DNA from: Curtobacterium sp. MCJR17_055
GTDB taxonomy: Bacteria; Actinomycetota; Actinomycetes; Actinomycetales; Microbacteriaceae
Direction of reading: 5' to 3'
NCBI RefSeq assembly: GCF_003224335.1
Contig: NZ_QKLF01000005.1
Coordinates: 310,001 to 374,000, forward strand
DNA: 64,000 nt
This document shows, one piece after another, positions 1 through 64,000 of the stretch. The number at the start of each line of letters is the position of its first letter. Within the stretch, counting starts at the first letter, position 1. Position numbers and translations under genes: made by a program. Below the pieces are notes generated by a model. It was not told the origin of the DNA, ran no database searches, and was given only the letters and a program-made list of their open reading frames with translations.

Positions 1-676
1 GCGCGAGCACCATCAGGACGACGAAGCCGACGAGCAGCGCACCGACGACGGTGCGGTCGACCGCGTTGAGGCTGCCGGAGAGCCACAGGAGTGCCGTCCC
101 CGCCTGCTGCACGCTCCCGCTCGTCAGGAGCCACCCGGTGATGCTCAGGGCGACCGCGCCGACACCGACCCCGACGAGGACCACCCGGTTCCCGGTGATC
201 CCCCGGCGCCAGGCGAGCACGGCGATGAGCACCGCGACCGCGACCGCGCCGACGAGCACGACGCCGAACAGGGCGACACCCGAGGCGCCGAACAGCACGA
301 TCGCGACGAGACCCGAGGCGCTCGCCCCGGACGTGATGCCGATGATGTCCGGACTCGCGATGGGGTTGCGGACGACGCTCTGCACGATCGCGCCGGCGGT
401 GCCGAGGCTCGCCCCGACGAGCAGCGCGGCGAGGACCCGCGGCCCGCGCAGCTGTCCGAGCACGAAGTCCGAGACCGCGTCACCCCGCCCGAGCAGACCG
501 TCGAGGACCTGCACGGGCGACAGCGGGATCTCGCCGACACCGAGGCCGACGAGCACGAGGCCGAGCAGCACGACGAGCGCGGCGACGAGCACGAGGAGCT
601 CCCGCCGCGCGGTCCCGCCCCGACGGCGGACGGCGTCGCCGGTGGCCGGTGCACTCTCGGTCGGCGTGGTGCTCAC
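1..676 (-). CDS. FecCD-family siderophore ABC permease, C-terminus beyond window edge
   Basis: Integral membrane permease of an iron-siderophore ABC importer; FecCD/BtuC-type subunits form the channel through which a binding protein delivers ferric siderophore. The frame reads from a GTG at 676 and stays open to base 1 (225 codons visible). A basic N-terminal tail (residues 1-27) is followed by a hydrophobic segment near 28-46 and the family signature near 88-120, including GASLGTAGAIVQ and NPIASPDIIGI. The GTG overlaps the TGA of the preceding permease gene as GTGA, so the two are translationally coupled and probably form a heterodimer. The substrate is not readable from the sequence. Confidence 0.9.
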   Translation of the reverse strand, partial: MSTTPTESAPATGDAVRRRGGTARRELLVLVAALVVLLGLVLVGLGVGEIPLSPVQVLDGLLGRGDAVSDFVLGQLRGPRVLAALLVGASLGTAGAIVQSVVRNPIASPDIIGITSGASASGLVAIVLFGASGVALFGVVLVGAVAVAVLIAVLAWRRGITGNRVVLVGVGVGAVALSITGWLLTSGSVQQAGTALLWLSGSLNAVDRTVVGALLVGFVVLMVLA

Positions 677-1707
677 AGGCCCCGCACCACCCGCGACCGG
701 ACCAGCGCGATGAAGACCGGCGCACCGATGAGCGCCGTGACGATGCCGACCTGGAGCTCCCCCGGGTAGGCGACGACCCTGCCGATGACGTCGGCGACGA
801 GCAGGAGGGCCGGCGCGACGACCGCGGACAGGAGGATCGTCCAGCGGTGGTCGGGTCCGGACAGGCGCCGGACGGCGTGCGGGACGGCGAGGCCGACGAA
901 GGCGATCGGTCCGGCTGCGGCGACCGCGGACCCGGCGAGCAGCACCGTCACGATGGCCCCGACCGCGCGCACGAGCACCACGCGTTGGCCCAGGGAGGCC
1001 GCGAGTTCGTCGCCGAGCGCGAGGGTGTTCAGCGAACGACCGAGCCCGACCGCGACGACGAGCCCGAGGACCACCGGCGCGACGACCACACCCGCTGTGC
1101 CGAGGTCCCCGCCCGCGAGCGCGCCGACCTGCCAGAAGCGCAGCTGGTCGAGCAGGGACGCGTTCGTCACGAGCACCGCGGTGGTGATCGAGGAGAGGGC
1201 GGCGGCGGTGACGGCGCCGGACAGCGCGAGGCCGACCGGGGTGAGGCCACCGCGGGCGACCGCGGCGATGCCGTAGACGAGCAGGGCGGCGAGGGCGGCT
1301 CCGGCGAACGCGAACGGCAGGTACGTGGCGGTCCCGCTGACACCGAACACGGCGATGCCCACGACGACGGCCAGGGCGGCCCCCGCGTTGATGCCGAGGA
1401 TGCTCGGGTCGGCGAGCGGGTTGCGGGTGACCCCCTGCATGACGGCGCCGGCGACCCCGAGTGCGGCGCCGGCGAGGAGCCCGACGACGGTCCGCGGCAG
1501 CCGGTTGCCGAGCACGATGAGGCCGGTCTCGTCGTCGCGGCCCGGGTGCGCGAGGGTGTCGAGGACGACGCCGAGCGGGATCGGTCGGCTCCCGACGGCG
1601 ATGCTCAGGGCGCAGGCGACGGCCAGCGCGACGACCGCGAGGACGACGGCCAGCACGAGCCGGGACGCGGGCGCGGGTGCGGGAGGCACGACGGATCGGG
1701 GACGCAT
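673..1707 (-). CDS. FecCD-family siderophore ABC permease
   Basis: First gene of the visible permease pair; 344 residues, normal for the family. About ten hydrophobic segments are visible. The FecCD signature lies at residues 79-111 (GAALGVAGAVMQG, then NPLADPSILGINAG), and the C-terminal conserved stretch AAGPIAFVGLAVPH starts near residue 264. It shares 30-odd percent-like similarity by eye with the next permease, as expected for a heterodimeric channel. The ATG at 1707 lies 13 bases after a TAGGCT -10 box with no purine-rich ribosome site between, so the mRNA leader is very short. A DtxR-like box overlaps that -10, suggesting iron repression. The binding protein and ATPase genes are not in the window. 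Confidence 0.93.
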   Translation of the reverse strand: MRPRSVVPPAPAPASRLVLAVVLAVVALAVACALSIAVGSRPIPLGVVLDTLAHPGRDDETGLIVLGNRLPRTVVGLLAGAALGVAGAVMQGVTRNPLADPSILGINAGAALAVVVGIAVFGVSGTATYLPFAFAGAALAALLVYGIAAVARGGLTPVGLALSGAVTAAALSSITTAVLVTNASLLDQLRFWQVGALAGGDLGTAGVVVAPVVLGLVVAVGLGRSLNTLALGDELAASLGQRVVLVRAVGAIVTVLLAGSAVAAAGPIAFVGLAVPHAVRRLSGPDHRWTILLSAVVAPALLLVADVIGRVVAYPGELQVGIVTALIGAPVFIALVRSRVVRGL

Positions 1708-1713
1708 GGGAGG

Positions 1714-1732
1714 TGCGGCGAGCCTAACCGAT
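1714..1732 (-). promoter_or_regulatory. Candidate DtxR/IdeR iron box overlapping the -10 of the permease operon
   Basis: Read on the minus strand, the centre is GGTTAGGCTCGCC. It matches the DtxR/IdeR consensus core GGTTAGGCTAACC except at two adjacent bases, but the outer TTA/TAA arms are poor. It contains the TAGGCT hexamer (1721-1726) that is the likely -10 of the permease gene. Position in front of siderophore uptake genes is what is expected for iron repression; binding is inferred. Confidence 0.5.
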
Positions 1733-1881
1733 CGCCGGCATGCCGCGGAGACCGGCGTCCGGCGACTCCCGAGCGGGTGCTCGGCCGGGCCTCGGGTGGT
1801 TCATAGGACGGTCATGGGCAGCGGGCCTGTACTGGTCCCCATCGACGGCCGACCGGGCCGTGCGGACGACCGGAGAGCACC

Positions 1882-3369
1882 ATGAACGAGACCCCGACCC
1901 CAGCCGCGGACGATGCCGGACAGCAGCAGGCACCGGCGTGGGAGCCGCCGCACGCGGACCCGTCGACGCTCCGCGCAGCGCACGCCTTCGACGGCTCGGG
2001 TCCGTACCTCTTCGCCCCCGACGGGTCCGGTCCGTACGCCTACTCCCCGGACGGTCGCGGTCCGTACCGCGTCGGGAGCGCAGCGCTCGGGGCCACCTCG
2101 GCGCCGCAGGGTTGGACGGGCGCCCCCGGGGCCGCTCCGGGGACCACGGGTCGTCGTCGCCGTGTCGGGCTCGCGATCGGGTCGGGCATCGCCGCACTCG
2201 CGATCGTGGGCGCCGCCGGCGGGACGGCGCTCGGCCTGTCGTCGCACGGCACGACGGCCACCTCGAGCCGGTCACAGGGCACGACGACCGTCCCCGGTCC
2301 CGGATCCGCGGGCAGCGGCATCGACGGCTTCACCGTCCCCGGCCAGGACCAGGGCGGGACGGACGGCCTGTCGGACGGCGGCACGGGTACCGACGGCGGC
2401 ACGGGCACCGGCGGCACGGGAGCCGGCGGCAGTGGGACCTCGCAGGCGGCAGCCACACCCGCGACCGCCGCGCAGACCGCGGGCGTCGTGACGATCGACA
2501 CCGTGATCGGCTACGACGACGCGCAGCAGGCCGCCGGGACCGGCATGGTCCTCACCGCGGACGGGACCGTCCTGACGAACAACCACGTGGTCCAGGGCGC
2601 GACCTCGATCACGGTGACCGACGAGACGACCGGGGAGCAGTACACCGCTGACGTCGTGGGCACCGACGCGACGAACGACGTCGCGGTGCTGCAGCTGCGG
2701 GACGCGTCCGGCCTGTCCACCGTCGCGCTCGACGACGACGGCGTCCAGACCGGCGACACCGTGACCGACGTCGGCAACGCCGAGGGCACGGGTGACCTGG
2801 TCGCCGCCGAGGGCACCGTGACCGCGACCGACCAGGACATCCAGGTGCAGAGCGAGTCCGGTACCGGGACCGAGTCCCTGACCGGGCTCATCGAGGTCGC
2901 GGCGCAGATCGTGTCCGGTGACTCCGGCGGTCCCGTCCTGGACAGCGAGGGCGAGGTCATCGGCATGGCGACCGCCGCGTCCTCGGGTTCGGCGGACGTC
3001 ACCGGCTACGCGATCCCGATCAGCACCGCGAAGTCGATCGCCGCGCACATCCTGGCGGGCGAGGCCTCGGACACCATCACGATCGGGCTGCCGGCGTTCC
3101 TGGGCGTGCAGGTCAGCAGCGCGGCGACCGGGACCACCTCCGGTGTGCCCGTCGCCGGGACGGTCGAGGGATCGGGGGCAGCGGCCGCCGGGCTCGCCGC
3201 CGGCGACACGATCACGAGCATCGACGGCACCGCGGTCACGAGCGCATCCGAGCTGACGGAGGCGGTCGCTCGGCACGCGGTCGGCGACCGGGTCACGGTC
3301 GGCTACACGACGGCCGACGGCACCGCGGCCACGGCGACCGTCACCCTGACCGCCGGCCCGGCCGCCTGA
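1882..3369 (+). CDS. Membrane-anchored HtrA/DegP-type serine protease with PDZ domain
   Basis: 495-residue trypsin-like protease for extracytoplasmic quality control. Residues 1-90 are a proline/glycine-rich cytoplasmic tail with three DGxGPY repeats (about residues 37-62). A single membrane segment lies near 95-118 after an RRRR stop-transfer motif. A Gly/Thr-rich linker (125-195) leads to the protease domain with the triad His235 (LTNNHVV), Asp266 (TNDVAVL) and Ser348 (GDSGGPV). A C-terminal PDZ domain spans about 405-485. The start ATG follows a GGAGAG ribosome site ten bases upstream. Topology puts the protease and PDZ domain outside the membrane. Substrates unknown. Confidence 0.92.
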   Translation: MNETPTPAADDAGQQQAPAWEPPHADPSTLRAAHAFDGSGPYLFAPDGSGPYAYSPDGRGPYRVGSAALGATSAPQGWTGAPGAAPGTTGRRRRVGLAIGSGIAALAIVGAAGGTALGLSSHGTTATSSRSQGTTTVPGPGSAGSGIDGFTVPGQDQGGTDGLSDGGTGTDGGTGTGGTGAGGSGTSQAAATPATAAQTAGVVTIDTVIGYDDAQQAAGTGMVLTADGTVLTNNHVVQGATSITVTDETTGEQYTADVVGTDATNDVAVLQLRDASGLSTVALDDDGVQTGDTVTDVGNAEGTGDLVAAEGTVTATDQDIQVQSESGTGTESLTGLIEVAAQIVSGDSGGPVLDSEGEVIGMATAASSGSADVTGYAIPISTAKSIAAHILAGEASDTITIGLPAFLGVQVSSAATGTTSGVPVAGTVEGSGAAAAGLAAGDTITSIDGTAVTSASELTEAVARHAVGDRVTVGYTTADGTAATATVTLTAGPAA

Positions 3370-3384
3370 CCGGGCGCGCACCGG

Positions 3385-3467
3385 CGGCCCGCCACCGACG
3401 GCCCCGCACCGGCGGCCCCGCACCGGCGGCCCGCACCGACGGCCCCGCACCGACGGCCCCGCAAGCA
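3385..3467. repeat. Short tandem repeat, about 14 bp x 6
   Basis: Six consecutive units of the type CGGCCCCGCACCGG (one unit 13 bp, others with one or two changes) lie between the protease stop codon and the convergent hypothetical gene. The units have no unique spacers, so this is not CRISPR. It ends directly in the hairpin that follows. Confidence 0.85.
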
Positions 3468-3508
3468 CGGCACGACGCTCGCGCTCCGTCCGCGCGGGGT
3501 CGTGCCGT
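3467..3508. terminator. Hairpin between convergent genes
   Basis: A 10-bp perfect inverted repeat (ACGGCACGAC at 3467-3476, GTCGTGCCGT at 3499-3508) lies between two convergent genes. There is no T-tract. It could stop transcription from both sides. Confidence 0.5.
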
Positions 3509-3539
3509 CGTCCGCCGTCCGGTGTCGACCGGGCGGCGG

Positions 3540-4712
3540 TCAGCCGACCACGGCGCGGACGAGCGACCGGTAGACGTTGGCGGACGCCTCGGCCCTGAAC
3601 GCCGTCGCCCCGCCCTCGGCGCGGCCGACCCGCGCGAAGCCGATCCCCGCCGCGGACACGACCACGACGGGACGGGTCCGACCGGGCGCCAGCAGCGAGG
3701 ACACCGTCCACGGCGCCGCCCAGAACGCCGCGAGCGTCGGGTCGGCATCGGCGAGGGCGTCCGGCAGGGCCGGGGCGGACGCGCCGCCCGCCAGACGACG
3801 GTCGAGCAGGTCGCTCGACAGGACCGGCGTGCGGAACGGCCAGGTCCACGTCGGGCGCACTCCGAGCCTCCCGGCCATCAGCCCGACCACCCGGTCCGGC
3901 CGGACGGACGCGATGACCGACCGACCGTCGGCCCCCGTGTCGACGACGGTGCCGGCCCAGGCCCGGAGGCGCGTGACGCGCCCGTCGTCGTCGTGCTGGT
4001 CCAGCGTGGTCGGTGGCACCCCGTCCGCCCAGGGCGCGAGGACCTCGGCGGTGTCCGGCGGCACCGTCCCGAAGCGACCGACGAGGTCGGCGGCGACCAA
4101 CTCCCGGCCGCCGTCCGAGCGGAGCAGCGCCGGGTTCCAGCGCTTGCCGGCGAGGTCCTGCAGCGTGGCGACGGCCTCGGCGCCGAGGGACGGCCCGGTC
4201 AGCGTCGAACCGGCGAGCAGGACCGGGAGCGCCTCGAGCGTCCGGGACTCGGTGGCGGTGACGCGGTCGAGCGTCCGGACGGAGTCGAGGACGGCGAACA
4301 CCGGGTCGTCGGTGGCGGTCATCCGGGCCAGCGGACGCTCCACGGTGACGTCCACGCGGTGCCGACCCGTGACGAGCAGCAGGTGCGCACCGACGACGTC
4401 GCCCTCTTCGTCGGGGCGGACGTACTCGACGAGCCGTGCGGGGGCACCGGCCGTCGTCCACACGTCGCAGCCGAGCAGGAGCAGGCCGTCGACCGACCCT
4501 GGCAGCCGTTCCAGCAGCGAGGCGTTCTCGTCCCCGATCGTCCGGTCGCCGGGACGCGACCGGACCGTGAGCATGACGTCGTCACCGCGGACGCGGAGGT
4601 CGGCACCGGGGGCGTCCTCGACGCGCCAGCCGGTCGGGCGGGTGAACCGGACACGGGCGGTGCGGTCCTCGGTGGTCCCGGCTGCGACGGCGGGTGGGTC
4701 GGGGACGGCCAT
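3540..4712 (-). CDS. Hypothetical protein, 390 aa
   Basis: I do not recognise the family. The protein is soluble-looking, without signal peptide or membrane segment. Residues about 20-145 alternate strands and helices and resemble the size and pattern of DcrB/PsbP-like folds, but there is no diagnostic motif. The remainder has aspartate- and arginine-rich loops and a Trp-rich stretch near residue 300 (TWTWPF). The ATG at 4712 is exactly six bases after TAGCCT on the minus strand with no ribosome site, so the mRNA is probably leaderless. A short gene in the same orientation lies 68 bp upstream. Confidence 0.75.
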   Translation of the reverse strand: MAVPDPPAVAAGTTEDRTARVRFTRPTGWRVEDAPGADLRVRGDDVMLTVRSRPGDRTIGDENASLLERLPGSVDGLLLLGCDVWTTAGAPARLVEYVRPDEEGDVVGAHLLLVTGRHRVDVTVERPLARMTATDDPVFAVLDSVRTLDRVTATESRTLEALPVLLAGSTLTGPSLGAEAVATLQDLAGKRWNPALLRSDGGRELVAADLVGRFGTVPPDTAEVLAPWADGVPPTTLDQHDDDGRVTRLRAWAGTVVDTGADGRSVIASVRPDRVVGLMAGRLGVRPTWTWPFRTPVLSSDLLDRRLAGGASAPALPDALADADPTLAAFWAAPWTVSSLLAPGRTRPVVVVSAAGIGFARVGRAEGGATAFRAEASANVYRSLVRAVVG

Positions 4713-4780
4713 GGAGCGAGGCTACGTGCGCGGTCCCGGAGTGCCGTCGGCGGCTCGCCGGGACGGGGTGGATCGTCCGG

Positions 4781-5086
4781 TCAGGCGGCCGGCTCGTCCG
4801 CGCCGGGACGCCGTCGGGGTGCCCGGGGCGGCGGGGGCGGCGGCACCGGCTTCGCGGCCACGACGTCGGACCGGAGCACGGTGACGGGTCCGCGACGGGT
4901 GGCGATCGTCACCGTCTCCGCGGTCCGGCCGGTCAGCTCGCCGAGCGCGTCCCGCGCGCCGGCTCCGTCGTGCGCCCGCACGACGAGCCGGTCACCGAGT
5001 GCCGCGCCGTCGAGCACGACGAGGGCCCGGGTGCGGGCGATCGCCGCCTGGGACGGGACCGTGGTCGGCGGGTCGGGGTCGGTCAT
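4781..5086 (-). CDS. Small protein resembling the stand-alone SH3-like N-terminal domain of actinobacterial GNAT acetyltransferases
   Basis: 101 residues. The middle part reads as a small beta-barrel: RLVVRAHD, ALGELTGR, VTIATRRGPVTVLRSDVVAAKPVPP. This word order is typical of the domain that precedes the acetyltransferase domain in Rv0428c-like actinobacterial proteins; here no GNAT domain follows, only a proline- and arginine-rich tail. The start at 5086 (MTDPDP) is chosen because TAGCCT lies seven bases upstream, the leaderless arrangement seen for neighbours; an in-frame start eight codons earlier lacks this. Function unknown; the domain similarity is from memory. Confidence 0.7.
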   Translation of the reverse strand: MTDPDPPTTVPSQAAIARTRALVVLDGAALGDRLVVRAHDGAGARDALGELTGRTAETVTIATRRGPVTVLRSDVVAAKPVPPPPPPRAPRRRPGADEPAA

Positions 5087-5186
5087 GGCTCCGAGGCTAC
5101 GGGCTCGCACGGACGTGCGGGCCCGGTCGACCGTACGTCGAGGGGACGTCGAGGGGACGCAGGACCGGCGCGGCTAGGGTGGCCGG

Positions 5187-5549
5187 ATGGACAAGGCCCG
5201 GGTGGACAGCTGGATCTGGGCGGTCCGGATCACCAAGACCCGGTCCGCGGCGACGACCGCGTGCAAGGCCGGCCACGTCCGCGTCAACGGCGAGCGGGCG
5301 AAGCCGTCCCAGCCGGTCGGTCCCGGGGACGAGGTCCGCGTGCGCCAGGCCGGCTTCGACCGGATCGTCGTCGTGAAGAGCATCATCCTCAAGCGCGTCG
5401 GTGCGACCGAGGCCGCGAAGCACCTCGAGGACCGCACACCGCCGCGCCTGCCCCGCGAGGAAGCCGGCTTCGTCCCGATCCGGGAGCGCGGGGCCGGACG
5501 GCCGAGCAAGCGGGAGCGCCGGGACCTCGAGAAGCTCCGCGGGTACTGA
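5187..5549 (+). CDS. S4-domain RNA-binding protein, Hsp15-like
   Basis: 120 residues. An S4 RNA-binding domain fills residues 3-60: RVDSWIWAVRITKTRSAA, then CKAGHVRVNG and AKPSQPVGPGDEVRV, the classic S4 order. The C-terminal half is basic (PSKRERRDLEKL) and probably also contacts RNA. In Escherichia coli the homologue Hsp15 binds stalled 50S subunits carrying nascent chains; the same role here is inference. The ATG sits six bases after TAGGGT (5175-5180), so the mRNA is likely leaderless. It is divergent from the small SH3-like gene. Confidence 0.88.
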   Translation: MDKARVDSWIWAVRITKTRSAATTACKAGHVRVNGERAKPSQPVGPGDEVRVRQAGFDRIVVVKSIILKRVGATEAAKHLEDRTPPRLPREEAGFVPIRERGAGRPSKRERRDLEKLRGY

Positions 5550-5583
5550 CCCCGACGGTGCGTGACGGCCGGCGGCGCGTGAC

Positions 5584-5617
5584 GGGCGGCGCTGCTGGTC
5601 GGGCGGCGCTGCTGGTC
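5584..5617. repeat. 17-bp perfect tandem duplication
   Basis: Two identical copies of GGGCGGCGCTGCTGGTC lie end to end in the 71-bp gap between the S4 gene and the convergent DnaJ-like gene. A looser duplication of about 15 bp (GCGTGACGG type) precedes it from about 5560. Confidence 0.9.
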
Positions 5618-5620
5618 GGG

Positions 5621-6562
5621 TCAGACGAACCGGACGGTCTGCTGCAGGCGGTCGCGGACCGCGAAGACGTCGACGGAGCCCTCGGGCGACCAGACGCCGG
5701 AGAGCACCTGCCCGAGCGCACTCCGACGGACGATGAACGCGGTCGGCTTGCGGGGGGTCCCGACGAGTCGGACGTCCTCGTCGACCGCGGAGTCCGGCAC
5801 CACCAGGACACGGCCGGTGAACCGGACCCGCGTCTGCTTCTGCACGGCACGGGCCGCGCGGACGAGCTCCTTCACCGGCTGCTCCCCCGGGCCGAGCGTC
5901 TCGCCGACGACCTCGCCGTGCTCCACCGCGACCGGGCCGCCCCAGTCGATCGACTCGAGTGCCCAGAGTCCGGTGGGCGTCAGCACCGCGTGGTCGAGCT
6001 TGCCCTCGGCACCGGCGTCGAGGTCGTGCCACACCGTGACGCCGATGCCCATCTCCGCGATGATCGCAGCCGTCGCCTCCTCGGCCAGCGCCTCGCCCAG
6101 GAGACGCCGGACGTGCCGGGGTGCCGACCGGACGAGTGCCGGGTCGTACGGGTCCTCGATCGGGTCGCCGAGGCCCACCCACTCACGTTCTGCGGCGAGG
6201 AAGACCTCGCGGGAGCGCCCGCCGGGGTGCCCGTACGACCGGGCCCGCGGGCGGGAGTCACGTCGGGCGGACGGGGGTGCGTAGGCGTCACGCCCGGTGT
6301 CCGACCGCCACGCGGCCGATCCGGACGGCGCTGACGAGGACCCCGCGCGCAGGGTCCCGGCGTCGTAGGCTCGCCGGGCCGAGGGCGTCCCGATGCGCTC
6401 CCAGGCGACCTGCACCCGGCGGAAGCGCTGGGCGTCCCCGCCGAGGTCGGGGTGGCTCTCACGCGCGGCCCGACGGTAGGCGCGTCGGAGGGTGTCGTCG
6501 TCGGCGGTCGCGGGGACGCCGAGGACCTCGTACGGGGTGGCGTCCGCCGGGCTGTCGGTCAT
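5621..6562 (-). CDS. J-domain protein fused to a NERD-like domain
   Basis: 313 residues. The N-terminal J domain (about 9-68) has [20 protein letters not shown] and the HPD tripeptide in ESHPDLGGD, needed to stimulate DnaK ATPase. After an arginine/serine-rich linker, residues about 160-270 look like a NERD domain: [23 protein letters not shown] follows the pattern of nuclease-related NERD proteins, though the usual catalytic lysine of E-x-K appears replaced. There is no zinc finger or C-terminal DnaJ peptide-binding region, so this is not canonical DnaJ. TAGCGT lies nine bases before the ATG. Role: a specialised co-chaperone, or a recruiter of DnaK to nucleic acid; not established. Confidence 0.82.
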
Positions 6563-6657
6563 GGCCCTGGAACGCTACCGGACGCAGGATCGAGGTCCGC
6601 CGCGAGGGCGCTGGGCACGCGCTGGGCGGTCGGCGACCTCGTCCCCGGCGCGCCCCG

Positions 6658-7404
6658 TCAGCGGAGCGCGGCGGTGATCCGGTCCCCGTGCTCCTCGAGC
6701 CACGCGACGTCGGCCCGGTACAGGTCGGCGTGCCCGTGCGCGAGGTCGCTCACGAACTTCGGGTTGCCCGCGGCCGCCTCGGTCTCGAGGGTCGTCACCA
6801 GGGCCACCAAGCCGGCGGTGATCGTCTCGACGAGCACGGCACGCGAGCGGTCGTCGAGACCGTAGGCGCGGCAGAACTCGGCGGCACGGGTGATCCGGTC
6901 CTCGAGCGCCGGGACGGGTCGACCCTCGTCGGCTCCGGTCGTGAAGGGCGCGAACCGGTAGACGGCACTGGCGACGTCCCAGACGCGGGGCCCGGGGTGC
7001 GCGGTGTCGAAGTCGATCACGCCGACCGCCGCGATGCCGTCGTAGACGACGTTGTACGGGGCGTAGTCGCCGTGCACGACGGTCTCGACCGGCACCCGCG
7101 CGGCCTGGGACCACACGTCGACGGAGTCGTCCAGGGGGAAGCTCGCCGCGGCGTCGTGCAGCTGTCGGAGCAGCCGGGCACTCGTGACGAGGGCGGCCTC
7201 GCTCGCGACGTCCTCGGTCCAGGGGTACTCGCCGGCCACTCCCGGGACGAACGTCACCGTCTCGAGCGCGTCCCCGAGCGAGATCGGAGCCGGGGCCGCC
7301 ACGAAGCCCTGCTCGTGCAGGTGCGTGAGCAGCCGGTGGACCGTCGGTGTCCACGGCCCGGCGGGGCGGTGCACCCGGTCGTCGGTCTTGGTGATCCGTT
7401 CCAT
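6658..7404 (-). CDS. Aminoglycoside phosphotransferase (APH)-family kinase
   Basis: 248 residues. The catalytic loop [12 protein letters not shown] (HxDxxxxN) and the metal-binding [10 protein letters not shown] motif identify the APH/choline kinase fold; the N-lobe is short. Such enzymes phosphorylate small-molecule hydroxyls; antibiotic resistance cannot be inferred from sequence alone. I chose the start at 7404 because AGGAGG lies six bases upstream and TACAGT further upstream is a plausible -10; an open frame continues 34 codons further upstream but looks non-coding. Confidence 0.87.
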
Positions 7405-7488
7405 CGGGAACCTCCTGAACGTCGTCGTCGACGTGTCCGCAACTGTAGTGCTCCCGTCCCGTCGACGCCCGGCTCCGCGCCTCACCAT

Positions 7489-7532
7489 CCGGAGGGCGCG
7501 CTGCACGGACCCGGAGGGCGCGCTGCACGGAC
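7489..7532. repeat. 22-bp perfect tandem duplication
   Basis: Two adjacent identical copies of a 22-base unit (7489-7510 and 7511-7532, starting CCGGAGGGCGCGCTG) lie upstream of the APH-family gene and downstream of the Nudix gene. No function is evident. Confidence 0.92.
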
Positions 7533-7573
7533 CTACGCGACGCCGGGGCGACCACAGCGGCGGCAGCCGGTCG

Positions 7574-8521
7574 TCAGTCGGGCAGGAGCTCCCGCAGCCA
7601 CGACGGCCCGCGGACGTCCGCCCCGACCGCGGTCACGCGGTCACGGAGGCCGCGGTCCGCGGTCACGACGACGACCGGGCCGTCCCCGGCCGCGACGGCG
7701 GTCTGCACGGCGGCGACGATCGCGTCGTCCCCGGCGGCCGGTGCCTGCTCGACGGTCACCACGGGGAGACCGGGACGGGTGTCGGCGGCGACGTCGACCG
7801 GGGTCGCACCCCGGGCCTCCCCCTCGAGCACCACGGTCCACCGCGGCCACCAGGTGGCGGACGGCAGGTCCAGCGCGGCGGCGTCGACGCCGGACGCGGC
7901 GAGCGCGCTCACCCGGGCGACGAGTCGGGAGGCCGCTCCCGCGCGGTCCTTCCACCAGCCGTCCGGGACGCTCCCGACGACGTTCGCCGCGTCGACGACG
8001 ACGTGCGGTGTCCGGTCGAGCGTGGCCCGGAGCGCGGGCCACGAGGCGCCGAACCCGGGGTGGAGCGGCAGGTCCGGCACGTCGGCGACGGGGACCCAGG
8101 CCAGGGCCAGGCTCTCACGGTCGGCGACGACGGGGGCGAACGGGCGGGAGGCGCGTCCCACGACGGTCGTGTAGGTCCAGAAGCCGAGGTCGAGGACGGC
8201 GGTGTGCCGGAGGTCGATGCCGTCCTCGGGGACGCCGGCCTCCTCGGCGGACTCGCGGAGGGCGGCGGTCACCGGGTCCTCGTGCTGGTGGCGCGCTCCG
8301 CCGGGGATCCCCCAGGTGCCGCCGTGGTGGCTCCACTCGACGCGGTGCTGCAGGAGGACCCGTCCGCGTCCGTCGTCGACGAGCAGGCCCGCGGCGCCGA
8401 AGCGGCCCCACGCCTTGGTGCCGTCCGGGCCGACCGCCCAGGCGTCGCCGGGGTCGCGCGGTCCTGCCGGGGGGCCGGGTGGCGGTCCCGCCGGGGTCGC
8501 GGTCCGTCGTTCGTCGTCCAC
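7574..8521 (-). CDS. Nudix hydrolase fused to a NYN/PIN-like nuclease domain
   Basis: 315 residues from a GTG at 8521, preceded by GGAAGGGTGG. Residues about 30-165 form a Nudix domain: the box GARHQHE...RESAEEAGV fits Gx5Ex7REUxEExGU except for Ser at the U position. The second half is NYN-like (PIN fold): [12 protein letters not shown] supplies a first acidic residue and [13 protein letters not shown] the later Asp motif. The combination suggests a nucleotide or RNA-end hydrolase joined to an RNase-like domain. Both domains appear intact. Substrate unknown. Confidence 0.85.
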
Positions 8522-8591
8522 GGGTCCACCCTTCCACACCGGTCCCGGACGTGTCGCTGGACGACGGCGGCGATGCGTGTACGGTGTCGTC

Positions 8592-8672
8592 CGAGACACG
8601 GGGTGCCGCATCCGAGCGGCTGAGATCACACCCGTCGAACCTGCTCGAGCTCGTACTCGCGAAGGGATCGTC
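8592..8672 (+). ncRNA. TPP riboswitch (THI element)
   Basis: The conserved THI-box words occur in order and at normal spacing: ACACGGGGTGCC (8597-8608), GGCTGAGATCACACCCGT (8618-8635), GAACCTG (8637-8643) and TACTCGCGAAGGGA (8654-8667). The last AAGGGA ends seven bases before the thiM ATG and doubles as the ribosome-binding site, so ligand binding most likely blocks translation initiation. A TACGGT at 8580-8585 is a plausible -10 just upstream. Confidence 0.95.
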
Positions 8673-8673
8673 C

Positions 8674-9546
8674 ATGGAGAACGCTGCGCCGACGACCGAC
8701 TGGGTCGTCCGTACCGCCGACCTGCTGGAGGCCGTCCGGACCCGGGCGCCCCTGGTGCAGTGCATCACGAACACGGTGGTGCAGAACGTCACCGCCAACG
8801 TGCTGCTCGCGCTGGGGGCGTCGGCCGCGATGGTCGACGTGCCGACCGAGGCGGGGCCGTTCGCCGGCGTCGCGGACGGGTTGCTCGTCAACACCGGCAC
8901 CCCGCACGCTGAGCCGTCGACCGCGTCCCGCGAGGCCGCGGCCGCAGCGGCGGAAGCCGGGACGCCGTGGGTGCTCGACCCGGTCGCGGTCGGGTCGCTG
9001 CCGGTCCGGACGGCCCTGGCGCGGGACCTGCTGGCGATGCGCCCGACGGTGCTGCGCGGGAACGCGTCCGAGGTGCTCGCGGTCCTCGGCGCCTCGGCTG
9101 GCGGTCGCGGTGTGGACAGCACGGTCGGGACGGAGGACGCCCGCGACGCCGCGGTCGCCGCCGCGGACGCCGGGACCGCGCAGGCGGTGGCGGTCTCGGG
9201 TGCGGTGGACCTGCTCGTGGCGCCCGAGGGGCTGGTCCGCGTCGCGAACGGGACCGAGCTGCTCACCCGGATCACGGGTGGCGGCTGCGCCCTCGGGGCC
9301 GTCGTCGCCGCCTTCGCGGCCGTGGCGCCGGGGCGTGCGCTCGACGCGGCCGTCGCCGCGACCGCGGTCCACACCATCGCGGCGGAGCTCGCCGCACGGG
9401 ACGCCGGCGGGCCCGGCGCGTTCCAGCCGCTGTTCCTCGACCGGCTCGCGTCGCTGACGCCGGAGGACGTGGTCCGGGAGGCCCGGATCACCGCCGACGG
9501 TCAGAGTGCCCGGGCCGCCTCGACGACGATCGGAGCGGGATCGTGA
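8674..9546 (+). CDS. thiM: Hydroxyethylthiazole kinase
   Basis: 290 residues. Phosphorylates the thiazole alcohol THZ for thiamine salvage. Family motifs: [12 protein letters not shown] (31-42), DPVAVG (102-107), RGNASEV near 128-134, and TGGGCALG (201-208), which holds the active-site Cys and anion hole. First gene behind the TPP riboswitch, whose end forms its ribosome site. Its TGA overlaps the thiE GTG as GTGA, giving tight coupling. Confidence 0.97.
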
Positions 9547-10256
9547 CCGCCGACGCGGCTGCCGCTGCGGTGGCCGGGACCGCCGGACGCGTACCGGGAG
9601 CGCAGGAGCTCGGCGTCTACCTCGTCACCGACACCGCCCTGGCCGCTCGGCACGGGCACGGGGTCCTCGGCGTCGTCCGGGCGGCGGTGGGCGCCGGGGT
9701 CCGCATCGTGCAGGTCCGGGACAAGACGGCGTCCGCCCGGGACCTGCTCGCGTTGACGGTCGCGGTCGCGGACGCGGTCGGCGACCGGGCACTCGTCGTC
9801 GTGGACGACCGGCTCGACGTGGCGCTGGCCGCACGGCACGAGGGGCACGCGGTGGCGGGCGTGCACCTCGGACAGTCGGACGTCCCGGCGAGCGCCGCGC
9901 GTGCACTGCTCGGCCCGGACGCCCACGTCGGACTGACCGCGAACACGACGCGGCACCTGGTCGAGGTCGCCGCGATGCCGCACGGCACGGTCGACCTGCT
10001 CGGCGTCGGGGTCGTGCACCCGACGAGCACGAAGCCCGACCACCCGCCGGCGCTCGGCGTCGCGGGGTTCGCCCGGATCGCGGCGACGACCACCGTGCCG
10101 TGCGTGGGCATCGGCGGCGTCGGACTGGCGGACGTCGGGCCGCTGCGGGCTGCCGGGGCGGCGGGGGTCGCCGTGGTGTCGGGCATCTGCGCGGCCCCCG
10201 ACCCGGGTGCCGCGGCCGCCGCGTTCGTCGCGGCGTGGAACGGGGCGGGCCGGTGA
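9543..10256 (+). CDS. thiE: Thiamine-phosphate synthase
   Basis: 237 residues from a GTG that overlaps the thiM stop by four bases. Joins HMP-PP and thiazole phosphate to thiamine phosphate. Seen: a TIM-barrel pattern with YLVTD (26-30), VRIVQVRDK (53-61), [29 protein letters not shown] and VPCVGIGGV. The first 20 residues form an Ala-rich extension. It ends in another GTGA overlap with the next gene, so thiM-thiE-thiD/tenA is one coupled unit under riboswitch control. Confidence 0.96.
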
Positions 10257-11818
10257 CCGCGACGACGGGGCCGGCTGCGAGCGGCCGGGTGCCCAGGGTG
10301 CTCAGCATCGCGGGGACCGACCCGACCGGGGGTGCGGGGATCCAGGCCGACCTGAAGTCGATCGCCGCCCAGGACGGGTACGGCATGGCGGTGGTCACGG
10401 CCCTGGTCGCGCAGAACACCCGGGGCGTGCGCTCGGTGCACGTGCCCGACACGGACTTCCTCCGCGAGCAGCTCGACGCGGTCTGGGACGACGTCACGGT
10501 GGACGCGGTGAAGACCGGCATGCTCGGCACCGCCGAGGTCGTCCGGGTCGTCGTGGAGTCGTTGCGGGCACACCGGCCGCGGTGGCTGGTCGTCGACCCC
10601 GTGATGGTCGCCACGAGCGGTGACCGACTGCTCGACGCCGATGCCGAGGCGGCGATGACCGACCTGTTCGCCCTCGCCGACCTCGTCACCCCGAACCGCG
10701 ACGAACTGCGGGTGCTCGCCGACCTCGCCGGCTCCGACGCGACGGACCCCCTCGACGCGGCCCTGGCGGTGGCACGACGCTTCGACGTCCGCGTGCTCGC
10801 GAAGGGCGGACACGACGGCGGCCCCACCTCGGACGACGCCCTCGTGACGCCGGACGGCTCGGTGCGGGTGTTCCCCGGCCCGCGGGTCGCGACGACGAAC
10901 ACGCACGGGACGGGCTGTTCGCTCTCGAGCGCGATCGCCACGCTCGTGGCCCGACACGGCGACTGGGAGCTCGCCGTCGGTGCCGCGAAGGCGTGGCTCA
11001 CCGTGGCCCTCCGCGGTGCCGACGCCCTCCAGGTCGGGCACGGACACGGCCCGGTCGACCACAACGCCGCCGTGCGGGCCGCCCTGCCGGTCCCCCGCCT
11101 GACCGACCTCTGGTGGACGGACGCGGCCGCGGTGCTCGACGAGACCCTCGCGTGCGCGTTCCTGCAGGGCCTCGCCGACGGCACGCTCGACGCGGAGGTC
11201 TTCGCCGGGTACCTCGCGCAGGACGTGCACTACCTCCGCGCGTACGAGCAGCACCTCCGGGCGATCGCGGCCGGCTCGACCGGCGACGCCGCGGCGTTCT
11301 GGACGACCGCGAGCGAGGGCTGCGCCGCCGAGGCCCGCGACCTGCACCACCGTAGACTCGCCGGGTCGCACGCGGACGACCCCGTGCACCCGGTCTGCGC
11401 CGGCTACCTCGCGCACCTGGCCGCGGCGGCCGACGATGCCGCCGCCACCGGGGACGTCTCGGTGCTCGCCGCCGCCGTCCTGCCCTGCTTCCGGGTGTAC
11501 GCCTGGGTCGGGGAGCGGCTCGGCACGGCGCCGGTCGGGCACCCGTTCGCGGACTGGATCGCGGCGTACGGGGACCCGGGCTTCGCGGCGTCGAGCGCGC
11601 GGGCGACCGACCTCGTCGAGGAGCTCGCCGTGCGCGCCGACCCGGAGCTGCGGGGCCGGATGGCCCGCGCGTTCCGGGAGTCGGTCGCGCAGGAGCTCGC
11701 GTTCTTCCGGATGCCGGAGCAGTTGCCCGGTCCCCGGCGGGGCGGAGCCGCAGCGGGCCTCCCGGCCGGTGGGCCCGACTCGGGCCCGACCGCGGGTGCG
11801 GAGTCAGGCCGGGTGTGA
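10253..11818 (+). CDS. thiD: Bifunctional HMP/HMP-P kinase - TenA-like aminopyrimidine hydrolase
   Basis: 521 residues, a fusion. Residues 13-275 are ThiD: SIAGTDPTGGAGIQADLK, VKTGMLG (87-93), DPVMVATSGDRL, and the ribokinase-type HGTGCSLSSA (218-227). Residues about 285-490 are TenA: FAGYLAQDVHYL with Asp324, LPCFRVYAWVGE with the catalytic-position Cys412, and a Glu near 481. TenA releases HMP from thiamine breakdown products and ThiD phosphorylates it twice, so the fusion channels salvage. The same domain order is known in yeast Thi20. The tail from 490 is low-complexity. Its 3' end overlaps the convergent phosphoesterase gene by 15 bp. Confidence 0.95.
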   Translation: MTATTGPAASGRVPRVLSIAGTDPTGGAGIQADLKSIAAQDGYGMAVVTALVAQNTRGVRSVHVPDTDFLREQLDAVWDDVTVDAVKTGMLGTAEVVRVVVESLRAHRPRWLVVDPVMVATSGDRLLDADAEAAMTDLFALADLVTPNRDELRVLADLAGSDATDPLDAALAVARRFDVRVLAKGGHDGGPTSDDALVTPDGSVRVFPGPRVATTNTHGTGCSLSSAIATLVARHGDWELAVGAAKAWLTVALRGADALQVGHGHGPVDHNAAVRAALPVPRLTDLWWTDAAAVLDETLACAFLQGLADGTLDAEVFAGYLAQDVHYLRAYEQHLRAIAAGSTGDAAAFWTTASEGCAAEARDLHHRRLAGSHADDPVHPVCAGYLAHLAAAADDAAATGDVSVLAAAVLPCFRVYAWVGERLGTAPVGHPFADWIAAYGDPGFAASSARATDLVEELAVRADPELRGRMARAFRESVAQELAFFRMPEQLPGPRRGGAAAGLPAGGPDSGPTAGAESGRV

Positions 11819-12340
11819 GGGCGCGGTGCGGACCCCGTCCGCACCGGGGGCGCGCCGCACCAGGGTGACCTGCAGGTCGGCGCCGTCGACCGTGCAGCGC
11901 ATCCACGTGTGGTCCGGCTGCCGACGACGGTCCGTCGGCGAACCGGGGTTGAGCAGGCGCATGCCGTTCGGCGCCAGCGAGTCCCACGGGATGTGCGAGT
12001 GCCCGAACACGAGCACGTCGACGTCCGGGTGGTCGGCGACGGCCCGACGCTCCCGCCCGGTCGCCGCGCCGGTCTCGTGCACGACCGCGAACCGCAGTCC
12101 CTCGACGCGGCGTGAGGCGACGAGCGGCAACCGGTCCTCGAACCCCGGGTCGTTGTTCCCGCGCACGGCGAGGAGGTCGCGGGACCGGGCCTCCAGCAGG
12201 TCCACGGTCGCCAGGTCCACCCAGTCGCCCGCGTGCACGACGAGGTCTGCCGCGTCGATGTCCGCCCACAGCTCCGGCGGCAGGTCCTTCGCCCGTTTCG
12301 GCAGGTGCGTGTCCGACAGCAGGACGAGCGACGTGGTCAC
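11804..12340 (-). CDS. YfcE/MJ0936-type metallophosphoesterase
   Basis: 178 residues from GTG 12340. Calcineurin-like metal ligands appear in order: SDTHLPKR (Asp10, His12), VVHAGDWVD, VRGNNDPG (GNxD type), VVHETG and VFGHSHIPW. Small stand-alone members of this family act on phosphodiesters; physiological substrate unknown. Its GTG overlaps the stop of the MarR gene as GTGA, so the two are cotranscribed. The 3' end overlaps the end of thiD-tenA by 15 bp. Confidence 0.93.
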   Translation of the reverse strand: MTTSLVLLSDTHLPKRAKDLPPELWADIDAADLVVHAGDWVDLATVDLLEARSRDLLAVRGNNDPGFEDRLPLVASRRVEGLRFAVVHETGAATGRERRAVADHPDVDVLVFGHSHIPWDSLAPNGMRLLNPGSPTDRRRQPDHTWMRCTVDGADLQVTLVRRAPGADGVRTAPSHPA

Positions 12341-12813
12341 GGCTCGGTCGTCCTGCTCGGCATCGGCAGCTCGGCCTCGTCCGCGGCTCCGAGCCGTTCG
12401 AGCAGCCCGGCGAGCAGCGCGACGTCGTCGTCGGACCAGTCGGCCAGCCGCTCGACCAGGGCATCGCGGTGCAGCTGCACCGATCGGTCGAGGGCACGCC
12501 GGCCGGCCTCGGTCGCCTCGAGCGGTTTCGCGTTGCCGGTGCCGCCGTCGACCGTGCGGACGAGTCCCGCGGCGAGCAGTCCGGACAGCTGACGCGAGAT
12601 GGTCGACCGGTTCAGCCGGAGGTACCGGGCGATGTCGATCGCCATGCACCCCGGGTGCTGCACGACGAAGTCGACCAGGGACTGGTCGACGACGCTCAAC
12701 ACGTCGGCGGTCCCCCGCGCCCGGACGCTCGCGCGGCGGGTGATGCGGGAGAGCTCGGTGTACGCCCGTCCGATGTCCGCTTCACGGATCCCGGGGCCCC
12801 TCGGGTCGGCCAT
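12337..12813 (-). CDS. MarR-family transcriptional regulator
   Basis: 158 residues. A winged-helix core is visible near residues 50-100: HPGCMAIDIARYLRLNRSTISRQL followed by GLLAAGLVRTVDG and a wing. N- and C-terminal helices would form the dimer interface. The start at 12813 (MADPRG) is preferred over an upstream ATG whose extra 38 residues are Arg/Pro-rich and unlike the family. Coupled to the phosphoesterase by a GTGA overlap, so it probably regulates its own operon. Ligand unknown. Confidence 0.88.
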   Translation of the reverse strand: MADPRGPGIREADIGRAYTELSRITRRASVRARGTADVLSVVDQSLVDFVVQHPGCMAIDIARYLRLNRSTISRQLSGLLAAGLVRTVDGGTGNAKPLEATEAGRRALDRSVQLHRDALVERLADWSDDDVALLAGLLERLGAADEAELPMPSRTTEP

Positions 12814-12937
12814 GCTGTTCCAGTCTGTCGTCCGGCGTGGCGCCGGTGGTCGGTCGCCCCTGGTCGGGACGTCGGGTCCGGCGGCCGCCCACGTCCGTGG
12901 TCCCCTGCGCCGCTCGGTGTGGCCCACGATAACCGCG

Positions 12938-12957
12938 GGTCCCCCGGAACGGGGACC
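12938..12957. terminator. Weak hairpin downstream of the VOC/GNAT pair
   Basis: GGTCCCC (12938-12944) and GGGGACC (12951-12957) pair with a six-base loop, in the 212-bp space between the MarR start and the VOC gene end. No T-tract. I see no gene in the rest of this gap. Confidence 0.3.
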
Positions 12958-13025
12958 GGCGGGTCCCGGGGTCGGGACCGGTGCGACCGTCCGGCGACGG
13001 GGCCGGACGTGCCCGGTGTCGGTGA

Positions 13026-13484
13026 TCAGTCGGAGGCCGCCGCCCGGAGTGCCCCGATGTCGAGCTTGACCATGTCCTGCATCGCGCGGAACACCCGCGC
13101 GCCCGGTGCCGGGTCACCGCCGGCGGCCATGAGCTCGCCCATCATCGACGGGGTCACCTGCCACGACAGGCCCCAGCGGTCGACGAGCCACCCGCACGCC
13201 ACCGGGTGGCCGCCGTCGGCGAGGAGCCCGTCCCAGATCCGGTCGAGCTCGTCCTGCGTGTCGACGTCCACCTGCAGCGAGACGGCGTCGGTGAAGGGAT
13301 GACCGGGACCGCCGTTCATGGCACGGTACGGCTGGCCCATCAGGGTGAACTCGACGACGAGCACGGACCCGTCCGGGGCACGGCCGACCCCGTCGACACG
13401 TGCGTCCGGGAAGAGCCCGACGTAGTGCTCAGCCGCGGACTGGGCCTGGTCGTCGAACCAGAGGAAGGGGACGATGCGGGGCAC
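13026..13484 (-). CDS. PhnB-like VOC-superfamily protein
   Basis: 152 residues from a GTG. The sequence starts VPFLWFDDQAQSAAEHYVGLF and contains FTLMGQPYRAMNGG, VDTQDELDRIWDGL and CGWLVDRWGLSWQVTP, the order typical of PhnB/3-demethylubiquinone-methyltransferase-like VOC proteins. Catalytic role in the family is mostly unknown. A gene for a small acetyltransferase lies 21 bp upstream on the same strand, so the two probably share a transcript. Confidence 0.88.
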   Translation of the reverse strand: MPRIVPFLWFDDQAQSAAEHYVGLFPDARVDGVGRAPDGSVLVVEFTLMGQPYRAMNGGPGHPFTDAVSLQVDVDTQDELDRIWDGLLADGGHPVACGWLVDRWGLSWQVTPSMMGELMAAGGDPAPGARVFRAMQDMVKLDIGALRAAASD

Positions 13485-13505
13485 GGTGGCGCCTCTCGGT
13501 GGTGC

Positions 13506-13802
13506 TCAGTCCGCGACGCCGCGGCTGAGCAGGTCTGCCTTGTCGGGGTGTTCGTCGAACCACTGGCTGACGAACCAGCACATCGGGACGATGCGCTTCG
13601 TCGACGTCGTCTCGACGTCGGCCACGGCGTGCTCCACGAGTTCCCCGGCGTACCCGTGCCCGCGGTGCGCCGGGACCGTGTACGTGTGCGGGAAGGCGAT
13701 CGCGTCACCGTTGACGCGATAGTCGAGCACGCTCACGAGGGCTCCGTCGACGTACATGGCGTAGCGGTCGCGGTCGGCCTCGTTGCGGAACTCGTGTGTC
13801 AT
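13506..13802 (-). CDS. Small GNAT-type (YjdJ-like) N-acetyltransferase
   Basis: 98 residues. The acetyl-CoA loop TVPAHRGHGYAGELVEHAV and the C-terminal IVPMCWFVSQWFDEHP fit the short Gcn5-related family of about 95 residues. The start at 13802 (MTHEFR) gives the normal family length; upstream codons are Arg-rich and unlikely coding. Substrate unknown. Probably the first gene of a two-gene unit with the VOC protein. Confidence 0.88.
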   Translation of the reverse strand: MTHEFRNEADRDRYAMYVDGALVSVLDYRVNGDAIAFPHTYTVPAHRGHGYAGELVEHAVADVETTSTKRIVPMCWFVSQWFDEHPDKADLLSRGVAD

Positions 13803-13937
13803 GGCGCCATCCTGCACCGCGCGGCGGATGACGGTCACCCGTCCTCCGGCGAACGCGTGGACCCGCCCCCGACGGGCGGTCCGACCGTCCCGGTCGTCAG
13901 GCCGGAATGACCACCGGCCACGGTTGTTGCACCCCAC

Positions 13938-14585
13938 ATGACGACCATCGGGATCATCGGAGCAGGCAACATCGGATCACAGCTCGCACGCCTCGCGGTG
14001 CAGCACGGCCACCAGGTCGTGATCGCGAACTCGCGCGGGCCGGAGACGCTGACGGACCTCGTCGCGGAGCTCGGCGAACACGCCACCGCCGGCACACGCG
14101 AGGACGCGGCCACCCGGGGCGACATCGTCGTCGTGACCGTGCCGCTCGGCGCCGTCGAGACGATCCCCGTCGAGCCGCTCGTCGGCAAGGTCGTCATCGA
14201 CACGGACAACTACTACCCGGAGCGCGACGGGCACATCGTGGCCCTCGACGACGAGACGACCACCACGGCCGAGATGCTGCAGGACCACCTGGTCGGCGCG
14301 CACGTGGTCAAGGCCTTCAACCACATCGGCGCCGCGGACCTGACCGGACACGCCACCCCCAGCGGCACCGAGGGACGCCGCGCCCTGGTCGTCGCGGGCG
14401 ACGACGAGACGGCGAAGCGCACCGTCGCCGACCTCATCGACGAGTTCGGCTTCGACGTCGTCGACGCCGGACCGCTCGCCGAGGGATGGCGCATCCAGCG
14501 CGACACCCCGGGCTACGGCCCGCGCATGACCGCGGACGAACTGCGCGACGCCCTCGCCGCCGCGAAGCGGTACCGCGACATGTGA
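13938..14585 (+). CDS. NADP(H)-dependent F420-reductase-like oxidoreductase
   Basis: 215 residues. N-terminal Rossmann motif GIIGAGNIGSQLARLA with NSRGPE following the second strand indicates NADP preference. Then VVVTVPLGAV, IDTDNYYPERDG and VKAFNHIGA match the NADP-oxidoreductase-coenzyme-F420 family. Such proteins range from F420:NADP reductases to nitroreductase-like or metalloreductase activities, so the substrate is open. It is divergent from the GNAT gene; the 135-bp gap shows no convincing operator. Confidence 0.88.
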   Translation: MTTIGIIGAGNIGSQLARLAVQHGHQVVIANSRGPETLTDLVAELGEHATAGTREDAATRGDIVVVTVPLGAVETIPVEPLVGKVVIDTDNYYPERDGHIVALDDETTTTAEMLQDHLVGAHVVKAFNHIGAADLTGHATPSGTEGRRALVVAGDDETAKRTVADLIDEFGFDVVDAGPLAEGWRIQRDTPGYGPRMTADELRDALAAAKRYRDM

Positions 14586-14627
14586 CGGTCCTGCACCGAC
14601 CGTTCCACCCCCTCTGACTGGGGCGTT

Positions 14628-14690
14628 CGGCCGCTGTTCCCGCCCGGTAGAACGGACTCTGGATCAATCCAGGGAGAGGAACAGCGGCCG
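14628..14690. promoter_or_regulatory. Nested inverted repeats before the Ala/Pro-rich membrane protein
   Basis: A 13-bp perfect inverted repeat (CGGCCGCTGTTCC at 14628-14640, GGAACAGCGGCCG at 14678-14690) encloses a second one, CTGGATCAATCCAG at 14659-14672. The right arm abuts the GTG start, and the ribosome site GGGAGAGG lies between. Folding would hide the start region, so translational or operator control is possible. Confidence 0.6.
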
Positions 14691-16306
14691 TGGCGTCTCA
14701 TCGCATGCCCGAGTCCGAGCGACCCCGTCGGGCGGTGCCCGCATGGGTGACCGCGCCTCCGGAGGACGCCGGTTCCCCTGCCCCCAGCCGCGTCGTCCCC
14801 GCGGGCACCGTCGCTGACCGCGCCCGACCCGGCATCGACGCCGTGCCCGGCCTGGAGGCCCACCCCACCCCCGCCCCGCCGGTGCTCGACCCGAACGCCG
14901 TCGTCCCCGACTTCCCGCCGACCCCCGAGCTGCTGCCGCCGGCTCCGACGTCGCCGAACGTCGACACCCTCCCCTTCTCGGCCGTCGCGGAGGCGCGTGC
15001 GACCGTCGCCGGGCTCGGACCGGCCGACGCGACCGCCACACCGGCAGGCACCCGGGACCCTGCTGCGGACCGCACCGCCGCCGGCGATCCCCGCGCCACA
15101 GCACGACACGGTGCAGCGCGTCGGAGCGCAACGGATGCCCAGGCCTCCGCCGGGGCGATGGCGATGCCCGCGGCTCCCGTGGTCGGCGCGGCGCATGCGT
15201 CCGCAGCGCCCGTCGGAGCGCTCGGGGACACCGGCGACACCCGGTCCGCGGCGCCCGTGCCCGCCCCGGCAGGACCGGTCGCCTCGCAGTCCTGGTCCGC
15301 GACCCCCGATGCCGGGGTCCCGACCGCTCCGACGGCCGGGCCGGCAGCGCGCTCCGCCGGACGTGGCGCGACCACCGCGACCCCGGCCGCCCCGCCGGCT
15401 CCCGCGTTCCCCGTCGTGCCGGCAGCAGGACAGCCGCGGTTCTCGGTGCCCGGACTCGAACACGTCGTCGTCGAGGGCGGCGAGCCCGAGGCCGTCGGAC
15501 CCATCGGGTACCGCACGCCCGCCCGCTTCGCCCGGCAGCAGGCGCGCGTGATCCCGCCGGCGGTCACCGCTCCGCCGACGTTCGACGCCGTGCTCGCCAC
15601 CCCGGCGCCGACCACCGCCGCACCCTTCCCCGGTCCGGCGTCCGAGCCGCACGCCGTGGCGCCGGTCGTCCCCGCGGTCACACGGGCCCTGCCGTCCGTC
15701 GCGCCGGCCGCAGCGGAACCGGCGGAGACCGCCACGTCCGACGGCGAGGCGACCCACGCCCCGACCCCTGCCCGGGAGCACCGGAACGCCGACCGCAGCC
15801 GCGGCGCGAACACCCGTCGGGGCTTCCTGCCGAAGCGTCGTCCGGCCCAGCCGACGAAGGCGCGGTCCACCGCGGTCCCCGTCGCCGCCGGGACGACCGC
15901 GCAGCCGCAAGCCGCTCCGCCGGTGACGCCGGTGACGGGAGCCGACACGGGCCTCCAGGCCGGAACCGGTGCGTCCGCCACGCGCGCTCGACGTCCGATC
16001 GGCGCGACGCCGGGTGCCGTGCTCGGTGCCCTGGCCGGTCTCGCCACGCTCGGTCTCGCCGCCTGGTGGTTCACGGCCCCGGCGACCGTGCACGCCGTCG
16101 GCGTCCTGCTCGGTGTGCTCGCGGTCGTGGTGTCCGTGGTGACGATGCGGAACCCCGCGTCCACCTGGCAGCGGCCGGTCGCCCTGCTCGGCACCGTGCT
16201 CGGCGCGGTCGGGACCCTCGTGTTGCTCTGGGCCGTCGCGTCCGCACTCGGTGCGCCGCTGCCGGACCTGACGGGCACGGGGGCCACGCCGACGATCGCG
16301 CCCTGA
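14690..16306 (+). CDS. Ala/Pro-rich protein with C-terminal membrane segments
   Basis: 538 residues. Residues 1-440 are low-complexity, rich in Ala, Pro, Thr and Val, without recognisable domains. Residues about 445-530 contain three hydrophobic segments (GAVLGALAGLATLGLAAW, VHAVGVLLGVLAVVVSVV, ALLGTVLGAVGTLVLLWA). I expect a long cytoplasmic or extracellular disordered region anchored in the membrane. GTG start with GGGAGAGG ten bases upstream, inside a strong inverted repeat. The long tail could be overcalled in a genome this GC-rich, but codon third positions are consistently G/C and the frame has a good start. Function unknown. Confidence 0.75.
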   Translation: MASHRMPESERPRRAVPAWVTAPPEDAGSPAPSRVVPAGTVADRARPGIDAVPGLEAHPTPAPPVLDPNAVVPDFPPTPELLPPAPTSPNVDTLPFSAVAEARATVAGLGPADATATPAGTRDPAADRTAAGDPRATARHGAARRSATDAQASAGAMAMPAAPVVGAAHASAAPVGALGDTGDTRSAAPVPAPAGPVASQSWSATPDAGVPTAPTAGPAARSAGRGATTATPAAPPAPAFPVVPAAGQPRFSVPGLEHVVVEGGEPEAVGPIGYRTPARFARQQARVIPPAVTAPPTFDAVLATPAPTTAAPFPGPASEPHAVAPVVPAVTRALPSVAPAAAEPAETATSDGEATHAPTPAREHRNADRSRGANTRRGFLPKRRPAQPTKARSTAVPVAAGTTAQPQAAPPVTPVTGADTGLQAGTGASATRARRPIGATPGAVLGALAGLATLGLAAWWFTAPATVHAVGVLLGVLAVVVSVVTMRNPASTWQRPVALLGTVLGAVGTLVLLWAVASALGAPLPDLTGTGATPTIAP

Positions 16307-16336
16307 CCCTCCCGCTGACGGCGGGGACGACCCCCG

Positions 16337-17215
16337 TCACACCGCGCGGACGACGCCCCGGGAGAGGATCGCGTTCGTCAGCGCCTCGATCGGCTCGCGC
16401 TGCACGGTCGGGTTCGCGATGAGGACGTAGTCGACCGCGGGCAGGTCCGGCAGCGACAGTCGCTGCGACACCTTCACCAGGTCGGCCGGGATGAGCGAGT
16501 GTGGGAACACCGCGACGCCGATCCCCGCCCGCACCGCGGCGAGCACACCGTTCACGTCACGGGTGTTGCAGGTGATCCGCCACGTGCGCCCGGCGGCCTC
16601 GAGCGCGTCGATCGCCATCTGCCGGCTGATGCTCGGCGCCTGGTACGCGATCAGCGGCACCGGGTCGTCGGACTCGAGGGCGATGCCGTCCTGCGCCATC
16701 CACACCATCTGGTCCGAGGCGACCCGGGTGCCCTCGGCGGACTCCCCCGCCGTCCGCTTGATGAACACGAGGTCGAGTTGACCAGCGTGCACCCGTCGGA
16801 GGAGCGGCGCGGACTGGTTCACCGTCAGCTCGAGGTCGACCTGCGGGTGCAGCTTCCGGAAGTCCCGGAGGATGCGCGGCAGCTGCGTGATCGCGAGGTC
16901 GTCGGCCGCGCCGAACCGGAGGCGACCACGAGCCGCCACCCCGGAGAAGTACGCGTCCGCTGTCGCGTGCGCCGCCAGGATCGTCCGGGCGAACCCCGCC
17001 ATCGCGTCGCCGTTGTCGGTGAGCCGGACCCCGCGGGTGTCCCGTGCGACGAGGGTCCGGGCGACCGCTGACTCGAGCCGGCGCACGTGTTGCGAGACGG
17101 TCGGTTGGCTGATGCCGAGACGGACGCCGGCCTGCGTGAAGCTGCTCGTCTCGGCGACGGCGAGGAAGGTCCGGAGCAGGACGGGATCGAGCACGGTGGG
17201 CCCTTCATTCGACAT
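16337..17215 (-). CDS. LysR-family transcriptional regulator
   Basis: 292 residues. Helix-turn-helix near residues 12-70: LLRTFLAVAETSSFTQAG, LGISQPTVSQHVRRLE, then the linker helix. The effector domain begins near 95 (GRLRFGAADDLAI). The start MSNEGP at 17215 is preferred because TATGAT upstream on the minus strand is a good -10. Divergent from an MFS exporter gene, which it probably controls. Inducer unknown. Confidence 0.92.
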   Translation of the reverse strand: MSNEGPTVLDPVLLRTFLAVAETSSFTQAGVRLGISQPTVSQHVRRLESAVARTLVARDTRGVRLTDNGDAMAGFARTILAAHATADAYFSGVAARGRLRFGAADDLAITQLPRILRDFRKLHPQVDLELTVNQSAPLLRRVHAGQLDLVFIKRTAGESAEGTRVASDQMVWMAQDGIALESDDPVPLIAYQAPSISRQMAIDALEAAGRTWRITCNTRDVNGVLAAVRAGIGVAVFPHSLIPADLVKVSQRLSLPDLPAVDYVLIANPTVQREPIEALTNAILSRGVVRAV

Positions 17216-17230
17216 CGCAATGGAGTGATG

Positions 17231-17271
17231 CCGATCATAGGAGGATCGAATGGACCGGGAGCGGATAGTTT
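17231..17271. promoter_or_regulatory. Divergent LysR/MFS promoter region
   Basis: CGATC and GATCG (spacer seven bases, around 17232-17248) form a dyad typical of LysR sites. TATGAT on the minus strand lies inside it, serving the regulator; TAGTTT at 17266-17271 on the plus strand may serve the exporter. AT-rich compared with its surroundings. Confidence 0.5.
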
Positions 17272-17317
17272 CGACCGGGTACCGTTCCCGCCCTCGACAG
17301 CCGGAGTCCCCCACACC

Positions 17318-18643
17318 GTGCGTCCGTCACCGACGACCGTCCACCCGCCCACCGAGCCGCTCCCGATCAGCACGACACCGCCTCCGTGGCGGCGTTCCTT
17401 CATCGCGCTGTCGGTGCCGAACTTCCGGCTCTTCACCGCCACCAACCTGGTGGCGATGACGGCGGGGTGGATGCAGCGCATCGCGCAGGACTGGCTCGTG
17501 CTGCAGCTCACCGGCTCGGTCGCGCAGGTCGGCATCACGGTCGCCTGTCAGTTCACCCCGATGCTGCTGTTCGGGCTGCTCGGCGGGGTCTTCGTCGACC
17601 GGTACTCGAAGCGCGCGCTGATGATGATCACGCAGGGCGCCTTCGCGGTGCTGTCCCTGCTGCTCGCCGTCCTCACCCTGGCCGGGGTGGTGGAGGCGTG
17701 GCACATCTGGGTGATCGCGTTCCTGGTCGGCATGGTCACCGTGATCGACAACCCGGCGCGGCAGGTGTTCGTCACCGAGATCGTCGGTCACCAGCACCTC
17801 CGCAACGCGATCAGCGTCAACTCGTCGGTGTTCCAGCTCGGCGGGATGATCGGTCCGGCGTTGTCCGGCATCCTGCTCGTCGCCGTCGGGGCGGGGTGGT
17901 CGTTCGGCATCAACGCCGCCGCCTGTGTCGCGGTGGTCGTGACGCTGGGGTTCCTCCGCGTCTCCGAACTCCACCGCACACCGCCGGCCGCGCGGGCGAA
18001 GGGGCAGCTCGTCGAGGGGCTGCGGTACGCCGCCGCGAAGCCGACGATCATCGTGCCCGTCGTCCTGCTCGCGTTCTTCTCCGTCTTCGCGCTGACGATG
18101 CCCGTGCTGCTGTCCGCCTTCGCGTCCGACGTGTACGGCGTCGGGGCCGGCGGCTACGGCCTGTTCAACTCCGCGGTCGCGGTCGGCGCCCTGACCGGCG
18201 CAGTCCTCTCCACCCGGCGTGCCGTGGTCCGGCTCCGCACCATCGTCGGCGGGGTGTTCTGGACCGGGCTGTTGCTCGTGGTGGCCGGGTCGGCGCCGAC
18301 GATCGCGCCGTTCACCGTCCTGCTCGTCGTGGTCGGCCTGTCGCAGCTGCTCTTCATGACGGCGTCGAACTCGCTCGTCCAGCTGTCCTCGAACGTCGCG
18401 ATCCGTGGGCGGGTGATGTCGCTGTACGTGCTCGTGCTGCTCGGTGGTCAGGCGATCGGCGGCCCCGTCATGGGTCAGGTCGTCGACCGCTTCGGCGCGC
18501 ACGTCGGGATGATGGTCGCGGGCGGCGTGCCCGCCGCGGCCGCCACGGTGATCGCGTTCGTCCTCGCCCGACGCGGCGGCCTGCACCTGGAGATGCGGAT
18601 GCGTCACCACCTGCCGCTGCCGACCATCGTCGGCAACCGCTGA
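17318..18643 (+). CDS. Major facilitator superfamily exporter (EntS-like MFS_3)
   Basis: 441 residues with about 12 membrane segments. N-terminal FIALSVPNFRLFTATNLVAM and WMQRIAQDWLVLQLTGS are typical of the EntS/MFS_3 group, and the loop GGVFVDRYSKRALM between segments 2 and 3 is the MFS motif A. Likely a drug or siderophore exporter. The GTG at 17318 is chosen because the -10 (17266-17271) lies downstream of the alternative ATG at 17228, which would add 30 residues. Followed by a strong hairpin. Confidence 0.87.
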   Translation: MRPSPTTVHPPTEPLPISTTPPPWRRSFIALSVPNFRLFTATNLVAMTAGWMQRIAQDWLVLQLTGSVAQVGITVACQFTPMLLFGLLGGVFVDRYSKRALMMITQGAFAVLSLLLAVLTLAGVVEAWHIWVIAFLVGMVTVIDNPARQVFVTEIVGHQHLRNAISVNSSVFQLGGMIGPALSGILLVAVGAGWSFGINAAACVAVVVTLGFLRVSELHRTPPAARAKGQLVEGLRYAAAKPTIIVPVVLLAFFSVFALTMPVLLSAFASDVYGVGAGGYGLFNSAVAVGALTGAVLSTRRAVVRLRTIVGGVFWTGLLLVVAGSAPTIAPFTVLLVVVGLSQLLFMTASNSLVQLSSNVAIRGRVMSLYVLVLLGGQAIGGPVMGQVVDRFGAHVGMMVAGGVPAAAATVIAFVLARRGGLHLEMRMRHHLPLPTIVGNR

Positions 18644-18703
18644 CACGACGGACGGTGGGCCCACGCCGCCGGAACCGGACCGGCGCGCCAGCGGCCGGGC
18701 CGC

Positions 18704-18757
18704 CGTGACGGACGGAAGGCCCGTGACCAGCTGGTCACGGGCCTCCCGTCCGTCACG
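18704..18757. terminator. 27-bp near-perfect hairpin, bidirectional terminator
   Basis: Left arm 18704-18730 and right arm 18731-18757 are reverse complements except for one G-U pair, with no unpaired loop bases in the repeat itself. It lies between the MFS gene and the convergent oxidoreductase gene. No T-tract. The right arm contains GCCTCCCGTC, a recurring word in this window. Confidence 0.8.
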
Positions 18758-18778
18758 GGGTGACGCGAGCAGCTGCGC

Positions 18779-19426
18779 TCAGTAGGCGACGCCGAACCGC
18801 GCCTGGTGGTGCTTCGGCTCCTCGACCTCGTCGACGACCGCGATCGCGTAGTCGGCGCCCGAGATGTCCGAGTTGCCGTCGGCGTCGGTGAGGAGCACGT
18901 CGTCCGAGGTGCGGTACGTGCCGCGACGCTCCCCCGGGTTGTAGCTGCCGAAGGCGGCGGCGGGGCTGACGTAGAACCAGTCGACGTCGGTGCCACCCGC
19001 GCGGAGTGCCTCGAGGACCTGGCCGTGGCTCTTCGCCTCGCCCTTGAAGGCGTCGGGGAACTCGGCCGTGTCGTAGAGGGCCGGGCCGCCCTCGGCGACG
19101 AGCAGCGACCCGGCGCCGCCGACGATGCCGAGTCGTGCACCGGCAGCGGCCGCGGCGTCGACGAAGTGCTGGAACCGGTCCTTCAGCTCGGTGCCGTCCG
19201 ACTGGACCGCGTGCAGGGCGACGATGACGACGTCCGCGTCCTTCGTGACCTCGGTGACGAAACCGGCGTCGAACGCGTCCCCCCGCGCGAGCGTGAGGTG
19301 CTCGGCGGCGTCGAGCTTCGTGGTGTCACGCGCGACGGCGACGACCTCGTGCCCGCGGGAGAGGGCTTCGCGGACGATGGCGGACCCGGCGTACCCGGTG
19401 CCTCCGAAGACGACGATGGTGGACAT
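18779..19426 (-). CDS. NAD(P)-binding oxidoreductase of the NmrA/YwnB type
   Basis: 215 residues. N-terminal VVFGGTGYAGSAIVREAL is an atypical-SDR nucleotide site (GGTGxxG), followed by GHEVVAVARD. Later DADVVIVALHAV, RLGIVGGAGSL and DWFYVSPAAAFG fit NAD(P)H-binding proteins of the YwnB/NmrA group. AAGGAG eleven bases before the ATG. Divergent from an HxlR regulator with TTACT/AGTAA between them: HxlR regulators are commonly found beside a reductase they control in response to electrophiles. Confidence 0.9.
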   Translation of the reverse strand: MSTIVVFGGTGYAGSAIVREALSRGHEVVAVARDTTKLDAAEHLTLARGDAFDAGFVTEVTKDADVVIVALHAVQSDGTELKDRFQHFVDAAAAAGARLGIVGGAGSLLVAEGGPALYDTAEFPDAFKGEAKSHGQVLEALRAGGTDVDWFYVSPAAAFGSYNPGERRGTYRTSDDVLLTDADGNSDISGADYAIAVVDEVEEPKHHQARFGVAY

Positions 19427-19489
19427 GCGAGCTCCTTCGTGGTGGTGGTGCCGACGCGGTCGCGCGCCGTGCCACTCACTGTACGGGTG

Positions 19490-19506
19490 TTACTCTCTTC
19501 AAGTAA
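19490..19506. promoter_or_regulatory. Candidate HxlR operator
   Basis: TTACT (19490-19494) and AGTAA (19502-19506) form a dyad with seven bases between, in an AT-rich island between the divergent oxidoreductase and HxlR genes. A minus-strand TACAGT near 19479-19484 could be the oxidoreductase -10. Confidence 0.5.
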
Positions 19507-19539
19507 GTAGGCACCTCGTGGTGCGTGACGGAGGTCGGG

Positions 19540-19905
19540 ATGAGCGCGCTCGAGTACAGCCCCTACGCGGCGGACTGCCCCTCGCGGCAGCTCCTCGACC
19601 GGATCGGGGACCGCTGGAGCGTGCTGACGATCGGCGCCCTCGCGGACGGGCCTCGTCGGTACTCCGCCATCGCCACCCGGGTGCAGGGTGTGTCGCAGAA
19701 GATGCTCACGCAGACGCTCCGGGCCCTGGAACGTGACGGCTTCGTCACCCGGACGGTCTTCCCCGAGATCCCGCCGCACGTGGAGTACGAGCTCACCGAC
19801 ACCGGCCGGTCGCTCCGCGCCGTGCTCGTGCCGCTCGAACAGTGGGCGATCGACCACATGGACGGCGTCGCCGAAGCGCGCTCGGGGTACGACTCCGGCT
19901 CCTGA
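19540..19905 (+). CDS. HxlR-family transcriptional regulator
   Basis: 121 residues. CPSRQLLDRIGDRWSVLTIGAL with the single N-terminal Cys at residue 13 is diagnostic for HxlR-type winged-helix regulators, where that Cys can be a redox sensor. Then RYSAIATRVQGVSQKMLTQTLRALERDGFVTR is the recognition region and EYELTDTGRSL the wing. GGAGG lies five bases before the ATG at 19540. Likely controls the divergent reductase gene and perhaps the quinone-reductase gene 49 bp downstream. Confidence 0.94.
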   Translation: MSALEYSPYAADCPSRQLLDRIGDRWSVLTIGALADGPRRYSAIATRVQGVSQKMLTQTLRALERDGFVTRTVFPEIPPHVEYELTDTGRSLRAVLVPLEQWAIDHMDGVAEARSGYDSGS

Positions 19906-19954
19906 CCGCGCCCGGTCTGGAATCGTCGCGGACCGCGGGTGGTTGCGTGGAGGC

Positions 19955-20986
19955 ATGCGATCGATCGTCTACTCCCAGCCCGGAACGTCAGCCGTCCTCT
20001 CCCTCGCCGACCGTCCGGTCCCCGAGCCCGGTGCCGGTGAGGTCCGCGTCCGCGTCGTCGTCTCCGGGGTGAACCCCACCGACTGGAAGGCACGACAGGG
20101 CGGCACGTACGGCGACGGCCTGCCGTTCCCGGAGATCACGCCGAACCAGGACGGTGCCGGCGTCGTCGACGCGGTCGGCGACGGCGTCGAGGGCCTGTCC
20201 GTCGGTGACCGCGTCTGGCTGTTCATGGCCGCCGCGTCCCGCCCGACCGGCACCGCGCAGGAGTTCACCGTCGTGCCCGCCGCCCGCGTCGTCCCGCTCC
20301 CGGAGGGCGTCTCGTTCGACGTCGGTGCCAGCCTCGGCGTGCCGGCGATGACCGCGCACCGTGCGCTCACCGTGCACGAGGACGGCCCGACCCGCCTCTC
20401 GCCCGGTGCCCTTTCCGGCAAGACCGTGCTCGTCGCCGGCGGCGCGGGGGCCGTGGGACACGCCGCGATCCAGCTCGCCAGCTGGGCCGGCGCCACCGTC
20501 GTCGCCACGGTCAGCTCGGAGGACAAGGCGGCCCTCGCCACGGCGGCCGGGGCCCACCACACGGTGAACTACCGCGAGGACGGCGCCGCCGACCGGATCC
20601 GCTCGATCGCCCCGGACGGCGTGGACATCGTCGTCGAGGTGTCGATCCCGGCGAACGCCGACCTCGACGCTGCGGTCCTGGCGAACCACGGCGTCGTCTC
20701 GATGTACGCGGACAACGGCGGAGACGCGGCATCGATCCCGGTGCGGCCGAACATGGGCATCAACGCGCGCTACCAGTTCCTGCTGCTGTACACGATCGGC
20801 GACGCCGCCCTCGCCGCCGCTGCCGAGGACATCACCGCCGCGCTGCGCGACGGTGTCCTGCCGGTCGGCGAGGAGGCCGGGCTCGCGCTGATCCGCTTCC
20901 CGCTCGAGGAGACCGCAGCAGCGCACGACGCGGTGCAGGGCGACGCGGTCGGCAAGGTGCTCATCGACGTGCAGTCGGCGGAGTAG
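19955..20986 (+). CDS. MDR-family NADPH:quinone reductase-like oxidoreductase
   Basis: 343 residues. Alcohol-dehydrogenase-like N-terminal domain (GVNPTDWKARQGG, NQDGAGVVDAVGDGV) without the zinc-binding Cys/His set, then a Rossmann domain with VLVAGGAGAVGHAAIQLA near residues 155-172. This is the zeta-crystallin/QOR pattern: two-electron reduction of quinones or enones with NADPH. Located 49 bp after the HxlR gene on the same strand, so cotranscription is likely and an electrophile-response role is plausible. Confidence 0.92.
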   Translation: MRSIVYSQPGTSAVLSLADRPVPEPGAGEVRVRVVVSGVNPTDWKARQGGTYGDGLPFPEITPNQDGAGVVDAVGDGVEGLSVGDRVWLFMAAASRPTGTAQEFTVVPAARVVPLPEGVSFDVGASLGVPAMTAHRALTVHEDGPTRLSPGALSGKTVLVAGGAGAVGHAAIQLASWAGATVVATVSSEDKAALATAAGAHHTVNYREDGAADRIRSIAPDGVDIVVEVSIPANADLDAAVLANHGVVSMYADNGGDAASIPVRPNMGINARYQFLLLYTIGDAALAAAAEDITAALRDGVLPVGEEAGLALIRFPLEETAAAHDAVQGDAVGKVLIDVQSAE

Positions 20987-21062
20987 GCCGCGCCGGGACG
21001 GACGGGAGGCACCGCGCGGCGGGGTGCCGCCGCACCCCGTCCCGTGGTGCCCTTCGGCGCTG

Positions 21063-21120
21063 CACAACGAGAACCGGCTCGAACCGCGGATGTCCGCGGT
21101 TCGAGCCGGTTCTCGTTGTG
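21063..21120. terminator. 28-bp perfect hairpin
   Basis: 21063-21090 and 21093-21120 are exact reverse complements with a two-base loop (TG). It sits after the quinone-reductase gene. It is far longer than an ordinary terminator and has no T-tract. Confidence 0.75.
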
Positions 21121-21243
21121 CCGGTCCGGGCGGCTCCGGGAGGCGCGGGGCGGTGGCGATCCGAGCCTCCCGTCCGGCGCGTGGTCGGGTCCGGCAGGAC
21201 CGACGCAGTACGCGTTCATCGGCGGGGTTGGTAAGCAGGAGGC

Positions 21244-22128
21244 ATGACCGACGCCGCAGCGCCCCTCCCCACCCCCACGCCCGGAACCAGAGCAGTCGTC
21301 CTCGGAGGTGGTGGCGTCGCCGGCATCGCCTGGGAGCTCGGCGTCCTGTCGGCCCTCGAGGACGCCGGGGTCGACCTCGGTGCGGCGGACCTGGTGGTCG
21401 GCACGAGCGCCGGCAGCGTCGTCGGCACCTTCCTCCGCAGCGGCGGCGTGCGCGGTGCCTACGAGCAGCAGCTGAGCCCGCTCCCGACCACCTACGAAGA
21501 GCCCGCGCGCGTCGATGCCGCCGAGTTCGAGCAGCGCTTCGCGGCGGCACTGCAGGGAGCCACCTCGGAGCAGGACGCCCGTGCGCGTCTCGGAGCCGCC
21601 GCGCAGCAGATCACCTCCGGACAGAGCGACGACGAACGCGTTGCGACCTTCCGCGACACGCTGCCCACGACCGCGTGGCCGGACCGGCCCTACGCGGTGA
21701 CCGCGGTGGACGCCGTCGACGGGACCTTCCGGGTGCTCCGCGCCGAGGACGGCGTGCCGCTCGAACGTGCCGTCGCCGCGAGCTGCTCTGTCCCGCTGGT
21801 CTGGTCTCCGGTGCGGATCGACGAGCATCCGTACATCGACGGCGGCATGCGCTCGGCGACCAACGCGGACGTCGCGGCCGGGTACGAGCGGGTGCTCGTG
21901 ATCGCCTGCAGCCCCGAGGGGCCGTCACCGCTCGGGCCGTGGCTCGACCGTGCGGTCACCTCGTTGCGGGACGCCGGTTCGCGGGTCGAGGTCCTCGTCG
22001 CGGACGAGGCGTCGCAGCGGGCCTTCGGAACGAACTCACTGGCGCTGTCGACGCAGCGGCCGTCGGCGGAGGCCGGACGCGCGCAGGCCGAGCCGGTGGC
22101 GGAGCGCATCGGCGCGTTCTGGGCCTGA
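21244..22128 (+). CDS. Patatin-like phospholipase family protein
   Basis: 294 residues. The oxyanion loop GGGGVAG (21-27), the nucleophile elbow GTSAG with Ser55 (53-57) and the catalytic Asp199 in IDGGMRS complete the Ser-Asp dyad of bacterial patatins. Cytosolic by sequence; no signal peptide. A lipid acyl hydrolase is expected; the physiological lipid is unknown. TAAGCA lies six bases before the ATG, overlapping a purine-rich GGAGG that is too close for a standard ribosome site. Confidence 0.93.
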   Translation: MTDAAAPLPTPTPGTRAVVLGGGGVAGIAWELGVLSALEDAGVDLGAADLVVGTSAGSVVGTFLRSGGVRGAYEQQLSPLPTTYEEPARVDAAEFEQRFAAALQGATSEQDARARLGAAAQQITSGQSDDERVATFRDTLPTTAWPDRPYAVTAVDAVDGTFRVLRAEDGVPLERAVAASCSVPLVWSPVRIDEHPYIDGGMRSATNADVAAGYERVLVIACSPEGPSPLGPWLDRAVTSLRDAGSRVEVLVADEASQRAFGTNSLALSTQRPSAEAGRAQAEPVAERIGAFWA

Positions 22129-22207
22129 GCTGACGAGCGGGCGACGAGCGACCGGCGCCGGGCCGACGACCGGGCGACGGCGGTCATCTGCCACCTGGTC
22201 CAGCAGG

Positions 22208-23401
22208 TCAGACGAACGCGGCCTGCCCCGTCACGGCGCGGCCGACGATGAGCGTGTTGACCTCGCGGGTGCCCTCGTACGAGTAGATGGCCTCGGCGTC
22301 GGCGAAGAACCGGGCGACGCCCTTGTCGAGGACGATGCCGTTGCCGCCCTGGACCTCGCGGCACCAGCCGACGGTCTCGCGCATCTTCGCCGTGGCGAAC
22401 GCCTTCGCCATCGCCGAGTGCTCGTCGCCGCCGAGGCCCTGGTCCTGCAGCGCGGACGCCTGGGTGCACAGGGCGATCGACGCGGTGATGTTCATGAGGG
22501 ACTTCACGAGCAGGTCCTGGATGAGCTGGTGCGACGCGATCGGCTTGCCGAACTGCTCGCGCTCCCGGGCGTAGCGCAGGGCGGCCTCGTAGGCGCCGAC
22601 CGAGATGCCGACGGCCTGCCAGGCGACCTCGGTGCGGGTCAGGCGGAGCACCGCAGCCGTGGACCGGAACGAGTCGGCGCGCTGCAGGCGACGGGCCTCC
22701 GGGACGCGGACGTCCTCGAGGGTGATGTCGGCGTTCTGCACCGACCGGAGTGCGATCTTGTCCTCGATCTTCGTCGCGGTGAACCCCGGGGTGTCGGAGG
22801 TGACGAGGAAGCCCTTGACCTGGTTGTCCGCCTCGTCCTTCGCCCAGATGACGACGACGTCCGCGAAGGTGGCGTTGCCGATCCAGCGCTTCGAGCCGTT
22901 GAGCACCCAGGTGTCCCCCTCGCGCCGGGCGGTGGTGCGGAGGCCGCGGGCGGAGTCGCTGCCGGAGAGCGGTTCGGTCAGTCCGAACGCCCCGACGACC
23001 TCCCCGGAGGCCATGCGCGGCAACCACTCACGCTGCTGCTCGTCGCTGCCCGCGACCGCGATCGAGTTCATCGCGAGACCGGACTGCACGCCGATGAAGG
23101 TCGCGACGCCGGCGTCGACCCGACCGAGTTCGAGGGCCGCCCACCCGCGGTACACCGCGGAGTTCTCGAACTGCCGGACGAGCGGCACGCCGGGGCCGTA
23201 CATGCCGAGCTCGGCGAGCGGCGCGATGACCTGCGTCGGGAACTCGGCGCGGGCCCAGTACTCGTCCACGATCGGCGCGACGTCGCGCTCGAGGTACTCG
23301 CGGAGCTCGCCGAGGGAGGCGCGTTCCTGGTCGGTCAGCTGCTCCTGGAACCGGTAGAAGTCGGATTCCAGCAGGGGCGTTCCCGCGACCGTCGTTGACA
23401 T
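22208..23401 (-). CDS. Acyl-CoA dehydrogenase, glutaryl-CoA dehydrogenase-like
   Basis: 397 residues, full length for the family. Seen: FGLTEPLSGSDSARGLRTTA (substrate/FAD binding), RWIGNATFADVVVIWAKD, REQFGKPIASHQLIQDLL, CREVQGGNGIVLD and the catalytic Glu376 in YSYEGTREVNTLIVGRAVTG, the last being the glutaryl-CoA dehydrogenase signature. Decarboxylating activity is likely but not proven. The ATG is seven bases after CATCGT (minus strand). Divergent from a QsdR-like TetR regulator. Confidence 0.92.
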   Translation of the reverse strand: MSTTVAGTPLLESDFYRFQEQLTDQERASLGELREYLERDVAPIVDEYWARAEFPTQVIAPLAELGMYGPGVPLVRQFENSAVYRGWAALELGRVDAGVATFIGVQSGLAMNSIAVAGSDEQQREWLPRMASGEVVGAFGLTEPLSGSDSARGLRTTARREGDTWVLNGSKRWIGNATFADVVVIWAKDEADNQVKGFLVTSDTPGFTATKIEDKIALRSVQNADITLEDVRVPEARRLQRADSFRSTAAVLRLTRTEVAWQAVGISVGAYEAALRYAREREQFGKPIASHQLIQDLLVKSLMNITASIALCTQASALQDQGLGGDEHSAMAKAFATAKMRETVGWCREVQGGNGIVLDKGVARFFADAEAIYSYEGTREVNTLIVGRAVTGQAAFV

Positions 23402-23406
23402 GGACC

Positions 23407-23434
23407 CAACGATGCATCATTCTCGGAAACGTTG
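23407..23434. promoter_or_regulatory. Candidate TetR operator between divergent genes
   Basis: CAACG (23407-23411) and CGTTG (23430-23434) form outer arms; inside is the palindrome GATGCATC (23411-23418). It overlaps the first bases upstream of the acyl-CoA dehydrogenase start, a repressor position. Confidence 0.5.
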
Positions 23435-23465
23435 CAAGACGACGTCGACGACTTCGGGGGGAACC

Positions 23466-24092
23466 GTGAGCAAGCAGCCACTCGGCGCCCTCGGGTCGGC
23501 GCTCGTCCCGAGCGCGCTCGCCACGCGCCTGGAGGCCCACCCCGACGCCCAGCGCGCGTTCCGTTCCGCACGTCATGCCTTCATCGACGGGGCACGCGTC
23601 GACATGCAGGCCCTCGCGTCCTCGCTCGGCGTCGACCGGACCTCGCTGTTCCGCTGGGTCGGCAACCGCGACCAGCTGCTGTCCGAGATCCTCTGGTCAC
23701 TGGCCGTCCCGACGCTCGACGCCGCCGGCCGAGCAGCGGCACCGTCGGGAGCGGCACGCATCGTCGACGTCCTCGACCACTTCACCGCGGACCTGATCCG
23801 GGCGCCGTACTTCCGCGCGTTCCTGACCCGCGAGCCGGCCCGGGCCCTGCGACTCCTGACGACGACCGACAGCGACGTGCAGCGGCGCTTCGTCGCCGTG
23901 GTCTCGACCCTGGTCGCCGCCGAGCAGGAGTCGGGGGCCTTCGACCCGGCGCCACTCTCCCCCGAGGAACTCGGTCGACTGCTCGTCCGCGTCTCGGAGT
24001 CGTTCACCTACGCGGACCTGATCTCCGGCGAGACCCCGGACCCCGAGCGGGCACGCACGACGTTCGAGTACATCCTGCGCCCTGTGCGGTGA
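23466..24092 (+). CDS. TetR-family regulator, QsdR-like
   Basis: 208 residues from a GTG with a G-run eight bases upstream. Helix-turn-helix near 30-75: FIDGARVDMQALASSLGVDRTSLFRWVGNRDQLLSEILW. The form LGVDRTSLFRWVGNRDQLL is typical of QsdR-like TetR proteins, whose founding member controls a lactone catabolic operon in Rhodococcus. C-terminal ligand domain with conserved Arg/Leu pattern ALRLLTTTDSDVQRRF. Likely controls the divergent acyl-CoA dehydrogenase. Confidence 0.88.
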   Translation: MSKQPLGALGSALVPSALATRLEAHPDAQRAFRSARHAFIDGARVDMQALASSLGVDRTSLFRWVGNRDQLLSEILWSLAVPTLDAAGRAAAPSGAARIVDVLDHFTADLIRAPYFRAFLTREPARALRLLTTTDSDVQRRFVAVVSTLVAAEQESGAFDPAPLSPEELGRLLVRVSESFTYADLISGETPDPERARTTFEYILRPVR

Positions 24093-24105
24093 CCGCCGCG
24101 GGTGG

Positions 24106-24546
24106 TCAGCTGCGGACGGCCGCCAGTTCCAGGTTGATGTCGTCCGGGTCCTGCACGGACAGGATCACCATGCCGGCGTCTCCGAGGTCGGTCACCTCGC
24201 CGTGCTCGACACCGGCGGCGTCGAGCCGGGCGGCCGCCTCGTGCAGCTCGTCGACCGATCCGACCATGAAGCTCACGTGGTCGAGACCGACCGTGTCCGG
24301 GTCGAACCGCTGGCCGCTCGGAGCGACGGGGCGGAGGCCGAAGAGCTGGTCCCCGACCGGGAAGATGCAGCCGCCGTAGAGCCGCTCACGGTCCTCGGTG
24401 ATCCCGGGCTCACCGGCGTGCTCGCTGAAGTCCATCGCGGGCTCGACGCCGAACAGCTGCTGGTAGAACGCCTTGCTGCGGACGATGTCGGTGACGGTCA
24501 CGCGGACGTGCGCCAGTGCGATGGGTCGAGCGATCGGGTCGGTCAT
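24106..24546 (-). CDS. VOC-superfamily (glyoxalase-like) protein
   Basis: 146 residues. LAHVRVTVTDIVRSKAFYQQLFGVEP opens the first beta-alpha-beta unit with a metal-ligand-position His; GLDHVSFMVGSVDELHEAAARL opens the second; the final DPDDINLEL supplies a Glu/Asp. This is a dioxygenase or glyoxalase fold with unassigned substrate. GAGGAG lies eight bases before the ATG. Convergent with the TetR gene, with 13 bp between. Confidence 0.88.
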   Translation of the reverse strand: MTDPIARPIALAHVRVTVTDIVRSKAFYQQLFGVEPAMDFSEHAGEPGITEDRERLYGGCIFPVGDQLFGLRPVAPSGQRFDPDTVGLDHVSFMVGSVDELHEAAARLDAAGVEHGEVTDLGDAGMVILSVQDPDDINLELAAVRS

Positions 24547-24699
24547 GTGGGGCTCCTCGGGTGTACCGGCAGGGTGGCCGGGTCGTCGTCGCTGTACGAC
24601 GTGGATCCGAGGCAACGCCGGACACCTGACTGTGCGCACCGACCGTGCGGCGAGCGGACAGGTCGGGCCGACGGGCCGGTACAGCAGCGGGTCAGCGGC

Positions 24700-24855
24700 T
24701 CAGCGGAACCCGTCGTCGTCGGGGAAGGAGCGCGGCACACCGTGGCCCGCGCACCGGTCACGACGACGGACGCCGCGGAAGACCTCACGGACGTGCTCAC
24801 CGCACCCGGTCCATGTCGCCTTCCCACACACCAGGCACTGCACCGATTCACACAT
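24700..24855 (-). CDS. Small cysteine-rich (zinc-ribbon-like) protein, 51 aa
   Basis: Sequence MCESVQCLVCGKATWTGCGE continues to a second half with one more Cys and a His (DRCAGHG). Cys2, Cys7, Cys10, Cys18 and Cys35 with nearby histidines suggest a bound zinc. The CxxC-GKATWxGCGxHV core is a pattern I recall in many short actinobacterial hypothetical proteins. The ATG lies six bases after TACAAC, a leaderless-type arrangement. No neighbour in the same unit. Function unknown. Confidence 0.75.
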   Translation of the reverse strand: MCESVQCLVCGKATWTGCGEHVREVFRGVRRRDRCAGHGVPRSFPDDDGFR

Positions 24856-24936
24856 GAACCTGTTGTACCGAGGGGTCGCCGAAGGCCGATCCGGACAGCG
24901 CTCACCGGCTGGCCGGGCATCATCCGCCACACTGCA

Positions 24937-24980
24937 GGACGGACACGGCACCGCGTGGAAGCGAGGGGCCGTGTCCGTCC
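24937..24980. terminator. Hairpin downstream of putA
   Basis: GGACGGACACGGC (24937-24949) pairs perfectly with GCCGTGTCCGTCC (24968-24980), 13 bp, 26 bases beyond the putA stop codon on the minus strand. The rest of 24856-25006 shows no gene. Confidence 0.6.
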
Positions 24981-25006
24981 GGAGGGGTCGTACTGGCGAG
25001 CAGCCG

Positions 25007-28000
25007 TCAGATGAGGTCGTCCGACAGGTGGTTCGGCGTCCCGAAGCGGTGCGCCGTGATGGACACCGCCTGCTCCCGGAGGAACGGCAGCATCTCGATG
25101 CGCCCGGCCTCGGTCACGGGCTCCGCGTAGACGGCGACGTCCGGCCGCCCGTCCGTCCCGACGGCGAGCGCGGCAGCGTCCCCGGCGATGAGTCGGACGC
25201 GCGTGGACGGGCCGGCAGCGATCCGGGCGGCGAACGTCTCGTCCGACTCGGTCTGCCGCACGGACTCGACGAGCGAGAGGCCTCGGAGCGCGGTGGCCAC
25301 CGCTTCCGGGAGCGCGACGGCCGTGGAGACCTGGACGGAGGTGCCCGCACGGAGCGCCGCGGCGACGACCCGCACGAGGTCCTCGGTCGTGCCCTCGGCA
25401 GCCAAGCGGACGTGTACCCCCGGGAACGGCAGGTAGCGGAAGACGTTGCGCTCGGCGGAGAGTGCGGACACGTCGGCCGCGGTCCCGAACTCCGAGGTCC
25501 ACGCGAGCTCGTCGGACGCAACCGCACGGTCGACCGACTCGGACGCCACACCGGTCGCCCGGACGAAGGCCGAAACGTCCGACGACGGCGTCGAGCCAGC
25601 GCGGGCCACGGCGGGCTCCCAGGAGCCGAGGCCGACCAGGTAGTTCACGCCGCCGGCCTTGGTGCCCGCGCCGACTGCGGACTTCTTCCACCCGCCGAAC
25701 GGCTGGCGGCGGACGATCGCGCCCGTGATGCTGCGGTTCACGTAGAGGTTGCCCGCCTGGATGCGCCGGAGCCACGTCCCGATCTCACCCGGGTCGAGCG
25801 AGTGCAGGCCGGAGGTCAGGCCGTAGTCGACCTCGTTGACGATGTCGATCGCCTCGTCCAGGGTCTCCGCCACCATCACGCCGAGGATCGGGCCGAAGTA
25901 CTCCGTGCGGTGGTACTCCGAACCGCGCCGGACGCCCTGCCGGACACCGGGGCTCCAGAGCTTCCCGGTCTCGTCGAGCTGCTTCGGTGCGATCGCCCAG
26001 GACTCCCCGGCGCCGAGCGTCGTCAGGCCGTCGAGCAGCTTGCCCGATGCCGGTTCGATGATCGGTCCCATCTGGGTCGTCGGGTCGGTCGGGTAGCCGA
26101 CGGTCAGCGAGGACACCGCGTCGAGGAGCTGGTTGCGGAAGCGCTTGGACTTCGCGACCGAGCCGACCATGACGACCAGCGACGCGGCCGAGCACTTCTG
26201 CCCCGCGTGACCGAAGGCCGAGGCGACGACGTCCTTCACCGCCAGGTCGAGGTCCGCCGACGGGGTCACGATGACCGCGTTCTTGCCGGAGGTCTCGGCG
26301 ACCAGCGGCAGATCCGGGCGGAAGGACCGGAACAGCTCGGCGGTCTCGTACGCGCCGGTCAGGATCACGCGGTCGACGAGCGGCGACGCGATGAGGTCCT
26401 TCCCGAGCTCGGACTCCTCGACGTCGAGGAACGCCAGGACGTCGGCCGGTGCACCGTGCGCGTCGAGGGCGGTCTCGATGACCGACGCCAGGACGGCACC
26501 ACTGCGGGCGGCCGGCGGCGCGGGCTTCAGCACGACGGCGGACCCGGCGGCGAGGGCGGCCAGGGTCGAGCCGGCGGGGATCGCCACGGGGAAGTTCCAC
26601 GGCGGCGTGACGAGCGTCAGCGCGGCCGGGGTGAACGACGCACCGTCGACGGTGTCGAGCGATGCGGCCAGTTCGCCGTAGAAGTGCGCGAAGTCGATGG
26701 CCTCGGAGACCTCGGGGTCGGCCTGGTCGATCGTCTTGCCGGTTTCCGACGCCATGACCTCGATGAGGGCGGCGCGGTTCGCTTCGAGGGCGTCGCCGAC
26801 GGCGTGCAGGACCGCGCCGCGGGCGGCACCCGACCACGAACCCCAGGTCGTGCCCGCGGCGCGGACGCGCTGCAGGGCGGACTCGAGGGTCGTGGCGGAG
26901 GTGATACGGGCCTCCCGGACGGCGGAGACGCCGAGCGTCGAGGTGGCGATCCGCTCGGTGATGGCGGCACCCCACTCGCGGACGGCACCGACGGACGGGT
27001 CGCTGTCCGGCGTGTTCTCGAAGTGGCCGGGGACGGGACGGTCGACGGCCGCGTACCGGTCGGCGACACGGTGCGGCGCCGGGGCGTCCAGTCCGCCGGG
27101 CAGCGCGAGCGGGGCGAGGGAGTCGCGGAACCGGGCTTCCTCGCGGGCGAACAGCGTCGGGGACGAGGCGAGGGAGAACACCGCGGACATGAAGTTGTCC
27201 TGCGACGCGCCCTCCTCGAGACGACGGATGAGGTAGGCGATGGCGACGTCGAACTCCCCCGGGTGCACGACCGGCGTGTAGAGGAGCAGCGAGCCGACGG
27301 TCTTCTTCACCGCGGCCGCCTGGCCCTGCGCCATGCCGAGGAGCATCTCGAACTCGATGCCGTTCCGCACACCGCGCTCCCCGGCGAGGAGCCACGCGTG
27401 TGCCACGTCGAACAGGTTGTGCCCGGCGACGCCGACCCGCACGTTGGCGATGCGCTCGGGCGTGAGCGCCCAGTCGAGCACGCGCTTGTAGTTGGTGTCC
27501 GAGTCCTGCTTGGTGTGCCAGGTCGCGAGCGGCCAGCCGTGCACCGAGGCCTCGACCTGCTCCATCGGCAGGTTCGCGCCCTTGACCAGGCGCACCTTGA
27601 TGTCGGCGCCCCCGCGGGCACGGCGGGCGGCGGACCACTCCTGCAGGTGTTCCATCGCGGCGAGCGCGTCGGGCAGGTACGCCTGCAGCACGATCCCCGC
27701 CTCGAGGTCGGTGAACTGCGGCTCGTCGAGGAGCTTCGTGAAGACCGCGATCGTCAGGTCGAGGTCCTTGTACTCCTCCATGTCGAGGTTGATGAACTTC
27801 TTCGGCGTCGACGCCGCCGCACGCTCGAACAGCGGCCGGAGCTGCCCGACGATGTCCTCGACGGCGTGGTCGAACGCCCACGGCGAGTGCGGGTGCACGG
27901 TCGAGGAGACCTTGATCGACACGTAGTCCACGTCGCCGCGGCTCAGCAGCGCGTGCGTGCCGGCGAGGCGGCGCGCGGCCTCGCGCTCACCGAGCACGGC

Positions 28001-28489
28001 CTCGCCGAGCAGGTTCACGTTGAGGCGGATGCCGTCCTGCTTGATCTTCGCGATCGCCGGACCGAGCTTCGCGTCGGTGGCGTCGACGATGAGGTGCCCG
28101 ACCATGTTCCGGAGGACCCGTCGGGCGACGGGGACGACGACCCCCGGGAGGCCCGGTGCCATCCCGCCACCGAGGCGCACCAGGCCGCGGAGCGCGGCCG
28201 GCAGGAAGCCGGGTGCGTCCGGCGCGATGGCGCGGAGCTTGCGGGCAGCGACGCCGAGGTCCTCGGGGCGGACGACGCCGTCGACGAACCCGACGGCGAA
28301 GGCCAGGCCCTTCGGGTCGGCGAGGACGCCGGCGAGCTGCTTCGCGGACCCGTCGATCGGGTACGTCTCTGCCTCGGCGAGCCACTGTTGGACGAGCGCG
28401 ACGGACTCGTCGGCGAGTCCGGCGGAGTCGGTGGTGGTCACATCGTCGGTCGTGGTCGCTGCGTCGTCGCGCGGCTGGACGTCGGTCAT
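25007..28489 (-). CDS. putA: Bifunctional proline dehydrogenase / L-glutamate gamma-semialdehyde dehydrogenase
   Basis: 1160 residues. Oxidises proline to glutamate in two steps. Residues about 30-480 are the FAD-linked proline dehydrogenase barrel (DGIRLNVNLLGEAVLG, VSIKVSS, KVRLVKGANLPMEQVE). Residues about 520-1000 are an aldehyde dehydrogenase: AETSGKNAVIV, catalytic Cys766 in GHAGQKCSAAS, and PFGGWKKSAVG. There is no N-terminal ribbon-helix-helix, so the protein cannot autoregulate as in enterobacteria. The C-terminal 150 residues form an extra domain of unclear role. The ATG lies six bases after CACACT. Divergent from a LysR gene. Confidence 0.96.
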   Translation of the reverse strand: MTDVQPRDDAATTTDDVTTTDSAGLADESVALVQQWLAEAETYPIDGSAKQLAGVLADPKGLAFAVGFVDGVVRPEDLGVAARKLRAIAPDAPGFLPAALRGLVRLGGGMAPGLPGVVVPVARRVLRNMVGHLIVDATDAKLGPAIAKIKQDGIRLNVNLLGEAVLGEREAARRLAGTHALLSRGDVDYVSIKVSSTVHPHSPWAFDHAVEDIVGQLRPLFERAAASTPKKFINLDMEEYKDLDLTIAVFTKLLDEPQFTDLEAGIVLQAYLPDALAAMEHLQEWSAARRARGGADIKVRLVKGANLPMEQVEASVHGWPLATWHTKQDSDTNYKRVLDWALTPERIANVRVGVAGHNLFDVAHAWLLAGERGVRNGIEFEMLLGMAQGQAAAVKKTVGSLLLYTPVVHPGEFDVAIAYLIRRLEEGASQDNFMSAVFSLASSPTLFAREEARFRDSLAPLALPGGLDAPAPHRVADRYAAVDRPVPGHFENTPDSDPSVGAVREWGAAITERIATSTLGVSAVREARITSATTLESALQRVRAAGTTWGSWSGAARGAVLHAVGDALEANRAALIEVMASETGKTIDQADPEVSEAIDFAHFYGELAASLDTVDGASFTPAALTLVTPPWNFPVAIPAGSTLAALAAGSAVVLKPAPPAARSGAVLASVIETALDAHGAPADVLAFLDVEESELGKDLIASPLVDRVILTGAYETAELFRSFRPDLPLVAETSGKNAVIVTPSADLDLAVKDVVASAFGHAGQKCSAASLVVMVGSVAKSKRFRNQLLDAVSSLTVGYPTDPTTQMGPIIEPASGKLLDGLTTLGAGESWAIAPKQLDETGKLWSPGVRQGVRRGSEYHRTEYFGPILGVMVAETLDEAIDIVNEVDYGLTSGLHSLDPGEIGTWLRRIQAGNLYVNRSITGAIVRRQPFGGWKKSAVGAGTKAGGVNYLVGLGSWEPAVARAGSTPSSDVSAFVRATGVASESVDRAVASDELAWTSEFGTAADVSALSAERNVFRYLPFPGVHVRLAAEGTTEDLVRVVAAALRAGTSVQVSTAVALPEAVATALRGLSLVESVRQTESDETFAARIAAGPSTRVRLIAGDAAALAVGTDGRPDVAVYAEPVTEAGRIEMLPFLREQAVSITAHRFGTPNHLSDDLI

Positions 28490-28510
28490 GGGTTCAGTGT
28501 GGGGCTCGCG

Positions 28511-28526
28511 CTTCCGGTAGCGGAAG
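28511..28526. promoter_or_regulatory. Perfect palindrome in the putA-LysR divergent promoter
   Basis: CTTCCG GTAG CGGAAG, a 6-4-6 dyad, lies 21 bp upstream of the putA ATG. Together with TTCCTG further right it is a good LysR-type recognition site. The LysR -10 TACTGT is at 28560-28565. Confidence 0.65.
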
Positions 28527-28571
28527 CAACTCTTCCTGATGCATTCCGTTCAGCTGCACTACTGTTTCCCC

Positions 28572-29474
28572 ATGCTCGACGTCCGGCGCCTCGTGCTCCT
28601 GCGGGAGCTGTCGATCCGGGGCACCGTGGCCGCCGTCGCCGAGGCGATGAACTTCACCCCGTCGGCGGTCTCGCAACAGCTGGCGGTCCTCGAGCGTGAG
28701 GCCGGTGTGCAGCTCCTCCGGAGGGCCGGACGGCGCCTCCAGCTCACGCCGCAGGCCGAGGTGCTCGTGGCCGCGGCGGGCGACGTGCTCGACACGCTCG
28801 AGCGGGCGCAGTCCGCCGTCGAGGCGACGCTGACCAGCGTGCAGGGACGCGTCCGGGTCGCGGTCTTCCAGTCTGCTGCGCTCGCCCTCATGCCGAACGC
28901 GCTGCGCATCATGGTCACCGAACACCCGGGCGTCCGCGTCGAGATGGTCCAGCGCGAGCCGGAGACCGCACTCAACGAGACGTGGGCTCGGGACTTCGAC
29001 ATGGTGATCGCCGAGCAGTACCCGGCGCACGCGGCCCCGCGTTTCCCGGGCCTCGACCGACGTGAGCTGACGACGGACGCCGTCCGGCTCGCGCTGCCGC
29101 CGGTCGACACGTCGCTGTGGCCGGTCGACTCCCTCACCGGCGCGGCCGACCTGCCGTGGGTGATGGAGCCACGAGGAACGGCGTCGCGGCACTTCGCGGA
29201 GCAGCTCTGCCGGCGCTCGGGCTTCGAACCCGACGTTCGGTACGAGACCGCCGACCTGCAGGCGCAGATCCGGTTGATCGAGTCCGGGAACGCGGTCGCG
29301 CTCATGCCGGACCTGGTCTGGGCCGGCCGGTCGACCACCTGCCGGCTGCTCGACCTGCCCGGGGACGCCGAGCGGACGATCTTCACGGCGCAGCGGACGG
29401 CGAGTTCACTGTCCCCCGCCGTGGCAGCGCTCCGGGACGCCCTGGAACGGGCTGCGGCGACCTCCCGTTCCTGA
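28572..29474 (+). CDS. LysR-family regulator, probable regulator of putA
   Basis: 300 residues. HTH near residues 3-60: RRLVLLRELSIRGTVAAVAEAM, FTPSAVSQQLAVLEREAG. The effector-binding domain starts near 90. The ATG at 28572 is exactly six bases after TACTGT, with no ribosome site, hence a leaderless mRNA. The divergent position and intervening palindrome point to proline-responsive control of putA, which lacks its own DNA-binding domain. The 3' end overlaps the start of a relic sorting signal. Confidence 0.92.
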   Translation: MLDVRRLVLLRELSIRGTVAAVAEAMNFTPSAVSQQLAVLEREAGVQLLRRAGRRLQLTPQAEVLVAAAGDVLDTLERAQSAVEATLTSVQGRVRVAVFQSAALALMPNALRIMVTEHPGVRVEMVQREPETALNETWARDFDMVIAEQYPAHAAPRFPGLDRRELTTDAVRLALPPVDTSLWPVDSLTGAADLPWVMEPRGTASRHFAEQLCRRSGFEPDVRYETADLQAQIRLIESGNAVALMPDLVWAGRSTTCRLLDLPGDAERTIFTAQRTASSLSPAVAALRDALERAAATSRS

Positions 29475-29577
29475 GACCATCGGTGCCGACGAGTCCGGCC
29501 CGATCGCGTGGGCACGCGGGCTGTTCGCCGCCGGGGCCGCGGTCCTGACGGCCCGCCTGCGCCGTCGTCGCGCCTGA
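29464..29577 (+). pseudogene. Relic of an LPxTG-type cell-wall sorting signal
   Basis: In the frame of 29464-29577 the DNA reads PVPETIGADESGPIAW, then a hydrophobic run GLFAAGAAVLTA and a basic end RLRRRRA before TGA. This is the order of a sortase signal (LPETGADESG..., membrane span, Arg tail) with the pentapeptide disturbed (VPETIG). Upstream the frame runs into the LysR gene and has no own start. I read it as the 3' scar of a lost surface-protein gene. Chance resemblance in GC-rich DNA is possible, but the full order of elements and the following terminator argue against it. Confidence 0.55.
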
Positions 29578-29585
29578 TCGGCGGA

Positions 29586-29618
29586 GACGCGAGCGCCCCT
29601 CCCGGGGGCGCTCACGTC
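29586..29618 (+). terminator. Hairpin after the sorting-signal relic
   Basis: GAGCGCCCC (29591-29599) pairs with GGGGCGCTC (29605-29613), extended by GACG/CGTC with one mismatch. It sits eight bases after the relic stop codon. The rest of 29619-29807 holds the promoter region of the next gene, with TACGCT at 29727-29732 as a possible -10; I see nothing else in it. Confidence 0.65.
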
Positions 29619-29807
29619 TGTACGAACGCAGAGGAACCGGTGCGGGAAACCGCACGATCTGGAACGCCTACCCCCAACTCGGGGCACTTCTGCCGTTGCG
29701 CGCGCCTCTACACCCCGCCATCCCAATACGCTCCGATCACCCGAGGACTCTCGGCCAACTCTTGTGTTCCGGCACCCGTCCGGACTCGAAATATGGGGGA
29801 ACAACCC

Positions 29808-31559
29808 GTGCATCGCAGCACCTCCTTCGTCCGACGCGCGTGCGCCGTCGGTACTGCCACAGCACTCATCGGCCTCACGACCGGTCTCGGCGTCATGACC
29901 GCGACGACCGCCTACGCCGACGAGGCACCGACGACCGACACGTCGGTCACCACTCCCGCCGCTCCGGGCACCGACGCCACGCCGGGTACCGACGCGACGA
30001 CGGCGCCGGGCGAGACGACCACGCCGGCCGAGCCGAGCCTCCCGACCGACGGCGTGACCAGCGCCCCCGGTGGCACCGGCGCGACCACGGGTGGTGACGC
30101 CGCCGGGACCGGCGCCGTCACGCCGACCGCTCCGACCACCGGCAGCGCGACGCCGGCACCGACCAACCCGAGCACCGCGAAGCCGAGCGCCACCAGCCCG
30201 GCCGAGGCCGCGCCCACGGCGGTGGCATCCGCAACCGTGACGATCTCCGGCACCGCGAAGGTCGGCCAGACGCTCCGCGCGAAGCCCAAGGGCTTCACCG
30301 ACCCGTCCGCGCTCTCCTACAGCTGGTCGGTCGACGGTGTGGCCACCGGCGACCAGGGCCCGACCTACGACGTCGTCGCCGACGACGCGGGCAAGGTCGT
30401 CACCGTCACCGTGCAGAACACGCTCCTCGGGCACACGGACGAGACCGCGACGGCGGACACCGCCGTCGTCACCCAGGACCCCGTGTTCGTGGACGAGAAC
30501 GGCAAGCCCATCGAGAGCGGCACCGACGCCGACGAGGACGTCTTCCCCCTCGAGACCACCGCAGGTGAGGCCTTCTCGTACACCTTCCGCGCGGTCGGGA
30601 GCCCCGCACCGACGTACTCGCTCGCCTGGTTCTACGACGGCTACGAGGCCGACCCCGAGTACCCGGAGGACACCCCCGAGGGCCAGCTGCCCGACGGCAT
30701 CACGTTCGACCCGGCCACCGGCGTCCTGTCGGGTACGACCGAGATCGCCTCGTACTACGACTTCGCCGTGACCGCGACCAGCGGATCGGCCACGACGACC
30801 CAGTACGTCGAGTTGTCGGTCGACGCCGCAGCACCCGCGGGCGTGCAGGTCATCGCCACGGACCGCGCTGACTACGAAGAGCTGTTCGGCGACGGGATGT
30901 CCATCGGCTTCCAGCTCCGAGCTGCCGCAGCAGAGGAAGAGGACTCGGGCACCATCCGGAGCTGGATCATCGGCGAGGACGGCGACATCGACACCGTCGA
31001 CCTGAACTGGAGCACCGGCGCTGACGGCGGGGACCTCGACGTCGTCTTCACGCCTGGTGGTCGCCCCACCGTGGAGCAGGACGGCACGCTGCTGGTCGAC
31101 GGCGGGATCGTCGACCGGTTCGGCAACGAGGTCACCGATGACGAGGGCACGCCGTCCGCGCTCACCGTCACCTCCGACGTCGCCTCCGACGTGATCACCA
31201 TCGACGAGGAGTTCGGCGGCTACAACGCGGTCGACGTGACCTTCCCCGAAGCCTCGACGCACACCCTGACGGCCACCGGCGACGCGTTCGCCACGTCGTT
31301 CCCGGTCGTGGTCACCCCGACCGCGACCACCCCGGGCACCACGCCCCCGGTCGCCACGCCCCCGGTGTCGGCTCCCCCGGTGCTGACCCAGCCGGCAGCC
31401 GCGCCGATCGGCACCGTCCCGGTCCGCACCGCCGCGCACGGCCGACTCGCCTACACCGGCACCGACAGCACCGACGCCCTGCCCTGGGCGCTCGCCATGC
31501 TCGCCGCCGGTGCGGCACTGGTGGGCCTGCGTACCGTCCGCCGTCGCGCCCGTCGCTGA
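29808..31559 (+). CDS. Secreted cell-wall-anchored protein with Ig-like domains and LAYTG sorting signal
   Basis: 583 residues from a GTG eight bases after GGGGGA. A signal peptide (residues 1-40, RR in the n-region) ends AYA before DEAP. Residues about 42-140 are Thr/Ala/Pro-rich. Near 142-225 lies an Ig-like repeat (SATVTISGTAKVGQTL ... YSWSVDG). About 255-345 resembles a cadherin-like/putative-Ig fold (LPDGITFDPATGVLSGTT). The C-terminus has LAYTG, a hydrophobic span and RRRARR: a sortase E-type signal. Probably an adhesion or structural surface protein; ligand unknown. Located directly after a relic of a second sorting signal. Confidence 0.88.
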   Translation: MHRSTSFVRRACAVGTATALIGLTTGLGVMTATTAYADEAPTTDTSVTTPAAPGTDATPGTDATTAPGETTTPAEPSLPTDGVTSAPGGTGATTGGDAAGTGAVTPTAPTTGSATPAPTNPSTAKPSATSPAEAAPTAVASATVTISGTAKVGQTLRAKPKGFTDPSALSYSWSVDGVATGDQGPTYDVVADDAGKVVTVTVQNTLLGHTDETATADTAVVTQDPVFVDENGKPIESGTDADEDVFPLETTAGEAFSYTFRAVGSPAPTYSLAWFYDGYEADPEYPEDTPEGQLPDGITFDPATGVLSGTTEIASYYDFAVTATSGSATTTQYVELSVDAAAPAGVQVIATDRADYEELFGDGMSIGFQLRAAAAEEEDSGTIRSWIIGEDGDIDTVDLNWSTGADGGDLDVVFTPGGRPTVEQDGTLLVDGGIVDRFGNEVTDDEGTPSALTVTSDVASDVITIDEEFGGYNAVDVTFPEASTHTLTATGDAFATSFPVVVTPTATTPGTTPPVATPPVSAPPVLTQPAAAPIGTVPVRTAAHGRLAYTGTDSTDALPWALAMLAAGAALVGLRTVRRRARR

Positions 31560-31581
31560 CCCGGACGGGAGGCTCCTCCCG

Positions 31582-31617
31582 CGGCCCCGTCGATTCCTCC
31601 ACGGATCGGCGGGGCCG
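31582..31617. terminator. Hairpin between convergent surface-protein and MBL genes
   Basis: CGGCCCCGTCGAT (31582-31594) pairs with ATCGGCGGGGCCG (31605-31617) except for one G-U. It follows GACGGGAGGC at 31564-31573. Confidence 0.65.
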
Positions 31618-31659
31618 TTCCGTTCCCGCCCGCCCGTTGGCGCGACGGCGCGCCGGTCG

Positions 31660-32679
31660 TCAGGCGCCGCGGATCTCCTCGGCGCGACCGAGCAGGTCGG
31701 CGTGGAACGCGGTCTGGCTGAGGGCACTCGCGAGCAGGAAGCCCGACATCGATTCGATCCCGCCGCTGAACGGCACGCGGGACGCGACCTCGAAGAGCGT
31801 CGGCCGGTCGAGTGCGTCGAGCGCGTCCGCGACGTGCCGGGTCCGCTCGTCCCGGTGGTCGATGAGCACACGGGCTCGGGACACGACGTCGCGGAACCGG
31901 TACTCGTGCCCGGGGCAGACCTCGAGGTGCCCGTGTCCGTCGAGCCTCGCCAGCGAGCCGAGCGCGTCACGCAGCGGGTTCGTCCCGGTCCGGCCGCCGA
32001 GTCCGACGCCGGGGTTGATCCGCGGCAGGACGTGGTCCCCGGTGAACAGGAGCCCGTCCGGCTCGTCGACGAAGCAGACGTGACCGCCGGTGTGTCCCGG
32101 CGTCCACAGTGTGCTGATCGTCCGCCCCGGGATCGGCAACACGTCCCCGTCTGCGAGCAGCAGGTCGGCGAACGGCGCCTCCGCCGTCCCCTGCCCGATC
32201 CGGCGGCCGGTCCCCCACGCGGCCAGGACCCCGTCGAGCAGCGCGGCGGGCACGCCCCAGGTCCGCACGTCGCGGTCGTTCTGCTCCGCGTCGGCCCGCT
32301 CGTGCTCGAGCGCGCGCACCTCCGCGGCGTGCATCGCGACCGGGGCACCGGAGCGTCGCCGCAGTGCGGCCGCGGCACCGAGGTGGTCGGCGTGCAGGTG
32401 GGTGACGGCGACGAGGGTGACGTCCTCGAGCCGGCGGCCGATGGTCCGGAACCCGTCGGACAGCACGTCGAGGGAGCCGCCGTCGGACCACCCGGGGTCG
32501 ATGACCGCGAGCGCCCCGTCGCTCCCCTCGATGACGTACGCGAGCGTGGCGTCGGGCACACCGCCTCGGAAGGGGACCGCGATGGTCCAGATGCCGGGCC
32601 GGACCTCCTCGACGGGCGGGAGGGCACCGGCGGCGAGCGCCTCGGCCTGCGCGGTGCTGACGGGCGGCGGGATCGACAC
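31660..32679 (-). CDS. MBL-fold metallohydrolase
   Basis: 339 residues. Metal ligands: VTHLHADHLG (HxHxDH), TPGHTGGHVC and TGDHVLP, plus CPGHEY. The closest pattern is the glyoxalase II/lactamase-like hydrolases with an extra C-terminal helical domain. Substrate not readable. The GTG at 32679 is six bases after TAGGGT on the minus strand, a leaderless GTG start. Divergent from the DNA ligase gene, with the two -10 boxes back to back. Confidence 0.9.
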   Translation of the reverse strand: MSIPPPVSTAQAEALAAGALPPVEEVRPGIWTIAVPFRGGVPDATLAYVIEGSDGALAVIDPGWSDGGSLDVLSDGFRTIGRRLEDVTLVAVTHLHADHLGAAAALRRRSGAPVAMHAAEVRALEHERADAEQNDRDVRTWGVPAALLDGVLAAWGTGRRIGQGTAEAPFADLLLADGDVLPIPGRTISTLWTPGHTGGHVCFVDEPDGLLFTGDHVLPRINPGVGLGGRTGTNPLRDALGSLARLDGHGHLEVCPGHEYRFRDVVSRARVLIDHRDERTRHVADALDALDRPTLFEVASRVPFSGGIESMSGFLLASALSQTAFHADLLGRAEEIRGA

Positions 32680-32765
32680 GCGACCACCCTAACCAGGCGG
32701 TGCCGGCGGACCGGGCCGTGACGGGCATCCAGGCCGGTCCCGCAGCGGGCGGGTAGACAGGCCGC

Positions 32766-33812
32766 ATGGAGACCATCGCGCCCATGCTCGCCAAGGCCGT
32801 CGCCACCGTGCCGGACCCCGACAGCGTCGCGGGCGGCCTGCGGTACGAGCCGAAGTGGGACGGCTTCCGGGGCATCGTGACGATCGACGGCGACGACGTC
32901 GAGATCGGCAGCCGCGGCGCCAAGCCGCTGACCCGGTACTTCCCGGAGCTCGTCGAGGCGTTCCGCGCCCGGTTCGGCGGCCGGGAGCACCCCGTCGTCC
33001 TCGATGGTGAGGTCGTCGTCCGCTCCGGGGTACCGGGGAACGAGCGGCTCGACTGGGAAGCCCTGTCGCAGCGGATCCACCCCGCCGCCTCGCGGATCGC
33101 GAAGCTCTCGGTCGAGACGCCGGCGCAGTTCGTCGCCTTCGACCTGCTGCACCTCGACGGCGAGGACCTGACCGGCCGGCCGTTCGACGAGCGCCGTGCC
33201 GCGCTCGAGGAACTCGGGGCCGACCTCGCAGCCCCGCTCTTCGTCACCCGCACCACGCTCGACGTCGAGGTCGCCCGCGAGTGGCTCACGACGTTCGAGG
33301 GTGCCGGCCTCGACGGGGTCGTGGCGAAACCGCGGTCGAAGCCGTACGAGCCGAACAAGCGCACGATGCTCAAGGTGAAGCACCACCGCGAGGCGGACGT
33401 CGTCGCCGTCGGGTACCGGGTCCACAAGAGCGGGACCGGTGTCGGGTCGCTGCTGCTCGGGCTCTACGACGACGCGGGCGAGCTGCGGATGGTGGGCGGG
33501 GTCTCCGCCTTCACGGACAAGCGGCGCCGGGAACTCGTCGACGAGCTGGAACCGCTCGTCGAGCGGGACGCGGACGGGAGGCCCGTCACCGGTGACGGGG
33601 AGCGCTCACGGTTCTCGTCCGGTCGCGACACGTCGTTCGTCCGGCTGGCACCGGAGCGCGTCCTGGAGGTCCGGTACGACCAGATGGAGGGTGACCGGTT
33701 CCGGCACACCGTGCAGTTCGCGCGGTGGCGTCCGGACCGCGAGGCGCGCTCGTGCGGGTTCGACCAGCTCGAGGTCCCGACGGCGTACGACCTCAGCGAC
33801 GTCCTGTCCTGA
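32766..33812 (+). CDS. ligC: ATP-dependent DNA ligase, LigC type
   Basis: 348 residues. Nucleotidyltransferase motif I is EPKWDGFRG with the AMP-accepting Lys30; motif III VAFDLLHLDG; motif IV GLDGVVAKP; motif V KRTMLKVKH. An OB-fold follows (residues about 220-345, GVGSLLLGLYDD ... VRYDQMEG). The size and lack of polymerase or nuclease domains match mycobacterial LigC, used in minor end-joining and repair. No ku gene is visible in the window. A LigD-type polymerase gene lies 0.5 kb away on the other strand. TAGACA six bases before the ATG. Confidence 0.92.
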   Translation: METIAPMLAKAVATVPDPDSVAGGLRYEPKWDGFRGIVTIDGDDVEIGSRGAKPLTRYFPELVEAFRARFGGREHPVVLDGEVVVRSGVPGNERLDWEALSQRIHPAASRIAKLSVETPAQFVAFDLLHLDGEDLTGRPFDERRAALEELGADLAAPLFVTRTTLDVEVAREWLTTFEGAGLDGVVAKPRSKPYEPNKRTMLKVKHHREADVVAVGYRVHKSGTGVGSLLLGLYDDAGELRMVGGVSAFTDKRRRELVDELEPLVERDADGRPVTGDGERSRFSSGRDTSFVRLAPERVLEVRYDQMEGDRFRHTVQFARWRPDREARSCGFDQLEVPTAYDLSDVLS

Positions 33813-33865
33813 TCCGACCGCGGTCCGTCCGGTCAGATGTCCAATCCGCGCTCCGCAGTGATCAG

Positions 33866-33880
33866 TAGTTAGCCGAACTA
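33866..33880. promoter_or_regulatory. Dyad in an AT-rich promoter before the small-ORF pair
   Basis: TAGTT (33866-33870) and AACTA (33876-33880) with five bases between. The surrounding 33858-33910 is the most AT-rich intergenic stretch nearby, suggesting a strong or regulated promoter for the two small genes. A second small stem CGGTG/CACCG is at 33916-33931. Confidence 0.45.
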
Positions 33881-33957
33881 GTGAAACTGTGGAAACATCT
33901 GAGGCACCAGGGAAACGGTGGTCGGACACCGTCTCGACACCACGGATCGGAGTGGAC

Positions 33958-34119
33958 ATGAGCAACGAGATCCTCATTCGCCGGGCGCAGCGCAGCCCCT
34001 TCAGCGAGGTCCGCGAAGCACGTCATCTGCGTGCGCTCCAGACCAGCGCGATCATCAGCGGCATCGCCGGTGTGACCGCCGCCGCGCTCGCCTTCGTCAC
34101 GATCGGACTCGGCGCATGA
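33958..34119 (+). CDS. Small single-span membrane protein, 53 aa
   Basis: Sequence begins MSNEILIRRAQRSPFSEVRE, with a basic amphipathic N-terminal half and one hydrophobic segment at residues 31-52 (SAIISGIAGVTAAALAFVTI). GGAG lies six bases before the ATG. Its TGA overlaps the next ATG as ATGA. An AT-rich promoter region with a dyad precedes it. I do not recognise the family. Confidence 0.65.
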   Translation: MSNEILIRRAQRSPFSEVREARHLRALQTSAIISGIAGVTAAALAFVTIGLGA

Positions 34120-34265
34120 TCGTCCTGGACGGCGTGACGCAGGGCAACCGCCGCACGTGGTCGCGCCTCACCCGCCTGCACACCGCCACGGTCGGTCTGC
34201 CGCTGCAGACCTCGCGCGTCGAGGACGACGGACTCCGCTCCGAGGACGCCTCCTCGCTCGTCTGA
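34116..34265 (+). CDS. Small hypothetical protein, 49 aa, coupled to the small membrane protein
   Basis: Starts within the stop codon of the preceding gene (ATGA). Sequence begins MIVLDGVTQGNRRTWSRLTR; soluble, basic in the first half and acidic at the end. No recognised motif. Its existence rests on the translational coupling and the codon third-position G/C bias over 49 codons. Followed by a 15-bp tandem repeat. Confidence 0.5.
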   Translation: MIVLDGVTQGNRRTWSRLTRLHTATVGLPLQTSRVEDDGLRSEDASSLV

Positions 34266-34279
34266 GGCCCCGTCCGAGC

Positions 34280-34316
34280 GGGCGCCGTCCCAGGGGGCGC
34301 CGTCCCAGGGGGCGCC
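34280..34316. repeat. 15-bp tandem repeat, about 2.5 copies
   Basis: GGGCGCCGTCCCAGG occurs at 34280-34294 and 34295-34309, with a partial third copy to 34316, between the small-ORF pair and the convergent polymerase gene. Confidence 0.9.
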
Positions 34317-34328
34317 TCAGCGGTCCCG

Positions 34329-35348
34329 TCAGCCCTTCTTCGCCCGGGACGGCTGGACGCGCGGCGGCTCGCCGGGCATCTTCGGGAAGTCCGGCGGGAA
34401 CGGCAGCTCCCCCTCACCACGCTCCAGGTCGCGAGCCCACCACTCCAGTAGTGGATCGATGCTCCGCGGCGCGGCGGACATCGTCTCCCACGGATCGCCG
34501 GTGGCGGCGAGCCGACCGGGGACGGTGCGGATCGTGAACACGGTCGGGTCCGCGGTGTCGAGCTCCTCCCACGCGAGCGGGGTCGACACGGCAGCGTGCG
34601 GGAGCGCACGGGGGCTGTAGGCACCGGCCATCGTCCGGTCGCGGTTCGCCTGGTTGAAGTCGACGAAGACGCGTTGCCCGCGCTCCTCCTTCCACCACGC
34701 GGTCGTCACCTGCTCGGGCATCCGCCGCTCGAGTTCCCGGGCCGCCGCGATCACGGCGTGCCGGACGTCGAGGAACTCGTACGCCGGCTCGATCGGCGCG
34801 AAGACGTGCAGGCCGCGGTTGCCGCTCGTCTTCACCCACGCCTCGAGCCCGACGTCGGCCAGGACCTTCCGCAGCTCGTGAGCCGCGGGCACCGCGTCGG
34901 AGAAGTCCGTGCCCGGTTGCGGGTCCAGGTCGATCCGGAGCTGGTCCGGGTGGTCGCTGTCCTCGGCACGGGATGCCCACGGGTGGAACACGACGGTGTT
35001 CATCTGCGCCGCCCAGACCGCGACGGCCGGCTCGTCGACCACCAGCTGCGGGTGGCTCCGGGCGCTCGGGTAGGTGACCGTCACCGCGCGGACGTAGTCG
35101 GGCGCACCCTTCGGCGGGTTCTTCGAGAAGAACTGCTCGCCGTCGACACCGTCGGGGAAGCGCTGCAGCGAGATCGGTCGGTCGCCGTTCGCCCGGACGA
35201 AGGGCTCCCCCACGTCGACGAGGTACTGCGCCAGGTCGAGTTTCGTGATGCCGAGGTCCGGCCACAGCACGCGTGCCGGGCTGGAGATCCGGACCTCCCG
35301 GTCGCCCTCGGGTCCGGGTACGGTCAGCGTCGTCGCCGGTGTCGCCAT
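34329..35348 (-). CDS. LigD-type polymerase/primase domain protein (NHEJ polymerase)
   Basis: 339 residues, a stand-alone archaeo-eukaryotic primase-type domain as in the Pol part of LigD. Catalytic acids Asp140 and Asp142 in RIDLDPQPG, the SGNRGLHV motif with His181 (175-182) and Asp230 in VFVDFNQANRD are present. It fills gaps during end joining; here no ligase or nuclease domain is fused, but a LigC gene lies 0.5 kb away. The ATG is seven bases after TAGGTT (minus strand). The C-terminal Pro/Lys tail is short. Confidence 0.93.
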   Translation of the reverse strand: MATPATTLTVPGPEGDREVRISSPARVLWPDLGITKLDLAQYLVDVGEPFVRANGDRPISLQRFPDGVDGEQFFSKNPPKGAPDYVRAVTVTYPSARSHPQLVVDEPAVAVWAAQMNTVVFHPWASRAEDSDHPDQLRIDLDPQPGTDFSDAVPAAHELRKVLADVGLEAWVKTSGNRGLHVFAPIEPAYEFLDVRHAVIAAARELERRMPEQVTTAWWKEERGQRVFVDFNQANRDRTMAGAYSPRALPHAAVSTPLAWEELDTADPTVFTIRTVPGRLAATGDPWETMSAAPRSIDPLLEWWARDLERGEGELPFPPDFPKMPGEPPRVQPSRAKKG

Positions 35349-35415
35349 GCTGCGGAACCTACTCCCCAGCACCCGCGGAGTACGTGCCGCGCGTCCGCAC
35401 GGGCAGGATGACACC

Positions 35416-36249
35416 GTGAACGCGTACCTCGGGGTCGACCTGGCGTGGGGCCTCGGGACCGAGCGTCGGGCGCCGAACGAGACCGGCCTCGCCGCCGTCG
35501 ACGACGCGGGACGGGTGGTCGACGCCGGCTGGGCCCGCGGGGTCGACGCGGTCACCGCCTGGATCGCCGAGCGGCTCGGCCCCCGCACGCTCGTCGCCGT
35601 GGACGCCTCCCTCGTCGTCACGAACCCGACGGGCATGCGCCAGGTGGAACGGCAGGTCGGCCAGCGCTACGGCCGATGGAGGGTCGCCGCGAACCCGACG
35701 AGCCTCGCCTCGGCCGCGAGCGCGGGCGCCCGCCTGCTCGACCGGCTCACCGCGCTCGGCATCACCTACGTCAGCGACACCGCGAGCATGCGCGCCCGCA
35801 GCGGCCCGGCGGTCTTCGAGTGCTACCCGTACACGACCCTCGTCGGCGTCGAGGAGTTCGGCTACGACGACGAACGCCCCCGGTACAAGCGGCTCGCCCC
35901 GTCGGTGCCGCCGGCGGTCGCCCGTCAGCGCCGCGCCGAGGCGTTCGACGAACTGGTCCGGCGCGTCCGCACGAGGCCGCTCGACCCGCCGCTCGACCTC
36001 GACGGCGATCCGCGCACCCGGGCGCTGGCGGAGCCGTCGGTGCTGCACGGACCGACGCACAAGCACCGGGAGGACCTGCTGGACGGCGTCCTCTGCGCCT
36101 GGACGGCGGCGTTCTGGGAGCGGCACGGCGACCGACGGGTGCAGGTGCTCGGAGGCGATGACGGCTCCCCGTCCGACCCGCGCGACACCGCCGGACGGCT
36201 GCCGGCCCTCGTCGCACCGGCGCGGGAGGCGCAGCGACCCGCTCGCTAG
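35416..36249 (+). CDS. DUF429-family protein
   Basis: 277 residues from a GTG with AGGA eight bases upstream. YLGVDLAWGL opens with the conserved Asp of an RNase H-like fold; VAVDASLVV and VFECYPYTTLVGVEEF carry further acidic residues; HKHREDLLDGVLCAWTA ends the domain. DUF429 proteins are predicted RNase H-like nucleases of unknown role. Its TAG stop is part of the -10 of the next gene. Confidence 0.85.
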   Translation: MNAYLGVDLAWGLGTERRAPNETGLAAVDDAGRVVDAGWARGVDAVTAWIAERLGPRTLVAVDASLVVTNPTGMRQVERQVGQRYGRWRVAANPTSLASAASAGARLLDRLTALGITYVSDTASMRARSGPAVFECYPYTTLVGVEEFGYDDERPRYKRLAPSVPPAVARQRRAEAFDELVRRVRTRPLDPPLDLDGDPRTRALAEPSVLHGPTHKHREDLLDGVLCAWTAAFWERHGDRRVQVLGGDDGSPSDPRDTAGRLPALVAPAREAQRPAR

Positions 36250-36252
36250 GCT
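36247..36252 (+). promoter_or_regulatory. -10 box TAGGCT embedding a stop codon, leaderless GTG promoter
   Basis: TAGGCT begins with the TAG stop of the DUF429 gene and ends six bases before the GTG of the glycosyltransferase, the spacing expected if transcription starts at the GTG itself. Confidence 0.6.
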
Positions 36253-36258
36253 GGTCCG

Positions 36259-37458
36259 GTGAGCACGACGACCGAACCGCTGCGCATCGGGCTCGTCTCG
36301 CTGCACACCTCCCCCGGCGACGAACCCGGTTCCGGCGAGGTCGGCGGCATGAACGTCGTCGTCCGGCACCAGGCCGAGGCCCTGGCCGACCGCGGCCACC
36401 AGGTGGACATCATCACGCGACGCTCGTCGCCGACGCAGCCGGACTCGGTCGCGCTCGTCCCCGGCGTGTGCCTCCGGTTCCTGTCCGCCGGGCCCGCCCA
36501 GCCCGTGCCGAAGGGCGAACACGACGCCTTCATCGAACCGTTCCGACACGGGCTCGCCGCACTCGGACCGTTCGACGTGCTCCACTCGCACCACTGGTTC
36601 TCCGGTGCCGCAGCGCTCCCCGTCGCCCGTGACCGCGGCGTCCCGCACGTCCAGTCCTTCCACTCGATCGCCGCCGACGCGGAGACGCCGCTGTCCGAGG
36701 GCGAACGACCCGAGTCCGCCGGCCGGATGGCCGGCGAGCAGCGCCTGGCCCGGGAGTCCGACGCGGTCGTCGTCGTGAGCGAGGCGGAGGCCGAGACCGT
36801 CCGCACACGGCTCGGCGGTGATGCGTCGCGCGTGTGGATCGTCCCGCCGGGCGTGGACGGGTCGGTCTTCCGTCCGGCTGGCGTCGGTGCCCGCCGGGCG
36901 ACCGCGCCGTACGTGGTCGCCGCTGCACGCGTGCAACCGCTCAAGGGCCTGGACCTGGCGATCGAGGCCATCGCCGGCATCGACCGGGAGGCCCGTCCCA
37001 CCCTCGTCATCGCCGGGGACGCGTCGAGCGAGGCCGGCGACCACGTGGCCGAACTGCGTCGGCTCGCCGAGTCGCGGGGCATCGCCGACCGGGTCACCTT
37101 CATCGGGCCGCAGTCGCGCGCCGACCTCGCCTTCCTGTTCCGCGGGGCAGCGGCCGTGCTCGTCCCGTCCCACTCGGAGACGTACGGGCTCGTGGCGCTC
37201 GAGGGTTCGGCGTCCGGTGTCCCGGTCGTCGCGGCCGCTGCCGGGGGGCTGCGCGAAGCGGTGCTCGACGGCGAGACCGGGGTCGTGCTCGAGTCCCGCG
37301 ACCCGGCGGTGTGGGCCGCGGAGATCCAGCGGGTGCTGACCGAGCCGGAGTACGCCGCCGCACTGTCCTCTGCGGGTCGTGAGCACGCCGAGCGGCTGAG
37401 CTGGGACCGATCGGCGGTCGGCCTGGAGCGCGTGTACCTGCGGGTGCTCGGGCGCTGA
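36259..37458 (+). CDS. GT4-family glycosyltransferase (MshA-like fold)
   Basis: 399 residues. GT-B fold: N-terminal GLVSLHTSP, SGEVGGMNVVVRHQAEAL and VLHSHHWFSG (acceptor side), then C-terminal VAAARVQPLKGLDLAIEA, VIAGDASSEAG and the donor-binding VPSHSETYGLVALEGSASGVPVV with the EX7E pattern. The glycine-rich GGMNVVV loop resembles MshA, but many actinobacterial glycosyltransferases share it, so mycothiol synthesis is only a possibility. Leaderless GTG start. A UDG-like gene follows after six bases. Confidence 0.9.
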   Translation: MSTTTEPLRIGLVSLHTSPGDEPGSGEVGGMNVVVRHQAEALADRGHQVDIITRRSSPTQPDSVALVPGVCLRFLSAGPAQPVPKGEHDAFIEPFRHGLAALGPFDVLHSHHWFSGAAALPVARDRGVPHVQSFHSIAADAETPLSEGERPESAGRMAGEQRLARESDAVVVVSEAEAETVRTRLGGDASRVWIVPPGVDGSVFRPAGVGARRATAPYVVAAARVQPLKGLDLAIEAIAGIDREARPTLVIAGDASSEAGDHVAELRRLAESRGIADRVTFIGPQSRADLAFLFRGAAAVLVPSHSETYGLVALEGSASGVPVVAAAAGGLREAVLDGETGVVLESRDPAVWAAEIQRVLTEPEYAAALSSAGREHAERLSWDRSAVGLERVYLRVLGR

Positions 37459-37464
37459 GGCGAC

Positions 37465-38160
37465 GTGACGCCCGAGCCTGCACCGATCGACCTGGCCGCG
37501 TTCTGGGCGGCGCTCGACGCGGTGCCGGCAGCGGCGGACGCCGAGCGGTTGTTCGACGACGGCACCGGGGCTGCCGTGGGCGGGACTGCCGTGGGCGGGG
37601 GTGACCGCGTCGGCGCTGGTGCCGGTGCGAGCGGGGCCGGGGTGCTGCGTCGGGCGAACCTCGACCGCTACCTCCGGCGGTTCGGCCCGGCGGCCGACAC
37701 GATCCTGGTCGCCGAGGCGCCCGGGTGGCGCGGCATGACGAACACCGGTGTGCCCTTCACGAGCATGCGCGAACTGCAGGACCCGGACGGGCTCTTCGCC
37801 GACGTCCCGTTCGCGGTGCCCGAGGACCCGACCGCACCGTGGGAGGCGTCATCCCGTGTGGTGCACGCAGCCCTGCGCGGGTGGCACGGCCCCCTGCCGG
37901 TGCTCTGGGCGGTGTTCCCGCACCACCCGTTCGCCGCGCCGGACCGGCTGACGAACCGCACACCGCGTCCGAGCGAGGTGCGGGACGGTGCTCCGGTCGC
38001 ACTGGCCCTGGCCGAGGCCGTCGGGGCACGACGCTTCGTGGCGGTCGGTCGGAAGGCGCAGGGTGCGCTGGCCGCCGCGGGCATCGACGCGATCGCGGTG
38101 CGGCACCCCGCCCAGGGCGGCGCGGCAGAGTTCACCGCGCAGCTCGCCGAGCTCCGCTGA
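37465..38160 (+). CDS. Uracil-DNA glycosylase superfamily protein
   Basis: 231 residues. ILVAEAPGWRGMTNTGVPFTSM (about 80-100) takes the place of the family motif 1, and AVRHPAQGGAAEF near the end the HPxxxx motif; the fold fits UDG-like proteins of the actinobacterial type. Base-removal activity is uncertain because the usual catalytic Asp/Asn is not obvious. A Gly-rich segment (36-60) contains a 15-base in-frame repeat coding TAVGG twice. GTG start six bases after the glycosyltransferase stop. Confidence 0.8.
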   Translation: MTPEPAPIDLAAFWAALDAVPAAADAERLFDDGTGAAVGGTAVGGGDRVGAGAGASGAGVLRRANLDRYLRRFGPAADTILVAEAPGWRGMTNTGVPFTSMRELQDPDGLFADVPFAVPEDPTAPWEASSRVVHAALRGWHGPLPVLWAVFPHHPFAAPDRLTNRTPRPSEVRDGAPVALALAEAVGARRFVAVGRKAQGALAAAGIDAIAVRHPAQGGAAEFTAQLAELR

Positions 38161-38164
38161 GGGA

Positions 38165-38596
38165 CTACGCCGAGCGCACGTCCACACCCTTGGCGGCGAG
38201 CGCCTCGGACACGTGCGCCGGGAGCGGAGCAGCGGCGTACACGATGCGCAGGGCCGGCAGGTCGATGACGTCGTCCCAGTTCTGCGGGTCGTAGCGGTCG
38301 TCGGAGCCGTCCCACCCGGGGTGCACGTCCTGCAGGACCTCGAGGTCCGAGTCGACCGTCAGCTCGGTGACCAGGTCGAGCTGCGACGGCAGCAGGTCGA
38401 GGTCGTCGTAGTACGCACGCGCCCGGTCGTCCTGTCCCGGAACGTCGTCCTCGTCCACCACCGTCTCCTCGTCGTCGTCCCCGTCGTAGGGCTCGATGAC
38501 GTCCAGGTCGTAGCAGAGCGCGTCGAGCACGAGCAGCTTCGCGTTGAAGTCCGCGAACTCGATGGGTTCCTCGGTGGTCGTCGACTCCTCGTCCAT
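38165..38596 (-). CDS. Acidic hypothetical protein, 143 aa
   Basis: Very acidic, with runs such as DGDDDEETVVDEDDV, then YYDDLDLLPSQLDLVTEL and a C-terminal ALRIVYAAAPLPAHVSEAL. No signal peptide. I do not recognise it. The ATG is six bases after TACGCT on the minus strand, so leaderless. Convergent with the UDG-like gene, five bases apart. Confidence 0.75.
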   Translation of the reverse strand: MDEESTTTEEPIEFADFNAKLLVLDALCYDLDVIEPYDGDDDEETVVDEDDVPGQDDRARAYYDDLDLLPSQLDLVTELTVDSDLEVLQDVHPGWDGSDDRYDPQNWDDVIDLPALRIVYAAAPLPAHVSEALAAKGVDVRSA

Positions 38597-38691
38597 GCAG
38601 GGAGCGTACCGAGGGGCGGCTGCACGTGCCCGACTCGGCTGATTTCCCTGTGGGACTGGACAGGAAGCGGTCAGCAGGAACAGGGTGGGGC

Positions 38692-40146
38692 ATGGCGACC
38701 ACCACGAAGGCCGAACACGACGCGGGGCATCAGACCGAGCTCCGCCGTGTCATCGGTCCGAAACTCCTCCTGCTGTTCATCGTCGGCGACATCCTCGGCA
38801 CCGGCGTGTACGCGCTCACCGGGCAGGTGGCCGCAGAGGTCGGCGGGGCCGCGTGGCTCCCGTTCCTCATCGCCTTCTCGGTGGCGTTGCTCACGGTGTT
38901 CTCGTACCTGGAACTCGTCACGAAGTACCCGCAGACCGCCGGTGCCGCGCTGTACGTGCACAAGGCGTTCGGCATCCACTTCGTGACGTTCATCGTCACC
39001 TTCATCGTGATGTGCTCGGGGATCACGTCGGCGTCGACGGCGTCCCGTGCCTTCGCGGCGAACCTCGGCGTCGGGTTCGGGCTCGAGCTGCCGAACGTCG
39101 TGGTGATGCTCATCGCGATGGCCTTCATGCTCGCCGTCATGGCGGTGAACTTCCGCGGTGTCAGCGAGTCCGTGAAGACGAACGTCGTGCTCACGCTCGT
39201 CGAGCTCTCGGGCCTCGTGCTCGTCATCCTCGTGGGCTTCTACGCCATCGCCGGCGGCAACGCGGACTTCTCGCGGGTCGTGATGTTCGAGACGCCGGAG
39301 GACAAGAGCCTGCTGCTCAGCGTCTCGACGGCGACCTCGCTGGCGTTCTTCGCGATGGTCGGGTTCGAGGACTCGGTGAACATGGCCGAGGAGACGAAGG
39401 ACCCGTCGCGGATCTTCCCCCGCGTGATGCTGACCGGGCTCGGCATCACGGCCGTCATCTACGTCCTCGTGTCGATCTGCGCCGTGGCCGTCGTGCCGAT
39501 CGGCGAGCTGGCCGGCAACGAGACGCCGCTGGTGACCGTCGTGCAGACCGCGGCCCCGGACTTCCCGATCGGGTCGATCCTGCCGTTCATCTCGATGTTC
39601 GCCGTCGCGAACACCGCACTCATCAACATGATGATGGCGTCCCGGCTGCTCTACGGCATGAGCAAGCAGGGCGTGCTCCCGCGCTTCCTCGGTCGGGTCT
39701 CCCCCACCCGCCGGACCCCGTCGACCGCGATCGTCTTCACGACCGTCATCTCGCTGCTGCTCATCGGATGGGTCTCGCTCGACCCGGAGTCGCCGATCGT
39801 CGTGATCCTGGGCGGGACGACCTCGCTGCTGCTGCTCGCCGTCTTCGCGGTCGTGAACACCTCGGTGCTCGTGCTGCGGCGGGACCGGGTCGGACACAAG
39901 CACTTCCGGGCGGGGGTCGTCCTCCCGGTGATCGGTGTCGTGGCCTGCCTGTGGCTCGTGCTGCCGTTCTCGTCCGGTCGTGCTGCGGAGCAGTACCAGA
40001 TCGCCGGCGCACTGCTCGCGCTCGGCGTCGTGCTCTGGCTCGTGACGTGGTTCACCCACGGGCGGAAGGTCGCGGACAAGGCGCCGACGGGGCTCGTGAC
40101 CGAGCCGACCGCGGTGCAGCGCGACCCGCGCGACGACCACCACTGA
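38692..40146 (+). CDS. APC-superfamily amino acid permease
   Basis: 484 residues with about 12 hydrophobic segments. First segment KLLLLFIVGDILGTGVYALTG has the GxGxY-like unwound motif of APC transporters; segment 6 region FFAMVGFEDSVNMAEETKDP is the conserved APC motif. Likely amino acid or amine uptake; substrate unknown. Start at 38692 after GGAACAGGGTGGGG. Ends with a polar tail and a strong hairpin. Confidence 0.93.
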   Translation: MATTTKAEHDAGHQTELRRVIGPKLLLLFIVGDILGTGVYALTGQVAAEVGGAAWLPFLIAFSVALLTVFSYLELVTKYPQTAGAALYVHKAFGIHFVTFIVTFIVMCSGITSASTASRAFAANLGVGFGLELPNVVVMLIAMAFMLAVMAVNFRGVSESVKTNVVLTLVELSGLVLVILVGFYAIAGGNADFSRVVMFETPEDKSLLLSVSTATSLAFFAMVGFEDSVNMAEETKDPSRIFPRVMLTGLGITAVIYVLVSICAVAVVPIGELAGNETPLVTVVQTAAPDFPIGSILPFISMFAVANTALINMMMASRLLYGMSKQGVLPRFLGRVSPTRRTPSTAIVFTTVISLLLIGWVSLDPESPIVVILGGTTSLLLLAVFAVVNTSVLVLRRDRVGHKHFRAGVVLPVIGVVACLWLVLPFSSGRAAEQYQIAGALLALGVVLWLVTWFTHGRKVADKAPTGLVTEPTAVQRDPRDDHH

Positions 40147-40158
40147 CCGAGCGGCGAG

Positions 40159-40206
40159 GCGCGTCCCCGCCCGACGGCCAGGGTGGCCCGTCGAGCGGGG
40201 ACGCGC
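40159..40206. terminator. Hairpin between permease and ADP-ribosylglycohydrolase genes
   Basis: GCGCGTCCCCGC (40159-40170) pairs with GCGGGGACGCGC (40195-40206), 12 bp; the loop can fold further through GACGG and CCGTC. Confidence 0.75.
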
Positions 40207-40218
40207 GCGGTACCGGGG

Positions 40219-41187
40219 TCAGCTCCGGCGGGCGGGGAGGCCGAGCGGCCCGGGGGTCCGGTCGATCGCCCGGACGGCGAGGGACCGGACCCAGTCGAGG
40301 CGCTTGCCCGGCCACCCGTGCACGAGGACCGTCCACTGCTCGGGCAGCGCCGACGCCCCGGCGAGCGCCCCGGCCAGTCCGCCGGTGATCGCCGCGACGG
40401 TGTCGGTGTCCCCGCCACCGCGGACGGCACGTTCGAGGGTGTCGACCACGCCGTCACCGGAGGTGATCGCCGCCACCGCGGCCTGCAGCGACGCGACGAC
40501 CCACCCGTTGCGCTCAGTGTGGTCCGCGGGCGTGGAGGCCTCGGCCTCGGCGATCCGGTCGAGCCACAGGGTCCGGCGCTCCCGCGGCAGCAGCGGCACA
40601 CCGCGACGGACGTCGAGCCGGCCACGACGGACCGCGTGCCGGATCGCCACCGTCCAGAGCACGCAGGCGTCACCGGCGTCCTCCTCGTAGTGCGTCAGGT
40701 CGCTCACCCGACGGGCGGCGACGGCGAGGGGGCGCTTGGCCCCGTCGCCGAGGAACCCGAGCACGAGCGGCGTCGTCCGCATGAGTGAACCGTTCCCCGC
40801 CGACCGACCGCGTTGCTCGTGCACGGCGCGGGCGGCGGCCTTCGCGGCCTCCTCGGTGTTCGCGGTCATCCGGCCGAGGACGGCACGGGTCTGGGCGCCG
40901 ACGTCGGGAGCGTCCTGCGCCCAGTCCGACCAGGCCGCGAGGAGGCGTCCGTGGGTCCTCGCCTCGTTCCAGCGCGCACCGTTGGCGACCGCCTCGAGGA
41001 CGGGGATCGCCATGCTCGTGTCGTCGGTCCACTCCCCCGGCTCCCAGCCGAACGGTCCACCACCGCGCATCTCGACGGGCTGGTCCGCGGTCAGAGGCGG
41101 GCCGAACTCGTACGGGGCTCCGAGCGCGTCCCCGCACGCACTCGCCAGCACGGCGCCGAGCGCCCGGTCCTGCATCGCTGTGTCCAT
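40219..41187 (-). CDS. ADP-ribosylglycohydrolase family protein
   Basis: 322 residues. Metal-ligand motifs are complete: GDALGAPYEFG (19-29), WTDDTSMA (53-60) and near the C-terminus GGDTDTVAAITGGLAGA. These hold the two magnesium ions in DraG/ARH-type enzymes, which remove ADP-ribose from proteins or small molecules. GGAGGGAACG before the ATG at 41187 fixes the start. No ADP-ribosyltransferase gene is adjacent. Confidence 0.94.
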   Translation of the reverse strand: MDTAMQDRALGAVLASACGDALGAPYEFGPPLTADQPVEMRGGGPFGWEPGEWTDDTSMAIPVLEAVANGARWNEARTHGRLLAAWSDWAQDAPDVGAQTRAVLGRMTANTEEAAKAAARAVHEQRGRSAGNGSLMRTTPLVLGFLGDGAKRPLAVAARRVSDLTHYEEDAGDACVLWTVAIRHAVRRGRLDVRRGVPLLPRERRTLWLDRIAEAEASTPADHTERNGWVVASLQAAVAAITSGDGVVDTLERAVRGGGDTDTVAAITGGLAGALAGASALPEQWTVLVHGWPGKRLDWVRSLAVRAIDRTPGPLGLPARRS

Positions 41188-41327
41188 CGTTCCCTCCGCT
41201 GTCCACGGTAGTGCCGCGAACCGGGGGCATGTCGGCACGCCCCACGTCCAGCGGGAGCGCTTAGCCTCTCTGTGGTGAGCGGCTCCCCGGCCGCTCGTCC
41301 CGCCCACCCCGACGGAGGAACGACCCC

Positions 41328-41948
41328 ATGCGCCGTGCCGGCATCGCACTCGCGTCGGTCTTCGGCGTCGGTGTCGTCGCCGCCGTCATCGGGGTCATCG
41401 TCCTGATCGTCGTCGCGGTGAACTCACTGACCGGGATGGCGTCGTCCTCGGCGACGCCCCGGGCGCTCACCTGCCCGGCAGCACCGGCGAAGACCGTCGG
41501 CGGCGTCGTGGTGCCGGCCGGTCCGATCGGCGGGTTCTGCCAGGACCGTCTGGTGAACGCCGCCGAGGTCATCCGCGCCGCTCGCGCCCTCGGCATCGGA
41601 CCGCACACGCAGGCCGTCGGCGTGATGACCGCGATCGGCGAGTCCGGGCTCGTGAACATCGACCACGGTGACGCCGCCGGGCCGGACAGCCGCGGACTGT
41701 TCCAGCAGCGCGACAACGGCGCGTGGGGCACGTACGAGCAGCGGATGGACCCGTACACGGCGGCGTCGATGTTCTACGCGAAGCTCGTCAAGGTGCCCGG
41801 GTGGAAGACCATGACGCCGACGCAGATGGCGCACGCGGTGCAGGTGAACGCCGACCCCGACCACTACGCCAAGTACTGGCCGACCGCGAAGCGCGTGGTC
41901 GAGGGTCTGACCGGCGAGACCGTGCCGGACGTCGCACCCCAGGGCTAG
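41328..41948 (+). CDS. Membrane-anchored lysozyme-like cell-wall hydrolase
   Basis: 206 residues. One N-terminal membrane segment (6-36), a short linker, then a lysozyme-like domain about 70-195: IRAARALGIGPHTQAVGVMTAIGESGLVN, SRGLFQQRDNGAWGT, PYTAASMFYAKLVKVPGWK and AHAVQVNADPDHYAKYW. The Glu in AIGESGL is in the position of the catalytic acid of transglycosylase-like proteins. Outside the membrane by topology. GGAGGAAC ten bases before the ATG; TAGCCT at 41262-41267 is a likely -10 giving a real leader. Confidence 0.85.
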   Translation: MRRAGIALASVFGVGVVAAVIGVIVLIVVAVNSLTGMASSSATPRALTCPAAPAKTVGGVVVPAGPIGGFCQDRLVNAAEVIRAARALGIGPHTQAVGVMTAIGESGLVNIDHGDAAGPDSRGLFQQRDNGAWGTYEQRMDPYTAASMFYAKLVKVPGWKTMTPTQMAHAVQVNADPDHYAKYWPTAKRVVEGLTGETVPDVAPQG

Positions 41949-41949
41949 G

Positions 41950-42387
41950 TCAGGCGGCCGAGTCGACGGGTTCGTCGTCGTCGAGCTCGATCATCGACGC
42001 CCCGTCCTCGTGCACGACGACCTGCCCGCGCAGCCGGACGCCGTGCTCGGCGAGGGTGCAGGCCATCGCGTCGACCCACGCCCAGTCGACGGGGAACAGC
42101 CCGCTCGCCCCCGGTCGTTCCCACGCGAGGACCACCTGTGCGGCGCCGACCTGCGCGACCACGTCCTCGACGAGTGCGCCGAAGTCCGGCACCCGGTCGT
42201 CGGGTTCGTAGGGCAGGTCGGCGACCGGCATCACCAGGTGCACGGGGAGGCCCCGTTCGCCCAGGAACAGCACCCAGCACTGTCGCCGGACGGGCGCGTC
42301 GAGGAGGGCGACGACGAGGTCCACCACGTCGGCGTCGGTTCGGACTGCGGTTCGCTCGAGTCGGTCGAGCACGTCGGTGTCTGGCAT
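41950..42387 (-). CDS. Hypothetical protein, 145 aa
   Basis: Soluble protein starting MPDTDVLDRLERTAVRTDAD, with QCWVLFLGERGLPVHLVMPVADLP, QVVLAWERPGASGLFPVD and a terminal acidic tail. Actinobacterial-type small protein of unknown function, no motif. The ATG is six bases after GACGCT on the minus strand. It ends one base from the convergent hydrolase gene. Confidence 0.75.
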   Translation of the reverse strand: MPDTDVLDRLERTAVRTDADVVDLVVALLDAPVRRQCWVLFLGERGLPVHLVMPVADLPYEPDDRVPDFGALVEDVVAQVGAAQVVLAWERPGASGLFPVDWAWVDAMACTLAEHGVRLRGQVVVHEDGASMIELDDDEPVDSAA

Positions 42388-42483
42388 GCCCTCAGCGTCG
42401 CCGTCCGACCCGCCGACGGACCCCTCCGATGGCCGATCTGTGGACGACCACGACGTCCGACGGCCCTGTGCAGGAAAACCCGT

Positions 42484-42921
42484 TCAGATGCCGATCGTCA
42501 CCGTACCGCCCACGACGAGCCGCGCCACGAGGAACACCACCACGACCAGCCCGAGGCCGAGCAGCGCGACCGGCCACGCCGTCCGGCGTCGGACGAGCCG
42601 GAGCACGCAGACGACGGCCGCCACCAGGAACACCAGCGCGACGAGCACCGGCCCGAGCGTCACGACCGTCCCGCCGAGCCCCTCGTTGCAGCGGTTGCCC
42701 GGTGCGTCGCACGAACCGAACCCGAGCGCGAGCAGCATGATCCCCCACCCGGCGGTCAGCGCGGCGAGCGCCCCGACCACCAGCAGGACGACGGAGGCGA
42801 CCACGTCCGCGACGCGACGACCGCGGCGTCCACCGGACCGGGCCTCCCGGCCGTCCAGGACCGCGCCGTCCTGGGCTGCGCCGTCGTGCCGGGCTCCGCC
42901 GTCCGGGTGTCCCGACGTCAT
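42484..42921 (-). CDS. Small three-span membrane protein
   Basis: 145 residues. A Gly/Arg/Asp-rich N-terminus (1-40), then hydrophobic segments near 43-65, 82-104 and 116-138. Two Cys in SCDAPGNRCNEG lie in the first extracytoplasmic loop and may form a disulphide. Function unknown. Its ATG overlaps the stop of a 28-codon upstream ORF as ATGA. Confidence 0.7.
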   Translation of the reverse strand: MTSGHPDGGARHDGAAQDGAVLDGREARSGGRRGRRVADVVASVVLLVVGALAALTAGWGIMLLALGFGSCDAPGNRCNEGLGGTVVTLGPVLVALVFLVAAVVCVLRLVRRRTAWPVALLGLGLVVVVFLVARLVVGGTVTIGI

Positions 42922-43004
42922 CGGCGGCGGCGCGTGCGGACCGACCGCAGGGCGGCCGCGAGCACGAGGACGGGGCGCAGGAGCACGCGGGCGGAGGAAC
43001 GCAT
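42918..43004 (-). CDS. 28-aa ORF coupled to the membrane protein
   Basis: The peptide starts MRSSARVLLRPVLVLAAALR and ends in RTRRRR. It is basic and amphipathic. Its TGA overlaps the membrane-protein ATG (ATGA) and its own ATG is six bases after CACGAT, a leaderless-type context. It may be a real small protein or a leader that couples translation. Too short to judge by composition. Confidence 0.45.
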   Translation of the reverse strand: MRSSARVLLRPVLVLAAALRSVRTRRRR

Positions 43005-43055
43005 GGGTCCATCGTGCCTCGTCGACGGGACGCCCGTTGCCGCTACGGTCGGGGC

Positions 43056-43385
43056 ATGGCCCGTGCGCGCGACCACGAACCCCCTGCCGCTCCCGCCACC
43101 GCAGCCGTGCTGCTCTCCGGGTTCGCCTTCCTGCAGGGGCTGATCCTGCCGGCGGAGGACGTGGGACGGCACCTCGCGATCGGGTTCCTGTTCGGCGGAC
43201 TCGGTCTGCTGTCGGCGTGGCGGGCGATCCGGATCGGTCGTCGCCGACGCGCGGCTCGGCGGTGGGCATGGGCCGCAGCCGTCCTCGGGATGCTCGGCGT
43301 GGGGATGCTCGCCTACCAGGGACTCGTCATCCTCACCGGCGGCGCGCTGCCGCCGCCGTTCTGGTGGCCGTACGCGCAGCGCTGA
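43056..43385 (+). CDS. Small three-span membrane protein, 109 aa
   Basis: Three hydrophobic segments: about 14-34 (TAAVLLSGFAFLQGLIL), 39-58 (HLAIGFLFGGLGLLSAW) and 72-95 (WAWAAAVLGMLGVGMLAYQG), separated by an RRRRAARR loop. No recognised family. The ATG is six bases after TACGGT, so leaderless; a start 14 codons upstream is rejected for lack of such a signal. Confidence 0.7.
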   Translation: MARARDHEPPAAPATAAVLLSGFAFLQGLILPAEDVGRHLAIGFLFGGLGLLSAWRAIRIGRRRRAARRWAWAAAVLGMLGVGMLAYQGLVILTGGALPPPFWWPYAQR

Positions 43386-43473
43386 CGGGAGGCCCGGCCG
43401 GCGTCGCGAGGGCCGCCCGCCCGGCGTCCACCAGGAGCGTGCCGATCCGCCGCGGCGGGTGCAGGATGGCGGC

Positions 43474-44886
43474 ATGGCACCGACGCCGCGATCCTCCACC
43501 CTGTTCCGCCGGAAGCCGATCGACACGATCGACGACGACGCCGGAGCCGAGGGCGGCCTGAAACGCCACCTCGGCCTGTGGCAGCTCACCGCGATCGGCA
43601 TCGGCGGGATCATCGGCGCGGGCATCTTCACGCTGGCGGGGACGGTCGCGAACGGCGTCGCCGGACCCGCCGTCCTCATCAGCTTCCTGGTCGCCGGGGT
43701 CGCCAGCGCTGCGGCCGCGTTGTCGTACGCCGAGTTCGCCGGCCTCATCCCGAAGGCCGGCAGCGCCTACACGTACGGCTACGCGGTGCTCGGCGAGATC
43801 GTCGGGTGGTTCATCGGCTGGGACCTGCTGCTCGAGTACACCGCGATCGTGGCGGTGGTCGCGATCGGCATCTCCGGCTACGTGGGCTTCCTGGTCGGCC
43901 AGTTCGGCATCGACCTGCCGGCGTGGATGCTCGGCGCCCCGGGCACCGGGGACGGACACGTCGTCGACGTCTTCGCGATCCTGCTCTGCCTGCTCACCGC
44001 GTTCGTCCTGACCCGCGGCATCCGGAGCGCTGCCCGGTTCGAGTTCGTCGCGGTCGGGATCAAGGTCGCACTCGTGGTGCTCATCGTGGTGCTCGGTGTC
44101 TTCCACATCGACAGCGCGAACTACTCGCCGTACTTCCCGTTCGGCTTCGGCGGCGTCATGACCGGGGCGGCGACCGTGTTCTTCGCCGTGTTCGGCTACG
44201 ACGCGATGTCCACCGCGGCCGAGGAGTCCACCGACGCCCGGAAGCACATGCCGAAGGCGATCCTGCTCTCCCTCGGGATCTCGATGGTCCTCTACGTGCT
44301 CGCGACGCTCGTCCTGACCGGGATGGAGGACTACAAGGACATCGACCCTGCGTCCGGCTTCTCGTCGGCGTTCGCGTCGGTCGGCCTCGGCGGGATCGCG
44401 AACGTCATCGCGATCGGCGCGATCGTCGGCATCGTCACGGTCCTCGTCACCTTCATGCTCGGTGCCTCGCGCGTCTGGTTCTCGATGAGCCGCGACGGCC
44501 TCATGCCGAAGTGGTTCGCCAAGACGGACCCGAAGCGGCACGTCCCGACCCGGGTGACCTGGATCCTCGGCATCGCGTCGGCGGTCCTGGCGGGCGTGCT
44601 GCCCATCGGCGTGGTTGCCGAGCTGACGAACATCGGCATCCTGCTCGCGTTCGTGGTCGTCTGCACCGCGGTCATCGTGCTCCGCTACCGGCAGCCGGAC
44701 CTCGACCGGCAGTTCCGCCTGCCGTTCATGCCGGTCGTCCCGGCGATCGGCGTCCTGGCGTCGCTGTGGCTCGTCTCGTTCCTGCAGTGGGAGACGTGGG
44801 TGCGGTTCGGGATCTGGTTCGCGATCGGGCTCGGCGTGTACTTCGGCTACTCGCGGAAGCACAGCGAGCTGGCGAAGCAGCGCTGA
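43474..44886 (+). CDS. APC-family amino acid permease, CAT-like
   Basis: 470 residues with 12-14 hydrophobic segments. GIGGIIGAGIFTLAG (first segment) and the conserved YAEFAGLIPKAGSAYTYGYAVLGE after the second segment are typical of the YfnA/CAT cationic amino acid transporter branch; FFAVFGYDAMSTAAEEST is the segment-6 motif. Substrate not certain. CAGGAT lies six bases before the ATG at 43474. This is the second APC permease in 5 kb, but the two are clearly different subfamilies. Confidence 0.93.
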   Translation: MAPTPRSSTLFRRKPIDTIDDDAGAEGGLKRHLGLWQLTAIGIGGIIGAGIFTLAGTVANGVAGPAVLISFLVAGVASAAAALSYAEFAGLIPKAGSAYTYGYAVLGEIVGWFIGWDLLLEYTAIVAVVAIGISGYVGFLVGQFGIDLPAWMLGAPGTGDGHVVDVFAILLCLLTAFVLTRGIRSAARFEFVAVGIKVALVVLIVVLGVFHIDSANYSPYFPFGFGGVMTGAATVFFAVFGYDAMSTAAEESTDARKHMPKAILLSLGISMVLYVLATLVLTGMEDYKDIDPASGFSSAFASVGLGGIANVIAIGAIVGIVTVLVTFMLGASRVWFSMSRDGLMPKWFAKTDPKRHVPTRVTWILGIASAVLAGVLPIGVVAELTNIGILLAFVVVCTAVIVLRYRQPDLDRQFRLPFMPVVPAIGVLASLWLVSFLQWETWVRFGIWFAIGLGVYFGYSRKHSELAKQR

Positions 44887-44974
44887 CCGGCGGCCGGCTC
44901 CCACCCTCGTACGGGGACTCCCCCGGCAACAGACCGCCCACCACAATCGGGTGAGCATCTGTCAAAGGAGAACC

Positions 44975-45613
44975 ATGCGCCGTTTCGCGCTCATCGCCGG
45001 CATCGTCGCCGCCGTCATCACCACGTCGGTCGTCGGCGTCGGTCCCGCCCAGGCAGTCACCGGGGACACCACGCCGTACAAGAAGGCCTACGGCACCTTC
45101 GAGAGCTTCTCCAGACAGGGGAAGACCAGCACGGTCATCAAGCTCCCCGCAGCGGTGAAGAGCGGCATCATCATCGCGACCTACCGTGGCAGCTCCGAGT
45201 TCTCGATCGAGGGCCTGGACAGCGCGAACCAGCAGAACGGCGACCTGCCCGTCTACCACTACGGCGCCTACTCCGGCACGACCGCGTTCGGCCTCCAGTC
45301 GTTCACGACGACCCGCGCATTCCGGGTCACGGGCACCGGCGCCTGGAGCCTGACCGTCAAGCAGATGTCCCGCGCGCCGTTCCTCACGAAGACGGGTCGC
45401 GGCGACCACGTGTACCTGTCCGGCGCGAAGGCGCGGAACGTCCGGATCACCAACCGCGGCGAGGGGTACTTCGGTGTCTTCCAGACCCCGCTGTCGCAGG
45501 GCTACTCGAACCTCGTTGTCAACGAGATCGGTCCGTGGACCGGGATCGTACCCCTGGTCAAGGGACCGTCGGTCATCCAGGTCCAGTCCGACGGAGCGTG
45601 GTCCATCAAGTGA
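44975..45613 (+). CDS. Secreted protein of unknown function, 212 aa
   Basis: A signal peptide (MRRFALIAGIVAAVITTSVV...) ends AQA before VTGDTTP, residues 1-28. The mature part is Gly/Ser/Thr-rich with alternating polar and hydrophobic residues, suggesting an all-beta fold made of two related halves (SGIIIATYRGSSEFSIEGLD and VRITNRGEGYFGVFQTP). No enzyme motif. AAAGGAGAACC in front of the ATG is one of the best ribosome sites in the window, implying strong expression. Followed by a strong terminator. Confidence 0.8.
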   Translation: MRRFALIAGIVAAVITTSVVGVGPAQAVTGDTTPYKKAYGTFESFSRQGKTSTVIKLPAAVKSGIIIATYRGSSEFSIEGLDSANQQNGDLPVYHYGAYSGTTAFGLQSFTTTRAFRVTGTGAWSLTVKQMSRAPFLTKTGRGDHVYLSGAKARNVRITNRGEGYFGVFQTPLSQGYSNLVVNEIGPWTGIVPLVKGPSVIQVQSDGAWSIK

Positions 45614-45618
45614 CGTCC

Positions 45619-45650
45619 GTCCTGGTCCGATACAACCATCGGACCAGGAC
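45619..45650 (+). terminator. Terminator of the secreted-protein gene
   Basis: GTCCTGGTCCGAT (45619-45631) and ATCGGACCAGGAC (45638-45650) pair perfectly, 13 bp, loop ACAACC, five bases after the stop codon. Confidence 0.8.
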
Positions 45651-45690
45651 CGCGTCGGGCGGCCCGCCAGGTTGCAGGACCCGCACAGCA

Positions 45691-45733
45691 GACGACGAAG
45701 CCCACCGGACCAAATCCGGCGGGCTTCGTCGTC
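45691..45733 (-). terminator. Terminator of the BLUF gene
   Basis: 45691-45709 and 45715-45733 pair over 19 bp with one G-U, loop CCAAA. It lies 20 bases past the BLUF stop codon on the minus strand. Confidence 0.8.
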
Positions 45734-45752
45734 GGGGCGCAGACGGCCGGTG

Positions 45753-46193
45753 TCAGTCGCGCCGGTGCTTCCCCAGCGAGGCCGTCGGCGCCGCCATCGG
45801 GTGGTTGCGGAACCACCGGAGCAGCTCACGCGCCTTGCTCGCGTCCGCGCTGGTGTCGCCGGTGAGGAAGTCACTGAAGCCCTCGGGTGGTTCGACCTCC
45901 GTGTCCCGGCTGAAGGCCATCGACCACTCGGGGAACCGGCGGGTGTGGATGGTCTCCTCCACCAGCAGACGGACCTCGTCGTGACGCGGGTCACCGACGA
46001 TCCGGCCGTACGTCGAGAGCACCGCGTCGTGCGGCCCCTCGAGGAGCTGCATGAACCGACCCTCGCGGTAGACGAGGAGGCCGGTCAACCCGTCCTCGGT
46101 GTTCCGGACACGCGAGCGCTCCAGGACGGCGTCGAGTGCGGGACCGTCGAAGTGCTCGGTGGCCGAGCTCATGTAAACGAGTGACTGCAGCAT
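45753..46193 (-). CDS. BLUF-domain blue-light sensor
   Basis: 146 residues, a single BLUF domain plus a helical tail. The residues that define flavin photochemistry are all present at the spacing of AppA: Tyr7, Asn31 (RNTEDGLTG), Gln49 (GRFMQLLEG), and Trp90/Met92 (PEWSMAF). Short BLUF proteins signal by protein contact. There is no attached output domain, so a partner must exist. It is divergent from a SWIM/SNF2 helicase with 84 bp between; functional linkage is unproven. Confidence 0.96.
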   Translation of the reverse strand: MLQSLVYMSSATEHFDGPALDAVLERSRVRNTEDGLTGLLVYREGRFMQLLEGPHDAVLSTYGRIVGDPRHDEVRLLVEETIHTRRFPEWSMAFSRDTEVEPPEGFSDFLTGDTSADASKARELLRWFRNHPMAAPTASLGKHRRD

Positions 46194-46277
46194 GATGATT
46201 CATCTTCTCGTTTCCGGCGGCTCCGTGAGGTCCCCAGAACGGGGCAGAGCGTCGGCGGGGCCTGGCACGATGTCCCT

Positions 46278-49200
46278 GTGCCAGCTGCTCCGATGATCGA
46301 CGCCGTCGACGTCATCCGCTTCGTGGGGCCGCAGACGTTCGGGCGGGCCCGCGACGTCGTCCGCGCCGGTCTCGTCGAGGACGCTACCTGGCACGACGAG
46401 GACGGTTCGATCACCGCGACCGTCAGTGGCAGCGCCGACGACCCCTACGACGTGCAGGTCGACACGACGATCGCCCGCGGCGAGTTCGTCCGCCCCGTCC
46501 GCAGCCACTGCACGTGCCCGCTCGGCGGCGAGTGCAAGCACGTCGCCGCCGCGCTCCTCACCATCAACGCCCGGGCCCTCGCCGCGCAGGCCGGCCCGAG
46601 GACACAGGCGCCCACCCCGCCGACCCCGGACTGGAGGCGCGACCTCGCCCGCCTCGCCGGCGACGACGACGACGACCCGGTCGGGTCCGGCACCGTTCGC
46701 GCGGCAGGTGGGATGGGCCTCCAGTTCGAACTCCGCGACGCGGTCCCGGCCAGGCTCGCCGGCCGCGCCCGCGCAGCCGGCCGCACCCTGCCGGTCGCCT
46801 CGCGGGCGGTGCGGCTCGGCGTCCGTCCGGTGAGCCGGAGCGCGGCGGGCAACTGGGTGCGCGGACAACTGACCTGGGGTGCGCTCCCCTACTCGATGAA
46901 CCGCCTCGGCCTCGAGCCCGAGCAGCACGCCTGGTTCATGCAGTTCGCGGCGCTGCACCGCGCCGGACAGCTCGCCGGTCTGCCCGGAGAGAGCGACTGG
47001 ATCCACCTCGACGACTTCCGCAGTCCGCTCCTCTGGCCGTTGCTGCGGCAGGCCGGGCCCCTCGGCATCGCGTTCGTGACCGGCAAGCGCGAGGGCGGGG
47101 TCGAGCTCGGCACGGACGGCCGCGTGCTGCTCGACGCAGTCCGCACCGCCGACGGGCTCGTGATCGGCGCGAGCGCCGTGATCGACGGGCGACCAGTCGC
47201 CGAGGGTGCCGCTCGTGTCGTCGGGGACCACGGCGTGTACGCCTTCCGGGAGTCGCCGGAGTTCTCCGTCGCCCTCGCACCGACGCCGTCGCCCGTCCCC
47301 GAGGACCAGCGGCGGATGCTCGTCGAGGCTGCCCGGATCACCGTGCCCGCTGACGAGGTCGACGAGTTCCTGGCGGACTGGTCGCCGCGCCTCCGCGGCT
47401 CGCTCGGGCTCGTCAGCTCGGACGGCTCCCTCGAGCTGCCCGAACGGACCCCGCCGGAGCTCGTGCTCACGGTGACGTTCGAGCCGGCGCGGGCTCCCCG
47501 GACGGACGACCGTGCCCACCTGCAGTGGCGGTGGAGCGTCGACGGGCGGAAGGACCCGGTGTCGCTGCACGGACCGCTGCCCGACCTCGGCAGCGTGCTC
47601 GCCGCCGACGAGGCTCGGGCCACGGCGCCTGCTGCGGACGAGTCGGACCCGGCCACGTCGGGGACGTCCGACGACACGGCGGAGCGGTCCGGGCCTCCCG
47701 TCCCGGACGCGGACCACGCCGAACAGACCGATGCCCCCGAGCGCCTACCCGGTCCCGGCGGCGGACTCGGCTGGTTCGAGGACGGGACGATCGACGGCGC
47801 CGACGTCGCCGTGCTCGCCACCGAGCTGCTGCCCGCGCTGCCAGCCCACGGCGTCCGCGTCGTCGTGCAGGGCGAGCGGGTCGACTACGAGCGGTTGAGC
47901 GGCCGACCGCACATCCGCGTCACGACGATGCCGTCGGACAAGCACGACTGGTTCGACCTCGGGATCATCGTCAGCGTCAACGGCAAGGAGATCCCGTTCA
48001 CGCCGCTGCTCCGGGCGCTCGCGAAACGGGACCGGCGGCTCAAGCTGATCGACAACTCGTACCTGTCGCTCGCGGATCCGGCCTTCGACCGGCTCAAGGA
48101 GGTCATCGAGGAGGCCCGCGAGCTCGAGGAGTGGGAGCCCGACCAGCCGCTCACCGTCACGCCGTACCGGGCCGCGCTGTGGGCGGAGTTCGACCAGCTC
48201 GCCGACGAGACCGAGCACGACGAGCGGTGGCAGGAGATCGCCGGGCGCCTGCTCGACGCGACCGCGCCCGCCGACCTCGCGGTCCCGGAGACCGTCCACG
48301 CCGAGCTCCGGCCCTACCAGCGTGACGGGTACGCGTGGTTGTCGTTCCTCGTCGAGCACGGCGTCGGCGGGGTGCTCGCCGACGACATGGGCCTCGGCAA
48401 GACGTTGCAGGCACTCGCGATGATCGCCGGGCGTCGGGCAGCCGCACCGGAGGCTCCCCCGTTCCTCGTCGTCGCGCCCACGTCCGTCGTCGGGAACTGG
48501 GCGGACGAAGCGGCGAAGTTCGTGCCGTCGCTGCGGGTCACGACGATCGCCTCCACCTCGCTGAAGGACCCCGCCCGGGTCGCACGCGCGGCCGCCGCGT
48601 CCGACGTCATCGTGACCTCGTACGCCCTGCTCCGGCTCGACGCGGCCGCGTACCTCGACCTGCACTGGTCGGCGTTGCTGCTCGACGAGGCGCAGTTCGT
48701 GAAGAACCCGCAGTCGCAGACGCACCGGGTCGCCGCCGAACTCCGCGCTCCGGTCAAGATCGCCGTGACGGGGACGCCGCTCGAGAACGGGCTGTCCGAC
48801 CTCTGGGCCCTGTTCTCGATCGTCGCGCCCGGACTGCTGTCGTCGTGGACGCGGTTCGGCGAGGACTACGTGAAGCCCCTCGCCTCACCCGAGCTCCGCG
48901 GTGCCGCCCGGAAGGAGCTCACCGACCGGCTCCGACGACGGATCCGCCCGCTCATGCTCCGCCGGACGAAGGAGAGCGTCGCCGCGGACCTGCCCGAGAA
49001 GGTCGAACAGGTCGTCCGCGTCACCCTCGACCCGGCGCACCGCGACCTGTACGAGACGACGCTGAACCGGGAGCGGCTCAAGGTGCTCGACCTGGTCGAC
49101 GACCTCGACCGCAACCGCATGATCGTCTTCCGGTCCCTCACCCTGCTCCGGATGCTCGCGCTCTCCCCCGCGCTCGTGTCCGACGACCACGACGACGTGC

Positions 49201-49706
49201 CGAGCGCCAAGCTCGACCTGCTGCTCGACGAACTCGAACAGCTCGCAGCGGAAGGGAGGCGGGCGCTCGTCTTCAGCCAGTTCACCTCGTTCCTCAAGAT
49301 CGTCGCGACCGCCCTCGACGACCGCGGGGTGGCGTACGAGTACCTCGACGGGTCCACCCGGCGCCGCGGAGCCGTCATCGACCGCTTCCGGGACGGCACC
49401 GCCCCGGCGTTCCTCATCTCGCTCAAGGCCGGCGGCTTCGGGCTCACCCTGACCGAAGCGGACACCGTGTTCGTGCTCGACCCGTGGTGGAACCCGGCCG
49501 CCGAGAACCAGGCCGTCGACCGGACGCACCGGATCGGACAGACCCGGTCGGTCACGGTCGCACGGCTCATCGCGGAGGACACCATCGAGGAGAAGGTGCT
49601 CGCGCTCGCGCAGCGGAAAGCGCAGCTGTTCGCGACGATGATCGACGACGACGCGCTGTTCGCCGAGGGGTTGAGCGCGGAGGACATCCGGTCGCTGCTG
49701 GCGTGA
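46278..49706 (+). CDS. SWIM zinc-finger SNF2-family helicase
   Basis: 1142 residues from a GTG six bases after CACGAT. Residues 77-92 form a SWIM finger (HCTCPLGGECKHVAAA; CxCx5CxH). A 500-residue middle region has no clear motif. The helicase motor starts near 675: ADDMGLGKTLQA (about 701-712), LDEAQFVKNPQSQTHR near 801, TGTPLENGLSDLWALF, and in the C-terminal lobe LVFSQFTSF, LKAGGFGLTLTEAD and RTHRIGQTRSV. It translocates on double-stranded DNA, presumably remodelling protein-DNA complexes. Such HepA/RapA-like proteins are common in actinobacteria. Confidence 0.95.
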   Translation: MPAAPMIDAVDVIRFVGPQTFGRARDVVRAGLVEDATWHDEDGSITATVSGSADDPYDVQVDTTIARGEFVRPVRSHCTCPLGGECKHVAAALLTINARALAAQAGPRTQAPTPPTPDWRRDLARLAGDDDDDPVGSGTVRAAGGMGLQFELRDAVPARLAGRARAAGRTLPVASRAVRLGVRPVSRSAAGNWVRGQLTWGALPYSMNRLGLEPEQHAWFMQFAALHRAGQLAGLPGESDWIHLDDFRSPLLWPLLRQAGPLGIAFVTGKREGGVELGTDGRVLLDAVRTADGLVIGASAVIDGRPVAEGAARVVGDHGVYAFRESPEFSVALAPTPSPVPEDQRRMLVEAARITVPADEVDEFLADWSPRLRGSLGLVSSDGSLELPERTPPELVLTVTFEPARAPRTDDRAHLQWRWSVDGRKDPVSLHGPLPDLGSVLAADEARATAPAADESDPATSGTSDDTAERSGPPVPDADHAEQTDAPERLPGPGGGLGWFEDGTIDGADVAVLATELLPALPAHGVRVVVQGERVDYERLSGRPHIRVTTMPSDKHDWFDLGIIVSVNGKEIPFTPLLRALAKRDRRLKLIDNSYLSLADPAFDRLKEVIEEARELEEWEPDQPLTVTPYRAALWAEFDQLADETEHDERWQEIAGRLLDATAPADLAVPETVHAELRPYQRDGYAWLSFLVEHGVGGVLADDMGLGKTLQALAMIAGRRAAAPEAPPFLVVAPTSVVGNWADEAAKFVPSLRVTTIASTSLKDPARVARAAAASDVIVTSYALLRLDAAAYLDLHWSALLLDEAQFVKNPQSQTHRVAAELRAPVKIAVTGTPLENGLSDLWALFSIVAPGLLSSWTRFGEDYVKPLASPELRGAARKELTDRLRRRIRPLMLRRTKESVAADLPEKVEQVVRVTLDPAHRDLYETTLNRERLKVLDLVDDLDRNRMIVFRSLTLLRMLALSPALVSDDHDDVPSAKLDLLLDELEQLAAEGRRALVFSQFTSFLKIVATALDDRGVAYEYLDGSTRRRGAVIDRFRDGTAPAFLISLKAGGFGLTLTEADTVFVLDPWWNPAAENQAVDRTHRIGQTRSVTVARLIAEDTIEEKVLALAQRKAQLFATMIDDDALFAEGLSAEDIRSLLA

Positions 49707-49772
49707 CAGGCGGCCGGAATACGACATTCGTACTTCTTGGCGACGGCGGTGCTGCATGGGTACCGTCACGCC

Positions 49773-50006
49773 ATGCTGCTCGAAAGCCCTTCCACAGAGG
49801 CCATCAGCGTCGGTGACGACCTCGACCGTTGGCCCGCAGACCGCCTCGCTACCACCACCGGCCCGGGACGTATCCGCCGCCTCGGCGCCGGCACAACCGA
49901 GATCCTCCTCACGAACGGAGGACGCGTCCGTCTCTTCGCCGGCAACGGCGCCGGAGACTACCCACCGGGCTACCTCGAGCGACTGCGGACGACCGGCGAG
50001 TGCTGA
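49773..50006 (+). CDS. Putative antitoxin of a VapBC-like pair
   Basis: 77 residues (MLLESPSTEAISVGDDLDRW...). It overlaps the PIN-domain toxin start by seven bases, the usual antitoxin-toxin order. The sequence does not match a standard VapB AbrB or ribbon-helix-helix fold by eye: GPGRIRRLGAGTTEILLTNG GRVRLFAGNG looks like a beta-rich fold. A short dyad GAAT-N5-ATTC (49717-49729) upstream could be its operator. Base composition is lower in GC than neighbours, suggesting transfer. An alternative TTG start at 49737 exists. Confidence 0.65.
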   Translation: MLLESPSTEAISVGDDLDRWPADRLATTTGPGRIRRLGAGTTEILLTNGGRVRLFAGNGAGDYPPGYLERLRTTGEC

Positions 50007-50491
50007 CGATCGACGCCAACATCTTGATCGCCTGGCTGAGCCGGAAAGACGCCAGTCATGCCCTTGCGGTGGACATCCTCGACTCCCACGAATGGGATGA
50101 ATTCGCGACGTCCACGATGACCCTCGCGGAGGTCCTGGTCCGGGCCGCCCGGCACGGTGAGTACCAGGACCGCCTCACCGCCGTGACCGAGTTGGGCGTC
50201 CACCTCATCGGCGTCGACGGCGAAGCGGTGCGCACGATGACCCACCTGACCGCTGAGCACGGGTTACGCGGTCCGGACGCGGCCGTCCTGGCCGTCGCGA
50301 TGCGGGCGAGCTCCGCGATCGCGACCCTCGACAAGAAGCTCGCGGCCGTCGCGCGGAGACTGGACTTCCCGGTCGTCGATGCACCTGCCGACGACCTCGA
50401 CTCCGAGCACGTCGGGTCCGGAGGCGCGGACACCGGCTCTGCGGCAGACAGAGAACCGGCCTGGTGGGAGCGGGTCCCACCAGGCCGGTGA
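50000..50491 (+). CDS. PIN-domain toxin (VapC-like)
   Basis: 163 residues from a GTG. PIN acidic residues: LTIDANILIAWL (Asp), TMTLAEVLVRAARHG (Glu), LRGPDAAVLAVAM (Asp) and IATLDKKLAAVARRL. An RNase expected to cleave tRNA or rRNA. The recognisable domain ends near residue 130 (FPVVDAP). The remaining 33 residues are low-complexity and the last 12 codons are read through the terminator hairpin, so an original stop codon seems lost. Lower GC than its neighbours. Confidence 0.82.
   Translation: MLTIDANILIAWLSRKDASHALAVDILDSHEWDEFATSTMTLAEVLVRAARHGEYQDRLTAVTELGVHLIGVDGEAVRTMTHLTAEHGLRGPDAAVLAVAMRASSAIATLDKKLAAVARRLDFPVVDAPADDLDSEHVGSGGADTGSAADREPAWWERVPPGR
50456..50488. terminator. Strong hairpin overlapping the toxin 3' end
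   Basis: CCGGCCTGGTGGGA (50456-50469) pairs perfectly with TCCCACCAGGCCGG (50475-50488), loop GCGGG. It lies between the toxin gene and the convergent aldo/keto reductase gene, partly inside the toxin frame. Confidence 0.85.
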
Positions 50492-50506
50492 CGGTACTGC
50501 GGTCGG

Positions 50507-51286
50507 TCAGTTGCCGAGGCCGTCGATCCGCGCGATCTCGTCCGCGCTCAGCTCGAGCGTCGCTCCGGCAGCGTTCGACCGGATGCGGTCCGGGTTCGAC
50601 GACTTCGGGATGACGACGAACTGGTGGGCGACGTGCCACGCCACGATGACCTGCGCGGCGTCGGCGTCGTGCGCTTGGGCGATCTCGACCAGCGTCGGGT
50701 CCTGCAGGTTGCTCGCCTTGAAGGGGCTGTAGCCCTCGAGGACGACACCCCGGTCGCGCAAGCCGTCGGCCACGGCACGGTCGAACTCCACCGGGCTCCA
50801 GCGGATCTGGTTCACGGCCGGGGTCGCACCGGTCGCGTCGATGAGCTCGTCGATCTGGTCGAGCGAGTAGTTGCTCACGCCGATCGCCTTCGTCAGGCCA
50901 GCCTGCTGCGCCTCGACGAGCTGCTGCCAGACGTCCGGACGGGCCTCCCCGTTCGGCGGCCAGTGCACGAGCCACAGGTCGAGGTGGTCGAGGCCGAGCT
51001 GGTCGAGGCTCTCCTCGATCGTCTCCCGGACACGGTCGGCGTTGTCCGGCGGGAGCTTCGTGGTGATGAACAGGTTCTCGCGGGCGAGGCCGGACTCGGC
51101 GATCGCCTTCCCGACACCGCGCTGGTTGCGGTAGCCGGTCGCGGTGTCGATGTGGCGGTAGCCAGCCTGGAGGGCGGCGGTGACCGCGGCGGGAGCGTCG
51201 GGCTCCTCGATCTGCCAGGTGCCGAAGCCGAGGAGCGGCATCGACCCTCCGGTGACGGGCACGGACGGTTGTGCGTAGTCGGTCAT
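50507..51286 (-). CDS. Aldo/keto reductase
   Basis: 259 residues. Complete catalytic tetrad at AKR spacing: Asp47 and Tyr52 in HIDTATGYRN, Lys77 in TTKL, His108 in LVHWP. The C-terminus has VIPKSSNPDRIRSN for NADPH phosphate binding. The nearest type is the AKR5/2,5-diketogluconate reductase group, short C-terminal loops. Reduces small aldehydes or ketones; substrate unknown. Confidence 0.94.
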   Translation of the reverse strand: MTDYAQPSVPVTGGSMPLLGFGTWQIEEPDAPAAVTAALQAGYRHIDTATGYRNQRGVGKAIAESGLARENLFITTKLPPDNADRVRETIEESLDQLGLDHLDLWLVHWPPNGEARPDVWQQLVEAQQAGLTKAIGVSNYSLDQIDELIDATGATPAVNQIRWSPVEFDRAVADGLRDRGVVLEGYSPFKASNLQDPTLVEIAQAHDADAAQVIVAWHVAHQFVVIPKSSNPDRIRSNAAGATLELSADEIARIDGLGN

Positions 51287-51409
51287 GGTTCCTTGCTACG
51301 CCCGCGGCCGACGGCCGGACCCAGGTGTGCGGAGCGGCGAGCCGGGAGGTGTCGGGGGCTTCCGCCAAGATCGACGAGTCCCACGAGCACCACCAGGAGC
51401 ACCACGCAC

Positions 51410-52252
51410 ATGACGTCCCGCCGACGCCGCACCCGCACCACCGTCCAGTCCTCGATCGTCACCCTCGTCGTCGCCCTCGGCGTCTGGGCGCTCCTCTCGT
51501 CGGGAGTCCTCGCAAGCGGTACCGACGCCGCCGCAGGCGGGCCGACGAGCACCGGCACCCGGACCGGCACCGGCGCCGAACCGACCATCACGACGACGGC
51601 GCGTCCGACCGCGCCCGGAGCGACCACCTCGGCACCGGCGGCCGCTCCGACGGAAGTGAGCCGACCCTCCAGTCCGGCCAGCGGCGACGCCGGGAGCACC
51701 GAGGCTGCTGCCGCCCGTGCGACCCTCGCCACCCTCGTCGTGAAGGGGAAGGCACCTGCGACGGGCTACGACCGCGAGGCGGACTTCGGCACAGCCTGGC
51801 TCGACGTCGACCACAACGGCTGCGACACCCGCAACGACGTCCTGGCCCGCGACCTGACGGACATCGTCCGGCAGGGGCCGTGCAAGGTCATGTCGGGGAA
51901 CCTCGTCTCCCCCTACACCGGCGGCGAGGTCGCGTTCGTGCGGGGCAACACGACCTCGACCCTCGTGCAGATCGATCACGTCGTCGCCCTCGAGAACGCA
52001 TGGCGGACGGGCGCGCAGCGGCTCACGCAGGACGAGCGCGAGGCGCTGGCGAACGACCCGGAGAACCTGTTCGCCGTCGACGGGCACTCCAACTCGCAGA
52101 AGCGCTCGTCGGACGCCGCGACCTGGCTGCCCGCGGCGAAGGGGTTCCGCTGCGAGTACGTCGAGCACCAGATCGCGGTGAAGGCGGAGTACCGCCTCTG
52201 GGTCGTGCCGGCCGAGCGTGACGCGATGGAGCGGGTGCTCAGCGCCTGCTGA
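51410..52252 (+). CDS. Membrane-tethered or secreted HNH-family nuclease (DUF1524-like)
   Basis: 280 residues. Basic tail RRRRTRT, one hydrophobic segment (about 14-36), a Thr/Ala/Pro linker to about 105, then a nuclease domain: DYDREADF-like GYDREADFGTAWLDVDHNG, VSPYTGGEV, LVQIDHVVALENAWRTGA with the catalytic-position His (near 189), and NDPENLFAVDGHSNSQKRSSDAATWLP. This is the HNH/DUF1524 family of exported actinobacterial nucleases. AGGAG upstream of ATG 51410, somewhat distant. Role may be in nutrient DNA breakdown or competition. Confidence 0.88.
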   Translation: MTSRRRRTRTTVQSSIVTLVVALGVWALLSSGVLASGTDAAAGGPTSTGTRTGTGAEPTITTTARPTAPGATTSAPAAAPTEVSRPSSPASGDAGSTEAAAARATLATLVVKGKAPATGYDREADFGTAWLDVDHNGCDTRNDVLARDLTDIVRQGPCKVMSGNLVSPYTGGEVAFVRGNTTSTLVQIDHVVALENAWRTGAQRLTQDEREALANDPENLFAVDGHSNSQKRSSDAATWLPAAKGFRCEYVEHQIAVKAEYRLWVVPAERDAMERVLSAC

Positions 52253-52300
52253 GGGACCTCGTCGCACCGCTCCCAGTCAGACAACACCTGTAGCGTAAAG

Positions 52301-52328
52301 CCGGTCCGGCGGACGCCCGTCGGACCGG
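52301..52328 (+). other. Hairpin in the 5' leader of the SDR gene
   Basis: CCGGTCCG (52301-52308) pairs with CGGACCGG (52321-52328). TAGCGT at 52291-52296 directly before it may be the -10, so the stem would be at or near the mRNA 5' end. The rest of 52253-52408 shows nothing else. Confidence 0.4.
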
Positions 52329-52408
52329 ACTCGCCGCCCGGTGCCGCGAACCAGCGCACCGCTTCCGGACCCCGAGCCCTTCATCGTCGAAGACCGCAGG
52401 AGGCCCTC

Positions 52409-53212
52409 ATGACCAGCACCAGTTCCACCAGCACGCGTTTCAGCGACCGCGTCGTCCTCATCACCGGCGGCGGCTCCGGCCTCGGTCGCGCCACCGCTGT
52501 CCGTCTCGCCACCGAGGGCGCGAAGCTCGCCCTCGTCGACGTCTCCGAGCAGGGCCTCGAGGCGACGAAGGCCGCCGTCGTCGAAGCCGCTCCGGACGCC
52601 GAGGTCCTCACCACCATCGCCGACGTCGCTGACGAGGCGCAGGTCGACGCGTACGTCGCCGCCACCCGCGAGCGCTTCGGCCGCATCGACGGCTTCTTCA
52701 ACAACGCCGGCATCGAGGGCAAGCAGAACCTCACCGAGTCGTTCACCGCCGCCGAGTTCGACAAGGTCGTGTCGATCAACCTGCGCGGGGTGTTCCTCGG
52801 CCTCGAGAAGGTCCTCGCCGTGATGCGCGAACAGGGCTCCGGCATGGTCGTCAACACCGCCAGCGTCGGTGGCATCCGCGGCGTCGGCAACCAGTCCGGC
52901 TACGCGGCGGCCAAGCACGGCGTCGTCGGCCTCACCCGGAACTCCGCCGTCGAGTACGGCCAGTACGGCATCCGCATCAACGCCATCGCCCCGGGCGCGA
53001 TCTGGACGCCGATGGTCGAGAACTCGATGAAGCAGATCGACGCCGAGAACCCGCGCAAGGCCGCCGAGGAGTTCATCCAGGTCAACCCCACCAAGCGCTA
53101 CGGCGAGGCCCCCGAGATCGCGGCGGTCGTCGCCTTCCTGCTCTTCGACGACGCGTCCTACATCAACGCTGCGGTCGTCCCGATCGACGGTGGGCAGTCC
53201 GCCAAGTACTGA
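52409..53212 (+). CDS. SDR-family oxidoreductase
   Basis: 267 residues. Classical SDR: cofactor loop TGGGSGLG (19-26), Asp44 after the second strand (NAD preference), FNNAGIEG, catalytic Ser152, Tyr165 and Lys169 (SGYAAAKHG), and C-terminal YINAAVVPIDGGQSAKY. Substrate unknown. GGAGG lies seven bases before the ATG. Ends at a hairpin. Confidence 0.94.
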   Translation: MTSTSSTSTRFSDRVVLITGGGSGLGRATAVRLATEGAKLALVDVSEQGLEATKAAVVEAAPDAEVLTTIADVADEAQVDAYVAATRERFGRIDGFFNNAGIEGKQNLTESFTAAEFDKVVSINLRGVFLGLEKVLAVMREQGSGMVVNTASVGGIRGVGNQSGYAAAKHGVVGLTRNSAVEYGQYGIRINAIAPGAIWTPMVENSMKQIDAENPRKAAEEFIQVNPTKRYGEAPEIAAVVAFLLFDDASYINAAVVPIDGGQSAKY

Positions 53213-53232
53213 CCCACACGGTCCAGGTCACC

Positions 53233-53264
53233 GGGGCGCGCCTTCCTGACGGGAGGCGCGCCCC
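53233..53264 (+). terminator. Terminator of the SDR gene
   Basis: GGGGCGCGCC (53233-53242) pairs with GGCGCGCCCC (53255-53264). The loop and right arm contain GACGGGAGGC (53248-53257). Confidence 0.8.
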
Positions 53265-53325
53265 ACCCGTTCCGCCCCTCCTGCGTGGCACCATGGCCGG
53301 TGACACGACGGTGGAGGGAAACGCG

Positions 53326-53751
53326 ATGAGCGCCAACGGAACGACCGGGTCGAGCTTCGGCCCGGGTGCTGAGGACGCGGTACCCAACGACGCCGGGGAG
53401 CTGCGACGGCGCATGAGCGAGTCGGCCGCGGGCTTCCTCGGCAGCGCCGCGTGGGTGCCGTGGAAGACCGACGGCGAGGACGCCGACGGCAGCGTCGCGC
53501 ACGTCGTCATCCGCGAGCGCCAGTTCGTCCCGGTCTTCACCGACCCGTCGGAACTGCGGACGAGCCTCCCGGGCCTGGAAGCACGCGCCATGCCGATGGC
53601 CGAACTCGTCACCGCGCTGCCGGAGGAGTTCGGGATCGTCGTCGACCCGACGAGCGCCCAGGCGGCGAACTTCCTGCAGGCCGACGTGATCGCCGGGCTG
53701 CGCGAAGGGATGCGCGGCGGCGGTCAGCTCCCGGAGTCCGACCCCGCCTGA
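53326..53751 (+). CDS. SseB-family protein
   Basis: 141 residues. HVVIRERQFVPVFTDPSELRTSLPGLEARAMPMAELVTALPEEFGIVVDPTSAQAANF is an SseB N-terminal-type domain, frequent in actinobacteria and of unknown biochemical role. GGAGGG eleven bases before the ATG at 53326 decides the start against an ATG 11 codons upstream. Its TGA overlaps the next ATG by one base (TGATG), so SseB and the first GPP34 gene are coupled. Confidence 0.82.
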   Translation: MSANGTTGSSFGPGAEDAVPNDAGELRRRMSESAAGFLGSAAWVPWKTDGEDADGSVAHVVIRERQFVPVFTDPSELRTSLPGLEARAMPMAELVTALPEEFGIVVDPTSAQAANFLQADVIAGLREGMRGGGQLPESDPA

Positions 53752-54431
53752 TGCCCGCGTCGCTCACGCTGCCGCAGGCGTTCGCGCTCCTGCTCGTCGC
53801 GTCCGACGGGCGGAGGATCCCCCCGGGACAGGTGCTCGACGCCGGGCTCGCCGGAGCAGCGCTCGGCGAGCTCGCTCTCCGAGGCATGGTCTCCCTCGAT
53901 CACAACCGGGTGATCGTCGCCAAGGCCCCGCCTCCGGGTGATCCCGCCCTCGACGGGTTCCTGACCTTGCTCGAGACAGCGCCGGCTCCGCGCCGACCCA
54001 CCAGCTGGGTCGCCCGGCTCGGGAACCGCGGCTTCCGGGAGGCCGTCCTGAACGGACTCGTCGCTCGCGGCGTCCTCGGGCGGGAGGAGAAACGGTTCCT
54101 CGCCGTGTTCCCCTCCGTGCGGTGGCCGGAGCGCGACGCTGGTCCCGCGAAGGCCTTGCGCGCCGAGGTCTCGGCCGTCCTGCGCGGGCAGGCCGAGCCG
54201 ACGCCGTTCACGTCCGCGCTCATCGGCCTGCTGCAGGCGACCCGGACGCTGCGGCCCCTGTTCGGGACACAGGACCGGGCACTGCTGCGCCGGATCACCG
54301 AGGGCGACTGGGTCGCGGCGGCGGTCCGTACCATCGTGCAGCGGGCGCAGTCGGCAGGCGGTGGGGCCGACGGCGCCGATGGCGGCGATGGTGGTGGCGG
54401 GGACGGCGGAGGAGGCGGCGGAGGCGAGTGA
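53751..54431 (+). CDS. GOLPH3/GPP34-family protein
   Basis: 226 residues. LTLPQAFALLLVASDGR opens the domain, followed by AGAALGELALRGMVSLD, VARLGNRGFREAVLNGLVARGVL and PTPFTSALIGLLQATRTLRPLFG, the helical GPP34 pattern known in eukaryotes as a PI4P-binding Golgi protein. Bacterial role unknown. The C-terminal 28 residues are nearly all Gly and Asp (GGGADGADGGDGGGG...). Coupled to SseB and followed by a paralogue. Confidence 0.88.
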   Translation: MPASLTLPQAFALLLVASDGRRIPPGQVLDAGLAGAALGELALRGMVSLDHNRVIVAKAPPPGDPALDGFLTLLETAPAPRRPTSWVARLGNRGFREAVLNGLVARGVLGREEKRFLAVFPSVRWPERDAGPAKALRAEVSAVLRGQAEPTPFTSALIGLLQATRTLRPLFGTQDRALLRRITEGDWVAAAVRTIVQRAQSAGGGADGADGGDGGGGDGGGGGGGE

Positions 54432-54483
54432 CCGGCGCGATGGCCCGGTCGTCCTGCGTCCCTCCGTGTGGCAGCATTCGGAC

Positions 54484-55113
54484 ATGGCTGAGCAACTCAC
54501 CCTCCCGCAGGCGCTCGCGCTGCTGCTCGTCCGCCCGGACGGCAAGGTCGGCCTGACCGAGCAGGGCATCACCGTCGGGCTCGGTGGTGCGGTCGTCGGC
54601 GAGCTCGCGCTCCGCGGGCTCCTGACGTACGAGCACCCGCACGTCATCGCCCGGAAGGCACCACTGACCGGCGATCCGCTGCTCGACGGGCCGTTCACCG
54701 AGATCGTCGCCACACCGAAGTCGCGACGGGCCGGGTTCTGGGTGGGTCGCTTCGGCAAGAACGCACTCCGCATCGCCGTCCTCGAGGGGCTGGCCGAGCG
54801 GGGCATCCTCGACCGAGAAGAACGACGAGCCCTGGGCATCTTCCGGTCGACGGTCTACCCGGAACGGGACGGCGGCCCCGAGAAAGCCCTCCGCGCGGGG
54901 ATCGCGGACGTGCTGGAAGGGAGGCTGCTCCCGACGCCGTTCACCGCCGCCCTCATCGGCCTGCTCGACGCCACCGGCACGCTCCGGAAGCAGTTCGGCA
55001 AGGTGGACCGGGCCATCGTCCGGCGCATCACCGAGGGTGACTGGGTCGCGCCGGCGGTCAAGTCGGTCCTGGCGGCGCAGGCTGCGGCGACAGGCGGTGC
55101 AGGAGCGGTGTGA
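54484..55113 (+). CDS. GOLPH3/GPP34-family protein, second paralogue
   Basis: 209 residues, alignable by eye to the preceding protein along its whole domain (LTLPQALALLLVRPDGK, VVGELALRGLLTYEH, VGRFGKNALRIAVLEGLAERGIL, PTPFTAALIGLLDATGTLRKQFG, RRITEGDWVA). It lacks the Gly/Asp tail. It has its own leaderless-type start (CAGCAT six bases before the ATG), so it is probably transcribed separately as well. Tandem duplication is evident. Function unknown. Confidence 0.88.
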   Translation: MAEQLTLPQALALLLVRPDGKVGLTEQGITVGLGGAVVGELALRGLLTYEHPHVIARKAPLTGDPLLDGPFTEIVATPKSRRAGFWVGRFGKNALRIAVLEGLAERGILDREERRALGIFRSTVYPERDGGPEKALRAGIADVLEGRLLPTPFTAALIGLLDATGTLRKQFGKVDRAIVRRITEGDWVAPAVKSVLAAQAAATGGAGAV

Positions 55114-55133
55114 TCCGCCGCGCGCCCGGCGGA
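55114..55133. terminator. Hairpin after the GPP34 pair
   Basis: TCCGCCG (55114-55120) pairs with CGGCGGA (55127-55133), one base after the stop codon, between convergent genes. Confidence 0.5.
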
Positions 55134-55158
55134 CCTCGGCGGGCCGCCGCTCGGGCGG

Positions 55159-58100
55159 TCAGCCCCGCGGCGCCACCAGCTCGATGAACCGCGACAGTAG
55201 CGCCAGCCCCGGGATCGACGGCGGCAGCGCCGTCGTCAGCGCCGGCGAGTGCACGAGGTACGCCGCCCACTTGGCCCGCGACAGCGCCACGTTGAGCCGG
55301 TTCGGCATGAGCAGGAAGTCGAGCCCGCGCGGGATGTCCGCTGCCGAGGACGCGGCCAGCGAGGTGATCGAGACCACCGCCTCCCGGCCCTGGAACAGGT
55401 CCACAGTCCCGACCTGCGTCCCGCTGAAGCCCGCACGGTCGAGCGCGTCCCGGATGACCGCACCCTGCGCGTTGTAGGGCGCGACGACGATCACGTCCTC
55501 GTCGGTGAGCGCGCGCGTGCCTCGGTCGTCCGTCCAGGTCCGCCCGACGACGTCCGCCACGAGGGTGACGACCCGAGCCGCTTCCTCCGGTGACGAGGTC
55601 GTGTTCCCCGCGTGCACGACGGGGACGGGATGCACGCCGGCCGCGACGCCGTCCAGGTGCCGCCCGGAAACCATCGACGCGAGCTGCCCGTCGTAGGACA
55701 GCCCCGACACCGCCGCGGTCAGGGCGGGTTCCATCCGCCGGGTCTGCGCGAGGAAGTACCCGAACTCCGGCGGGAGCACGTGCTCCCCGTCCGCCAACCA
55801 GCCGAGCGCGGACTCGTCCACGGGCTCGGGGTGCGAGCCCTGCGACACCTGGGGCAACTGCTGCGGATCGCCGAGCAGCAGCAGACGAGTGGCAGCGATC
55901 GCGGAGGCGATGGTCGGTGCGAGCGAGAACTGCCCGGCCTCGTCGACGACGAGCAGGTCCAGGGAGCGCCGGCCGATGGTCGCGTCGTTCGCGAAGGTCC
56001 ACGCCGTCCCGCCGACGACTCCCCCGGTACCGGTGTCGGCGCAGGACTGCAGGAACGCCGCGATCGCCGCACCGTTCTTCACTGGCGTCCACGCCGCCGC
56101 CTCGATCTCCTCGGCGTCGGCACCGCTCTTCGGCTGCTTCACGACCCGCTCCGCCGGCACACCCGCGGCGATGACGGCGTCGAGGAAGTTCTCGCTCGTC
56201 GCGTGCGACTGCCCGACGACGCCGACCCGCCACCCGTGCTCGCGCACGAGCGTCGCGACGACGTTCGACCCGACGTACGTCTTACCCGTGCCGGGAGGCC
56301 CCTGGATCGCCAGGTACGACCGGTCCAGTCCGAGCAGGGTCGCCACCACGGCACCCACCGTGTCGTCGCCGACGACCGGCTCGAGGGTTCCGCGCGGCGG
56401 CACCCGCCGGAGGAGGTCGAGCGCCGGGTCGGGCAGCATCTCCGGGAGGGCATCGAGCACCTCGGCGCCCCACTCCGCGATCGCGTCGGGCTGCGGCTTC
56501 GCCCGGGGTGGCGACGAGGGCGCGAGCGCGACCGGGAAGTCCGCGTGCGGTTCTCCCCCGCCGACCGGCATGCGTTCGAGGAGCAGCACCTCGGTGGCGT
56601 CGCCGTTGTCCCACACCTCCAGGATCGAGGCGCGGTCCGTCGCACCCTTCGGACCGGGCCCCGGGGCGGTGATCGACGCCGGGAGTGGGTCGTCGTAGAC
56701 GAGGTGGGGCGAGCCTCCCGGCCGGAGCCGCGAGCCGGGCGCGAGCGTCCCCGACAACCGGATCTCTCGTGACAGCGAGCGGGCGCGCGGCAGCGTCGCC
56801 CAGTCCCGCTCGACGGAGGCGCGCTCGACGACCAGGACGTCCCGCGTGTCGGCCCACTCGTCGACGGGGTTGCGGAGCCGGTCGAAGTGGTCCTGCCAGA
56901 AGGTCTTCGCCTCGCGGCGGTGGTAGTCGATCGCCGCCGCGGCGAGCGCCAACGCGGTCTGGTCGGGCGTGCGGTCGAGGGCGTCGACGTCGCCGAGGTA
57001 CTCGGTGAGCGCGACGGTCACCGGGTTCGGCTCGCGCTCGACCGGGATGGGCGGCAGCCCTTCGAGCTCGGTCGTTGTGGTGGCGTCCGGCGCGTGTTCG
57101 GCGCGGAGGCCGAGCAGCCAGTCGCGGAGGCGCAGTGTCGACCGGCAGTCGTAGGCGTTGTAGTCGGCGACCTGGTCGAGCTGCCGCTGCCCCTCGGCGG
57201 GGTCGCCGCTGCGGAGCTCCTCGATCGCGTCGACGTAGGCAGTGATGCTGTCGGCCGCGTTCGTCACGTCGCTCAGTCGCAGGTCGTCGCCCATGTACAG
57301 CGGCTCGAGCTTCTTGATCGAGTAGCTGCGGCTGCCGACCACCAGGGCCTTCCGCACGATCGGGTACAGGTCGACCAAGACACCGGCGCGCAGCAGGTCG
57401 TCCACCGCGTCCTCCCCCACCCCGTGGCGGGCGGCGAGGGACAGCAGGTGCGTCCGCTCGTATGCGGCGTAGTGGTAGATGTGCATGTCCGGGTACCGCT
57501 CGCGGCGCTCGGCGATGAACGCGAGGAAGTCCAGCAGCGCCTGGCGCTCGTCGCGGATGGTGTGCGCCCAGAATGCGCGGAAGTCGGCCTGGTCATCGAC
57601 GAGGCCGAACAGGTAGTCGAGGCCCCAGTGCACGCCGTCCTCGGTGTGGAGCGGGTCGCCCTCGAAGTCGAAGAAGACGTCGCCAGGATCGGGTGCCGGG
57701 ATCGCGTCGAGTGCCCGTGCATCCAGGACGTCGAAGGCTGGACCGCGGTTCGGGCTGGCAGCGTCGCTGCGGTTGGCTGCGCGCTCCGTCTCGATCTGGA
57801 GGCTCGCCTGCCGCACCAGACGATCCAGCGTCGTCTTCGACATGGTCGCCACCGGCGCGGTCCGGACCGCCAGGTCGTCGATCGACCGGACGCCCTGCCG
57901 GATCAGCTTCGTCCGCTGGTCGAGGCGCATGCCGGCGACGAGGACCAGGTCGCGGTGTCGCTGCACCTCCTGCTGGCAAGCAGAGCACCGGCCGCAGCTG
58001 GAGTAGCGCGGGTCCCCCCACTGCATCGGTTCGTCGGCAGCCAAGCGCTCGGCGATCACCCGGATCAGCTCGGCCCGCTGCGTGCGGTACACCGGGACGA

Positions 58101-58656
58101 TGTCGGCCAGGTCGTGTGTGGTCGTCGTGCGGTCGCCGAGGACCAGGTGCACCTGCTGCCCGGTCGGGATGTCGTTCGCCCGCATCTGCTCGGCGTAGGC
58201 CGCGAGCTGCAGCAGGGCGCTGATCTTGGCGTGGCGGGCGAGCTTGGTGTCGTAGACCTCGTACTCGCCGCGGGCATTGCGGATGATGAAGTCCGCGAAG
58301 CCGATGAAGCCTGTGCCGTCTGTGGACGCCGGGACGTGGAACGTCGGTTGGAAGAGGACGTCCGCGCCGTCCCGCATCGCGTTCCGCGCTCGTTCGGCGG
58401 CTTCGGCGTACTGCGGCGGGGCCGGGCGGTCGAACTCCACCACGTCGTGGGTCTGCTTCAGGATCTCGAGGTAGTCGAGCTCGTGCTGGTCCCCCAGGCG
58501 GGCCGTTCGGTCGAGCATGTCGTCGTGCTCGTCCGGCAGGGGCTCCCCGCGGCCGAGCTTGACGTCGAGGCGGCGGAGGAACGCCCACTCGCAGGATGCC
58601 CACGTGCTGAGGTCGCTCGGGCTGAGCAAGACCTGGCCGTCGGTGGTGATCTGCAT
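55159..58656 (-). CDS. TM0106-family RecB-like nuclease fused to superfamily I helicase
   Basis: 1165 residues. The N-terminal part is RecB-like PD-(D/E)xK: GFADFIIRNARGEYEVYDTK (near 118-138) holds the Asp, Glu and Lys. CGRCSACQQEV near 218-228 may be part of a metal site. A DEDD exonuclease-like region starts at VFFDFEGDP (near 325). The helicase: IQGPPGTGKTYVGSN near 784, VVDEAGQFSLAPTIA near 900, LLGDPQQLPQVSQG, then VAPYNAQGAVIRDAL and TVDLFQGREAVV. A DNA/RNA end-processing role is likely. GGGGAA before the ATG. Divergent from the candidate defence island. Confidence 0.92.
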   Translation of the reverse strand: MQITTDGQVLLSPSDLSTWASCEWAFLRRLDVKLGRGEPLPDEHDDMLDRTARLGDQHELDYLEILKQTHDVVEFDRPAPPQYAEAAERARNAMRDGADVLFQPTFHVPASTDGTGFIGFADFIIRNARGEYEVYDTKLARHAKISALLQLAAYAEQMRANDIPTGQQVHLVLGDRTTTTHDLADIVPVYRTQRAELIRVIAERLAADEPMQWGDPRYSSCGRCSACQQEVQRHRDLVLVAGMRLDQRTKLIRQGVRSIDDLAVRTAPVATMSKTTLDRLVRQASLQIETERAANRSDAASPNRGPAFDVLDARALDAIPAPDPGDVFFDFEGDPLHTEDGVHWGLDYLFGLVDDQADFRAFWAHTIRDERQALLDFLAFIAERRERYPDMHIYHYAAYERTHLLSLAARHGVGEDAVDDLLRAGVLVDLYPIVRKALVVGSRSYSIKKLEPLYMGDDLRLSDVTNAADSITAYVDAIEELRSGDPAEGQRQLDQVADYNAYDCRSTLRLRDWLLGLRAEHAPDATTTTELEGLPPIPVEREPNPVTVALTEYLGDVDALDRTPDQTALALAAAAIDYHRREAKTFWQDHFDRLRNPVDEWADTRDVLVVERASVERDWATLPRARSLSREIRLSGTLAPGSRLRPGGSPHLVYDDPLPASITAPGPGPKGATDRASILEVWDNGDATEVLLLERMPVGGGEPHADFPVALAPSSPPRAKPQPDAIAEWGAEVLDALPEMLPDPALDLLRRVPPRGTLEPVVGDDTVGAVVATLLGLDRSYLAIQGPPGTGKTYVGSNVVATLVREHGWRVGVVGQSHATSENFLDAVIAAGVPAERVVKQPKSGADAEEIEAAAWTPVKNGAAIAAFLQSCADTGTGGVVGGTAWTFANDATIGRRSLDLLVVDEAGQFSLAPTIASAIAATRLLLLGDPQQLPQVSQGSHPEPVDESALGWLADGEHVLPPEFGYFLAQTRRMEPALTAAVSGLSYDGQLASMVSGRHLDGVAAGVHPVPVVHAGNTTSSPEEAARVVTLVADVVGRTWTDDRGTRALTDEDVIVVAPYNAQGAVIRDALDRAGFSGTQVGTVDLFQGREAVVSITSLAASSAADIPRGLDFLLMPNRLNVALSRAKWAAYLVHSPALTTALPPSIPGLALLSRFIELVAPRG

Positions 58657-58958
58657 GCGCTTCCCCGCCTCGTCTGGTGCGGGTCGAGCTTAGGGCCGCC
58701 CGCCGACAGCAGGAGGCCGCCGGGAAGCCTCAACCCGGACACCGTCACGTCGGATCGCCGCGGAAACGTTTCCTTGTGATGAGCTTGCAGGGTGTCGCGG
58801 AGAGCCGCAGCCGAGAACCAGTAGCCCGCCGTCACCAACCACTTCGTCGACAAGGGCATGAGCGTCGTCAACCTCGTCCGGGCGCCCGAAGGCTGCGAGA
58901 ATGCGTCAGTATTGGGCCACAGCATTCCTACTTCTTCCCGACGCAGCAGGAGCCATCA
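58657..58958. promoter_or_regulatory. Divergent intergenic region with a 12-bp perfect palindrome, island boundary
   Basis: 302 bp between the nuclease-helicase and the EcsC/TerB gene. GGAAACGTTTCC (58762-58773) is a perfect palindrome like LacI-family operators, although no LacI gene is in view. From here rightwards the sequence is visibly less GC-rich. No ORF with a start, ribosome site and coding-like composition is present; a fragmentary frame reading MPLSTKWLVTAGYWFSAAAL on the minus strand might be a gene scar but is unsupported. Confidence 0.5.
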
Positions 58959-60071
58959 ATGACCAAAGCCGATCCGTCCGACGCCACTGACGAAGAGCGT
59001 GCTGCAGTCGAGCGTGAGCGGGAGGAGCTGAAGGACTTCGTCAAGAGCCTCAGCGGGGAAGACCTGAGGAGTGGCAACTGGTTCTCGAAACTCCTCTCCA
59101 ACGCCCTCGGTACCTATGCCGAGAAGGTGGACGCCGCGTACTTCCAGGCGCGCTACAAGGGAGTTCCCGCGGACGCTGTGGTCGACCAGCGGATCAAGAT
59201 GGCCGCCCGCTACGCGGCCATCGAGGGTGGATTATCCGCGGGCGCTTACACGGCCGCGGTGGTGGCCACCCTCGGCTCTGCAGGAGGAGCATCCCCGCTC
59301 ACTCTTCCCGCCGCGGGCGTGACTCTGCTCGTCGACGTCGCGTACATCGCTCGCCTGCAGCTCCACCTCGCCTACGACATTGCCATCCTCTACCGCGTCC
59401 CGGTCGACGTGGAGGACCCCGATGACCTTTGGAAGCTGATCCGCGTCGCCTTCACCATCCGGAGCGCCCAGGCCGCGAGCGAGGGTGTAACCAAAGTGGT
59501 GCCGGCTCTCGTGCGACCGCTCGTGAAGACCTTCTACTCGCGGGGCGTGCTCAATGCAGCCAAGGGGCTCCCGGTCGTCGGTCGGTTCCTCTTGCAGCGG
59601 AACGTCATCAAGATCGGTATCCCGGTCGTGGGCGTACCGCTGTCGGTCGCTCTCAACTACTACTCGACGATCGTTGCAGGTCGTCACGCGAGGGCCGTCT
59701 TCCGCAACGACGCCCGAGTTCATGAGGTCGCAGGAGCCGCCGTCGAGAAGACGAGGCACCCGAGGTCGTTGCTCTGGGTCGCGTGGATGGTCGTGCTGGC
59801 CGACGGCAAGATCACCGACGACGAGGCACTCTTCATGCGGAGGCTGGTCGAGGAGCTCCACGACCAGCACGACCTGACTGACGAACAGTTCGCGAACAAG
59901 ATCGATCTCGACATCGACGACGTGTGGCGCCGACTCGATGGCGAAGACGACGACCTGGCGGACCTGATCGACGTTGCGATGAAGACAGCCGAGATCGACG
60001 GCTCGGTGCACAAGCTCGAGACTGCGATCATCGACGAGCTTCGGACCCGGTACTTCAACACGACCGCGTGA
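58959..60071 (+). CDS. EcsC-like membrane protein with C-terminal TerB-like domain
   Basis: 370 residues. A charged helix (10-40) leads to a largely hydrophobic alpha-helical region (60-245) with Gly/Ala-rich segments (AIEGGLSAGAYTAAVVATLG, LTLPAAGVTLLVDVAYIARL, IKIGIPVVGVPLSVALNYY), which resembles EcsC-family proteins. Residues 270-370 are TerB-like: ADGKITDDEALFM and AEIDGSVHKLE repeat the DGxxxxxE acidic motif of the metal-binding TerB fold. AGGAG eight bases upstream of the ATG. It precedes the helicase by 133 bp on the same strand and shares its lower GC content, so membership of the same island is likely but not proven. Confidence 0.72.
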   Translation: MTKADPSDATDEERAAVEREREELKDFVKSLSGEDLRSGNWFSKLLSNALGTYAEKVDAAYFQARYKGVPADAVVDQRIKMAARYAAIEGGLSAGAYTAAVVATLGSAGGASPLTLPAAGVTLLVDVAYIARLQLHLAYDIAILYRVPVDVEDPDDLWKLIRVAFTIRSAQAASEGVTKVVPALVRPLVKTFYSRGVLNAAKGLPVVGRFLLQRNVIKIGIPVVGVPLSVALNYYSTIVAGRHARAVFRNDARVHEVAGAAVEKTRHPRSLLWVAWMVVLADGKITDDEALFMRRLVEELHDQHDLTDEQFANKIDLDIDDVWRRLDGEDDDLADLIDVAMKTAEIDGSVHKLETAIIDELRTRYFNTTA

Positions 60072-60172
60072 AGGACAACGTCGAAGCGGCGGTCGGCAAG
60101 CTCGCCACGGCGGGCGAGCGCCAGCGGCGACATTAGGCTGAGACGAAGCGCAGCGGCGAGGGCTGGCTGCGC

Positions 60173-60193
60173 AGGGGTGAAACAGGGGTGAAA
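60173..60193 (+). repeat. Direct repeat before the helicase gene
   Basis: AGGGGTGAAA occurs at 60173-60182 and 60184-60193. The second copy overlaps the best purine-rich ribosome site of the helicase gene. TAGGCT at 60134-60139 could be a -10. The repeat may be a regulator site. Confidence 0.6.
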
Positions 60194-60204
60194 GGTAACA
60201 ACAC

Positions 60205-63177
60205 GTGTCGTTGATCGACGTCGATTCGTCAACCGTCGAAGGAGCATGGCCGAACGTCGCACCGGGGAGCGTCGTGCTCGTTCGTGACGCCGAGTGGCTC
60301 GTGCTCTCGACGGCACCGACCGGCTCCGGTCTCCTCGTTACCGTGCAGGGCCTGTCAGAACTCGTCCGGGACACCACCGCCACCTTCTACAGCGATCTCG
60401 ACGACATCGAGCCGCTTGACCCTGCGCAGGCGAAGGTCGAAGCAGACGGATCGTCCGGCTATCGCCGCGCAAAGCTCTGGCTCGAGGCGACTCTCCGCAA
60501 GACCCCGGTGCCGCTGCACGAGGACGCCCTGACCGTGAGCACTCAGATGCTCGCAGACCCGCTCGACTACCAGCGCGCCGCGGTGCGGAAGGCCCTCGAC
60601 CGCGACAACCTCCGTCCGCGCCTCCTGATCGCCGACGCTGTCGGGCTCGGCAAGACCGTCGAGATCGGGATGATCCTGTCCGAGCTCGTGCGTCGAGGCC
60701 GCGGCGAGCGCATCCTCATCGTGACGCCGAAGCACGTCCTCGAGCAGATGCAGCAGGAGATGTGGACGAAGTTCGCACTCCCCTTCGTCCGGCTCGACTC
60801 CCTCGGTATCCAGCGCGTGCGCCAGAAGCTGCCGGCGACCCGCAACCCGTTCAGCATGTACAAGCGGGCGATCATCTCGGTCGACACGTTGAAGCAGAGT
60901 CAGTACCGCATCCACCTCGAGAAGCAGCGCTGGGATGCGGTCGTCATCGACGAAGCGCACAACGTCATGAACAACACGACGTTGAACGGCGAGCTCGCGT
61001 CGCGTCTCGCCCCGCAGACCGATGCACTCATCCTCGCGTCTGCGACGCCGCACAACGGCAAGAAGGACTCGTTCGCACGGCTCGTGCGCTTGCTCGACCC
61101 GACCGCGGTGACCCCTGAGGGCGATCTGATCGAGGATGAGGTGAAGCGACTGATCATCCGCCGGCACCGGCACAGTCCTGCCGTCGCGATGGAGGTCGGT
61201 GCCGACTGGGCAGAACGGCAGGAGCCGAACAACGTCCTGGTCCCTGCATCTCCTGCCGAGGCGGCGATCGCCGAGGAGCTCTCCACGGTCTGGCTTCACC
61301 CGCAAGGCGGACGGTCGCCGTATTCCGGCGAGAACGCGTCGCTCTTCCCCTGGACCCTTGCGAAGGCGTTCCTGTCGTCGCCGAGCGCCCTCGACGAATC
61401 GGTGCGCGAGCGTCTGAAGCGGCTCCGGAAGGGCGATGCCGACAGCGATGTCCAGCGCGAGATCGACGCGCTGGAGCGACTCGAGCAGCTCACCGTCACC
61501 GCGCTGAGCTCGAGCTCCGGGAAGTACGACGCCCTCCTGCAGCACGCCAGGAGCATAGGTGTCGGCCCGAAGTCCGAGGAGCGCCTCGTGGTGTTCTCGG
61601 AGCGCGTTGCGACCCTGCACTGGCTGCGCCAGAAGCTCGCGAAGGACCTCAAGCTGTCGGACAAGCAGATCCGCGTGATGCACGGAGGTCTGACGGACCA
61701 GGAGCAGCAGGAGCTCGTGGACAGCTTCAAGCAATCCGCCTCCCCCATCCGCGTGCTGATCACCGGCGACGTCGCGAGCGAGGGAGTGAACCTCCACTCC
61801 CAGTGCCACGAACTCGTGCACTTCGACATCCCGTGGAGCCTCATCCGCATCGAGCAACGCAACGGCCGCATCGACCGGTACGGCCAGAAGCACTCCCCTC
61901 GCATCACGACCCTCCTGCTCGACGTCGACGACCACGAGTTCGCGGGCGACGTCCGCGTGCTCAGGAACCTCCTCGAGCGCGAGACCGAGGCGCACTCTGC
62001 GCTGGGTGACGTCGCGTCGCTGATGGGCGAGTACACCGCTGTCGCCGAGGAGTCAGCGATCCGCGACGTGCTCCTCCGCCAGCGCAGCTTCGACGACGCA
62101 GTCCCGACCGTCGAAGCAACCCTCGAGGACGGCGACGAGATCACGCGGCTCATGGCCGAACTCGCCGCCGAACAAGCGAGCGAGAGCGAGAACGACGCCA
62201 CACGGGCACCTGATGACACCCCGAAGAACGAAACCGCGAACCGTCAGCAGCGCGACAAGACTGACATCGGTACCGGCCTGTTCCCTGACCTCGTTTCGTT
62301 CCTCGACACAGCGCTGGCCGAACGCTTCACCACACCGACCGCCGACGTCGACCACGGCGGTGTCGCCTGGTCCCGCACCAACGCCATCGCGCAGATCGAA
62401 CCCACTGCCGATCTCCGACAGCGGCTCGAAGTCCTGCCGCAGTCGTACCTCCGCGACCGGCGCGTCACGGAGCGACTGCTCCTGGCGACCACTCCGATCC
62501 AGGGCAAGGCCGAGGTCGACAGCGCGATCAACAACAAATCGAGCCCGTCGACCTGGCCACACGCGCACTTCCTCGGACCGCTGCACCCCGTCCTCGACTG
62601 GGCTGCGGACAGCGCTCTCTCCCGACTCGGACGAAACCGCGTGTTCGCCGTCCGTGGCGCCGTCGACCACCCCGTCGTCGTCGTCCACGCCACCCTGACG
62701 AACCGCGCCGGCCAGGTCGTCGCCGGGTCGTTCCTGACCGTCGACTTCCCTGGCGTCGCGGAGCACTCGTTCCACTTCACCCAGTCGCACGCGGACGCAC
62801 GCGCCGCTCTGGCCCACGTCGGGTTCACCTCCGAGGTGAAGACGAACCCAGGAGCGGTCGATGCGGCGCCGCTGCAGGACCTGATCCCGACTGCAGTCGA
62901 CGCCGCCCGCAACCAAGCGGTTCAGCAGATGGAGGCCACGGCAGACGACATTCGCCGCCGCGTGCACCAGTGGGCCGCGCGGATCGATGACTGGCAGGGC
63001 GCAGCGGCCGAACAGACCCAACTGCGCGGGCTCCGAGAACACCGCGACCGCGTGGACGACGAATCAAAGCTCGTGGAGCGCATGACGCCCAACCAGCACT
63101 TCGTGCGTCCCCTGCTCGTCGTCGCCCCTGCGGACAGCCCCACTGCCCCCGAAGAACACCCTGGAAGCGAGCACTGA
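60205..63177 (+). CDS. SNF2-type DEAH helicase, DrmD-like (DISARM-like system)
   Basis: 990 residues. N-terminal domain about 1-110 starts GSVVLVRDAEWLVLSTAP. Walker A is VGLGKTVE with GKT at 149-151; the DEAH box is VVIDEAHN at about 247-253; LASATPHNGKKDSF is motif III. The second lobe has LVVFSERVATLHWLRQKL, MHGGLTDQEQQE, GDVASEGVNLHSQC and RNGRIDRYGQ (near 522-560). The C-terminal 350 residues are specific to this family. Size, architecture and the directly following methylase-like gene match DrmD of class 1 DISARM. GTG start; a downstream in-frame start cannot be excluded. Assignment to DISARM is inference. Confidence 0.75.
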   Translation: MSLIDVDSSTVEGAWPNVAPGSVVLVRDAEWLVLSTAPTGSGLLVTVQGLSELVRDTTATFYSDLDDIEPLDPAQAKVEADGSSGYRRAKLWLEATLRKTPVPLHEDALTVSTQMLADPLDYQRAAVRKALDRDNLRPRLLIADAVGLGKTVEIGMILSELVRRGRGERILIVTPKHVLEQMQQEMWTKFALPFVRLDSLGIQRVRQKLPATRNPFSMYKRAIISVDTLKQSQYRIHLEKQRWDAVVIDEAHNVMNNTTLNGELASRLAPQTDALILASATPHNGKKDSFARLVRLLDPTAVTPEGDLIEDEVKRLIIRRHRHSPAVAMEVGADWAERQEPNNVLVPASPAEAAIAEELSTVWLHPQGGRSPYSGENASLFPWTLAKAFLSSPSALDESVRERLKRLRKGDADSDVQREIDALERLEQLTVTALSSSSGKYDALLQHARSIGVGPKSEERLVVFSERVATLHWLRQKLAKDLKLSDKQIRVMHGGLTDQEQQELVDSFKQSASPIRVLITGDVASEGVNLHSQCHELVHFDIPWSLIRIEQRNGRIDRYGQKHSPRITTLLLDVDDHEFAGDVRVLRNLLERETEAHSALGDVASLMGEYTAVAEESAIRDVLLRQRSFDDAVPTVEATLEDGDEITRLMAELAAEQASESENDATRAPDDTPKNETANRQQRDKTDIGTGLFPDLVSFLDTALAERFTTPTADVDHGGVAWSRTNAIAQIEPTADLRQRLEVLPQSYLRDRRVTERLLLATTPIQGKAEVDSAINNKSSPSTWPHAHFLGPLHPVLDWAADSALSRLGRNRVFAVRGAVDHPVVVVHATLTNRAGQVVAGSFLTVDFPGVAEHSFHFTQSHADARAALAHVGFTSEVKTNPGAVDAAPLQDLIPTAVDAARNQAVQQMEATADDIRRRVHQWAARIDDWQGAAAEQTQLRGLREHRDRVDDESKLVERMTPNQHFVRPLLVVAPADSPTAPEEHPGSEH

Positions 63178-63180
63178 CGC

Positions 63181-64000
63181 GTGGGAACCCTGACCTCGGA
63201 AGCGATCGTCGTCGGCGAAGACTGGATCAGCGAGCACTACCTCACCACCGACGCGAAGTCGCAGTCCTTCCAGAGCCGGGTGCTCGAGCGCCGGGCAGCC
63301 TGGGACGCCGACGATGCGGAGGGCTGCGCGTCGACGCGCTCTCGCTTCAGCGCGAAGCGCGCCGAGCTGATGGACTTCCTCGCCACCGTTAACCCGGACG
63401 GCGTCGATGACGCTGCTGACGGCCAGGAGGCTCTGCACGCCCTGTCGACGCACCTGCGGTCCGTCCTCGGGTACGCCCAGGGCGTCTTCCACATCGATGA
63501 AGCAGGTCCGGTCCGACACGTGGCCATTCACGGGCTCGAAGACGCGGCGCCGCTGGCGCTCATCGACGCCAAGCCGGTCGCACAACTCGAGGACGTGCTT
63601 GCCAAAGACGGCGACACGCTGCTGTCCGCTTGGACGCCGGACGTCGACGACCCCAAGCCGCTGACCTCGGTCGTCCGGGCGCTTTCGGTCGTGTTCGAGG
63701 GGACCGCGAAGTTCGCACTCGTCTTCGCAGGCCGCTGGCTCCTGGTGGCCGAACGCGACCGGTGGTACGAGGGTCGCTACCTCGCGCTCGACGTGCAGCT
63801 CGCGTGCGAGCGGAACGACACCAAGCGAGGCGGCGAGATCGATCGCGTCCTGACATGTGTGGAAGCTGCCTCACTCGCCCCCGACAGTGACGGCGACGTG
63901 TGGTGGACCTCGACGCTCGAAGACGCGGTCAAGCACACCGTCGGTGTCTCCGAGGACCTGCGTGAGGGTGTCCGCGAGTCGATCGAGATCATCGCGAACG
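63181..64000 (+). CDS. N-terminal part of a large protein, DISARM/type IIG-like methylase candidate, runs off the window
   Basis: Starts with a GTG three bases after the helicase stop and stays open for 273 codons to the edge. It begins MGTLTSEAIVVGEDWISEHY and continues TTDAKSQSFQSRVLERR; later come LIDAKPVAQLEDVL, KFALVFAGRWLLVAERDRW and GEIDRVL, which resemble the N-terminal non-catalytic region of DrmMI/PglX/type IIG methylases. The SAM-binding and NPPY motifs expected downstream are outside the window, so enzymatic identity is not shown. Operonic with the helicase. Lower GC than the core genome. Confidence 0.5.
   Translation, partial: MGTLTSEAIVVGEDWISEHYLTTDAKSQSFQSRVLERRAAWDADDAEGCASTRSRFSAKRAELMDFLATVNPDGVDDAADGQEALHALSTHLRSVLGYAQGVFHIDEAGPVRHVAIHGLEDAAPLALIDAKPVAQLEDVLAKDGDTLLSAWTPDVDDPKPLTSVVRALSVVFEGTAKFALVFAGRWLLVAERDRWYEGRYLALDVQLACERNDTKRGGEIDRVLTCVEAASLAPDSDGDVWWTSTLEDAVKHTVGVSEDLREGVRESIEIIAN

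Follow-up and report, generated by a model that had tools for sequence, protein, structure and literature searches.

The right end of the window, by which we mean the whole 64,000-nt stretch analysed here (part of a 406-kb contig), very probably carries the beginning of an ARMADA type II locus (armA-armB-armC-armD), set in a genus-level defence hotspot with a PDDEXK_4 gene, McrBC and other defence-type genes. Judging from sequence comparisons, we give this reading a probability of about 0.9; it includes the working proposed below for the Arm proteins and a separate arrival of the EcsC/TerB-family gene that precedes armA. The features on which the analysis rests are as follows, those beyond the window being given in the coordinates of L006 and L007.

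55159..58656, minus strand: core gene, left edge of the hotspot (1165 aa; PD-(D/E)XK, RNase H-like and helicase domains by Pfam)
58959..60071, plus strand: EcsC/TerB-family gene (370 aa, predicted all-helical), an optional accessory outside the conserved block
60182..60204, plus strand: left end of the DNA block that four relatives have in common in their ARMADA loci, 19-23 nt ahead of the armA start, with a likely ribosome-binding site inside
60205..63177, plus strand: armA, BrxHII/DrmD-like SNF2 helicase (990 aa; Walker A K150, DEAH D249)
63181..64000, plus strand: armB, N-terminal part only in the window (whole gene L006 6182-10849, 1555 aa, NPPW N947)
L006 10846-17250, beyond the window, after armB: armC (2134 aa)
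L006 17174-19483 as called, provisional start, beyond the window: armD (769 aa)
L006 ~19323 into L007 678, provisional start, after armD: PDDEXK_4 gene

The initial annotation had seen here the left end of a defence island, formed by three co-directional genes that follow a clear boundary. ORF calls confirmed three plus-strand genes in the last 5.3 kb of the window (EcsC/TerB-like, SNF2 helicase and the start of a methylase). The boundary is real, because the 55159-58656 gene was present in 60 of the 60 Curtobacterium genomes searched, and the content beyond it varied between the relatives read; this gene is a boundary marker and lies outside the defence system. The lower GC content reported for the three genes was also found, with 0.65-0.68 over 58-64 kb compared to 0.70-0.77 over most of the window, although values as low as 0.68-0.69 were met in a few stretches elsewhere. 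Beyond the window the island, whose left end the window does hold, goes on with the remaining arm genes and the PDDEXK_4 gene, past which McrC and McrB were found on the opposite strand. More defence-type genes follow, and then the hotspot's last gene, which we take from its sequence to be PolIII-epsilon-like; the far edge of the hotspot also carried a homolog of it in five of the relatives read (G317, G334, G323, G318 and G305).

The likely start of the EcsC/TerB gene, at 58959, is backed by close relatives and by an AGGAG placed just before the ATG. The armB gene starts three bases after armA, and its frame is open to the window end, with 3,848 further bases outside. In blastn comparisons, homology began at L006 3183-3187, which is window 60182-60186, in G353, G317, G313 and G331, and inside armA in the more distant G345 and G304. 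The block common to the four relatives thus starts about 20 nt before armA, so that it excludes the EcsC/TerB gene. A scan for sigma-70 promoters found none, and a terminator scan gave one site, the same as in shuffles. The gene caller used GC by codon position, which fails in low-GC genomes (G059) and sometimes calls starts too early.

ARMADA type II is a four-gene anti-phage system, armA-B-C-D, related to DISARM (Bell et al. 2025, bioRxiv preprint, PMC12458937). As set out in the main text of that preprint, ArmA is BrxHII/RapA-like, ArmB is PglX-like with an NPPW motif, ArmC is YprA-like and nearest to Druantia, ArmD is GajB-like, and the gene order is strict; in E. coli, all four genes are required and protection is non-abortive. 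The order found here, SNF2, MTase, YprA-like helicase with a fused DUF1998-type region and GajB-like protein, is the published ARMADA II order. The partial gene at the window end had been taken for a methylase, to be checked for SAM/NPPY motifs, and the whole protein proved to be one: the 1555 residues of ArmB include an Eco57I match (Pfam, 9.5e-13) and NPPW at residue 947. ArmC combines DEAD, Helicase_C and a fused MZB domain of the DUF1998 type (Pfam; MZB 2.9e-10 at residues 1597-1686), and ArmD is a UvrD protein with GajB-like matches.

Comparison proteins came from an E. coli chromosome whose gene content agrees with the Zorya-Druantia-ARMADA array described in the preprint beside fim: zorA2, a DruH/DruE-like pair (read from the annotation) and SNF2, MTase, DEAD and UvrD genes are found there. 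Identities to E. coli ArmA, ArmB, ArmC and ArmD were 35.6, 34.5, 32.1 and 34.6%, respectively. Residues K136/D236 of this ArmA, G605/N971 of ArmB, K110/D234 of ArmC and K266/D454 of ArmD match the numbering of the published mutants, and all eight mutated residues are kept in the present proteins (ArmA K150 and D249, ArmB G570 and N947, ArmC K113 and D237, ArmD K323 and D528). Two further published features are a C-terminal Vsr nuclease on ArmC and a RelE-like N-terminus on ArmD (PMC12458937). Pfam gave no match for Vsr at the ArmC C-terminus up to E 0.1, nor for RelE at the ArmD N-terminus up to E 0.05; the alignment with E. coli ArmD reaches residue 38. We conclude that the core locus is a further case of the published ARMADA II system, a clear example from Curtobacterium in which the catalytic residues known from the preprint are preserved.

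The first 900 residues of ArmB were 84-99% identical per 100-residue block in four close relatives. An exchange of the C-terminal region was not seen in every relative, the C-terminus of G353 being less altered (73-95% per block). In the comparison with G317, the last 600 residues of ArmB fell to 35-66% per 100-residue block, against 84-98% over the first 900 residues and 71-99% per block for ArmA, ArmC and ArmD. The lowest C-terminal block was at 47% in G331 and 55% in G313. Exchange of this region would fit a sequence-specific methylase that marks self DNA. We propose that ArmB, as a methyltransferase of the N6-adenine type, modifies host DNA as self at a sequence that its C-terminal recognition region would specify, and that the ArmA SNF2 translocase, the ArmC YprA-type helicase and the ArmD UvrD helicase would act on unmarked incoming DNA. 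Such DNA would be destroyed or stalled and the cell would survive, the attack being directed at DNA. The EcsC/TerB gene would be a separately arrived accessory, and may be an add-on with a putative sensor or helper role.

Across the family, ArmC was detected in 10 of 299 genomes, and within Curtobacterium in 7 of 66; the window genome enters both counts. All seven Curtobacterium loci had armA-B-C-D in order, and all were in one hotspot beside the 55159-58656 gene. In other genera of the family, flanking armA, armB and armD were seen, with the arm order kept, in 7 of 9 ARMADA loci; of the remaining two, one was cut by the contig start and one was unreadable by the gene caller. The PDDEXK_4 gene followed armD in four of the seven Curtobacterium loci, and McrBC was nearby in five, as well as in G303, which had no ArmC match. 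In G331 and G345, a Druantia-like pair was present just before armA, an arrangement reminiscent of the E. coli arrays that combine Druantia III with ARMADA II. The term Druantia III-like rests, for G345, on DruE and gene order, the PADLOC DruH models giving no match to the gene before the DruE-like gene, and the pair of G331 was judged by its similarity to that of G345 and to ArmC only.

The gene upstream of armA had been annotated as coding for an EcsC/TerB-like membrane protein. The TerB part of this name stood, with a Pfam match of 8.5e-6, just above cut-off. The window protein itself gave no EcsC match (Pfam, E up to 1), but among 12 aligned family members ten matched TerB and five EcsC (E up to 1; best EcsC 1.1e-4). 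The term membrane protein was not borne out: the best 19-residue hydropathy was 1.6, a borderline value that 66 of 87 family members reach. The structure model had a mean pLDDT of 74.7, and Foldseek against PDB returned no match below E 0.001. The words EcsC and TerB do not occur in the main text of the ARMADA paper (PMC12458937), and among the first-ranked titles on EcsC, TerB, phage and defence none links the protein to ARMADA or DISARM. In the titles found for EcsC by itself, ECSC has other meanings.

The EcsC/TerB gene was present in 7 of the 299 family genomes, and together with ArmC in the window genome only; the nine other ARMADA genomes of this sample were without it. Four of 66 Curtobacterium genomes had the gene, all in the same hotspot, two with ARMADA and two without, so that five of the seven Curtobacterium ARMADA genomes lack it. 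Its place also differs, since in G353 it lies downstream, beyond McrBC. Two copies on Streptomyces plasmids had no Arm homolog within 16 kb, and three plasmid ARMADA loci had no EcsC/TerB gene listed beside them. We rejected the gene as a fixed ARMADA part because it is outside the shared block and absent from most ARMADA genomes, and read it as a recurrent mobile accessory rather than a core component. That it is a mere stand-alone gene, as suggested by the plasmid copies, was dropped after the following scan of 80 loci.

A pattern scan with the family alignment, covering 84,980 species by one genome each, yielded 99 confirmed relatives; the 80 best loci (family identity 41-82%) were retained. 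An ARMADA-, Druantia- or DISARM-like gene was found near 17 of these 80 loci (up to 10 kb each side), in ten cases with a match of at least 500 bits. SNF2 and/or methylase genes of the ARMADA/DISARM type were within 10 kb of 12 of the 80, compared to 0 of 20 arbitrarily placed Streptomyces windows; these controls were few, hand-placed in genomes with ArmC elsewhere, and the rate of 12/80 would predict only three. The systems concerned were ARMADA, DISARM and a third SNF2-MTase type (DpdE/DrmMI-like). The initial annotation had called for a search of the gene next to drmD across genomes, and this linkage was found once: in Micromonospora gifhornensis (L141), the gene is directly upstream, by about 250 bp, of the drmD, drmMI and drmA of a bona fide DISARM. 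It is no standing component, as the ARMADA genomes of the family sample and of Curtobacterium showed. In Actinomadura (L169 and L182) the gene follows the methylase directly, and in seven loci it is found, in either orientation, between armB and armC (L113, L122, L143, L145, L159 and L207 in Streptomyces, L169 in Actinomadura). The other 63 loci had no ARMADA-, DISARM- or Druantia-like gene within up to 10 kb each side. A survey of 108 genes neighbouring 61 of these 63 loci also turned up genes of the type I R-M, type IIG and Vsr kinds (two loci had no clean gene call, and one neighbour was omitted).

Mapped on a tree built from 87 proteins of the EcsC/TerB family, the label for ARMADA linkage requires 11 changes. 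Branches with good support impose at least 7 of these, so that the link must have arisen or disappeared repeatedly. The label was no more clustered than in shuffles. The tree was built by a quick method, with SH-aLRT only; ten loci plus G000 and G353 were counted as ARMADA-linked, and seven weaker ones were kept apart.

Among 382 Streptomyces genomes, the EcsC/TerB gene was found in 24 and the ArmC N-terminus in 67. Both were present in 8 genomes, compared to 4.2 expected (P 0.04), and sharing in Curtobacterium (2 of 66 genomes) gave P 0.05. Four Streptomyces EcsC/TerB-ArmC pairs were within 13 kb, a limit chosen after the distances had been seen, whereas about 0.014 were expected by chance. 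The sample was centred on G368, itself one of the genomes with such a pair; leaving it aside reduces the same-contig pairs to three (G359, G360 and G605). As to the remaining four genomes that carry both genes, the link in G371 is through armA-B on the EcsC/TerB contig (L162); in G722 both genes were at contig ends, and in G709 and G746 they were unlinked.

Twenty Streptomyces ARMADA loci, two of them picked for carrying the EcsC/TerB gene, were read up to the ArmC start. In 5 of the 20, armA-B-C were joined; in L216, the search-derived ArmC start coincides with the end of armB. An insert between armB and armC was present in twelve loci; of the last two, one ran into a contig edge and the other lacked armA/B within reach. 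Ten of the 12 inserts contained a minus-strand pair, made of a small gene, presumably DUF397-like by its sequence, and of an XRE/DUF5753-type gene; the other two show one gene of the pair. The pair mostly comes first after armB, but after two other genes in L215 and L223, and variable cargo then follows. These inserts depart from the strict gene order given in the ARMADA paper (PMC12458937).

Two explanations of the EcsC/TerB linkage were weighed. The one we lean towards is that the gene is an ordinary hotspot passenger, and that the linkage reflects the gathering of genes in defence islands. Its four Curtobacterium copies all sit in one hotspot, half of them without ARMADA, and in Streptomyces the armB-armC pocket holds it as one cargo among several. 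Against this explanation, the proximity observed in Streptomyces is far above random placement, and the gene occurs beside ARMADA, DISARM and the third SNF2-MTase type. The alternative, in which the gene works as a genuine partner of the SNF2-methylase module in ARMADA, DISARM and related systems, perhaps as a membrane sensor or helper, is possible but rather doubtful. The 12 loci with SNF2 and/or MTase genes, the repeated label changes on the tree, the four close Streptomyces pairs and the placements immediately ahead of drmD (Micromonospora) and immediately behind the MTase (Actinomadura) all speak for it. Against it, the gene is absent from most ARMADA loci, including the three on plasmids, its position and strand vary, 63 of the 80 loci have no such system in their flanks, and R-M and Vsr neighbours also occur; moreover, genome sharing is just mildly above chance, the tree label is unclustered and the controls are few. 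If this partnership were nevertheless true, EcsC-TerB might, as we tentatively suggest, be an optional, repeatedly recruited part of SNF2-methyltransferase defence modules in Actinomycetota (ARMADA II, DISARM class 1 and the third, DpdE/DrmMI-like type), coupling them to the membrane, for example through detection of entering phage or by tethering the complex where injection takes place. EcsC/TerB is an accessory family that recurs beside such systems in several actinobacterial families and is not mentioned in the ARMADA main text.

The SNF2 and methylase genes had been taken for the first two of a class 1 DISARM, whose order is drmD-drmMI-drmA-drmB-drmC. As drmD and drmMI homologs they held up: the best PADLOC model for ArmA was DrmD (1.3e-88, 296 bits), ArmB also matched DrmMI (5.4e-54), and ARMADA has two genes, the SNF2 and MTase ones, in common with class I DISARM (PMC12458937). 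DrmA, DrmB and DrmC are given as typical DISARM parts in PMC9142583. It is very improbable that the locus is a class 1 DISARM, since ArmB scored 1449 bits with the PADLOC type IIG model against 181 bits with DrmMI; ArmC matched DruE (2.5e-83) far above DrmA (1.2e-18); the contig extension gave this fused, Druantia-like armC, with the MZB (DUF1998-type) domain inside a 2134-aa helicase, followed by armD, and no separate drmA or drmB; a Pfam scan of the nine genes after armC found in that stretch neither a PLD nuclease (DrmC) nor a separate DUF1998 protein; and the genuine DISARM of L141 reached 1423 bits for DrmD and 1695 bits for DrmMI with the same library, compared to 296 and 181 bits here. 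A class 1 DISARM core was thus rejected, the DrmA/DrmB-type parts being fused in one helicase and drmB and drmC being absent from the genes read. On the three big proteins, PADLOC reports a mix of DISARM and Druantia (DrmD-like, type IIG methylase, DruE-like).

Compared to known systems, the window locus resembles class 1 DISARM in having a DrmD-like SNF2 helicase and a DrmMI-like methylase as its first two genes, whereas its third gene is nearer to DruE of Druantia. ArmC resembles DruE of Druantia type III, but its partners are an SNF2 protein, a methylase and a UvrD helicase, and no DruH-like gene was recognised. The EcsC/TerB protein belongs to the family whose members, in other actinobacteria, also have type I R-M, type IIG and Vsr genes close by. 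With respect to the E. coli array, no Druantia III or Zorya II genes were seen directly beside the window locus, whereas two relatives have a Druantia-like pair. The closest likeness is to ARMADA II: the four genes, their order, the PglX/YeeA-like MTase with NPPW, the YprA/Druantia-like helicase with a fused DUF1998-type domain and the GajB-like UvrD protein are the same, while the proteins are only 32-36% identical to those of E. coli, and the window locus adds an EcsC/TerB gene upstream and a PDDEXK_4 gene downstream.

Beyond the right end of the ARMADA type II block, the same contig (stretches L006 and L007) carries the following genes.

L006 about 19323 to L007 678 (window frame about 76322-77677), directly 3′ of armD: PDDEXK_4 nuclease-family gene.
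L007 679-4183, minus strand, adjoining the ARMADA block: McrC and McrB homologs.
L007 3997-6634: PDC-M09A/PDC-M09B, both matching their PADLOC models over nearly the full length.
L007 10900-17646: large protein that combines Swt1-like HEPN, DUF4011, helicase and MTES_1575 nuclease domains.

The PDDEXK_4 gene is kept at the same position in three Curtobacterium relatives (G317, G353 and G313; 76-81% identity), and none was seen after armD in G331, G345 and G304. It may be an extra ARMADA-associated nuclease in Curtobacterium. The neighbours of McrC/McrB differ from relative to relative. PDC-M09A and PDC-M09B form a two-gene candidate defence pair. Within the window itself, the protein at about 51400-52252 is presumably, from its sequence, a nuclease of the HNH/DUF1524 type.

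In Streptomyces, armB was split from armC by an insert in 12 of the 20 ARMADA loci read (L208, L209, L211-L215, L217, L222, L223 and others). These inserts hold a gene pair (in two of the twelve, one gene of the pair), a small gene which we take to be DUF397-like and an XRE/DUF5753-type gene, together with variable cargo.

SNF2-type genes were also found in other settings. The hotspots of G331 and G351 contain another one, 28-29% identical to ArmA and placed behind a gene family common to both (f48); in G351 the EcsC/TerB gene is present as well, about 13 kb away. This SNF2-type gene is possibly part of a further hotspot defence system. A third SNF2-methylase type is represented by two Streptomyces loci: L131, where the SNF2 gene is DpdE-like and the methylase DrmMI-like, and L138, whose SNF2 part falls outside the stretch read and where a methylase related to that of L131 is followed by a Gabija-type GajA gene. 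EcsC/TerB is the last gene of the run in both.

Finally, armA is directly preceded by a two-gene unit in G345.

L100 6299-14598 (G345), directly upstream of armA: gene of ~1,150 aa and DruE-like gene.

A similar pair is present at the corresponding position in G331, directly upstream of armA. In G345 the ~1,150-aa first gene gave no PADLOC match. The two genes make up a Druantia III-like pair coupled to ARMADA II, as in E. coli.
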